Assembly (NCBI GenBank): GCA_021819135.1
Contig: JAKASE010000023.1
Location: 1 to 33,433 of the forward strand
From: Thermoplasmata archaeon
GTDB lineage: Archaea > Thermoplasmatota > Thermoplasmata > Lutacidiplasmatales > UBA184
Length of the DNA: 33,433 bases
Reading direction: 5' to 3'
Shown here: positions 1-33,433 of the stretch, one piece after another
Layout: every line of letters begins with the position of its first letter
Numbering within the stretch: the stretch's first letter is position 1
Notes under the pieces: generated by a model
Seen by the model: only the letters and a program-made list of their open reading frames with translations
Told to the model about the DNA's origin: nothing
Database searches by the model: none
Program-made: the position numbers and the translations under genes

Positions 1-230
1 CTTTCTCGAGATGCTGCTTGACGGCGTGCAGTCGGAGACGAACATCCTCCTTGACCAAGGCCACCCCTTCCCGGGGGCGGCAATATGTCCTGACAATTCA
101 GACGGCAAGATGTCCTGCTACTGCACAACTACGTCGTTTCAACCCATCATACATGTCTGGCTCGCGGGATACTGCCCGGTAGGGCGCCAAACCTGTTAAG
201 GCGTGAGTAGATCAATCCCTGAGCGGACGC
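1..230. other. Noncoding lead-in to the window
   Basis: No convincing gene is seen. The open frames here are short and have codon use unlike the real genes. The octamer ATGTCCTG occurs twice (near 85 and 110). An AT-rich patch near 202-215 could be the TATA box of the next gene, about 24 nt before its ATG. Confidence 0.4.
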
Positions 231-989
231 ATGGACTCCCCGAAAGCGTGGTCGCTCCGACGAAGAGGTCGCACCGTCGTCGTGGTTCTGATAGGGGCCA
301 TCATTGGAGGGTTGACTGTTGGGGCGTCGTTTCATCCCGTGAGTACCCCGAGCAGTTCGTCATGCCAGCCAGGGCCCATGGTCGCCAACATCACGAACGC
401 GTTCACCCCCTTGGTGGTGCTCAACAGTCCCTTCAACTCCAGCTACGGTGACCCATCTAGCCAAACCAGCTTTCTGGGAAACGGGGCGAACTTCACCTTT
501 CCCGCCTACAACGGTAGCGTCTGGGGTTTCTTTGATCGTGTGAACTGGAGCATTTACGCAGGGGTGGGAAGCAGCGGTTACGCTGTCCACTGTAGCTCGA
601 CGTTCTTTCCTCGCGTGACCTCATCGGTTGAGGAAGGAGGCTACCCCCTCGGGAGCTACTCAAACGACTCGGCGGAACCGAGTTACTTCCAACTGCCGGG
701 CACTGGTGGGCCAGTCTACTATTCGAATGGGTTCTACCATGAGACAGCGAGCATTTCCACATGCGGGACGGGCTCGGTTGTCCGGGGGCTCACCTCCCTG
801 TCCTTCACGGTCTCCATCCCGTTCCCGTACCATGGAACTCAGCACCTGGTGAACGCCACCATCTATCAGCACACCGATTTTCGGTACGTATTTCCGAGCA
901 ACGGAGGAAGTTGGGCGGTAGACAACCTCTCGGCACCCGAGGGGCCCGGAGGCGGTTGGGCGTTCTCGTATCTCGGACCTTGTGCCTGA
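231..989 (+). CDS. Secreted or membrane-anchored sequon-rich surface protein
   Basis: I do not recognise a family. The protein has 252 residues. A basic N-terminus (residues 8-14) is followed by one hydrophobic segment (about 15-33), which is a signal peptide or signal anchor. A Ser/Pro/Thr-rich linker follows (about 37-46), then a beta-rich, aromatic- and Ser/Gly/Asn-rich ectodomain. There are eight N-x-S/T sequons (such as NIT, NSS, NFT, NWS, NAT, NLS), as expected for an N-glycosylated archaeal surface protein. Four cysteines, one of them next to the last residue, could form two disulfides. The ATG lies about 24 nt after an AT-rich patch, so the mRNA may be leaderless. The role at the cell surface is inferred only from these features; no enzyme motif is visible. 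Confidence 0.7.
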   Translation: MDSPKAWSLRRRGRTVVVVLIGAIIGGLTVGASFHPVSTPSSSSCQPGPMVANITNAFTPLVVLNSPFNSSYGDPSSQTSFLGNGANFTFPAYNGSVWGFFDRVNWSIYAGVGSSGYAVHCSSTFFPRVTSSVEEGGYPLGSYSNDSAEPSYFQLPGTGGPVYYSNGFYHETASISTCGTGSVVRGLTSLSFTVSIPFPYHGTQHLVNATIYQHTDFRYVFPSNGGSWAVDNLSAPEGPGGGWAFSYLGPCA

Positions 990-1314
990 CACGATAAGGT
1001 CAGACCATCGACGCGCGCCTCGGTGTCGCCAGTAGCGGCCGGGCTGGGACAGTCGCGCACACGATGGTTCGCGGACCCGCTTATGTGTCCACATCTCGAG
1101 GGAATTGTGGCGCGTTGACTGGCCTTGGAGGGGACTCAAGATCGTGTCACGGAGAATGAAGTAGCCGTCGCGAGAACCCGGAGGAACGATCAATCCTGAA
1201 TGGTCGTGCAGAGGAAGGGGGCTCGTGGACAGAGAGGAATGCGCAGAGATCGGACATCGGGCGAATCCGCTGAACGCATCAACATCATGTACTGGCGCCG
1301 GCGCTCTGGATGCG
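990..1314. other. Noncoding stretch before proC
   Basis: This is 325 bases with no supported gene. A TATA-like CTTATGTG lies near 1080. A purine-rich GAGGAAGGGG lies just before a GTG at 1225 that is in frame with proC. The 30 codons from 1225 use many A/T-ending triplets that are rare in the rest of the gene, so I treat that extension as leader rather than protein. Confidence 0.5.
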
Positions 1315-2178
1315 ATGTCGGCCGGGGGGGAACGGGTCGCAATCATCGGCTCGGGTAACATGGGCACCGCGCTCGCCCGGGGGCTCCGCGAGACCTGGCC
1401 CTCGGCCCGAAAGAACGTCACGATCAGCGGTCGGGACCCGTCCCGTGTGCGTGCCGCGGCCTCCCACCTCGGGGTACGGTTCGCCCGAACGAACCCGGAT
1501 GCGGCGGCCTCCGGCGACACGGTCGTGCTGGCGGTCAAGCCCCAGATCCTGCCGTCGGTCCTCGAGGAGATCCGGCCGACGCTGAAGGAGGGCCAGACGC
1601 TCCTCTCGATCGCCGCCGGGATCCCCACGGCGTTCCTCGAGGCGGGCGCCGGACGGGGGATCGGGGTCGTCCGCGCGATGCCGAACGTCGCCGCCTCGGT
1701 CCGGGCCTCGGCGACGGCCTACTGTCTCGGGAAGAGCGCCGGCCGTCGGGACCGCGACCGGGCCCGGTCGATCCTCGAATCGATCGGCACGGTGGTGGAG
1801 GTCGACGAGACCCTGATGGACGCGGTCACCGGTCTCAGCGGGACCGGGCCTCTCTACCTCTTCCTGATCCTCGAAAGCCTCTCCGACGCCGGCGTGAAGG
1901 TCGGGCTCTCGCGCGAGACCGCGACGCACCTCGCGATCCAGACCCTGGTCGGTTCCGCCCAACTCGTACGGGCGACCGGGGAGCACCCGGCCAAGCTCCG
2001 GGACCTGGTCACGAGCCCGGGGGGGACCGCGATCACCGCGCTCCATTCGCTCGAACGCAACGGGCTCAAGGCGATGCTGATGGACGCGGTCGAGGCCGCG
2101 ACCCGCCGCTCCGAGGAGCTGGGACGGCGCGGCCGGCCCCCCGCCCCGCCCTCCCCGGGATCACCGCCCTCGAGCTAG
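1315..2178 (+). CDS. proC: Pyrroline-5-carboxylate reductase
   Basis: Catalyses the last step of proline synthesis, NAD(P)H-dependent reduction of 1-pyrroline-5-carboxylate to proline, in the cytoplasm. The N-terminus has the Rossmann signature GSGNMG (about residues 12-17 from this start), followed by the LAVKPQ motif of the family. The C-terminal dimerisation domain has the ProC signature around TGLSGTGPLYLFL and the later LVTSPGGTAITALH stretch. The length of 287 residues is slightly above the usual 260-280, because of a Pro/Arg-rich tail. The ATG at 1315 is chosen because homology begins right after it; a GTG at 1225 has a better ribosome-binding site but would add atypical codons. The gene converges on the dehydrogenase below and overlaps its stop codon by 4 bp. 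Confidence 0.93.
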   Translation: MSAGGERVAIIGSGNMGTALARGLRETWPSARKNVTISGRDPSRVRAAASHLGVRFARTNPDAAASGDTVVLAVKPQILPSVLEEIRPTLKEGQTLLSIAAGIPTAFLEAGAGRGIGVVRAMPNVAASVRASATAYCLGKSAGRRDRDRARSILESIGTVVEVDETLMDAVTGLSGTGPLYLFLILESLSDAGVKVGLSRETATHLAIQTLVGSAQLVRATGEHPAKLRDLVTSPGGTAITALHSLERNGLKAMLMDAVEAATRRSEELGRRGRPPAPPSPGSPPSS

Positions 2179-3122
2179 GGCCGGTCCGACCCGGTCTCGG
2201 CCCCCGAGGACGGGAGATCCGGTGCCTCGGTCAGTTCTCGGCAGACCCGGTACAGCCGCTCGGCGTCGTCGGGGTCCTGCGACGCCCGCGACCCCGGTTG
2301 GGCCGTGCGCTCCGAGAAGTAGGTGCCCGTGACCCCCTCGAGGGAGGGGTCCACGGCCACGAAGAGCGGGGTCTCGGCTCCGCGTAAGGGGCTCCGGCCG
2401 AACACCCGCGCGAGTCCCCGGATCGCGATGGCGGTCGCCCCGGGAGTGTTCTGGCCGAACCCTGAGCGCACGAAGCCGGGATGCACCGCATTGACCGTGA
2501 CCCCGGTCCGCGAGAGCCGTCGGGCGAGCTCCCGGGTGAGCAGGATCAGCTCGAGCTTGGAGCGGCCGTAGACCCCGAAACCGGAGTATCGGGCAGCACT
2601 CTCCAGGTCAGAGAAATCGACCGAACGTCCCCGGTGGGCCGCCGACGCCACGTTGACGACCCGCGCCGGGGCGCTCTCGATGAGCCGTCCCGCCAAGAGC
2701 GAGGTGAGGAGGAACGGCGAAAGGACGTTGAGGGCGAAGGTCCGCTCGTGCCCCTCGGTGGTCCGCTCCCGCCGGGTGAACATCGCGCCCGCGTTGTTCA
2801 CCAGGATGTCGATGCGATCGTGTCGACCGAGGAGACGGGAGGCGACGTTCCGTGTCTCGGAGAGGAGGGCGAGGTCGTCCACCGGCATCGGCTCGAGGTC
2901 GGGATTCCCCGTCTCGCGAGCGAGCTGCGCCGCCGCCGCAGCCGTGCGCTCCGGCCCTCGGCCCACGACGACGGTGGTCGCCCCAGCCTGCGCGAGACCC
3001 CGGGCGATCTCCCGGCCGATGCCCGACGTCGCCCCGGTGACAACCGCGACCCGCCCCCGGAGCGCCCCCCCTCGAAGCGGGACCGGGACGGCCATGCGGG
3101 GGTCGGAGCCGTCCCAGGGCAT
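2175..3122 (-). CDS. Short-chain dehydrogenase/reductase (retinol-dehydrogenase-like)
   Basis: An NAD(P)-dependent oxidoreductase of the classical SDR superfamily, 315 residues. Visible motifs in order: the cofactor-binding TGATSGIG (about 30-37), NNAGAMF in the central sheet, an NVAS-type serine region (VVNVASAAH), and the catalytic YGRSK (Tyr-x-x-x-Lys). The layout, with a long substrate loop and an HPGFVRSGFG stretch after the active site, resembles the RDH/WWOX-like group. The substrate cannot be told from sequence. It is the last gene of a minus-strand set, with a 27-nt gap after the ComA-like gene, so co-transcription is plausible. A second in-frame ATG at 3095 is an equally good start. 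The 3' end overlaps proC by 4 bp. Confidence 0.9.
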   Translation of the reverse strand: MPWDGSDPRMAVPVPLRGGALRGRVAVVTGATSGIGREIARGLAQAGATTVVVGRGPERTAAAAAQLARETGNPDLEPMPVDDLALLSETRNVASRLLGRHDRIDILVNNAGAMFTRRERTTEGHERTFALNVLSPFLLTSLLAGRLIESAPARVVNVASAAHRGRSVDFSDLESAARYSGFGVYGRSKLELILLTRELARRLSRTGVTVNAVHPGFVRSGFGQNTPGATAIAIRGLARVFGRSPLRGAETPLFVAVDPSLEGVTGTYFSERTAQPGSRASQDPDDAERLYRVCRELTEAPDLPSSGAETGSDRP

Positions 3123-3149
3123 AGGCCTTCGGGGGTAGCCGAGCGCCGG

Positions 3150-4166
3150 TTACGCCGTCCGGTACTCGCGGCGCCGCGAGTCGTGCAGCGAGATCGCCTC
3201 ATTGACGAGGCCGCGGCGGATCAGCGAGTCGAGGGCGCTCTGGACCGTGCGCCTCGGCAACCGGGAGAGGTGGGTGAGCTGGGATTGGTCGAGGCCCTCA
3301 TGGGTCTCGAGCAGGTAGTACAGGAACTTCGCCGCCGGTGGACCCGCCACCTCGCGGGTATGATGTACCCGTCCCAGCGTCTCCCCCTTGAGGCCGAGGC
3401 GCTCGGAAGCGAGGGAGGCCGCCATCCCGAGCGGCACGTTCCCCAGGTTGACGTCCGACCCCAGCTCGTGGAGGAGCTCGATCTGCTGCCGCTCGAGCGG
3501 GGCCTCGAAGAGAATCTCCTGCTGCGGGTGCTCCGCGAGGATCGACTGCACCCAGTCCCACTTGATCGCCCCGTTGAGGTCGAAGATGCCGTTCCCCCGT
3601 CCGGATTCCGCGCTCTCGAGGATCACCCGTCGGGGCTTGAGCGACCGGGCGAAGGCGACCTGGGTGATCGTCTCCCGCAGGGAGAGCTGCCGCTGGGGGT
3701 CCTTCTTCCCGACCTCGAGGCAGTACTGCAGCCCCCGGCGGTGGACCTGCTCGACCAGGCGCTCGATCTGCTGCGAGTTCAGCTCAAGGACCGCGTTCGA
3801 GACCTCGATGATGTCGAACCCGACCTCGCGGCACTCGTCCAGCATCTGGCCGACGCGGTCCTGCCGGACGGCGAACTCGAGCAGCGTCCCGCCGGTCGAG
3901 ACCTCCACGGCGTGCTTGTGGTAGAGCCGGATCCGCTCGGCGAGGCGGTCCCGGGCCAGCAGCAGGGGGAGGCCCCAGCCGATCTTCGCGACGTCGATGT
4001 AGGGGGCGAGGTAGGCGAGCATCGACGGTTCGAGCGGCCCCAGCCGATCCAGTACGTGGGTGACTCCCCGAGCGCGTGGCCGGGTCACCGGCGGGGGGGC
4101 CGCCGGAAAGAACTGCGTCCGGGAGCGGAGAGGGGCGAGTTCTGCGTCCATCGTACGGTGCTGCAT
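3150..4166 (-). CDS. Phosphosulfolactate synthase-like (ComA family) protein with C-terminal winged helix
   Basis: Residues about 33-265 match the ComA family, TIM-barrel enzymes that add sulfite to phosphoenolpyruvate to give phosphosulfolactate, the first step of one coenzyme M pathway. Family landmarks seen: GVTHVLD, YIDVAKIGWG, STGGTLLEFA, GFDIIEVSN, LEVGKKD, VILESAESG, ILFEAP and DVNLGNV. Residues about 275-335 form an extra domain that looks like a winged helix-turn-helix (LTHLSRLPRRTVQSALDSLI), absent from ordinary ComA of about 250 residues. The total is 338 residues. The start at 4166 lies about 31 nt after a TATA-like element; ATGs at 4196 and 4151 are alternatives. No methanogenesis genes are nearby, so the product may feed sulfolactate metabolism, or the protein may sense such a ligand. 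Family assignment is firm; the present activity is inferred. Confidence 0.82.
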   Translation of the reverse strand: MQHRTMDAELAPLRSRTQFFPAAPPPVTRPRARGVTHVLDRLGPLEPSMLAYLAPYIDVAKIGWGLPLLLARDRLAERIRLYHKHAVEVSTGGTLLEFAVRQDRVGQMLDECREVGFDIIEVSNAVLELNSQQIERLVEQVHRRGLQYCLEVGKKDPQRQLSLRETITQVAFARSLKPRRVILESAESGRGNGIFDLNGAIKWDWVQSILAEHPQQEILFEAPLERQQIELLHELGSDVNLGNVPLGMAASLASERLGLKGETLGRVHHTREVAGPPAAKFLYYLLETHEGLDQSQLTHLSRLPRRTVQSALDSLIRRGLVNEAISLHDSRRREYRTA

Positions 4167-4192
4167 GCAGGAATTGGGGCGAACTCGTCCCG

Positions 4193-4202
4193 ACATAAGT
4201 AA
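4193..4202 (-). promoter_or_regulatory. Candidate TATA box of the ComA-like gene
   Basis: Read on the minus strand this is ACTTATGTCG, the most AT-rich patch in the 73-nt gap after the upstream phosphodiesterase gene. It lies about 31 nt before the ATG at 4166. It could give the gene its own promoter even if it is also read through from upstream. Confidence 0.35.
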
Positions 4203-4239
4203 CTGACGACATGGATCGGAGATCCCGGAGGGCTCCGGG

Positions 4240-5646
4240 CTACTCGTAGACCGCGAGCTCGGGGATCGGTCGACCCTGGACCGTCGGAGGGATCGGCACC
4301 CGGAACCGCTCGAGCAGGGTCGGGGCGATGTCGATGATCTGCTGAGGAGGGATCGCTCGGCCGGACCGCGAACCGGCCTCCCTCCACACGATGACCCCGT
4401 CGAACGAATGGACCGCATCGTCCGGTCCGGTGTCGTTCTCCTCGAGGAAGAGACCGGGATGGCCCATGGTGCCGGCCGAGCGCCAACGGGCATCGTCGAA
4501 GTACGCCATCAGGTCGGGGGCGTCGCCTCGGACCTCACGGTAGACCTCCTGCGGAGTGAAGAGCCGCACCGGAAGCGGGCCTCCCGACGGAAGGCGGACC
4601 GAGGCGAAGCTACGGCGCAGCCGGGCGATGAGATCGGGGACCTCCCTCGGATCCACTATGCCCCTCGGCTCCCGGCCGGACTGGTTGACGAAGAGGCGGG
4701 CGTAGTACCCGCCCGCCCCCCAGACCTGGGTGTGGTCCCAGTCGATGTCGGCCTTCTCGACCGGGGTGCCGGGGGCAGGCCGCGGGCCATTGAGGCGGAG
4801 GAACCCCTCCTCTCTCAGCCACTCGTTGACGCAGAAGCATCCCTGCATCGCCTGGCTGCCGTGGTCGGAGACCACGAGGACCGTCACGTCGGGCCCTACA
4901 CCCTCGAGGAATGCCCCCACCTCCTCATCGATCAGGCGGTAGTACTCCTCCGCGACGGTCGCGAACTCCGAGCCCTTCTCGAAGTGCGGGTGGTTCGGGT
5001 CGAAGTACTTCCAGAAGGCATGGTGGAGGCGGTCCGGCCCGATGTCGTGGACCGCGAAGAAGTCCCAGGCCTCCTTCTGCCAGAGGTGACGGGCGGCCCT
5101 CCAGCGGCGTCGGGTCATCTCGAACAGCTCGCGGGCCAGTTCGCCGCGGCCGTCGGCACGGAATCGGATGTCGAAGAACGGACCTCCCGCCGCCCGCAGG
5201 ACCTCCTCCTTCAGACGTAGGGGGTAGACGATGTCCTCGGCGGCCTCGGGGGTCAGGAAGTCCGAGACGGAGATCCCGTTCACGGTCGGGGGAGGGTAGC
5301 CCGGCGGCATCCCGAGCACCGCGACCCGGAACCCCCGGCGCGAAAGCGTCTGCCAGATCATCGGGTGGAGGGGACTGGCCGAGGTGGGCATGTACATCCG
5401 ATCGTAGGAGCCCGCCCGCCGGTGACGAAACCCGTAGAGTCCGAGGGTCCCCGGGTCGACGCCCGAGAACATCACCGCCCACGCAGGGACGGTGATCGGC
5501 GGGTCGCAGGTCCGTAGGGTCCCCCAGGCCGAGTGCGACCGAAGCTCTCGGAAGTGCGGCATCACCGGGGCGAATCGGTCGAAGAGGAGGTCGGGGGGGA
5601 CCGAGTCGAGCCCAATCACTACGGCCCGGAATCGCGGATCGGCCAC
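4240..5646 (-). CDS. Alkaline-phosphatase-superfamily phosphodiesterase/nucleotide pyrophosphatase-type hydrolase
   Basis: A 468-residue hydrolase of the type I phosphodiesterase/NPP branch of the alkaline phosphatase superfamily. Visible metal and catalytic motifs: GLDS with Asp14, PPITVPAW with the likely nucleophile Thr52, DIGPDRLHH (Asp205 and His209), and VVSDHGSQ (Asp261, His262). A C-terminal MGHPGLF segment supplies the last metal-site histidine. There is no signal peptide, so it acts in the cytoplasm. Homologous archaeal proteins are usually annotated as predicted AP-superfamily phosphodiesterases without a known substrate. The start is GTG, with GGAGG only 2 nt upstream, which is unusually close. 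It is the first gene of a minus-strand group with the ComA-like protein and the SDR. Confidence 0.88.
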   Translation of the reverse strand: MADPRFRAVVIGLDSVPPDLLFDRFAPVMPHFRELRSHSAWGTLRTCDPPITVPAWAVMFSGVDPGTLGLYGFRHRRAGSYDRMYMPTSASPLHPMIWQTLSRRGFRVAVLGMPPGYPPPTVNGISVSDFLTPEAAEDIVYPLRLKEEVLRAAGGPFFDIRFRADGRGELARELFEMTRRRWRAARHLWQKEAWDFFAVHDIGPDRLHHAFWKYFDPNHPHFEKGSEFATVAEEYYRLIDEEVGAFLEGVGPDVTVLVVSDHGSQAMQGCFCVNEWLREEGFLRLNGPRPAPGTPVEKADIDWDHTQVWGAGGYYARLFVNQSGREPRGIVDPREVPDLIARLRRSFASVRLPSGGPLPVRLFTPQEVYREVRGDAPDLMAYFDDARWRSAGTMGHPGLFLEENDTGPDDAVHSFDGVIVWREAGSRSGRAIPPQQIIDIAPTLLERFRVPIPPTVQGRPIPELAVYE

Positions 5647-5763
5647 GGCCTCCGCACCCGCCCGGCCTCAAGGGCTTGTCGGCCTCGGGGCAAGTCCAGG
5701 TCCGACGGCACCATGTTTCGCGGCCGACCCGGAACGCGCGCCCGGCCGGAATGCGAGCTCAGC

Positions 5764-5796
5764 TTCATTTACCACATATGTAGATGAATATGTATG
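5764..5796 (+). promoter_or_regulatory. Promoter/operator region of vapBC
   Basis: An AT-rich island in GC-rich DNA just before the vapB ATG. It contains the perfect 8-bp palindrome ACATATGT at 5774-5781 and a second partial copy, AATATGTATGT, running into the start codon. The first copy sits about 15-20 nt before the ATG, where an archaeal TATA or TSS region would be, so an autorepressor bound here would block transcription. VapB-type antitoxins usually repress their own operon through such sites; here that is inference. Confidence 0.5.
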
Positions 5797-6006
5797 TCAT
5801 CCCGGAACATCGCCGTTCAGAAGACCGTGTACGATGCCCTGACCCGCGAGAAGCGCGCAGGGGAGAGCTTCACGTCGCTCCTTCGCCGGCTCCTCGAGCA
5901 GCGGGAGGGGCTGACGGAGCTCTCGGGGGCGTGGGGGAAGGAGGGGGCACGGAGCGATCGGACCCGACTTCGGGCCCTGCGGGCGAGCCGGAGGACCCGA
6001 CGATGA
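5794..6006 (+). CDS. vapB: VapB-type antitoxin
   Basis: A 70-residue protein matching the archaeal VapB/DUF217-type antitoxins: an N-terminal DNA-binding segment (IAVQKTVYDALTREKRAG), then SFTSLLRRLLEQ, then a charged, flexible C-terminus rich in Arg. Such antitoxins bind and neutralise the adjacent PIN-domain RNase and repress their own promoter. The stop overlaps the vapC start (ATGA, 6003-6006), the standard translational coupling of these pairs. The ATG at 5794 comes directly after the AT-rich palindromic region, suggesting a very short or absent leader. Confidence 0.85.
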   Translation: MSSRNIAVQKTVYDALTREKRAGESFTSLLRRLLEQREGLTELSGAWGKEGARSDRTRLRALRASRRTRR

Positions 6007-6395
6007 AGGGGCTCGACACCTCGGTCCTGCTCGGACTTCTCGAGGAGGATGCCGCGGTCCGGAAGCTCCTCGGGCGCCTGCGGGGGGTCGAGCTCGCCAC
6101 CACCGAGGCGAACCTCCTCGAGCTTGAGCTGATCGCGGCGCACGCCTCGGGGCGCCAGCGGAAGGCCCGCCGGCTGGCGCTCGAGCGGCTCCGCCGCAAG
6201 ATCACCGTCCTACCGATAGACGCGCGGGCCACCGACCAGGTCGGGAGTCGCCTCGATCCCCAGGCGGAGACCCTTCCCCCGACCGCGCTCGCGATGCTGG
6301 GCGCCCTCGAGAGCAACGGTTGCGACGAGCTGTTCGTTCGGGATCCATTCCCGATCGAGGGCCGTTGGAGGCTCCGGATAACGAATATCGAATGA
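6003..6395 (+). CDS. vapC: VapC-type PIN-domain toxin
   Basis: A 130-residue PIN-domain protein and probable RNase toxin. Conserved acidic positions seen: Asp5 in GLDTSVLL, Glu35 in TTEANLLELEL, and Asp114 in FVRDPF near the end. The third canonical acidic residue, normally in an Asp-Ala-Leu-Ile-Ala context, appears to be replaced (PPTALAML), so the active site may be weakened or arranged differently. The ATG at 6003 overlaps the vapB stop and defines the start; an upstream in-frame ATG at 5784 would overlap all of vapB and is not used. The pair is followed by a low-GC noncoding stretch. Confidence 0.85.
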   Translation: MKGLDTSVLLGLLEEDAAVRKLLGRLRGVELATTEANLLELELIAAHASGRQRKARRLALERLRRKITVLPIDARATDQVGSRLDPQAETLPPTALAMLGALESNGCDELFVRDPFPIEGRWRLRITNIE

Positions 6396-6774
6396 TAGTG
6401 TTGTTAGTAAATCAATTACCGTTACTCGCATGTATAGGTAATCGAAGTGGCAAGAATCGAGTCGCGGACCCTGACGAGGACGTCGGAAAGGCCCTCCGGA
6501 GCGACTTTGGGTCCTGAGGGTGGGGTAGAAGGCCCCCGGAGGCCCGGAATGGCCCCGGCAGCTCATTCGACCCTGAGACCCTGTTGTAACGATTAATACG
6601 TGTCTCAGAACCTGATAACGGTGATTTCCGCCTCCGGGTGCCTGTCGGCGATCCCCCGTTCTCCCTCGAGAAGTGGTATAACAGGAGTTATACAGCCGCC
6701 AGACCGCCGAGGAGAACACCGTTCCGGTCCCTTGGAAACCGAGGAAAGGGTTGGCTCACCGCACAGCTGCCACC
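6396..6774. other. Noncoding stretch after vapC with inverted repeats
   Basis: 379 bases without a supported gene; no reading frame has the codon pattern of the neighbours. The first 60 bases are AT-rich and include ATTACC (6415-6420) and its inverse GGTAAT (6437-6442) around TATA-like GTATAGG. A second AT patch (6590-6620) and a perfect 7-bp inverted repeat (6676-6693) follow. The end of the region is downstream of the convergent membrane-protein gene. Confidence 0.5.
6676..6693. repeat. Perfect 7-bp inverted repeat, 4-nt spacer
   Basis: GTATAAC, four bases, GTTATAC. It is a strong AT-rich dyad in GC-rich surroundings, about 80 nt past the stop codon of the minus-strand membrane-protein gene and 280 nt past vapC. 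It could be a protein-binding site or part of a terminator; there is no T-run directly after either arm. Confidence 0.6.
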
Positions 6775-7497
6775 CTATGGAGCCGGAGGGGCCGCCGGGG
6801 GCGCGGTGGGGGTGCCCGTCGGCTGCGGAAACACGGTCGGAGCGGGGGAGGGGGGCTCCTTGCGCGAAGTGAACAGGATGATGGATCCGACCAAGAGGAC
6901 CACGAATGCACCGATCGTGAGATACCAGCCGATCGCCGGACCCCAGCTCCAGGATGCGCCAGAGATCCCGAAGAACGTCTGGTTACCCGATCCGAAGAAC
7001 GAGGACCAGGGGCCACTTCCCGAGTGACCGGGGGAGTCGTTCCCGATCGCCCCGGGCAGGGCGACGGCGAACAGGCTGAACGTCGCGACCGCGATGACCA
7101 TCGCTACGAGGCCGATGACCGCCGCGGTGCCGGCCCTCTTCGCGTTACGCCCCGAGGTGAGACCGATGATCGCCCCGATGAGGCCCACCACGAAACCGAC
7201 GATGAGAAGGAAGAATCCGGTTTCCGCGACCTGGCCGGTGCTGTTCAAATGCGAATCCTGGTAGGAACTCGTGCTGGTCGGGGGACAGATGGGGACCCCG
7301 CTGCAGGTGTAGGTGGTCTGGACCGTGCCGTTCTGTCCCGGGAGCCCGGGGTAGGAGTTCTCCGTAGCTTTGACGGATGCTCCACCAGCGCTCGCCGAGA
7401 ACTGGATGCTGTACCACGGCAAGAAAATCGCCGAGATCAGCAGTATCGCTCCCACCAAGACGATAATCGCTCCAAGCATTCTTCCACGTCTCGCCAT
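6775..7497 (-). CDS. Four-helix membrane protein, Pro-rich cytoplasmic tail
   Basis: A 240-residue integral membrane protein. Hydrophobic segments lie at about 8-28, 95-116, 124-147 and 192-213. Between the first two is an extracellular loop of about 65 residues with two cysteines (CSGVPIC) and two sequons; a second outer loop is Gly/Ser/Trp-rich with one more sequon. The C-terminus is a short charged stretch and a Pro/Ala/Thr-rich tail. I do not recognise a named family; the pattern of an aromatic FLPWYS after helix 1 is common in Thermoplasmata-like hypothetical membrane proteins. ATG start. The gene is alone on its strand here. Confidence 0.78.
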   Translation of the reverse strand: MARRGRMLGAIIVLVGAILLISAIFLPWYSIQFSASAGGASVKATENSYPGLPGQNGTVQTTYTCSGVPICPPTSTSSYQDSHLNSTGQVAETGFFLLIVGFVVGLIGAIIGLTSGRNAKRAGTAAVIGLVAMVIAVATFSLFAVALPGAIGNDSPGHSGSGPWSSFFGSGNQTFFGISGASWSWGPAIGWYLTIGAFVVLLVGSIILFTSRKEPPSPAPTVFPQPTGTPTAPPAAPPAP

Positions 7498-7683
7498 AGG
7501 GCCTCAGGGCAGTGGTCTGAGAGCCCCTCCCTAAAGAATCAGCGGCCGACCGGAACAAACGAGGGCTCATGCCAGTACCCGGCGGTTCGTCGGATCGCGC
7601 GGTCACACTGCCATGATGCAACCCTTAGACACGTATGAAACGTAAATCACTGTCCTAAGTATGCGATACCCAGAGGAAGGCCC

Positions 7684-7778
7684 GGCGGGACACGCCCGAT
7701 GCCGTCACAAGTCGAACGGACACCGCGGCTCCATGGATCCAGTGGCTTCCCATCGTAGTTCGGCGTGGGCGTGTCGCC
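7684..7778 (+). ncRNA. Candidate structured RNA (or small inverted-repeat element)
   Basis: GGCGGGACACGCCC at 7684-7697 pairs with GGGCGTGTCGCC at 7767-7778 over 12 bp with a 2-nt bulge. Inside it, CGAAC near 7715 pairs with GTTCG near 7758. The nested arrangement fits a folded RNA of about 95-110 nt. A TATA-like CGTAAATCA lies near 7640. I could not match it to tRNA, SRP RNA or RNase P RNA. The strand is a guess, and it could instead be a remnant of a small mobile element. Confidence 0.22.
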
Positions 7779-7790
7779 AGTACGATATGA

Positions 7791-7810
7791 ATATGCATAT
7801 ACATATGTAT
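7791..7810. promoter_or_regulatory. Two overlapping perfect AT palindromes
   Basis: ATATGCATAT (7791-7800) overlaps ATACATATGTAT (7799-7810); both are perfect palindromes. They share the ACATATGT core with the vapBC operator 2 kb upstream. The following ATAAATTC could be a TATA box for a plus-strand transcript, but no clear gene follows within 300 nt. Confidence 0.5.
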
Positions 7811-7864
7811 AAATTCGAAGCCGGGACCCAGGCCCCGACGCGCGCGTTCCGGACGTGTCGGATG

Positions 7865-7884
7865 GGATGCCCCTCGGGGCATCC
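7865..7884. repeat. 9-bp GC-rich hairpin
   Basis: GGATGCCCC, TC, GGGGCATCC form a perfect stem with a very tight loop. There is no T-run next to it, so a simple terminator role is not supported. It lies about 55 nt after the AT palindromes. Confidence 0.5.
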
Positions 7885-8138
7885 GTACCCGAACTTCGAG
7901 GGCGGCGGTCGGGTGCGGAAGCGGAGGGACTGGTCGAACGTCAACCTACGGCGGCTTGGGGGGCCCGATTCTGGTAGGATGCGGGTGCCGAGTACCCGTT
8001 TACTTGACGGATGACTGGTGAAACTCTCGCGAACCGTCGGGGTTTCCACCGTCCCCTCCCGCGCGCCGGGTTAGGACTTTATTCTCCGGCCCTGTTCTAG
8101 CATCCCGGAGGAGCCCGGTTCTCTCGGGAGAGTCGATC

Positions 8139-9098
8139 ATGATGGCGGCGAGCGGGGAGAAGATCTGGATGGACGGACGTCTGGTCGACTTCGCCAACGC
8201 GCGGGTGCACGTGCTCAACCACTCCCTGCACTATGGGGTCGGGGTCTTCGAGGGGATACGGGCCTACCCTACCAAGCGGGGGCCGGCGATCTTCCGCCTC
8301 CGGGAGCACGTCGACCGCCTGATCGCCTCGGCAAAGTTCTACCATATGACGATCCCGTACTCGGCGGAGGAGATCGAGAAGGCGATCCTCGAGACCCAGG
8401 CGGCGAACGGGATCGTGCCGTCCTACATCCGTCCGCTCGTCTACCGGGGAGAGCCCGCGCTGGGCGTGAAGAACCTGAAGGGGAAGGTATCGCTCGCGGT
8501 CGCGGCGATCCCGGCCAAGAAGTACCTCGGGGATGGTTCGGACGTCGGGGTCCGGGCGAAGATCTCACCGTTCCGTAAGCCCCACTCGGATGCCCTTCCC
8601 TCGTTCGCGAAGGCGTCCGGGAACTACCTTTCCGGGTACCTCGCCGGGGCCGATGCCACCCACGACGGCTACGACGAGGCGATCCTCCTCGACTCGAACG
8701 GGTACGTCGCGGAGGGAACCGGCGAGAACGTCTTCGTCGTCCGGGCCGGCACAGTCTACACCCCCGGGCTCGAGTCCGACATCCTGCTCGGGATCACCCG
8801 CGACACCGTGATTCGGATCGCGTCCGACCTCGGCTACCCGGTCGTCCCGAAGCTCATCTCGGTCAACGAGCTCCTGAGCGCCGACGAGGCGTTCTTCTCG
8901 GGCACCTACGCGGAGATCGCCCCGATCCGGTCGGTCGGGGCCTACGCGATCGGGGCAAAGACCCCCGGTCCCGTCACGGAGAAGATCATGGCGATGTTCC
9001 GCCGAGCGCTGCGCGGCGAGGAGCCCCGGTACTCGTCGTGGATCACACCGGTTCCGGAGCTCGCGCCCGTCGTGGTGCCGACCCACCGAAAGGCATAG
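8139..9098 (+). CDS. ilvE: Branched-chain amino acid aminotransferase
   Basis: A fold-type IV PLP enzyme that transfers an amino group from glutamate to the 2-oxo acids of valine, leucine and isoleucine. Motifs: MDGRLVDF (11-18), VFEGIRAY (36-43), catalytic Lys158 in SFAKASGNYL, EAILLDSNGYVAEGTGENVF, then ITRDTVIRIA and the AFFSGTYAEIAPI stretch that defines BCAT rather than D-amino-acid transaminase. The length of 319 residues is typical. The ATG at 8139 follows GGGAG at a usable distance; the next codon but one is another ATG. A TATA-like ACTTTATTC lies near 8075. It converges on the glyoxalase-fold gene across a C-run/G-run hairpin. Confidence 0.95.
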   Translation: MMAASGEKIWMDGRLVDFANARVHVLNHSLHYGVGVFEGIRAYPTKRGPAIFRLREHVDRLIASAKFYHMTIPYSAEEIEKAILETQAANGIVPSYIRPLVYRGEPALGVKNLKGKVSLAVAAIPAKKYLGDGSDVGVRAKISPFRKPHSDALPSFAKASGNYLSGYLAGADATHDGYDEAILLDSNGYVAEGTGENVFVVRAGTVYTPGLESDILLGITRDTVIRIASDLGYPVVPKLISVNELLSADEAFFSGTYAEIAPIRSVGAYAIGAKTPGPVTEKIMAMFRRALRGEEPRYSSWITPVPELAPVVVPTHRKA

Positions 9099-9124
9099 GT
9101 CGCGTTTCCCTGGTCGGGGAACCT

Positions 9125-9146
9125 CCCCCCCCCCGGCGGTGGGGGG
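9125..9146. terminator. C-run/G-run hairpin between convergent genes
   Basis: Ten C (9125-9134), a 6-nt loop, six G (9141-9146), placed between the ends of ilvE (9098) and the minus-strand gene (9154). The position suggests a two-way transcription stop, but there is no T-run. Confidence 0.4.
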
Positions 9147-9153
9147 ACCCGAT

Positions 9154-9597
9154 TCACTCCTCGGCGTCCGCCGGAGCGGGAGGGGCAGTCTCGTGGCCGT
9201 GGCTGCAGACGTGCGAGTGGGGGTCGGGCCGCCAGACGAGCTCGATCCGGATCCCTTCGGGGCCCCGGAGATAGAGCGACCGAGAATCCTCCCGCTCTTT
9301 CTCGCCGGTGATCACGACCCGGGCCCGTCCGACCCGACTGCGGAGACCGGTCCATTCGCTGACTCGGAAAGCGATGTGATCGACCCCGCGGGGGCCATCG
9401 TTCTCCTTACCGGCGTCGTGAAGGCCGAGCACCTGATCCCCGAAGAGGAGGTACACGTGGTCCGCGCCCTCCCCGATAACGTCCATCCCGAGCTGGTCGA
9501 CGAAGAACCGTTGGGCCTTGACCCGGTCACGGACGCGGACATCCACGTGGTCGAACCCGATGAGGCCGAACTCGCGCGGGGCTGTCTTTTGCACCAC
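9154..9597 (-). CDS. Glyoxalase/VOC-fold metalloprotein with His-rich tail
   Basis: A single vicinal-oxygen-chelate domain of 147 residues. The expected metal ligands are all visible: His17 (FDHVDVRV), His74 (VDHIAFRV) and Glu119 (GIRIELVW). Related proteins include glyoxalase I, fosfomycin-resistance enzymes and ring-cleaving dioxygenases; the substrate cannot be told here. After the last beta strand is a tail with HSHVCSHGH, a possible extra metal-binding patch that is unusual for the family. The start is set at the GTG at 9597 because a TATA-like box (CGATATAG) lies 26 nt upstream, inside the longer TTG-initiated frame that begins at 9648. GTG at 9594 is also possible. Confidence 0.85.
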   Translation of the reverse strand: MVQKTAPREFGLIGFDHVDVRVRDRVKAQRFFVDQLGMDVIGEGADHVYLLFGDQVLGLHDAGKENDGPRGVDHIAFRVSEWTGLRSRVGRARVVITGEKEREDSRSLYLRGPEGIRIELVWRPDPHSHVCSHGHETAPPAPADAEE

Positions 9598-9619
9598 GGG
9601 GCCCGACAGCCGTGCCGGT

Positions 9620-9627
9620 CTATATCG
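9620..9627 (-). promoter_or_regulatory. TATA box of the VOC-fold gene
   Basis: CGATATAG on the minus strand, centred 26 nt before the GTG at 9597. This spacing places the transcription start at or next to the start codon, so the mRNA is probably leaderless. It argues against the longer frame starting at 9648. Confidence 0.55.
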
Positions 9628-9963
9628 GCTCGCCCGAGGGCGGGACAAAGTAGCCGAGCCGCCCGGACTTCCCCCAGGCCCGGTCCGCCGACGGTGCCAG
9701 GTGCTGCCTAGGCAAGGGACACAGTGCGACGGCGCCCGGCGGAAGCAGCGCTGATCCGGACCGGAACCTGTCTCCTATGAGCCCCCCACCGCCGGCGTGT
9801 CGCACGGGGCCCACATCCGTTATTACGAGGCCATCGGGGCGACCGATCGGCGTACAAGACGTGGACTCCGCGCGAACCTCTGGCCGTCGGGGCGGCTACG
9901 GCCGGGGTGCGCGGAGCGGCTCGGCATTCTCGTTATGGGAGGTTCGCTCATGGGGCCGACCGC

Positions 9964-11358
9964 ATGAGCGATTTGCGCGATCACGAGTCGGAGCTCGCCG
10001 GGGCCCTGCGTCGGCTGGAACCCCACACGTCGTTCGCCGACGTATTGACCGAATCTGCCGAGGGCGAAGGGTGCCGGCTCGACAGCAAGTCCGTTTCTCC
10101 CGCTCGGGAGCCGACTCTCCGGGGCGCGGTGCTCCGCGCCTGGGGCGGGGGACGATGGGTGGAGGCGGCGACCTCGGGGCTGGATGCCGCGTCCCTGCGC
10201 GCGGCGGCCGACTCGGTCCTTGCGGGGCTGACGAAAGCCGGTTCGGGCGCGCCCCTGGCCGGGGAGCCGAGCACGGTTCGTAAGGATTGGACCGAATCGC
10301 CGGCGCATCCGCTGCGGGACGTGCCCCTCGAGGAGCTCATCGCCCTCGAGAAGGATGTCCTCTCCCGCGCGACGGCCGTTGACGGCATCAAAGAGTGTCA
10401 GGTCAGCATCCTATGGGCGGACGACGAACGGTTCTACCTCAACACCGCCGGGGCGCGCTGCTACCAGGTCACGAGCCGGGTCCGTGCCACCACCGTTCCG
10501 ATCGCCATCGAGAACGGCCGCGTCGAGTTCGACTACCTGAGCGAGGGGGGTGTCGGCGGGCGGGAGCGTCTCGCATTCCTCTCCTCGGACCGTATCGAGG
10601 GGGTCGCGCGCGATTCCGCGAAGCTGCTCCATGCGGGAGCGCCCCCGACCGGCGAGATGTCGGTCCTGCTCGACCCGGGGACGACCGGGACGTTCGCGCA
10701 CGAATCGTTCGGCCATGGGACCGAAGCCGACCAGTTCGTCCGGAACCGATCCTACCTTCTGCCGATCCTCGGGACCATGGTGGGGCCCGAGACCCTTACG
10801 ATCGCGGACGAGGGCCCGTACCCCGGCGCTTGGGGGATGGTCCAATGTGACGATGAAGGTAACCCGGGACGGCGGACCGTCCTCGTCGAACGGGGCCGAT
10901 TCCTTGGAGGCCTCCACGACCGGGAGACCGCCGCGGCGCTCCATGCCTCCGTGACCGGCAACGCGCGCCGGGCCGACTTCCTGAGCCGCCTCTTTGTGCG
11001 CATGACGAACACGTACGTCGAGCCGGGGGACTGGTCGCTCGAGGAACTTGTCCGCGAGGTGAAGCAGGGGGTCCTCATGGAGCACTCGACGAGCGGGATC
11101 GAGGACCCTCAGGGCGGACAGATGCAGCTCAAGGTGAAGAAGGGCCGGAAGATCGAGAACGGCCGCCTCACCGACACGGTGACCTCGATGGCCCTCTCGG
11201 GAAAGGTCCTCGACTTCCTGAAAGGGATTCGGGGACTGAGCCGACGGTCCGACTTCGAGATGACCCCGGGGTATTGCGGTAAGGGCCACACCGACCTTCT
11301 CCCGGTGGCGTCCGGCGGAACGTATCTGCTCTCGACCGCGATCGTGGGGCCGGCATGA
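9964..11358 (+). CDS. tldD: TldD-type zinc metalloprotease subunit
   Basis: The catalytic subunit of the TldD/TldE protease, 464 residues, cytoplasmic. The metal-binding HESFGH (246-251, the HExxxH motif of the family) is followed by GTEADQF. The C-terminal Cys438 in GYCGKGH supplies another zinc ligand. Other family landmarks: EMSVLLDPGTTGTFAHES, and GVLMEHSTSGIEDPQGG. TldD/TldE cuts unfolded peptides and in bacteria matures some peptide antibiotics and the antitoxin CcdA; archaeal targets are largely unknown. The ATG at 9964 fits the start of the homology; an AT patch near 9925-9937 would give a nearly leaderless mRNA. The last codons overlap tldE by 4 bp (ATGA). Confidence 0.93.
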   Translation: MSDLRDHESELAGALRRLEPHTSFADVLTESAEGEGCRLDSKSVSPAREPTLRGAVLRAWGGGRWVEAATSGLDAASLRAAADSVLAGLTKAGSGAPLAGEPSTVRKDWTESPAHPLRDVPLEELIALEKDVLSRATAVDGIKECQVSILWADDERFYLNTAGARCYQVTSRVRATTVPIAIENGRVEFDYLSEGGVGGRERLAFLSSDRIEGVARDSAKLLHAGAPPTGEMSVLLDPGTTGTFAHESFGHGTEADQFVRNRSYLLPILGTMVGPETLTIADEGPYPGAWGMVQCDDEGNPGRRTVLVERGRFLGGLHDRETAAALHASVTGNARRADFLSRLFVRMTNTYVEPGDWSLEELVREVKQGVLMEHSTSGIEDPQGGQMQLKVKKGRKIENGRLTDTVTSMALSGKVLDFLKGIRGLSRRSDFEMTPGYCGKGHTDLLPVASGGTYLLSTAIVGPA

Positions 11359-12764
11359 GCGCCCCGTCCGTCACGGCCGACACGGCGTTCCGTGTCGCCG
11401 AGCGAGTGCGGGCGGAGGCCCCGTGGGACGTCTTTGCCGAGCGCTCACGACGCTATGAGGTCCATCTCCAAGGGCGGACGGTCGAGATGGTCCGGGGCCC
11501 GATCGAGCTCGAGGGCTACGCCCTCCGGGTGTTCCGGTCGCGGGACGGGCAGACCGGGACGGGCAGCCAGTCCTCGACCGACCTCACCGACGCGGGCATC
11601 GCGACCTCCCTTCGGCAGGCGGAGACCCTTTCCCGCTTCTCGAGGTTCCCGACGAAGAAGGTCGACCTGCCGCGCCCCGGGGCGTCACTTTCGCCGGTCG
11701 AGGTCCGCGACCCGCGCCTGTGGGACCGCCCGAACGAGGAGATACTCGACTACGTCCATGCGCTCCTGACCGCGTTCGAGGGCCGCAAGGGCGTCGGACC
11801 CAGCTTCGGCTCGGTCCGGGCCACCCTGAGCGAGGCAACCGTCGCCAATTCGGAGGGGCTTCGGGCGTCGTACGCCCACACGACCGTCGACTTCGAGGTC
11901 GCGGTGAAGTCCGAGGGGGGCCCCGAAGGGGCCCCCCCGGGGGAGTACTGGGTGAACGACGTGACCCGTCGCCTCGAACCAAGGGAACTTCCCCGAAGGG
12001 TCGAGGAGTGGTGCCAGTTCGCGCACGACGTGCGACGCGCGGCACCGACGCCGACCGGCGAGCTCCCCGTGGTCCTCCCACCGGACGTGATGGGCCAGAT
12101 CCTTCCGGCGGTGCTCGGGTTCCGGTGCACAGGGGAGGCGCAGCTCCGCAGGATCGCCCCCGACCTCGGGACCCGCTGGGCCCCCGAGTCGGTCACGATC
12201 CACGACGATGGCCGGGTGCCCTGGGGGACCGCCTCTTCCCCCGTCGATGACGAGGGGACGCCGCAGCGGCGCCGGGACCTCATCGTCGCGGGCGAGGTCC
12301 GTTCGTACCTGTACGATGCCCTGCACGCCGGGGCGTTCGAGACCGAGTCCACGGGGAGCGCATTGCGCGGGATGGTGTTCGGCATCTACCGGGATTGGCG
12401 CCGGTTCCTCCACCCCCCCTCGAGCACCTCGTCGACCCTCGAGGTCGCGCCTGGCTCGGGGGGCTCGGACGCCGAGATCATCGAAGCCACGGGGGACGGC
12501 CTCTGGGTCCAGCAGCTCGGCTGGGCGGTCCCCGATCCGATCTCGGGGGCGTTCGGCGGCGAGCTGCGCATAGGGTACCGGATCCGAAACGGAAAGCGCG
12601 CGGAGCCCGTCCGGGGCGGGACGGTCGGAGGGGTCGTCGCGGCCCCTCCGGGCACGCCCTCCATGCTCTCCAGTATCGCAGCGATCGGCTCTAATCCGGT
12701 CCTGACCGAGTGGGTCCTCGCACCGACGGTGCTGGTGAGACCCCTCACCGTGGCGGGGGCCTAG
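11355..12764 (+). CDS. tldE: TldE/PmbA-type partner subunit
   Basis: A 469-residue paralogue of TldD lacking the HExxxH motif, as expected for the non-catalytic partner that completes the active-site cavity. Family features: VEMVRGPIELEGYALRVF near the N-terminus, SEGLRASYAHTTVDFEVAV, the central VVLPPDVMGQIL, and the C-terminal GGELRIGYRIRNGKRAEPVRGG. The ATG overlaps the tldD stop, giving coupled 1:1 synthesis. A run of G/C around 11925-11940 encodes a Gly/Pro-rich loop but does not break the frame. The gene ends 30 nt before the convergent zinc-ribbon gene. Confidence 0.92.
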   Translation: MSAPSVTADTAFRVAERVRAEAPWDVFAERSRRYEVHLQGRTVEMVRGPIELEGYALRVFRSRDGQTGTGSQSSTDLTDAGIATSLRQAETLSRFSRFPTKKVDLPRPGASLSPVEVRDPRLWDRPNEEILDYVHALLTAFEGRKGVGPSFGSVRATLSEATVANSEGLRASYAHTTVDFEVAVKSEGGPEGAPPGEYWVNDVTRRLEPRELPRRVEEWCQFAHDVRRAAPTPTGELPVVLPPDVMGQILPAVLGFRCTGEAQLRRIAPDLGTRWAPESVTIHDDGRVPWGTASSPVDDEGTPQRRRDLIVAGEVRSYLYDALHAGAFETESTGSALRGMVFGIYRDWRRFLHPPSSTSSTLEVAPGSGGSDAEIIEATGDGLWVQQLGWAVPDPISGAFGGELRIGYRIRNGKRAEPVRGGTVGGVVAAPPGTPSMLSSIAAIGSNPVLTEWVLAPTVLVRPLTVAGA

Positions 12765-12794
12765 GGATCGACCGCCCGGAAGCGGCCCGGGTCC

Positions 12795-13031
12795 CTATTT
12801 CCGAACCGGGGGCAGCCTAAGGAGAATCGTCCCGCACTTCGCGCAGCGGGTCCCGGGCAGGTTCGCCGAGTAGGTCCCCCCGAACCCGGTCCCCACGATC
12901 ACCTCGAGGCCCCGGGGGCGGAAGCGGCTCGAAGAGGCCTCATGGCCCCAGTACAGTCCCGAGCCATTCGTCGTCGCCACGAACCCCTCCTCGAGGGGGC
13001 CCCCGCACACCGAGCAGCTCGATCCGGACAT
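12795..13031 (-). CDS. Small zinc-ribbon protein
   Basis: A 78-residue protein with two Cys-x-x-Cys knuckles: CSVCGG near the N-terminus and CAKCGT near the C-terminus, enough for one zinc-ribbon site. Between them is a WGHEAS stretch and a Gly-rich segment. The layout resembles small uncharacterised zinc-ribbon families of the DUF6487 type. The role is unknown. The ATG at 13031 puts the first knuckle at residues 6-9; an in-frame upstream start at 13103 would add 24 low-complexity residues. It lies just downstream of the terminator of the small-protein operon, so it probably has its own promoter. Confidence 0.68.
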   Translation of the reverse strand: MSGSSCSVCGGPLEEGFVATTNGSGLYWGHEASSSRFRPRGLEVIVGTGFGGTYSANLPGTRCAKCGTILLRLPPVRK

Positions 13032-13146
13032 GCCGCCAACCGGACGGCGGACCGGCCCCGGGTATGTCTGCTTTACGCTCGGGAGGACGCCGGGGTCGAC
13101 CATCGTCGACCGACCCTAGGGGTTGATCGCCTTTCGATCCAGGAAG

Positions 13147-13185
13147 AAAAAAAACGGCCCCCGGGCCGGGTGAGCCCCGGGGGCC
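13147..13185 (-). terminator. Strong hairpin plus T8 terminator
   Basis: On the minus strand, GGCCCCCGGG (13185-13176) pairs with CCCGGGGGCC (13165-13156) across a 10-nt loop and is followed by eight T (13154-13147). It looks like a bacterial intrinsic terminator and closes the three-gene small-protein operon 37 nt after its last stop codon. Confidence 0.8.
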
Positions 13186-13221
13186 TGGCCGCGCATCGTG
13201 ATGGATGAGCCGACTGAGGGA

Positions 13222-13425
13222 CTACCGCTCCTCCTCGAGGATCTTCAGGGACGACCGGTGGCCGCCCGACCGGAACGCGGGGGCGAGCCAGTCCGGCCAA
13301 CCGGCACTGACCGTGGACGAGGGCGGGGGAGGAGGGGCCACCGCGAGGAGCATCTGGCGCGCGGTAGGGGAGGAGAACCCACTCTCGAGCCCCGTGCAGG
13401 ATCGCGGGCGCTCGGCGCGGAGCAT
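13222..13425 (-). CDS. Small protein of unknown function, third gene of operon
   Basis: A 67-residue protein, not recognised. It has one cysteine, a Pro-run (APPPPPPSS-like) in the middle, a Trp-containing WPDWLAPAF segment and an acidic C-terminus. Support for reality: the ATG overlaps the upstream stop by one base (TGATG), GGAGG lies 7-8 nt before it, third positions are strongly G/C, and an intrinsic terminator follows. The WPDWL-x-P part loosely recalls VPWLRPP at the end of the first protein of the operon, so genes two and three together may correspond to the C-terminal half of gene one. Confidence 0.6.
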   Translation of the reverse strand: MLRAERPRSCTGLESGFSSPTARQMLLAVAPPPPPSSTVSAGWPDWLAPAFRSGGHRSSLKILEEER

Positions 13426-13571
13426 CAGTACCCCTCCGCGTGCTCGGTGCTCGCCCCGGCGTGGGTGCGACCGAACGCCAGGCGCTGCTCGGTGGTTGGA
13501 AGCCGAATCTCGAACTCGCGGATCCGAAGTCCTGCGGGTGCCCGAGGGTACCGTTCTCTGCTAGCGTCCAT
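13425..13571 (-). CDS. 48-residue protein with IREFE motif, second gene of operon
   Basis: A short open frame that standard length cut-offs would miss. Its ATG shares one base with the stop of the upstream gene (TAATG at 13573-13569), and a near-perfect Shine-Dalgarno GGGGGAGGTG ends 5 nt before it. Its own stop overlaps the next ATG (TGATG). The protein contains PAGLRIREFEIRLPT, closely matching PAGRKIREFETPIPT in the first protein of the operon. The C-terminal half is polar with two histidines. No family or function is recognised. The duplicated motif and strong translation signals make it a likely real gene. Confidence 0.6.
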   Translation of the reverse strand: MDASRERYPRAPAGLRIREFEIRLPTTEQRLAFGRTHAGASTEHAEGY

Positions 13572-13936
13572 TACAGCACCTCCCCCAGATCGGGCGGACG
13601 AAGCCAGGGGACCGTGAGGGCGCGCGGGCGGGCGAAGGGGTCGTCCGAGCGGAGGGCCGACGCCATCCCGAGCGCCGTCGGGATGGGAGTCTCGAACTCC
13701 CGGATCTTTCGACCCGCGGGGATGTGGGGGATCGGCGCCGGGAGATCCTCGAGCTCCAAGCGGTCAAGGACCGGGAAGCTTCCCAGGACCACCCGTGGGC
13801 ACTCTCGGGGGCCCCCGTGCTGGAGTGAGAACTGGGGTTCCGCATGGGTCGCACCGCAGGAAGGGCAGACATCCGCCTCGCCGAGCATCGTTCCGATGCC
13901 CCCGAGATAGGCCCCGCTCTCCCGCGTCCGGCTCAT
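13571..13936 (-). CDS. Small cysteine-motif protein with IREFE motif, first gene of operon
   Basis: A 121-residue protein of unknown function. The N-terminal part has CPSCGATH and a further Cys about 20 residues on (RECPRVV), a partial or degenerate zinc-ribbon that may use His as a fourth ligand. The middle has PAGRKIREFETPIPT, repeated in the next gene. The C-terminus ends in VPWLRPPDLG. The ATG at 13936 is about 30 nt after a TATA-like TTTAAGTA. It is divergent from the large winged-helix/P-loop regulator, sharing a 95-bp intergenic region with an 18-bp palindrome, which suggests that the regulator controls this operon. Confidence 0.72.
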   Translation of the reverse strand: MSRTRESGAYLGGIGTMLGEADVCPSCGATHAEPQFSLQHGGPRECPRVVLGSFPVLDRLELEDLPAPIPHIPAGRKIREFETPIPTALGMASALRSDDPFARPRALTVPWLRPPDLGEVL

Positions 13937-13962
13937 GGTGATAGGGGATGGGCCGGAATTCG

Positions 13963-13970
13963 TACTTAAA
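13963..13970 (-). promoter_or_regulatory. TATA box of the small-protein operon
   Basis: TTTAAGTA on the minus strand, centred about 30 nt before the ATG at 13936. It lies 10 bp from the palindrome at 13980-13997, so a protein on that palindrome could affect both directions. Confidence 0.55.
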
Positions 13971-13979
13971 CGTCGGGAG

Positions 13980-13997
13980 TTATTTTGTACAAAATAA
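13980..13997. promoter_or_regulatory. 18-bp perfect palindrome in a divergent promoter
   Basis: TTATTTTGTACAAAATAA is perfectly self-complementary and AT-rich in otherwise GC-rich DNA. It lies between the small-protein operon and the STAND-type regulator. Its right half (AAAATAAAT) is also the best TATA candidate for the plus-strand gene, about 33-38 nt before the ATG at 14032. A dimeric winged-helix protein is the most likely ligand; the divergent regulator has such a domain. Confidence 0.75.
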
Positions 13998-14031
13998 ATC
14001 TAAGTAGTGGGGAGGCCGTTCCCCGTGTGAG

Positions 14032-16473
14032 ATGGGGGCTCAGACCTACCTGCCGGTCGAGATCCTCGACTATGTCGAGACGCACGCCCCTTCCGAAGGT
14101 GCCTCCTTCGGGATCAGCCAGCGGGAGCTCGCGAAATCCCTAGGATACCATCCCTGCTCGATGTCCCGACCCCTCGCCTCCCTGGTCGGGGAAGGCCTCC
14201 TGGTGGCCCGAAGGGCCCCCGTGCGGGATGGGATGCGGAAGCAGCTCACCTACCGGCTCACGGAGGTCGGTCGCCAGCGCCTACACCGGGAGACCCGCAA
14301 GGTGCCCCTTCTGTCGGGGGACATTCCTCCTCCTCCTCACCCGTTCCTCGGCCGTCGGGACGAGCTCGCGCAACTGGCCGACTTCTCCGGCCCCGGGGGT
14401 TCGGTGACGTTCGTCGATGGGGCGCCCGGGATGGGGAAGACCTCCCTCGTGAGCCGCCACCTGCGGCGGATCAAGCAGGGCCGGGTCCCGTTCTGGTTCA
14501 CCGTGCGTCCGGCGACCTCGCCGCGCCAGTTCGTCACCGCGCTTTCCCACGCGCTTGCGGAGATCGGCGCCTCCCAGCTGGCATACTACACCCAACTGCC
14601 CCGGCCCCCGGTCCCCCGGGAGGTGGCGGACCTGACGAACCGCGCGCTGCAGGACCGGGCCCTGGTGGCGGTGATCGATGATCTCCAGATGGCCTCGCCA
14701 GACGTCCGTCGGTTCCTGGAGGAGTTCATCACGTCGGTGGCCCCGGGCAGCGAGCATCTGTTCTTCCTGCTGAGTCAGGCACCGCCGCTCTTCGAGTCGA
14801 CGCGGGTAACGGTACACCGCCTCACCGTCGGCGGACTGGATCGGGCCGCGGCTCATGACCTGACCGACCGGAAGGGGGGGCTCGCCGACCGGTTCGAGTC
14901 GGTCTTTCAGGCCACCCTGGGGTCTCCGCTGCTGCTCCAGTTGGCCGTTTCGAACCCGGAACTCGACCCCGAGGCATCCACCCTGCCCCTCCGAGTCATC
15001 GAGCGGCTACCGGTCAACGAACTGCGCGCCCTGGTGCCCATCGCCCTCGCCAACGAACCGATGCCGATCTCCTTCGTGCTGGATTCCGGAGTGCTCACGA
15101 CCGCCCGGGTGGCCGAAATGACGAAGATGGGGATGCTCCAGCGGGGACTCCAGGGCCGAATCGAGGTCCTTCAGGTGGTTCGGCAGGCTCTGCTGTCGAA
15201 GATCGAGCCGCAGGACCAGCGGGACGCCCACCTTCAGCTCGCGGCTTACTACGGTTACAGTCACCGACCGGAGTCCTTGCGGGAACGGTTCTTGCATCTT
15301 GTCTCGGGCGAGGCTTGGAGGCTCGCTTCCCAACTGTTGGCTCGCCATCAGCGCACACTGCTCGGCTTGGGGTATTCTGAGCCGCTCCGGAACTCGCTGC
15401 GAAGGCTGTCCACCGCTCTTCCGAGGGGTGTCGCGAAGGCACGTGTCCTCGAAGGGGAGTCGACTCTCTTGCGCTACCACTCCGACTACTCCGAGGCGAT
15501 CATCACTCGCCGACGTGCTATCGTCGAGTCCAATGGGGATCCCAAGCTCGAGTGCGAGTCTCACCTTCACATCGTAGAGCTTTACCTCCGTCTACGGGAT
15601 ATAGAGGCGGGGGAGCGAGAGTTCGCGGAGGCGGAGCGAATCGGACCGGTCAGCCGGCGGCTCCAGGTCTTCTTTGGACTCACCAGCGCTCGCCTTCTCG
15701 AAGCGAAGGGAGACATCAACGCCGCTCGCGACGGGTTCCAAGAGACAATCAAACTCGCGCGCAGGCACCGTGTGACCGACCTAGGCCTTGACGCGATCGC
15801 GGCCTGGTCCAGGCTGGAGGAACTCCAGGCGGGTCCTGAGGTCGCGCTTCAGATTCTGGCTGATGCCATCCCTGAGGCTCAGTTGGGGGGGCGCCCGGAT
15901 ATCGTGTTCAACTTGAGGCTTCTCCGCGCCCGAGCACTCCTACGAGTCGGCCAAGGGGTCGAGGCCGAGTCCGAGATGCGGACGGTTCGTGAGCAGGCCG
16001 AGTCACTGGGATACCTGAACCAGCTCACGTACACCCTCGACGGTATGGCGGCGGCCGCAGCCCAGGCTGGCAGATTGACCGAGGCCATCGGGCACGCCCG
16101 ACACGCCATCGAACTCGCAGAGAAGCTCGGAAACGACCAAGTTCTCGGTCACGCGTTGGCCCTGCTCTGCTCGGATGAATTCCGTCAGGCTGACCAGGGC
16201 GGTGATCCGTCGCTGATCAAAGAGGCCATCGCCCATGGGGAGCGGAGCGTAACCGTTCTGGCGCGTCTACCGCCATCCGAACTACTGGTCTTCGCGCACT
16301 CGTACCTGGCAGAGGTCTACGCGTTCGTCAAGGACGGCGGTAGGGCGTCTGCGCACTACGACACGGCCATGCAGACTGCCAAGCAACTCGGATTGGGATG
16401 GATCGAGGAAACCCTGACCGGCGAGGTTGGCCCCAAGATCAGGGCCGCAGTCCAAGCCTCCAGCTCGTCGTGA
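14032..16473 (+). CDS. STAND-type regulator: winged helix, P-loop NTPase, TPR-like repeats
   Basis: An 813-residue signal-transduction ATPase. Domains in order: a winged helix (about 5-90; GISQRELAKSLGYHPCSMSRPLASL is the helix-turn-helix region), an NTPase domain with Walker A GAPGMGKTS (130-138) and Walker B VAVIDD (212-217), a helical linker (about 320-420), then TPR-like helical repeats to the end. This layout is like MalT/STAND regulators but with the DNA-binding domain at the N-terminus, as in many archaeal examples. The expected mode is ligand-driven oligomerisation coupled to ATP, with DNA binding through the winged helix. It is divergent from the small-protein operon and is probably autoregulated through the 18-bp palindrome. 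The ligand is unknown. The latter half of the gene has lower G/C third-position bias than its neighbours. Confidence 0.88.
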   Translation: MGAQTYLPVEILDYVETHAPSEGASFGISQRELAKSLGYHPCSMSRPLASLVGEGLLVARRAPVRDGMRKQLTYRLTEVGRQRLHRETRKVPLLSGDIPPPPHPFLGRRDELAQLADFSGPGGSVTFVDGAPGMGKTSLVSRHLRRIKQGRVPFWFTVRPATSPRQFVTALSHALAEIGASQLAYYTQLPRPPVPREVADLTNRALQDRALVAVIDDLQMASPDVRRFLEEFITSVAPGSEHLFFLLSQAPPLFESTRVTVHRLTVGGLDRAAAHDLTDRKGGLADRFESVFQATLGSPLLLQLAVSNPELDPEASTLPLRVIERLPVNELRALVPIALANEPMPISFVLDSGVLTTARVAEMTKMGMLQRGLQGRIEVLQVVRQALLSKIEPQDQRDAHLQLAAYYGYSHRPESLRERFLHLVSGEAWRLASQLLARHQRTLLGLGYSEPLRNSLRRLSTALPRGVAKARVLEGESTLLRYHSDYSEAIITRRRAIVESNGDPKLECESHLHIVELYLRLRDIEAGEREFAEAERIGPVSRRLQVFFGLTSARLLEAKGDINAARDGFQETIKLARRHRVTDLGLDAIAAWSRLEELQAGPEVALQILADAIPEAQLGGRPDIVFNLRLLRARALLRVGQGVEAESEMRTVREQAESLGYLNQLTYTLDGMAAAAAQAGRLTEAIGHARHAIELAEKLGNDQVLGHALALLCSDEFRQADQGGDPSLIKEAIAHGERSVTVLARLPPSELLVFAHSYLAEVYAFVKDGGRASAHYDTAMQTAKQLGLGWIEETLTGEVGPKIRAAVQASSSS

Positions 16474-16478
16474 ACCCA

Positions 16479-16525
16479 CTCCGCCGTCCCAGTAAGTGGA
16501 CGGAGGGGGCCCATGCTGGACCCCC
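16479..16525 (+). terminator. Tandem hairpins after the STAND regulator
   Basis: Two hairpins directly after the stop codon. The first pairs GTCC (16486-16489) with GGAC (16498-16501), extended by CTCC/GGAG outside. The second pairs GGGGGCCC (16505-16512) with GGACCCCC (16518-16525) with one mismatch and a 5-nt loop. There is no T-run. Confidence 0.5.
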
Positions 16526-17197
16526 AATAGGCTCAGAAGAGTTACAGCTGTTCGCGCGGGACTGCCGGGAGCTGAGGCATGTACATGATCGCAACCCACC
16601 TCCGAGCGGCATCCCGATTTTTCCCCTATTTAATCCGCCGGTCGAGCATCGACACGGGACGGGTCGCTATACAACCCGCATATGTGCGTGCGCATGCGTA
16701 CAAAACTCAGCTTTCTGTACGGCGCCGGATCACCGAGGTTGGGAGGTTTCTCCGGCGGAGAACGGGGGAACAGCACACGGTCTGGCGGACGACGGACCCG
16801 CTCTGCAACGTCCCATCACGGAACGTCCTCGCGAGCTACCCGCCGCCTTGCTGTGGCTCAGGACCTCCCAGAACCCCGGCTCGCCGACCCGGACGAACTT
16901 GCCCCATCGGCATCACCGATCGAGGTTATAGACGTAGCGACACGGCGCGGCGTTGTTCCCCTACCGGTCCATCCTTCGCACGGGTCCGAGCCTCAAGCGG
17001 AGCCCATGTCCGGTGTGAAAAGGGTCGGCGTAGCTCGGGGTACGCAGATTGCGCCACGTCCCGGCAACGGGTTGACCGGCCGGACGCGATGGTCCGTGGC
17101 CCCATCGAGCGAGTCGGCCTTCCCAAAGTGGCGGGCGATCCGAGCCGGCGAGCTCGTAGCGCTGAGACTCGGGTGATCGGAGATGTCGGCGCAACGA
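16526..17197. other. Noncoding stretch with promoter-like elements
   Basis: 672 bases without a convincing gene. TATA-like CTATTTAATC (16627-16636) and CTATACAAC (about 16668) are followed by GCATATGTGCG and a near-palindromic GTGCGCATGCGTAC (about 16688-16702). A perfect hairpin GTCGA-GCA-TCGAC lies at 16641-16653. A 164-codon frame from 16682 follows these elements, but its codon use is much less biased than that of the real genes and no domain is recognised. It may be a decayed gene or a noncoding transcript. Confidence 0.45.
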
Positions 17198-18265
17198 CTA
17201 GGGCCGGACCTGTCGGATCTCGACCTCATCGCCCGTCCAGTCGAAGGCGAGCCGGGGCCGGGACCGCCAGATCGAGCGGCGGTCCCAGAGCGCGCCCACC
17301 AGGAGCGGCAGGCCGATCGACGCCTCCACGTGGGCCATCGCCCGGGTCGCCGTGCGGGAGATCTTCCCCCACGACTGCGCCTCGTCGAGCGTGCTGCCGG
17401 AGAGCCCGCCCCAGTGCGGGACGTCGGTCGTGATCTGGAGGGCGTAGAAGTGGCCCTCGCCCTCCCGTCCGAAGGCGTAGTTGGCCATCACGATCCCGTC
17501 GTTGATCCAGTTCTTCGGGGTCCCGCCCCCGATGTAGACCACCGCGGTGCGGGGCGAGTGCGTCAGGATCTGGACCAGCTCGAAGTTGTCGCGGACCGCG
17601 TCCAGGAGGAACCGCTCCTTGCGCTTCCGGTTCGCCTGGTAGTGGAGCGTGAGCCCGATCCCGATCGAGCTGTCGATGAGCGCCGGAGAGAAGACCGGTA
17701 CTCCGCGGCGGGCAGCGGTCGCGAGGATCGACTCCGGGTCCGGGAACCGAGAGCCGAGGAACCCGAGGTACTCCCGCGAGGAGGCCGGTCTCGCGGGGAA
17801 CTCGTCCGTCATCCGCCCGATCGCCCGGTCGGTGTCCTCGAACTTGAGCTCGTCGACGTACGTGTCGTAGATCCGGTCGAGGTAGAGGTCGCGGAGCTTG
17901 ACGTCGTTCGCCGTCGGGGACCCGACCCAGTGGCGGCCCCCGATCGTCTGGTAGATGTCCTGGTAGAGCACGGCCCCGGTCGACACCACGACGTCGACGA
18001 GCCCCCAATCGATGAGGTCCCGGATCACCTTGCGAAGCCCGGCCGCGATCAGCGGGCCGGCGAGCCCGAGCAGGATCGTCGGGCGCTTCGGGTCGGTGAG
18101 CGCGTTCTCCCAGACCGCGAGGCACCGACCGAGGTTCCGGGCCTGGATCGAGGCCCCCTGGAACTGTTCGAGGAGATCGCCCAGTCCCCGGACCTTCGCG
18201 ACGTCGACGGGACGGACGGACTTCTTGAGGATCCCGCGACGACGGGCGCGTAGCGAGGTCGGCAC
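17198..18265 (-). CDS. dys: Deoxyhypusine synthase
   Basis: Transfers the aminobutyl group of spermidine to one lysine of initiation factor 5A using NAD, the first step of hypusine formation, in archaea and eukaryotes only. The 355-residue protein shows the family landmarks ILLGLAGPLIAAGLR, VDVVVSTGAVLYQDIYQ, the SREYLGFLGSR region, DSSIGIGLTLHYQANRK, and the catalytic lysine in YIGGGTPKNWIN (Lys251, in the GGGTPK form instead of the GGGxxKH of eukaryotes). The C-terminus has the IGLPLLVGALW stretch. The start is the GTG at 18265, about 27 nt after a TATA-like box, so probably leaderless; a TTG at 18322 would place the promoter inside the gene. It is divergent from a large P-loop ATPase. Confidence 0.93.
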   Translation of the reverse strand: MPTSLRARRRGILKKSVRPVDVAKVRGLGDLLEQFQGASIQARNLGRCLAVWENALTDPKRPTILLGLAGPLIAAGLRKVIRDLIDWGLVDVVVSTGAVLYQDIYQTIGGRHWVGSPTANDVKLRDLYLDRIYDTYVDELKFEDTDRAIGRMTDEFPARPASSREYLGFLGSRFPDPESILATAARRGVPVFSPALIDSSIGIGLTLHYQANRKRKERFLLDAVRDNFELVQILTHSPRTAVVYIGGGTPKNWINDGIVMANYAFGREGEGHFYALQITTDVPHWGGLSGSTLDEAQSWGKISRTATRAMAHVEASIGLPLLVGALWDRRSIWRSRPRLAFDWTGDEVEIRQVRP

Positions 18266-18286
18266 GGGCGGGCCAGTCCGGCCTCC

Positions 18287-18331
18287 CTGATAAGCGCACG
18301 TCGTACGGATGCCCCTCGGCAATCCATTAAA
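18287..18331. promoter_or_regulatory. Divergent promoter pair
   Basis: On the minus strand GCTTATCAG (18295-18287) lies about 27 nt before the GTG of deoxyhypusine synthase. On the plus strand ATTAAAT (18325-18331) is about 38 nt before the GTG of the ATPase, leaving room for a short leader that includes its GGAGGT ribosome-binding site (18354-18359). Confidence 0.5.
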
Positions 18332-18365
18332 TCCTCCGGGGAGAGATTCTCCGCGGAGGTTCCGG

Positions 18366-20705
18366 GTGCCTACACTTCCCTCACCGGTCCTCCGCGCGAT
18401 CGAAGGTCTCGCGGAAGGCTCCGGTCGTACCGTGGCGATCGCCGGCCCGCCGATGAGCGGGAAGTCCGCCCTCCTCGAGGAGCTGCGCGGCCTCCTGCGA
18501 GCCCGCGGGGCCCGCCTGGTCGAGCTCCGCGGGAGCTACCGGAGCCGGTCGGTCCCCTACGGGGCGCTCGATGGTCTGCGACAGGGCACGGGGGGCGCTC
18601 TGATGGCGCCGGATGGGGAGGAGCTGGCGGCGGAGGAGGAGGGAATATCGGCCGGCCCGATCCCCGCGATCCCGTACCTCACCGAGCGACTGCCGCGCAG
18701 TCGTCGGAGCCGGGCCGAGCGGGGTCGCTCCTCCTTGATGGGTCAGCCCGTGCGCGGACGATCGGCGAATGAGGGGGACCCGGACACCTACTGGAACGAG
18801 ATCGTGCCCGAGATGCGGGGACCGGGAGGGCACCCGGTCGCGATCGTCATCGATGATGGGGCCCTCTTCGACACGGAAAGCCGGGACTTCATCGTCTCGC
18901 TCTCGAAGCGTTCCCGTCTGCGACCGTTGCTCATCGTCGCGGCGCTCGACACCTCCGTGCCGGGGTTCATGACCTGGGAGGAAGCGTTCCTCGGTCGCGG
19001 GGACGTCGACTGGGTCCGGATCACGGAGGCGAGTCCCGACCCCCGGGAGGCGCACCGGCTGAAGGCGATCTTCGACGACCTGCCCGCGGTCTCCCAGCGC
19101 GTGGCCGGTTACGTCTCGCTCCTCGGGGGGACCGCGGGGGAGGTCGTGCTCTCCCGGGTCTCCCGCCTCACGTTCCCGCAGCTCGCGGAGGCGATCCTGC
19201 CGGCGGCCGGCGCCGGGCTCATCAAGGTCCTCGAGGGCAAGGTCTCGATCCCGCACCAGGCCTGGATCCCGCTGGCCGCCGAGATGCTCTCGGACAAGGT
19301 GCGGCGCGAGATGCACCTCGACATCGCGAACGCCCTGTCGGCGCTCTCGCCGGAGCCGATCCTTCCCCGGCGGATCGAGGTCGCCCGCCACTACCTCGCA
19401 TGGTTCCCGGGACCGATGGCGCTCCGTCGGCTCCTCGAAGCCGCGGAGCTCTCCCTCCAGCTCGCCGCCTACGACTCGGCGGAGGAGCTCCTCGCGGAGG
19501 CGATCGGCTGCCTCCCCTCGCTCCCTCCGGCCGAACGGGACGCGATCGAACCGGAGCTCCGGTTCCTCCATGCCCGGGCGCTCTTCTGCGCCGGCCGGGT
19601 CTCGGAGGGAGAGTCCGAGGTCGCCGAAGGCCTCGACGACGCGCTCCGGGCGAAGATCTCCGCCGAGACCGTGACGGAGTGGGTCGAGCCGCTCCTGCTC
19701 ACGATGCGCGCCGTCGGGCCCCGACCCTCGCTCGCGACCACCCTCCTCGAGATGATCGAGCGGTGCCACGACGCCGAGCTGGTCGAGGTCGAGGTCCTGT
19801 TCGAGGCGCTGGTCGCCGAGTTCCACTACGAGCGCAACTGGCCCGAGAAGGCCCGTGCGGAGTCGCACCGGGCCGCCCTGCTCGCGCGGAAGCTTCCCGA
19901 GGGCCACTTGCAGGCGCTCTCCCTGCTCGCCGTCGGACTGTCCCGGATCGGCGGGACGGAGGAGGAGCAGGAGCTCGCCGAGCGGTTCCTGCGGGCCGCG
20001 CGCCTCCTGCTGGCGAAGGCCCGTCGATGGGAGCTTGACGCGCTCGCCGAGGACCTCGAGGCCCGGCTCCTCGAGTCCCGGGGGGACTTCCGGCGTGCCC
20101 GAGAGCTGCGCGAGCGCAGCATCTCGGTGCTGCAGCGGATGCGCCTCCATTCGCTCGAGCTCAACCACCAGCTCGGGGTCGCGGAGCTCCTGCTCGACCA
20201 CGGGATCCCGAAGGGGGTCGAGGCGGCGCTGGAGCGCGCGCGCGCGATCACCGACACCCTGCATCTCCTGCCGCCCGCACCGGGGCTCCTCCGCCTCTGG
20301 CTGCTCGAGGGCCGCTACGCCGCGGTCAACGAGCTCGTGGACGCCGCCCGGGACCGCTGGGAGGCGATGGCCGATGCGGCCGGGCCCACCGCGATCCCGC
20401 GCCTGAAGGTCGAGGCCGTGGTGCGGCTCGCCCTTCTCGAGTATGGCCGTCGTCCGGAGCGGGCGGCGGAGCTCGTCGCCCAGCTCTCCCAGCCGGACCT
20501 CTCGGCCGCGATCCCGCGGACCTGGCGGTCCTGGATCCCCAACCTCGAACGCCTCGCGCCCGACAGCGACCGGGGCGGGGGCCCGCTCCCGCCGCCGTCG
20601 GCGCCGCCTCCCCCTCCCCCGCGGGCCGCAGCCGCCTCACCCGAGCGACGGGAACGCTCCCGGCGCGAGACCGTACAGGATCGTCAAGGCTCCCACGAGC
20701 GTTAG
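18366..20705 (+). CDS. Large P-loop ATPase with helical (TPR-like) repeats
   Basis: A 779-residue protein. Walker A is GPPMSGKS (27-34) and Walker B VIDD (161-164), then a sensor-like strand (LLIVAALD), a helical middle, and long alpha-helical repeats rich in Leu, Glu and Ala that resemble TPRs to about residue 730. The end is a Gly/Pro-rich and charged tail. Unlike the regulator at 14 kb it has no N-terminal DNA-binding domain, and it has an insertion rich in Arg/Ser and Glu between the P-loop and Walker B. It is a STAND/MalT-like ATPase of unknown signal. The GTG at 18366 is chosen because GGAGGT lies 6 nt upstream; an ATG at 18309 precedes the TATA-like box. The last 69 bp overlap the convergent GDT1-like gene. 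Confidence 0.83.
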   Translation: MPTLPSPVLRAIEGLAEGSGRTVAIAGPPMSGKSALLEELRGLLRARGARLVELRGSYRSRSVPYGALDGLRQGTGGALMAPDGEELAAEEEGISAGPIPAIPYLTERLPRSRRSRAERGRSSLMGQPVRGRSANEGDPDTYWNEIVPEMRGPGGHPVAIVIDDGALFDTESRDFIVSLSKRSRLRPLLIVAALDTSVPGFMTWEEAFLGRGDVDWVRITEASPDPREAHRLKAIFDDLPAVSQRVAGYVSLLGGTAGEVVLSRVSRLTFPQLAEAILPAAGAGLIKVLEGKVSIPHQAWIPLAAEMLSDKVRREMHLDIANALSALSPEPILPRRIEVARHYLAWFPGPMALRRLLEAAELSLQLAAYDSAEELLAEAIGCLPSLPPAERDAIEPELRFLHARALFCAGRVSEGESEVAEGLDDALRAKISAETVTEWVEPLLLTMRAVGPRPSLATTLLEMIERCHDAELVEVEVLFEALVAEFHYERNWPEKARAESHRAALLARKLPEGHLQALSLLAVGLSRIGGTEEEQELAERFLRAARLLLAKARRWELDALAEDLEARLLESRGDFRRARELRERSISVLQRMRLHSLELNHQLGVAELLLDHGIPKGVEAALERARAITDTLHLLPPAPGLLRLWLLEGRYAAVNELVDAARDRWEAMADAAGPTAIPRLKVEAVVRLALLEYGRRPERAAELVAQLSQPDLSAAIPRTWRSWIPNLERLAPDSDRGGGPLPPPSAPPPPPPRAAAASPERRERSRRETVQDRQGSHER

Positions 20706-21245
20706 GACGATCACCACGATCCGGTGGAGGAGGCGGGGCGGCAGCCGCCTCCCGAGCTGTCGCCCGAGCAGGACGTTCCAGGAGGCGACCAGGACGAGCG
20801 CCGCGGCGCCCGCCACGAGGACGACCAGCCAGCCCCACGTGGGCACGAAGAGGATCATGAAGATCATCGTCGTGTCGCCGATCTCGAGGAGCGTGATCGT
20901 CGCGAACGCGGCCACGAACGCCGAGCGCGCGTTCTCCCGTAGGTGGGGGGCATCCTCCTCCTCCGGATGGAAGTAGACCCAGCCGGCGTAGGCGATCAGG
21001 AACGCCCCGCCCCCGACCCGTAGGAACCCCAGGTTCTGGGGTCCGATCAGGGTCACGAGGGCGACCCCGACGCTGACGGCGATGGCGCTCGTCAGGAGGA
21101 AGCCGGCGGAGGCGCCGGCCCAGGTGCCGTGGGGATGGGCTCGCGAGGCGAGGGCGATCGTGGCGAAGCTCGTCCGGTCGAACAGCTCGAGACCGCCGAT
21201 GATCGCGAAGACGATGACGAACCCGCCGAGCGACCCGAGGCCCAC
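20637..21245 (-). CDS. TMEM165/GDT1-family (UPF0016) cation transporter
   Basis: A 202-residue membrane protein with about six helices arranged as two homologous halves. Each half carries the family signature: E-L-F-D-R-T at residues 20-25 and E-I-G-D-T-T at 121-126, the acidic pairs that bind the ion. Characterised members move Mn2+ or Ca2+, usually in exchange for H+. The charged loop with YFHPEEED between the halves is cytoplasmic. The GTG start lies 16 nt after the pyrI stop, so it is probably the third gene of the pyrB-pyrI operon. Its 3' end overlaps the convergent ATPase gene by 69 bp. Confidence 0.87.
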   Translation of the reverse strand: MGLGSLGGFVIVFAIIGGLELFDRTSFATIALASRAHPHGTWAGASAGFLLTSAIAVSVGVALVTLIGPQNLGFLRVGGGAFLIAYAGWVYFHPEEEDAPHLRENARSAFVAAFATITLLEIGDTTMIFMILFVPTWGWLVVLVAGAAALVLVASWNVLLGRQLGRRLPPRLLHRIVVIVLTLVGALTILYGLAPGAFPSLG

Positions 21246-21261
21246 GATGCCCCTCAGACCG

Positions 21262-21726
21262 TCAGGCGAGATGGTGGAGGAAGTCGCTCGTCTCCCGGTC
21301 GCAGTAGGCGCACGTCAGGATCACGGGATGGCGGTTCGTCACCTCGAACTCGCTCTCGATCGGCTCCGGCTGGTTCGAGATGCAGTTCGCGTTGGGGCAC
21401 TTCAGGACCCCGACGATCCGCTCGGGGAGGTCGACCGAGCGCTTCTCGCGGACCTTGTAGTCCCGGATGATCGAGATCGTCGCGGTCGGGGCGATCAGCG
21501 CGATCGCGTTGACCTTGCGCGGCGAGAGCTCCATGTTCTCGACCTTGACGATGTCCTTCCAGCCGATCTTGTTCGACCGGACGTGGAGCGCGACGCTCAC
21601 GGTCGAGTCCTTGTCGAGCGTGTGGGCGCCGATGATGCGCAAGACCTCGAGGGCGAGGCCGTTCGAGATGTGGTCGATGACGGTCCCGTTCTTGATCGGG
21701 GTGATCTTGAGCTCCTTCGCCGGCAT
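21262..21726 (-). CDS. pyrI: Aspartate carbamoyltransferase regulatory chain
   Basis: The regulatory subunit of aspartate carbamoyltransferase, 154 residues, which binds nucleotide effectors and links catalytic trimers. The N-terminal allosteric domain shows KNGTVIDHI and the nucleotide-binding lysine/histidine region. The C-terminal zinc domain has all four ligands, Cys110 and Cys115 (CPNANC) and Cys139 and Cys142 (CAYC). The ATG follows the pyrB stop with no gap, giving tight coupling. Regulation of pyrimidine synthesis by CTP/ATP is family knowledge and was not tested here. Confidence 0.95.
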   Translation of the reverse strand: MPAKELKITPIKNGTVIDHISNGLALEVLRIIGAHTLDKDSTVSVALHVRSNKIGWKDIVKVENMELSPRKVNAIALIAPTATISIIRDYKVREKRSVDLPERIVGVLKCPNANCISNQPEPIESEFEVTNRHPVILTCAYCDRETSDFLHHLA

Positions 21727-22665
21727 CTAGCCCCCCTTTCGGCCACCGGCGAGGATCGCATCGAGGAGGGCCATCCGGACCGGCACGGCGAGGAACGCCT
21801 GCCGGAAGTAGGCGGCGTGCGGGGTCTCGTCGATCTCGGGGGAGATCTCGCCGACACGCGGCAAGGGATGCATGACGGCGAGGCGGGGCTTCGCGTCCCG
21901 GAGGAGGTCGGCGTCGACGTGGTAGGAGCCCGCGACCTCGCGGTACTCGGTCTCGTCCCCGAACCGCTCCTTCTGGATCCGCGTCACGTAGAGGACGTCC
22001 GCGTCCCGGATCGCGCGGCGCAGGTCGGCTTCCTCCCGGATATGGGCGCCCATATGCTCGAGCCGGCGCCGGGCCGGGTCCGGGAGCGCGAGCGAGGGCG
22101 GAGCGGTGAGCACGATCTCGCAGCCGAACAGGGCGAGGGCGTGCGCGAGCGAGTGAACGGTCCGGCCGAACTTGAGGTCCCCGAGGAGGACGACCCGCAG
22201 TCCGCTCAGGGTGTCGAACGCCTCCTGCATCGTGAGGAGGTCGAGCAGGGTCTGCGTCGGGTGCTGGCCCGCCCCGTCGCCCGCGTTCAGGACCGGGCGG
22301 TCGGAGGCGCGCGCCGCCAGACGGGCGGCCCCCTCGTTCGGGTGTCGGATCACGATCGCGTCCGCGTACGAGCTCAGCATCCGGATCGTGTCGTACAGGC
22401 TCTCCCCCTTCCGCATCGAGGTGACGGAAGCGTCGGCGATCGTGATGCAGTTCCCCCCGAGGCGGTGGACTGCCGACTCGAACGAGAGCCGGGTGCGGGT
22501 GGAGGGCTCGAAGAACGCCATCGCGACCAGCTTGTCGGCGAGGGTGTGGAGCACCTTCGTCCCCTCGGCATAGGGGATCATCTTCTTCGCGGCGGCCAGG
22601 ATTCCTTCGATCTCCTCGCGGGAGAGGTCCCGGATCGAGATCAGGTCGCGGCCGTGAAGGGACAT
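21727..22665 (-). CDS. pyrB: Aspartate carbamoyltransferase catalytic chain
   Basis: Condenses carbamoyl phosphate and aspartate to carbamoyl aspartate, the committed step of pyrimidine synthesis. The 312-residue protein has the carbamoyl-phosphate loop FEPSTRTR (52-59), the SVTSMRKGESLYDT stretch, HPTQTLLDL, the aspartate-domain DLKFGRTVHSL and the HPLPR loop. The ATG lies about 27 nt after a CTTTAAG box, so the operon mRNA is probably leaderless. No other pyrimidine genes are in the window. Confidence 0.96.
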   Translation of the reverse strand: MSLHGRDLISIRDLSREEIEGILAAAKKMIPYAEGTKVLHTLADKLVAMAFFEPSTRTRLSFESAVHRLGGNCITIADASVTSMRKGESLYDTIRMLSSYADAIVIRHPNEGAARLAARASDRPVLNAGDGAGQHPTQTLLDLLTMQEAFDTLSGLRVVLLGDLKFGRTVHSLAHALALFGCEIVLTAPPSLALPDPARRRLEHMGAHIREEADLRRAIRDADVLYVTRIQKERFGDETEYREVAGSYHVDADLLRDAKPRLAVMHPLPRVGEISPEIDETPHAAYFRQAFLAVPVRMALLDAILAGGRKGG

Positions 22666-22688
22666 CCGGCCGGCGGGATAGGCCCTCG

Positions 22689-22695
22689 CTTTAAG
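22689..22695 (-). promoter_or_regulatory. TATA box of the pyrB operon
   Basis: CTTAAAG on the minus strand, centred 27 nt before the pyrB ATG. The spacing fits a leaderless start. Confidence 0.5.
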
Positions 22696-22802
22696 GGGTT
22701 TGTGCGCCGCCGGCCCATTCCGTCGGTGCGGACCCGCGAAAGGCGGGCGCCGGTGGTCCTCCGGTCCAAAGCCGCTATGCGGGGATCCGGCTCGGAGGCG
22801 AC

Positions 22803-23729
22803 GTGAGAGCCGGACCCGGCCCGTGGACCGTCCGACTCCTGTTCCTCTTCCTCAGCGTCGTCTGGGGGCTCAACTTCCTGTTCATCCGCATCGGCCTCGA
22901 CGACGCGAGCCCGCTCTGGCTCGCTCTCCTCCGCGCGGCCGTGGGCGCCGCCGCGACAGCCGTGATGCTCGTCCCCCTTCATACCTGGCGCGAGCTCGAT
23001 GCGCGAGGACGCCGGGACGCGCTCCTCCTCGGGATCCCCAATACGACGCTCTTCTACGCCTTCCTGTTCGCCGCGCTCGAATCGGTCCTCCCCGGCGTGG
23101 CGGCCGTCCTGACGTACACGTTCCCGCTCTGGGTCGCGGTCCTCTCGCCGTTCGTCCTTGGGCACCGCCTCACCATCAAGCACTGGGGGGCGGTCGCGGG
23201 GGGGTTCCTCGGAGTGGTCCTGATCGCCCACGCGTGGACCGTGTTCACGAGCGGGGTCTCGGCGCTCGCGGTCCTCGAGCTCCTCGGGGCAGCGCTCTCC
23301 TGGGCCCTCGGGACCGTGCTGTTCCAGCGTCGATTCCGCCGGGAGGAGATGCTCGAGGCGAACGCCTTCCAGCTGTTCGGAGGGACCGCCGGGCTCGCGG
23401 TCCTGGTCGTGGCGTTCACTCCGGTTCCCCTGCCGACCTGGACCGGACCCCTCGCTGCCACGCTCCTATGGACCGGCGTGCTCGGCACCACCCTCGCGTA
23501 CTCGATCTGGTTCTGGCTCCTCGGACGTACCCGGGCCGCGACGCTCTCGGCCTACGTCTTTCTCGTGCCGGTGGTCGCGCTCGGCGCCTCCGCCCTGTTC
23601 TTTGGAGAGCGGCTCGACGTCGAGCAGCTGGGGGGAGTATTCCTGGTTCTGCTCAGCATCTACGGTATCGCGCGAGCCCCTTCCGGACCGGTCTCCCCGG
23701 ACGAGGCCGAGCCTTCGCCCGCCGAGTAG
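22803..23729 (+). CDS. DMT-superfamily (EamA) transporter
   Basis: A 308-residue membrane protein with ten predicted helices in two homologous EamA halves. Helix 1 carries the typical VWGLNFLFIRIGL, and PLWLALLRAAVGA follows; the second half has ELLGAALSWALGTVLFQRR and a final AYVFLVPVVALGASALFFGERL, the most conserved EamA block. Such proteins export metabolites or amino acids; the substrate is unknown. The GTG start has GGAGG 4 nt upstream. It is divergent from pyrB and converges on the DmpA-type peptidase gene. Confidence 0.9.
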   Translation: MRAGPGPWTVRLLFLFLSVVWGLNFLFIRIGLDDASPLWLALLRAAVGAAATAVMLVPLHTWRELDARGRRDALLLGIPNTTLFYAFLFAALESVLPGVAAVLTYTFPLWVAVLSPFVLGHRLTIKHWGAVAGGFLGVVLIAHAWTVFTSGVSALAVLELLGAALSWALGTVLFQRRFRREEMLEANAFQLFGGTAGLAVLVVAFTPVPLPTWTGPLAATLLWTGVLGTTLAYSIWFWLLGRTRAATLSAYVFLVPVVALGASALFFGERLDVEQLGGVFLVLLSIYGIARAPSGPVSPDEAEPSPAE

Positions 23730-23750
23730 AGCGAGGATGACCCCCGGGAC

Positions 23751-24830
23751 TCACCGAACCGAGCTCGGGAACCACTCGGAGAGTCGGTCCACCGGGAACC
23801 CCTCGACCTTGTGGTCCCGGTAGCCGACCATCGTCTCGGCGGCGACGAGCGCGTTGAGGATCGCTTCGTCCGTCGCCTGTACGGTCGCCTCGAAGAGCGG
23901 GTCGAGCCGATCGTTGTCCAGCATTGCCACCCGCGACACCGCGGCTCCGTCCGACGGCTCGGACCGGGCGGTCGAGAAGGCGATGAAGAAGTCTCCGGAT
24001 CCATTGCCCGAGATGCTACCGCTCCGACCCAAGCCCAGGGCGCCCCGACGAGCTACGCGCTTCAGCTGATGCGGGAGCAGCGGGGCATCGGTCGCGATCA
24101 CCACCACGATCGAGCCGGTCTCGGGACGAGACCGAGCGGACGGACCTTCGTGTTCCGCCACGTCGACCCCGGCCACCCGCAGCTGCCCCGGCCGACCGTG
24201 GTTGGCCTGGACGAGGACCCCGAGACGGTACGGGCCCGGGTCCTCGACGGTTCGCGACGACGTGCCGATCCCTCCCTTGTATCCGTAGGACACGCAGGCG
24301 GTGCCCGCGCCGACACTGCCCTCGGCCACGGGGCCGTCCCGCGCGCCGTCGAGCGCGGCCCGGACGTGCGCTTCCGTCAGGTACCGGCCCGCGACGTCGT
24401 TGAGGAAGCCATCCCAGGTCTCCCCGACCACGGGGAGGGACCAACGGTCCGGCGAATGGCCCCGGTCACGAGCCCATCGGATGACGGAGTCGCGCACGAG
24501 CCCCACCGTGTCGGTGTTCGTGAGCGTGACCGGGCCTTCGAGGCCTCCGGACTCCTCCATCCACGCGGCTCCCGTGAGCTCGCCGTTGCCGTTCAGGGTG
24601 AAGGGGGCGGCCATCACCGGGGCGGCGTCGGACCGCGCTCGAGGGAGGACGACCGTGACCCCGGTCCGGACCCAGTGCCGCCGTTCGGGCGGAACCTCGG
24701 GTGAGGGATCGACCGTGATCTGTCCGACCACGACGCCCGGCACGTCGGTGATCGCGTTCCACGGGCCGGGGGTGCCGGCGAAGGGGATCCCGCGTTCCCG
24801 CGCCCTGGGTCTCGCCTGACCTTTCGTCAT
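23751..24830 (-). CDS. DmpA-type (P1/S58 family) self-cleaving aminopeptidase
   Basis: An Ntn-like hydrolase of the DmpA / beta-peptidyl aminopeptidase family, about 359 residues. Family landmarks: RERGIPFAGTPGPWNAITDVPGV at the N-terminus (typical family start), NGNGELTG, TNTDTVG, GSVGAGTACVSYGYKGGIGTSSR and IVVVIATDAPLLPHQLKR. Members cut themselves before a catalytic Ser/Thr and release N-terminal amino acids from peptides or amides; the self-cleavage site is expected in the second half. The ATG at 24830 is chosen by homology; a GTG at 24908 would add 26 residues. No signal peptide is seen. Confidence 0.88.
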   Translation of the reverse strand: MTKGQARPRARERGIPFAGTPGPWNAITDVPGVVVGQITVDPSPEVPPERRHWVRTGVTVVLPRARSDAAPVMAAPFTLNGNGELTGAAWMEESGGLEGPVTLTNTDTVGLVRDSVIRWARDRGHSPDRWSLPVVGETWDGFLNDVAGRYLTEAHVRAALDGARDGPVAEGSVGAGTACVSYGYKGGIGTSSRTVEDPGPYRLGVLVQANHGRPGQLRVAGVDVAEHEGPSARSRPETGSIVVVIATDAPLLPHQLKRVARRGALGLGRSGSISGNGSGDFFIAFSTARSEPSDGAAVSRVAMLDNDRLDPLFEATVQATDEAILNALVAAETMVGYRDHKVEGFPVDRLSEWFPSSVR

Positions 24831-24994
24831 CGTGGGGTGGAGATTCTTTCGAACGGTAGACTCCCCGCCTTTTGCCTCTTCGCTCGCCGCGCCGCGATCG
24901 TCGGCCACCGCCGGGCCCGGGTCCCCTCGGTCACCTTTGGTTCGCGAGACCGGAGGGCTTTCATAGCGGACGATGGTGGCCGCGAGGGGTCTCC

Positions 24995-25591
24995 TTGGCC
25001 GACGCGGTGTCCGCGCTTCCCGTCTCGATCCCTCCGGGCTCTCGAACGCTCGACCTGTCCCGAGAAGCCGAGCGGAGCGCCCGGCGCCAGCGGAACACGT
25101 CGTTGATGGGGCTCGGCATCGGGGGTGTCTTCGTAGGGATCGGAGCGGTCGAGCTCGTCCTCCTCGGATTGTCCGGCGCCCTCTCGGGGAACCTGTTCAT
25201 CGCGGCGTTCCTCGTGGTTCTCGGAGGCTCGATCATCTGGCTCACGTATCGGGGGGGACTGCGGGATCCGATCGCCCGGATCCAGCTCGCCCACGACGCC
25301 GCGACGTTCATGAGCCTCTCCGGGCGGACCGTCCGCGTGGCGTGGCGGGACCCCGCCTGGGACCTCGAGATCCAGGACCCCGCGCCGGACCCCTCGGTGA
25401 AGGATGAGGCGAAACAGCACCTGTTCTTCAGCGGGATGCGGGGGGTCTACGGGACCCTCGGGCGCGGGGACGTCGGTCCGATGCTCGATGCCGCGCGGTC
25501 GTACGGCCTCTCCGTGACGATCCGCAACGCCACGTCGGATCGGAAGCGGGAACACCCGATCCGCCGAATCCGGATCCGTGCCTCCCCCTAA
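24995..25591 (+). CDS. Two-helix membrane protein of unknown function
   Basis: About 198 residues. The N-terminus is soluble and charged, two adjacent hydrophobic segments follow (about 38-60 and 63-83), then a soluble domain of about 115 residues with mixed alpha/beta character (LAHDAATFMSLSG, RVAWRDPAWDLEIQD, GPMLDAARSYGLSVTI). I do not recognise the family. The start is uncertain: TTG at 24995 and GTG at 25007 both lie about 30-40 nt after the TATA-like TTCATAGC (about 24960). Its promoter shares a 165-bp region with the divergent DmpA-type gene. Confidence 0.65.
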   Translation: MADAVSALPVSIPPGSRTLDLSREAERSARRQRNTSLMGLGIGGVFVGIGAVELVLLGLSGALSGNLFIAAFLVVLGGSIIWLTYRGGLRDPIARIQLAHDAATFMSLSGRTVRVAWRDPAWDLEIQDPAPDPSVKDEAKQHLFFSGMRGVYGTLGRGDVGPMLDAARSYGLSVTIRNATSDRKREHPIRRIRIRASP

Positions 25592-25755
25592 TGGCTGTCG
25601 ATCTGTCCTGGGGAACGTGTGGGCCGGTCGGCGGTCGGTAAGCGGGGGTCGCTGAGGCCCCGCGGTTCCTGAAGGAGGAGCGCCCGCTCCGGGGGAACCC
25701 GGTCGTCGGGGCCCCGGGGTGAACCGTTATCGGGGTCCATCGCTCGGGGAGGACC

Positions 25756-26607
25756 GTGGCGATCGGAGCGTCGTTCGAGTGGCTCACGCCCGCCGAGTAC
25801 TGGGACCGGTTGAGGTCCGCGTTCACGCGGCGGTATCCCACCCTGTCGCCGGGAGCGCCGGCGCCCGGGTCCCCGAAGATGGCCAAGGAGATCCGACGCC
25901 TGATCGGGACCGTCAACGGACGGGGTTGGGAGGTGGCGTTCTACGGGGGGCGGACGTTGCGCCCGGAGACGATCCTGGGCCTCAGCACCTCGGTCCGCTT
26001 GGTCCCGATGGAGAACTCGCGGCTCGAGACCATCCCATGGTACTACGCGGGGCCGCGCCCCCGCGTGTTCTCCCGGGCGTTCCTCGACTACGACCGTATC
26101 ATCATGCGGTACCGGCGCCGGGAAGGCCAGATGAACGGCTCGCTGACGGGGGATCGGCCGTTCGACAAGCGGTGGGCGATCTACCCGTTCGATGATGAGC
26201 TCGGGTCGGCCCTGAAGGAGCCCACGCTGCACCAGTTCTTCGAGTCCGCGGCGAGGCTCGGCCCGCGACGGTCGGAGTCCCCCACGATCGCGATCTTCGG
26301 CCTTTCCGCCGTCCTGTCTGTCACCGTCGAACTACGGAGCGACCAGGTCGCCGCGGCGCCCCCGCTTCTCGGGCAGTTCTCGGCGTTCCTCGACCGCCTC
26401 GAAGAGCTCCGGGGTTTGCCGCCGGCGAGCCGGGCGCCCCAATCGATCGACTACCTTCCGGACGAGTCCGACCTCATGTATCCCGTCCCGAAGATCCGCT
26501 GCCCCTCCTGCCGGAACGACAGTCACCCCCGCTACATGCCCCATCTCGAGACGGAGATCTGCGACAAGTGCCGGGCCCCTCTGTATCTCATGAAGGGACC
26601 GCCCTGA
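25756..26607 (+). CDS. Uncharacterised protein with C-terminal zinc ribbon
   Basis: A 283-residue cytoplasmic protein. The main part is unrecognised and rich in Arg and aromatic residues (FEWLTPAEYWDRL, PWYYAGPRPRVFSR, FDKRWAIYPFDDELG). The C-terminus is a clear zinc ribbon, CPSCRND and CDKCRAP separated by about 17 residues. The GTG start follows GGGGAGG by 3 nt, and an AT patch (CCGTTATCGG) lies about 27 nt upstream. Zinc ribbons at the end often serve nucleic-acid or protein binding; no more can be said. Confidence 0.75.
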   Translation: MAIGASFEWLTPAEYWDRLRSAFTRRYPTLSPGAPAPGSPKMAKEIRRLIGTVNGRGWEVAFYGGRTLRPETILGLSTSVRLVPMENSRLETIPWYYAGPRPRVFSRAFLDYDRIIMRYRRREGQMNGSLTGDRPFDKRWAIYPFDDELGSALKEPTLHQFFESAARLGPRRSESPTIAIFGLSAVLSVTVELRSDQVAAAPPLLGQFSAFLDRLEELRGLPPASRAPQSIDYLPDESDLMYPVPKIRCPSCRNDSHPRYMPHLETEICDKCRAPLYLMKGPP

Positions 26608-26674
26608 CCCGCGGTCCCACCAGAAGGCCCGAACCGGTCCGTAAGAATCTCATCCGAAGAAAGGGAAGAGGTTC

Positions 26675-26700
26675 GACCCCCCCGCCCGTGCGGGAGGGTC
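26675..26700. terminator. Hairpin between convergent genes
   Basis: GACCCCCCCG (26675-26684) pairs with CGGGAGGGTC (26691-26700) with one mismatch and a 6-nt loop. It lies between the zinc-ribbon gene (ends 26607) and the permease (ends 26726), suiting a two-way stop. Confidence 0.5.
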
Positions 26701-26725
26701 GCGTGTCGGGGAGCGCCGGCTCGGT

Positions 26726-28708
26726 CTAGCTCGACCCCGCGCCTGTGGCTGGCACCACGGAGGGTGACTCGTTGTCTTCTTCGGTCCCCACCAGGCCACC
26801 CATCTGGTCGATTACCCGTACTTCCTCCGTCCGGTACGCCGACAGTGCGGCCCAGACGAAGAAGATGGCCGACAGGATCACGGCACCGATGGTTCCGTAC
26901 GGGAACGCGAGGTAGGAGCCCCACGGATATCCGGTCGGTCCGAACTCCGAGACGTACGACAGGATGTAGGTCGCGAACAGCCAGACCTGGATCCACATCC
27001 CCGCGCCGATCTCACGCCGGTGCTCGGGCTTCACCACGAAGTACATCAGGAGCGAGGTACCGATGGTGATGATCCCGAAGATGGCGAAGTACAGGATCTG
27101 TGCCCCGAAGTTAGAGCTGCTGTAGAGGAACGTGTTCACTCCGTTGTCCGACCAGATCGGCCCGTAGAACGCGAGCACGGCCAGGACAACGAGAATGATG
27201 ACTCCCATCCCGTACCCGAGCGCTCTCGAGACTCCGAGCTTGTTCGGCATGGCATAGGCGACGTAGATCGCGACCCCGACATCGATCGAGATCAGCACCC
27301 AGGTCATGAGGAGGAAACCGCTCCAGAACAGCACCATCGCCGCGGCGATGAACCCGAGACCGCCGAAGATCCAGACCGCCGGCAGTTTGAACGGTCGCTT
27401 CAGATTCGGCGCGTACTTGCGCAGACCCGGTAGGAGCGCGCCGCCCGTCACGTACGTCAGCGCGGACGTGCTCGAGATGAAGCCGACGAGCGCGTACCAA
27501 CTCGGCAACGGAACGAGGAAGACGAGCCCCACGATCAACGACACGAGCAGGGCGACCCACGGAATGCGGAACCGCTCGTGGATCGAGTGGATCGCGCGCG
27601 GGAAGTACCCCTCGATGGAGAGACCGTATAGCGTCCGCGTCGAGGTCCCGAGATAGATCCAACCGGTCCCGGACGGGGAAATGAACGAGTCGGCGATCAG
27701 GACCCACGCGAAGAACGCATAGGCCGCACCCGAACCGGCGGCCACGGCGTACTTCAGGGGCAGACCCGACCAGACGCTCGTCTTGAGCGCGTTGAAGTCG
27801 CCCACGGTCACGCCGGCGTTCGTCCAGTTGATCGCGCCGAGGTAGGACAGCTGAAGGAGCTCATAGATCACGAGAGCGAGCAGCACCGACCCGATCGTGA
27901 CGATCGGAATGTCCTTCTGGGGGCGCTTGGCCTCGCCCCCGTACTCGAGCCCCTGACGGAATCCGAGGTAGGCGAAGAAGACGCCGCTCGTTGGGAGCGC
28001 GTAGAAGACCGATCCCCAGCCATAGGGGGCGAATCCTCCGCTCGACTTGATCCCGAGGCTGTTGACACTGCTCGGAAGCGCGGGTGGGTTGAAGTTCGAG
28101 CTCTTGAACAGGGTGAACAGCAGAATGAACGTCACGACCGGGATGACGATCTTCCAGTAGGTGACGTAGGTGTTGGTCTTCCCGAGCAGGCGGATCCCAA
28201 AGTAGTTCAGGAAGAAGAAGCCGAGGAAGAGCACCACGGCGAGCCCGGTGCCGAGCGACGTGAGCTCGGTGATCCCGGGCTGCCCATTGATCTGGAGGAG
28301 CCCGTTCGGGACCGTCCCCGTGGTGGAAAGCGCACTCGCCCACTGGGAGTTCACGGAGCTTAGGCCCAGCAGGGCACCTTCGACCTCGATCGCAGGCACT
28401 GTGACCGCGGTCAGGAAATATGCCCAGCCGAAGTAGAACCCGGTGTAGCTCCCGTGCGTGTAGAACGGGTAGCGCACGATCGCCCCCGAACGCGGGATCG
28501 CGGCCGAGACCTCGGCCCAGGCCAACGCCACCAGGAGCACCATGATGGCGCCGACGATCCACGAGATCGTCGCGGCAGGCCCCGCGGTGCCGGCGGCCTT
28601 GTTCACTCCGAAAAGCCAGCCCGAACCGATGATGCCTCCCATCGAGAGGCCCAACAGGTCGAACCGGGTCAGTTCCCGACGCAATTTCTTGTCGTCAGCG
28701 GCCGCCAT
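26726..28708 (-). CDS. APC-superfamily amino acid permease, enlarged
   Basis: A 660-residue membrane transporter. Helix 1 has the APC signature FDLLGLSMGGIIGSGWLFG with the unwound GSG substrate-binding segment. About 14-16 hydrophobic helices are seen, more than the usual 12, the additional ones at the C-terminus. Helix 2 contains ALAWAEVSAAIPRSGA, typical of the family. The hydrophilic tail (RTEEVRVID to the end) is acidic and Ser-rich. It likely takes up amino acids or polyamines across the cell membrane; the substrate is unknown. The ATG start is next to an inverted repeat (28722-28742), a possible operator. Confidence 0.9.
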   Translation of the reverse strand: MAAADDKKLRRELTRFDLLGLSMGGIIGSGWLFGVNKAAGTAGPAATISWIVGAIMVLLVALAWAEVSAAIPRSGAIVRYPFYTHGSYTGFYFGWAYFLTAVTVPAIEVEGALLGLSSVNSQWASALSTTGTVPNGLLQINGQPGITELTSLGTGLAVVLFLGFFFLNYFGIRLLGKTNTYVTYWKIVIPVVTFILLFTLFKSSNFNPPALPSSVNSLGIKSSGGFAPYGWGSVFYALPTSGVFFAYLGFRQGLEYGGEAKRPQKDIPIVTIGSVLLALVIYELLQLSYLGAINWTNAGVTVGDFNALKTSVWSGLPLKYAVAAGSGAAYAFFAWVLIADSFISPSGTGWIYLGTSTRTLYGLSIEGYFPRAIHSIHERFRIPWVALLVSLIVGLVFLVPLPSWYALVGFISSTSALTYVTGGALLPGLRKYAPNLKRPFKLPAVWIFGGLGFIAAAMVLFWSGFLLMTWVLISIDVGVAIYVAYAMPNKLGVSRALGYGMGVIILVVLAVLAFYGPIWSDNGVNTFLYSSSNFGAQILYFAIFGIITIGTSLLMYFVVKPEHRREIGAGMWIQVWLFATYILSYVSEFGPTGYPWGSYLAFPYGTIGAVILSAIFFVWAALSAYRTEEVRVIDQMGGLVGTEEDNESPSVVPATGAGSS

Positions 28709-28721
28709 CCACCCTCACCAT

Positions 28722-28742
28722 GCTAACGCCCACCATGTTAGC
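28722..28742. promoter_or_regulatory. Inverted repeat operator candidate at the permease promoter
   Basis: GCTAAC (28722-28727) and GTTAGC (28737-28742) separated by 9 bp. A TATA-like AACTTAAT on the minus strand (about 28774-28767) puts the transcription start near 28745, so a repressor on this dyad would sit right at the start site. The repeat is 14 bp upstream of the permease ATG. Confidence 0.5.
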
Positions 28743-28949
28743 CCAGCGCACTGACCGGCAGGTGGGATTAAGTTCTTTCGTTTGGGGCCGGCTTTCGGGT
28801 TGGCCCCCCGGCCCCATCCCATTCGACCTCGTCGCGAGGGCGCCCGGGGTTGAAGTTTTCCAAGCTTTCGTGCCCCGGTCTCCGACGTCTCCCGGACACC
28901 TTCGGCGGCGGGGAAGGCTTTTCGGGACGCCTCGGCTGGACGGGCCGGA

Positions 28950-30155
28950 ATGTCGACCTCCACCCCCGAGCATCCTTCGGCCCAGAAGGTCGATGCGGCC
29001 CTTCAGCGGCTCGGTCTCATCGATCGCGTGAGGGAGCTTCCGGACTCGACGCGGACGGCGAAGGACGCCGCGGAGGCGCTCGGTTGTGAGGTCGGTCAGA
29101 TCGTGAAGTCGATCGTGTTTCGATCGACGAGAACGTCGCGCCCCGTGCTCGTCCTGGCGAGCGGGGACCACCGGGTCGATGAGGGGTGGATGGAGCGGTA
29201 TGTGGGGGAACCGATCGAGCGGGCCGACCCCGAGTTCGCCCGCGGTGCGACCGGCTTTGCGATCGGGGGCGTCCCCCCGTTCGCGCACAAGAACTCGCTG
29301 CGCACGTTCGTGGATTACGACCTCCTCGAGCGGTCCGCGGTCTGGGCGGCGGCCGGGACCCCGAACGCCGTGTTCCGTCTGACCCCGCTCGAGCTCCTCG
29401 ACGCGAGCGACGGCCGGCCGGTGCCGGTCGTTCCGTGGGCGCGACCGCCGGAGCCGGGCGGCCGATGGGTCACGTTCGATTGCTACGGGACCCTCGTCGA
29501 CTGGCGAACCGGCATGCTCCGCGCCCTGGACCGACGGCTGCCCGGGCTCGAAACGGGAGCTCGAGAGCGCCTCTTCCGGACCTACCTCGTCGAGGAACGG
29601 CGCGTCGAGCGAGGCCCGTTCCTAGGCTACCGAGCGACGATGATCGCCGCGCTGCTCGCCGCCGGGGCCGTGGAGAGAGTTCCGGTCACTCCCGAGATCG
29701 CCGAACGGGTCGTGGATTCGATCCCGGAGTGGCCGCTCTTCCCCGACACCCGGGAGGCCCTCCGGGCGCTCGCCGACCGGGGGGTCCGCCTGGCGGTGCT
29801 CTCGAACATCGACCGGGACCTGCTCGAGCGGACGCTCGCCTGCCACTCTCTCGAGGTGACGGTCACGATCACCGCCGATGAGGTCCACTCCTACAAGCCG
29901 GCGCCGGCGCACTGGGTGCGGTTCCTCAAGGCGGTACGGGGGGAGCCCGAGCTCATCTGGCACGTCGCCGGTGCCTTCGAGTACGACATCCCGACCGCGG
30001 AGCGGCTCGGTTTCCGTACGGCGTTCGTGACGCGCTATGACGACGCGAACGCCGGCGAAGGCGCGGGGGTGGTCGTCCGGAACCTTACCGAGTTCGCCGA
30101 GCGTCTCGCACTGCCGCCCGATGCTTCGGGGAGTCTCTCTCCCCCGTCCATATAG
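28950..30155 (+). CDS. Fusion of YbaK/ProX-type tRNA-editing domain and HAD hydrolase
   Basis: A 401-residue two-domain protein. Residues about 10-160 match YbaK/ProX-like aminoacyl-tRNA deacylases: VRELPDSTRTAKDAAEALG, QIVKSIVF with conserved Lys53, the GGVPPFAH loop (106-113), and AAGTPNAVFRLTPLEL. Residues about 172-390 are a HAD hydrolase of the 2-haloacid-dehalogenase-like group: motif I FDCYGTLVDW (nucleophile Asp177), motif II LSNIDRD (Ser285), motif III SYKPAP (Lys316) and motif IV region AGAFEYDIPTA (Asp346). Both domains keep their catalytic residues. The linker is short and Pro-rich. The reading frame is open throughout, so this is a true fusion and not two overlapping genes. The link between tRNA editing and a phosphatase or dehalogenase is unexplained. 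The ATG follows an AT-rich GGCTTTTCGG by about 27 nt. Confidence 0.87.
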   Translation: MSTSTPEHPSAQKVDAALQRLGLIDRVRELPDSTRTAKDAAEALGCEVGQIVKSIVFRSTRTSRPVLVLASGDHRVDEGWMERYVGEPIERADPEFARGATGFAIGGVPPFAHKNSLRTFVDYDLLERSAVWAAAGTPNAVFRLTPLELLDASDGRPVPVVPWARPPEPGGRWVTFDCYGTLVDWRTGMLRALDRRLPGLETGARERLFRTYLVEERRVERGPFLGYRATMIAALLAAGAVERVPVTPEIAERVVDSIPEWPLFPDTREALRALADRGVRLAVLSNIDRDLLERTLACHSLEVTVTITADEVHSYKPAPAHWVRFLKAVRGEPELIWHVAGAFEYDIPTAERLGFRTAFVTRYDDANAGEGAGVVVRNLTEFAERLALPPDASGSLSPPSI

Positions 30156-30161
30156 GCGTCC

Positions 30162-30830
30162 GTGGCCAGCCACTCTTCCGCCGTTTCCGCGGTGCGACGG
30201 AGGAAGTCTCCCGTTCGAGCGAGGAAGGGCCTCCCGCATCGCACGCTCTGGATCGATCTGGGCGGGGTCGTGGTGCGCGACCCGCGACCGATCGTCGTGG
30301 AGGCGCTCGCCCGAAGGGGAGGGGCTCCTCGACCGGCCCTGCGGCGTGCCTACTACCGGTTGAGTCGCTTGTTGGATCGGGGTCGGATCGACCTCTCCAC
30401 GATGTACCGACGGCTCGAGCGTTCGTTCCCCTTCCGGATGGACTTCCGAGAATTCCGGGATTGGGTCGAGCGGCGCAGCCTAAACGCAGTTCCCCGCGTC
30501 ATCCCGGCACTCCGAGCCCTTCATCGCCGGGGCCGGGTCCGCATCGTGTTCGCGAGCAATGTCTCCCTCAGCGTTTGGAACGGAGTGCGCCGGCGGTTTC
30601 GACTTCGTGGCCTGGCGAAGGACGTCGTGCTGTCGTATCGTGTCGGCGTGCTCAAGCCGGAACCCGCCTTCTTTCGGGAGGCGATTCGGCGAACGCGCCC
30701 CAAGGAGACCCCCGTACTGTACCTCGACGACGCCGCGGTGAATGTCCGTTCGGCGCGGAGACTGGGGATCGACGCTCGTCGGGTGACGAGGCCGGACCAG
30801 ATCGTGACGCTCCTACGCCGGCTCCGCTGA
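30162..30830 (+). CDS. HAD-superfamily hydrolase
   Basis: A 222-residue HAD protein beginning 6 nt after the fusion gene and probably co-transcribed. Motif I is WIDLGGVVV (Asp32; the second Asp of the usual DxD is replaced by Gly, as in YihX-like members), motif II FASNVS, motif III LKPEPAFF, motif IV LYLDDAAVNVRSA. The N-terminal 25 residues are Arg/Ser-rich and may not be translated; the start is a GTG at 30162 and a GTG at 30192 is possible. A CATATAGG box near 30150, at the end of the previous gene, could be an internal promoter. Substrate unknown. Confidence 0.83.
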   Translation: MASHSSAVSAVRRRKSPVRARKGLPHRTLWIDLGGVVVRDPRPIVVEALARRGGAPRPALRRAYYRLSRLLDRGRIDLSTMYRRLERSFPFRMDFREFRDWVERRSLNAVPRVIPALRALHRRGRVRIVFASNVSLSVWNGVRRRFRLRGLAKDVVLSYRVGVLKPEPAFFREAIRRTRPKETPVLYLDDAAVNVRSARRLGIDARRVTRPDQIVTLLRRLR

Positions 30831-31164
30831 GTGGCTGCTCGTCCGCATCGACGCTCGAAGGACCCTTCCACCAGGGACGGAGGGGTGGTCCCTGCCATGA
30901 CAGGATCCTCGGAAGGACCGGCGCTTCGCGTCAGAAGATCTCCCCGGCTGGGCGATCGGCCCGCTCTACCGGATGCTTCCGGCACACGGAGCCCGTGGCC
31001 GAGGGCTCGTCGCGGGTCCGACCGACTCGGAGAAGCGCGGCGGCTTCGGGTGTGACTCGAGCTCGACCGAGCTCGGTTTCGATCGATGGGAGCCCGGGAG
31101 CGAGGTACAAGTAGATGTGCGCGGGTACCGCCCCCAAGAGCCTGGCTCCTGTCGGCACTATTCC
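30831..31164. other. Noncoding stretch
   Basis: 334 bases without a supported gene. Directly after the HAD gene, AGGGAC and GTCCCT pair around a 9-nt loop (about 30875-30897), a possible terminator. A repeated CGAGCTCG/CCGAGCTCGG lies near 31058-31077. GTACAAGTAG near 31108 is a weak TATA candidate for the next gene. Confidence 0.4.
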
Positions 31165-32214
31165 ATGAGTCCTGCGAGCTCCCCGAGGGGGCGACTCCTC
31201 CGGCAGCTACTTCGGTCGGACGACCCCTCCATCCGGTGGCGGACTCGCGTGCGGGTGATGGGAGCGCACCGTTCGACCCCCGAGGTCCGCCGCCTCGAAG
31301 GGGATGTGCAACGCTCCGCGCGCGTGCGAGCCCTACTGTCCCGCCGGGATGCGGCGCATCGAGCCGGCAGCTCCGGAGGGATCTACCGGTACTGGCAGGG
31401 GATCCACTGGGTCCTCGCGTCGCTCGCCGACATGGGGTATCCTGAGAAGGACCCAGGCCTCGATCCGTTGATCGACCGGGCGCTGTCCATGTGGACGCAT
31501 CCGCACTACGACCGAACGGTGCGGGCGACCGCCGAGACCGTCCGGGGGGTCCGCGATGGGGTTCCCCTGTTGCGGGGCCGCTACCGCCGGTGTGCCTCCC
31601 AGCAGGGGAACGCGCTCCTCTACGCGAGCCGTCTCCGAACCCCGGATGCCCGGGCCGATCATCTCGCCCAACTGCTCGTGCGCTGGCAATGGGAGGACGG
31701 AGGATGGAACTGCTCGCGCGCCGCCGACGCGCACGTCTCGTCCTTCATGGAGACCCTCAGCCCGATGCGGGGCCTCGCGGCGTACGCCGCGCGCACGGGA
31801 TCCTCGGTCGCCCGGCGCGCGGCGCGCCGTGCCTCGGAGGTGTTCCTCGAGCGCTCGCTCTTCCGTCGACGGTCGACCGGCGCGGTGATGCGTTCCCGCT
31901 TTCTCCAGTTCCACTACCCGCTCTACTGGTACTACGACGTACTGGGAGGGCTCAAGGGCATGGTCGAGGTCGGCCGGATCGGCGACCCCCGGTGCCGGGA
32001 GGCGCTCGACTGGCTCGAGTCGCGGGAGCTCCCCGGTGGTGGTTGGCCGGTGGATGCCCGATACTATCGCGTTTCCCCGGACTACCGCTTCGGATGCGAG
32101 TTCGTGGACTGGGGTGCTCCGAGTCGGACGCGGCGCAACGACTGGGTCACGACCGACGCGCTCTACGTGCTGGGAGCGGCCGGACGACTCCCCGATGTCG
32201 CCGGGCCTCGCTGA
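31165..32214 (+). CDS. Alpha/alpha-toroid (terpene-cyclase/prenyltransferase-like) protein
   Basis: A 349-residue, helix-rich protein. QWEDGGWNC (near the middle) and LPGGGWPV (near the end) are the Gly-Gly-x-Trp turns of the prenyltransferase/squalene-cyclase helical-repeat fold, with further repeat-like helices (GIHWVLASLADMGY, RFLQFHYPLYWYYDVLGGLK). The Asp-rich catalytic motif of true squalene cyclases is not seen, so it may be a glycosidase-like or binding toroid of unknown function. The start is the ATG at 31165; a longer frame open from 30973 has poor codon use. It is followed by a methyltransferase gene 172 nt downstream. Confidence 0.7.
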   Translation: MSPASSPRGRLLRQLLRSDDPSIRWRTRVRVMGAHRSTPEVRRLEGDVQRSARVRALLSRRDAAHRAGSSGGIYRYWQGIHWVLASLADMGYPEKDPGLDPLIDRALSMWTHPHYDRTVRATAETVRGVRDGVPLLRGRYRRCASQQGNALLYASRLRTPDARADHLAQLLVRWQWEDGGWNCSRAADAHVSSFMETLSPMRGLAAYAARTGSSVARRAARRASEVFLERSLFRRRSTGAVMRSRFLQFHYPLYWYYDVLGGLKGMVEVGRIGDPRCREALDWLESRELPGGGWPVDARYYRVSPDYRFGCEFVDWGAPSRTRRNDWVTTDALYVLGAAGRLPDVAGPR

Positions 32215-32352
32215 CGCCCCGTCGGCCTCACGATGAGCCGGACGGCTTGCGCGACCCGGGAGACCGTGGCGCCTCCGCGCCGGTTTGGGACCACCCGGGC
32301 CAGGAACCCCGGTTCCGTGGCATGAACGATACCACCTGCCCGCGGTGCCCGG

Positions 32353-32361
32353 AAATCTATT
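32353..32361 (+). promoter_or_regulatory. TATA box of the methyltransferase gene
   Basis: AAATCTATT, centred 30 nt before the ATG at 32387, in a GC-rich 172-nt gap. The spacing fits a leaderless or nearly leaderless mRNA. Confidence 0.5.
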
Positions 32362-32386
32362 CGCCGAACGGAGTAGGACGGACCGG

Positions 32387-33190
32387 ATGACGAGCCGACG
32401 ACCCCGTACCGACCCCTCCGATGTCGCACGGCGCGCCTGGGAAGAGGCGAGCGATGTCTGGGATGACTTCGAGGAGGCGGGAAAGGACGTCTCCCGCGAC
32501 CTCGTTCACGGCCCGAGCCTGCTCCGGACGGTCGGGACCCTCCGGGGCCGGCGCGTGCTCGACGTCGGATGTGGGCAGGGCCGGTTCACCCGGCAGCTCG
32601 CGGATCGGGGCGCTCGCATCACGGCGATCGATTGGTCCCGCCGGCTGATCCGCGCGGCCCGAGCGCGCGAGAAGGACAATCCGCTCGGCATCGGATACCG
32701 ATGGATGGACGCGAGGGAGCTCGGCCGGCGTTTCCCGGCGGCTTCCTTCGACGTCGTGGTCTCCTGCATGGCGTTCATGGACATGCCGGACCTGCCCCGG
32801 GTGCTGCGAGGGATCCGGACGGTCCTCGTCCCGGACGGACGGCTCGTCTTCTCGATCTCGCACCCGTTCAACACCGCGGCGGAGCGCTGGGAACCCCCCA
32901 GCGCGGCAGGCCGGGGAGGAATGGTGATCGACCGGTACTTCTCCAAGCGCTCCGGGGTCACCACCTGGGCGATGGCCCGGCTCCTCCGACCGTTCGATAC
33001 CCCGTACTGGCACCGAACGTTCGAGAGCTGGTTCGCCCTGTTGCGGCGCTCGGGCTTCGAGGTGGTGGGTCTCACCGAACCGCACGCGAGCTCTCGCCAG
33101 GTCCGAGAGCAACCGCTCCTTCGCGGCGCTTCGGACGTGCCGTTCTTCCTGGTCCTCAGTTGCCGCGCCGGAGCGGCGCGGCGGCGCTAA
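32387..33190 (+). CDS. Class I SAM-dependent methyltransferase
   Basis: A 267-residue Rossmann-like methyltransferase. Motif I VLDVGCGQGRFTRQLADRG binds SAM; the acidic residue after strand 2 is in ITAIDWS; FDVVVSCMAFMDMPDLP is motif IV/post-IV; LVPDGRLVFSISHPF is the motif VI region. It resembles Methyltransf_11-type enzymes acting on small molecules, including isoprenoid quinones. The substrate is unknown; the upstream toroid protein could hint at an isoprenoid but that is speculative. The start is the ATG at 32387, with a TATA-like box 30 nt upstream. It ends at an 11-bp hairpin. Confidence 0.9.
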   Translation: MTSRRPRTDPSDVARRAWEEASDVWDDFEEAGKDVSRDLVHGPSLLRTVGTLRGRRVLDVGCGQGRFTRQLADRGARITAIDWSRRLIRAARAREKDNPLGIGYRWMDARELGRRFPAASFDVVVSCMAFMDMPDLPRVLRGIRTVLVPDGRLVFSISHPFNTAAERWEPPSAAGRGGMVIDRYFSKRSGVTTWAMARLLRPFDTPYWHRTFESWFALLRRSGFEVVGLTEPHASSRQVREQPLLRGASDVPFFLVLSCRAGAARRR

Positions 33191-33216
33191 CGCCCCGGCG
33201 GTTCCCCGCCGGGGCG
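33191..33216 (+). terminator. 11-bp perfect hairpin terminator
   Basis: CGCCCCGGCGG, TTCC, CCGCCGGGGCG begin on the base after the methyltransferase stop codon. A CCCCTTTTCGTTTC tract follows about 20 nt on. Confidence 0.65.
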
Positions 33217-33433
33217 GCCGGGTCGCGGTAGTAAGCCCCTTTTCGTTTCAGGCAGCATTCGACTCCGCGCTCTCCTCGACGGTCGGGGAAACTCCTCATC
33301 CCGTCCCTTAGCCTGGATTTTCGCGCGGACGAGATCCCTGAGGATTCCCTGAGGCTTGCGTAGGCTGGCGCGTCAGCCGGGTCCCGCGTACCGACCCTTC
33401 CGGTTCAGGACCTAACAACAATAAGGCGCCCGG
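33217..33433. other. Noncoding end of window
   Basis: No gene is supported. It includes a short tandem repeat (GATCCCTGAG at 33333, GATTCCCTGAG at 33343) and an AT-rich AACAACAATAAGG at the end that could belong to the promoter of the next gene outside the window. Confidence 0.4.

Follow-up and report, generated by a model that had tools for sequence, protein, structure and literature searches.

Organization of the Locus

The window analyzed here is a stretch of 33,433 nucleotides from a Thermoplasmata archaeon (contig JAKASE010000023.1, positions 1 to 33,433; assembly GCA_021819135.1). Its minus strand contains three overlapping small open reading frames (ORFs), A (121 codons), B (48 codons), and C (67 codons), that end in a hairpin followed by a run of eight T (Table 1). 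The joints between them are the one-base overlaps TAATG and TGATG, Shine-Dalgarno (SD) sites precede B (GGGGGAGGTG) and C (GGAGGGG), and the 3' end of the operon is composed of GGCCCCCGGG-loop-CCCGGGGGCC and then T8. The pattern PAG-x-x-IREFE-x-x-x-PT is common to A, where it reads PAGRKIREFETPIPT, and B, where it reads PAGLRIREFEIRLPT, and A carries a CPSCG knuckle. An earlier note had described the coupled ORFs, their SD sites, the hairpin, and the duplicated motif from the DNA letters, and all of these are present as claimed. The bulk of what the locus means lies beyond that note, in a divergent regulator, a palindrome, the specificity of the hairpin, and a micropeptide gene, referred to here as M.

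Table 1. Coordinates of the features of the module and of its flanking gene D in the window.
Feature	Positions	Strand	Description
Neighbour D (DUF6487-like)	12795..13031 (wider region 12795-13103)	-	Flanking gene; two CxxC pairs; Pfam E 6.4e-6
3' element	13145..13201	-	TCACGATG, covarying hairpin, and T-run; covariance model R1
Gene C	13222..13425	-	67 aa; conserved, coupled; WPxWLxP invariant; unrelated to A (profile comparison)
Gene B	13425..13571	-	48 aa; partial duplicate of the 3' half of A; second IREFE copy; 3/55 loci
Gene A	13571..13936	-	121 aa; conserved N-terminus ESGAYLGGIGTML; CPSCG zinc-binding-like motif; IREFE helix segment at residues 74-82; conserved C-terminus PWLxPPDLGEVL
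TATA-like box of A	13963..13970	-	TTTAAGTA; 14 nt from the palindrome core
Palindrome	13980..13997	.	TTATTTTGTACAAAATAA; perfect, 18 bp, between the divergent promoters
TATA-like box of regulator	14000..14006	+	CTAAGTA; adjoins the palindrome
Regulator	14032..16473	+	813 aa; N-terminal HTH, AAA_16/STAND NTPase, TPR repeats; divergent from A
Micropeptide gene M	16542..16586	-	14 codons, MYMPQLPAVPREQL; convergent with the regulator; SD GGAGGTG at ~16597-16603; TATA-like TTAAATA at ~16627-16633

Conservation and Coupling of Genes A and C

A single-sequence search finds A in 49 of the 78 genomes of the genus, and profile searches across the 106 genomes of the order find A in 57 and C in 50, all within one family. 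Class-wide, A was matched in 54 of 400 genomes, the sole one outside the family being a weak match inside an 838-codon frame. Two of the loci, L040 and L048, belong to AcS1-45 and AcS5-107, which are assigned to Ca. Lutacidiplasmatales in Table 1 of PMC9287336, an assignment that also places the genus of the window. Residues M1, G13, I14, M17, C24, and C27 of A are invariant and G28 is nearly so (47 rows); in C, W43, P44, W46, L47, and P49 are invariant (43 rows). By eye, the same alignment of A contains no consistent second close Cys/His pair, and the IREFE motif, whose conservation the earlier note had proposed as a profile check, is not universal among members of A. The dN/dS ratio is 0.11–0.58 for A (14 pairs) and 0.16–0.71 for C (13 pairs).

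Overlaps of 1 or 4 bases join A to the next gene in 51 of 55 loci, and no locus was seen in which A, B, or C are fused, which speaks against a local frameshift. An SD-like word of at least 4 nt precedes the next gene in 54 of 54 loci and A in 12 of 55, with G104b left out of the overlap and SD counts as a near-copy. The A gene of the window has no strong SD, and its mRNA is likely leaderless or short-leader, given a TATA-like box very near its start. Conservation and coupling together indicate that A and C are real proteins, and the idea of an operon of small proteins without a known family holds for these two on the strength of conservation, dN/dS, coupling, and the family searches; the unit that is kept is A–C instead of the proposed three-gene order, B occurring in 3 of 55 loci.

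Searches of Pfam up to E 1 return no match for A, B, or C of the window, and across members one of 47 A proteins has a weak zf-Tbcl_FmdE match and none of 43 C proteins has any. NCBIfam gives only E 0.17 for A, and PHROGs gives no match for A–C. A PDB profile search with A has a best E of 0.076 and includes ArnA at 0.73, matches that were taken as chance. AlphaFold2 models of A and C alone are mostly unstructured and of low confidence (pLDDT 61.6 each), such confidence as there is in A falling mainly on the short helix of the IREFE segment and on the C-terminus, and they provide no fold backing for the idea, developed below, that A and C are protein partners.

Gene B and Other Copies of A

C is found in 54 of 55 loci, directly after A in 47, with B between them in three, and with A', a second knuckle-bearing copy of A, or its remains between them in four; in G097 it was not found by the script, and the sequence there holds masked bases. 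The clade of L063, L064, L065, and L066 has an extra ORF with a CPxC-like knuckle between A and C.

The alternative put forward in the earlier note was a split second copy of the C-terminal half of A, made up of genes two and three. The proposal fits B. The score of the window's B against its A exceeds 1000 of 1000 protein shuffles and 1000 of 1000 codon shuffles, its own A ranking third by protein and eighth by DNA. In G043 the whole of B can be aligned to the 3' half of the A from the same genome, and this A is the top-ranking one of 56 A genes; for the B of G036 the own A ranks 14th with a score reached by 6 of 1000 protein and 32 of 1000 codon shuffles. The dN/dS ratio of B against A is near saturation and little informative. 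For C, a profile comparison with A gives a probability of 0.4%, that is, no relation, and since C forms a conserved family of its own the split-copy reading is rejected for it.

These comparisons indicate that B arose by partial duplication of A, from its 3' half. The three B carriers are scattered on the regulator tree (47 rows, quick method), where well-supported branches require three changes, so that B was either gained several times or gained once and repeatedly lost; a first tree included G057, whose branch was very long and whose composition was odd, and the second tree omits it. Counting B and A' together, a copy of part or all of A has ended up between A and C at least twice. B may represent an extra copy of a helical binding motif, which fits the model confidence at A residues 74–82.

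Distribution, Linkage, and Loss of the Module

Across the 106 genomes of the order, A and the regulator occur together in 50, A alone in seven, the regulator alone in three, and neither in 46. Six of the seven genomes with A alone have it about 500 bp or less from a contig end, and the other, G033, gives a weak match with an in-frame stop; the three with the regulator alone contain C-terminal fragments, two of which start at the first base of a contig and one of which ends nine bases before a contig end. Among the 38 family genomes that are at least 90% complete, 18 have both, three have A only (all at contig ends), and 17 have neither, and in the whole family neither is found in 43 of 103 genomes. 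The genomes are mostly draft assemblies, the named ones being MAGs, and the near-identical contigs of G013 and G081, and of G063a and G104b, are counted separately in several of the tallies given here, so that the spread over genera is safely three (g1, g6, and g7), not four. The near-identity of the G013 and G081 contigs in A and the regulator, despite the assignment of the two genomes to different genera, suggests mis-binning or recent transfer. G063 contains two different modules on two contigs, one of which is identical, where compared, to a G104 contig, and is probably a mixed bin (L043, L044, and L050).

The flanking gene D is found in 69 of the 106 genomes, including 12 of the 43 family genomes without A and the regulator, and since it persists there it is placed outside the module. 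Ten of these 12 loci were examined. Eight of the ten contain both DHS and D, and tblastn (E 1e-3) detects neither A nor C nor the regulator in the intervening DNA; in the remaining two of the ten the stretch ends too early. The DHS–D gaps in module-less loci are about 0.2–1.8 kb, the 1.8-kb one (L107) containing another ORF of 526 codons. Module loci that are long enough show the order DHS, regulator, A–C, D, TldE, and TldD, L046 and L047 having additional DNA between D and TldE. The pattern indicates that the regulator, A, C, the palindrome, and the hairpin are gained and lost together while the flanking genes stay, a strong linkage, and that A–C is one arm of a module confined to one acid-soil archaeal family, Ca. 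Lutacidiplasmatales.

This joint presence and absence bears on a view close to that of the earlier note, in which A, B, and C would form a structural complex of their own and the adjoining regulator would be incidental. Overlapping genes would provide matched synthesis of such a complex, and both A and C contain conserved Trp-Pro motifs, but the rarity of B and the fact that A–C come and go with the regulator and the palindrome while the neighbours stay make this account improbable.

The Divergent STAND Regulator and the Adjoining Palindrome

The regulator starts about 95 bp from A, a spacing that is nearly constant across loci, and is present in a single copy in the window's genome at E 1e-5. 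A Pfam scan places HTH_IclR and MarR_2 within residues 10–63, AAA_16 at 104–245, and TPR_12 at 630–698, AAA_16 scoring above its Pfam cut-off and the HTH and TPR_12 matches below theirs. The sequences GAPGMGKTS and VAVIDD are visible in the protein, and we take them to be Walker-type motifs. In a PDB sequence search at E 0.01, the only match is PH0952 of Pyrococcus horikoshii (6mfv; E 3.8e-7, residues 100–535), a match that spans the NTPase and arm region but neither the HTH nor the whole of the TPR part. PH0952 has been characterized as a predicted transcription factor that combines an ArsR-like domain at its N-terminus with a NOD and a TPR sensor and that occupies a position between MalT and APAF1 (PMC6468293). 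The match over the nucleotide-binding core, together with the shared order of N-terminal DNA-binding domain, AAA/NOD, and C-terminal TPR, places the regulator itself with the PH0952-like STAND proteins, while the module as a whole is assigned to none of the related systems compared below. In three genomes the regulator match carries one in-frame TGA (G003:C9:279527-281965, G041:C14:7449-9872, and G057:C50:10061-12208), which could reflect a pseudogene, recoding, or a sequencing error.

The palindrome TTATTTTGTACAAAATAA is the sole site in the window's genome at up to two mismatches, and the 10-mer core TTTGTACAAA is likewise unique. The core and A occur together in 56 of 58 module loci, the two dropped from the count (L018 and L067) being truncated by contig ends. 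From the 9-nt core to the start of the TATA-like box the distance is 14 nt in 51 loci, 15 nt in four, and 14 nt by eye in one more. At up to two mismatches the palindrome is matched in 56 of the 106 genomes of the order, 50 of which are A-positive; the others are G015, G090, G102, and three other-family genomes with background matches. Seven A-positive genomes have no such match, namely G025 and G040 (contig ends), G033 (spurious A), and G005, G042, G075, and G077, in which the copies have drifted further. A perfect palindrome of at least 10 bp is absent in five of 47 sequences, one of them truncated by a contig end, and the outer part drifts. A second exact core is found elsewhere in G001 and G013, and an exact core without a detected module in G080 and G085.

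On this evidence, the regulator is likely to bind the palindrome as its putative operator. The position of the palindrome 14 nt upstream of the TATA-like box of A suggests activation of A–C, and its near contact with the TATA-like box of the regulator suggests self-limitation; the combined claim, that the regulator activates A–C and limits itself, is one we hold with modest preference.

STAND NTPases also serve in immunity (PMC10427625), which raises the possibility of an immune or conflict module whose STAND protein would be an NLR-like sensor of invaders or stress and whose effectors or toxin-antitoxin-like parts would be A, C, and the micropeptide. The patchy presence of the module agrees with such a role, but up to E 0.01 PADLOC models match none of A, B, C, D, and the regulator, the slot between DHS and D-TldE-TldD is constant in loci long enough to see it, and an N-terminal HTH with a private palindrome suits transcription control; the immune explanation has little probability.

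The 3' Hairpin Element

The element downstream of C consists of TCACGATG, a 14-pair stem, a loop containing CCCGG, and often a T-run. On the 5' side TCACGATG is invariant or nearly so, and the CCCGG loop is conserved. Compensatory changes occur in 11 of the 14 stem pairs among 50 aligned loci, 95.6% of cells pair (46 distinct rows), none of 500 shuffles reaches the observed values, and slid versions drop sharply. The alignment (A4) was made by MAFFT, the structure being derived from the same alignment, and omits one identical row and three of the 54 loci, those without the collecting pattern (G026, G061, and G053). The covariance model finds the element in 56 of the 106 genomes, comprising 55 of the 57 A-positive genomes and G054, which has a regulator fragment; because most of the sequences were in the model these matches are mostly by construction, and the new information lies in the absence of the element elsewhere. 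The two A-positive genomes without a match are G033, with its spurious A, and G061, which gives a weak match in another search. The element lies at one locus per module-bearing genome, save for three weak matches (G100:C3, G025:C2, and G081:C96). Rfam gives nothing at gathering level in the window, the two matches near the operon lying far below gathering scores, and no matching family. In L003 and L033 (G013 and G081) the hairpin is triplicated in tandem with a 49-bp period.

A plain intrinsic terminator does not account for a conserved TCACGATG and CCCGG loop, for an element at one locus per genome, or for L064, where the element overlaps the end of C without a T-run, and these features indicate that the hairpin is more than that. 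RNA-level feedback would be one way to explain them, with the zinc-knuckle-like A, the Arg-rich C, or both binding the TCACGATG hairpin of their own mRNA and setting its stability or translation, and with the regulator only switching the operon on. The covariation of the hairpin, its tracking of the module, its conserved parts, and its retention in L064 are what such feedback would predict, though family searches detect no RNA-binding domain in A or C, the other hairpin matches of the A' clade are weak, and many copies are followed by a T-run as in a terminator, even if a run of four T is missing from the 130 nt that follow C in 10 of 54 loci. We consider RNA-level feedback unlikely.

The Micropeptide Gene

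M came to light at the 3' end of the regulator, a region chosen as a control for general conservation of terminators. Its consensus is MYLPxVPPxPREQL, and it is present in 46 of the 47 module loci that include the regulator 3' flank, 42 being found by a relaxed scan and four (G070, G049, G014, and G057) by a looser one; the sole locus without it is G068, where only a 300-bp contig end is available. The relaxed scan finds M in none of 10 module-less loci and gives one match in the whole window, which is M itself. Of the copies, 29 have exactly 14 codons; all of these share P4 and P7, 28 have P10, 28 have Q13, 28 have E or D at position 12, and 27 have Y, F, or W at position 2. The scan required three prolines and an E/D/A-Q/E/H end, so these traits are partly built in, but it did not prescribe where the prolines stand, an aromatic residue 2, or the codon pattern. 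All four copies recovered without requiring that end begin with M[YF][LMV]P, and those of G049 and G014 are without the usual C-terminus. Variability by codon position is 0.209, 0.132, and 0.415 (28 distinct ORFs), a pattern that points to selection on the peptide.

This pattern also weighs on whether M is a ligand at all. The micropeptide ORF could instead be a separate small regulator, or its RNA could act against the 3' end of the regulator, since M converges on the regulator from its own TATA-like box and SD. Convergent transcripts can interfere with each other. Selection on the peptide argues against an effect of the RNA, and a role other than ligand is given a low probability. The alternative that we pursue, that the micropeptide is the TPR ligand of the regulator, is itself a tentative assignment. 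The C-terminus of A is closer in sequence to M than are most windows of A (mean rank fraction of 0.119 over 39 loci), a likeness between related, Pro-rich sequences that is suggestive as a weak lead.

Between M and DHS, at 16861-16901 on the minus strand of the window, lies a stretch of about 40 bp that is 80–90% identical in several relatives and has a shorter match in two module-less loci. A tRNA was considered for it; ARAGORN finds none, and Rfam finds no family either.

A Model for the Module

Taken together, the preferred reading is of a self-contained regulatory module, with A-(B)-C as its output operon, comprising the STAND regulator, the palindrome, A–C, the hairpin, and the micropeptide, a reading to which we give reasonable but not strong credence from sequence comparison. 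The ADP-bound regulator would be locked until a ligand at its TPR sensor, for which the micropeptide is the foremost candidate, opens it and allows multimerization. The HTH would then bind the palindrome, and the bound regulator would activate A–C and limit its own transcription. The mRNA of A would be translated as a leaderless or short-leader message and C would be made by translational coupling, so that the two proteins, both mostly unfolded and carrying motifs, would accumulate in matched amounts. B would only supply a second copy of the IREFE helix of A. A and C would be the output of the module and perhaps also feedback partners of the regulator, a dual assignment whose chances we regard as even.

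A broader reading is more speculative and, on balance, doubtful. It holds that the module is a peptide-signalling switch that evolved apart from RRNPP, in which a 14-residue micropeptide (a proline every three residues at P4, P7, and P10, ending in E/D-Q-L-COOH) would be read by the TPR sensor of a STAND protein related to APAF1 and MalT, which would act through a single private operator on an operon of disordered motif proteins whose C-termini mimic the peptide and so close the loop, with the mRNA structure as a further control point. Should the module work as proposed, conserved genes as short as 14 and 67 codons, below the usual length limits, would be shown to contribute to regulation in archaea, and the pairing of a TPR regulator with an adjacent peptide gene would seem to have arisen more than once. 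The regulator here comes with what may be all of its partners, kept together in one family: a single operator, two small proteins, an RNA element, and a peptide of 14 residues. A few small clones and a synthetic peptide would thus suffice for direct tests of ligand, operator, and output.

Related Regulatory Systems

The closest known protein, PH0952, shares with the regulator an N-terminal DNA-binding domain, a NOD, and a TPR sensor, and the portions of its description available to us mention no dedicated small-protein operon, operator, or micropeptide (PMC6468293). MalT of Escherichia coli is a STAND transcription regulator with a TPR sensor that is held by inhibitory proteins including MalY and MalK (PMC6468293; PMC10427625). 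It resembles the module as a STAND and TPR regulator with protein partners, though the partners here would be motif proteins of 67–121 aa. In MalT the HTH is C-terminal, the inducer is a sugar, and the inhibitors, Aes being a further one, are large and folded.

RopB of Firmicutes is a TPR-domain regulator that works with a leaderless, secreted peptide of 8 aa from a neighbouring ORF and has mostly divergent targets (PMC10518010). The module is alike in placing a TPR regulator beside a very short leaderless peptide gene and putative divergent target genes; it differs in that the peptide is 13–16 aa, Pro-rich, convergent with the regulator, and a putative ligand. RopB-like receptors are not known to contain a STAND NTPase. 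No RRNPP (Rgg/RopB-like) family is present among the 17 Pfam rows of the regulator, whose AAA_16/STAND, HTH, TPR, and PH0952 matches set it apart. By analogy, the module would resemble RopB/leaderless-peptide and MalT-type systems in its working but belongs to neither.

Transcription of a neighbour requires Brz of Halobacterium, a small CPxCG zinc-finger protein encoded in a regulator cluster (PMC2253796). In small zinc-finger proteins of this type, a CPxCG-like pattern is paired with a second Cys/His pair 7–40 residues away. A is likewise a small archaeal CPxCG-motif protein encoded in a regulator cluster, though its length is greater, its gene runs divergently from that of a STAND regulator, and a consistent second close Cys/His pair is not evident by eye. 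A search of the literature on STAND/PH0952, small CPxCG proteins, RRNPP, and archaeal peptides and micropeptides, mostly outside subscription journals, gave no description of the module among the matches listed.

Neighbouring Genes

A second large gene in the window lies beside DHS at 18309-20705 on the plus strand and was read as STAND-like (AAA/TPR). A relative of this gene occurs in L113, a locus that does not have the module; other module-less loci, L104 among them, do not contain it. On the other flank, D keeps NGSGLxW and other invariant residues (25 rows), and TldE adjoins D in eight of the ten module-less loci.
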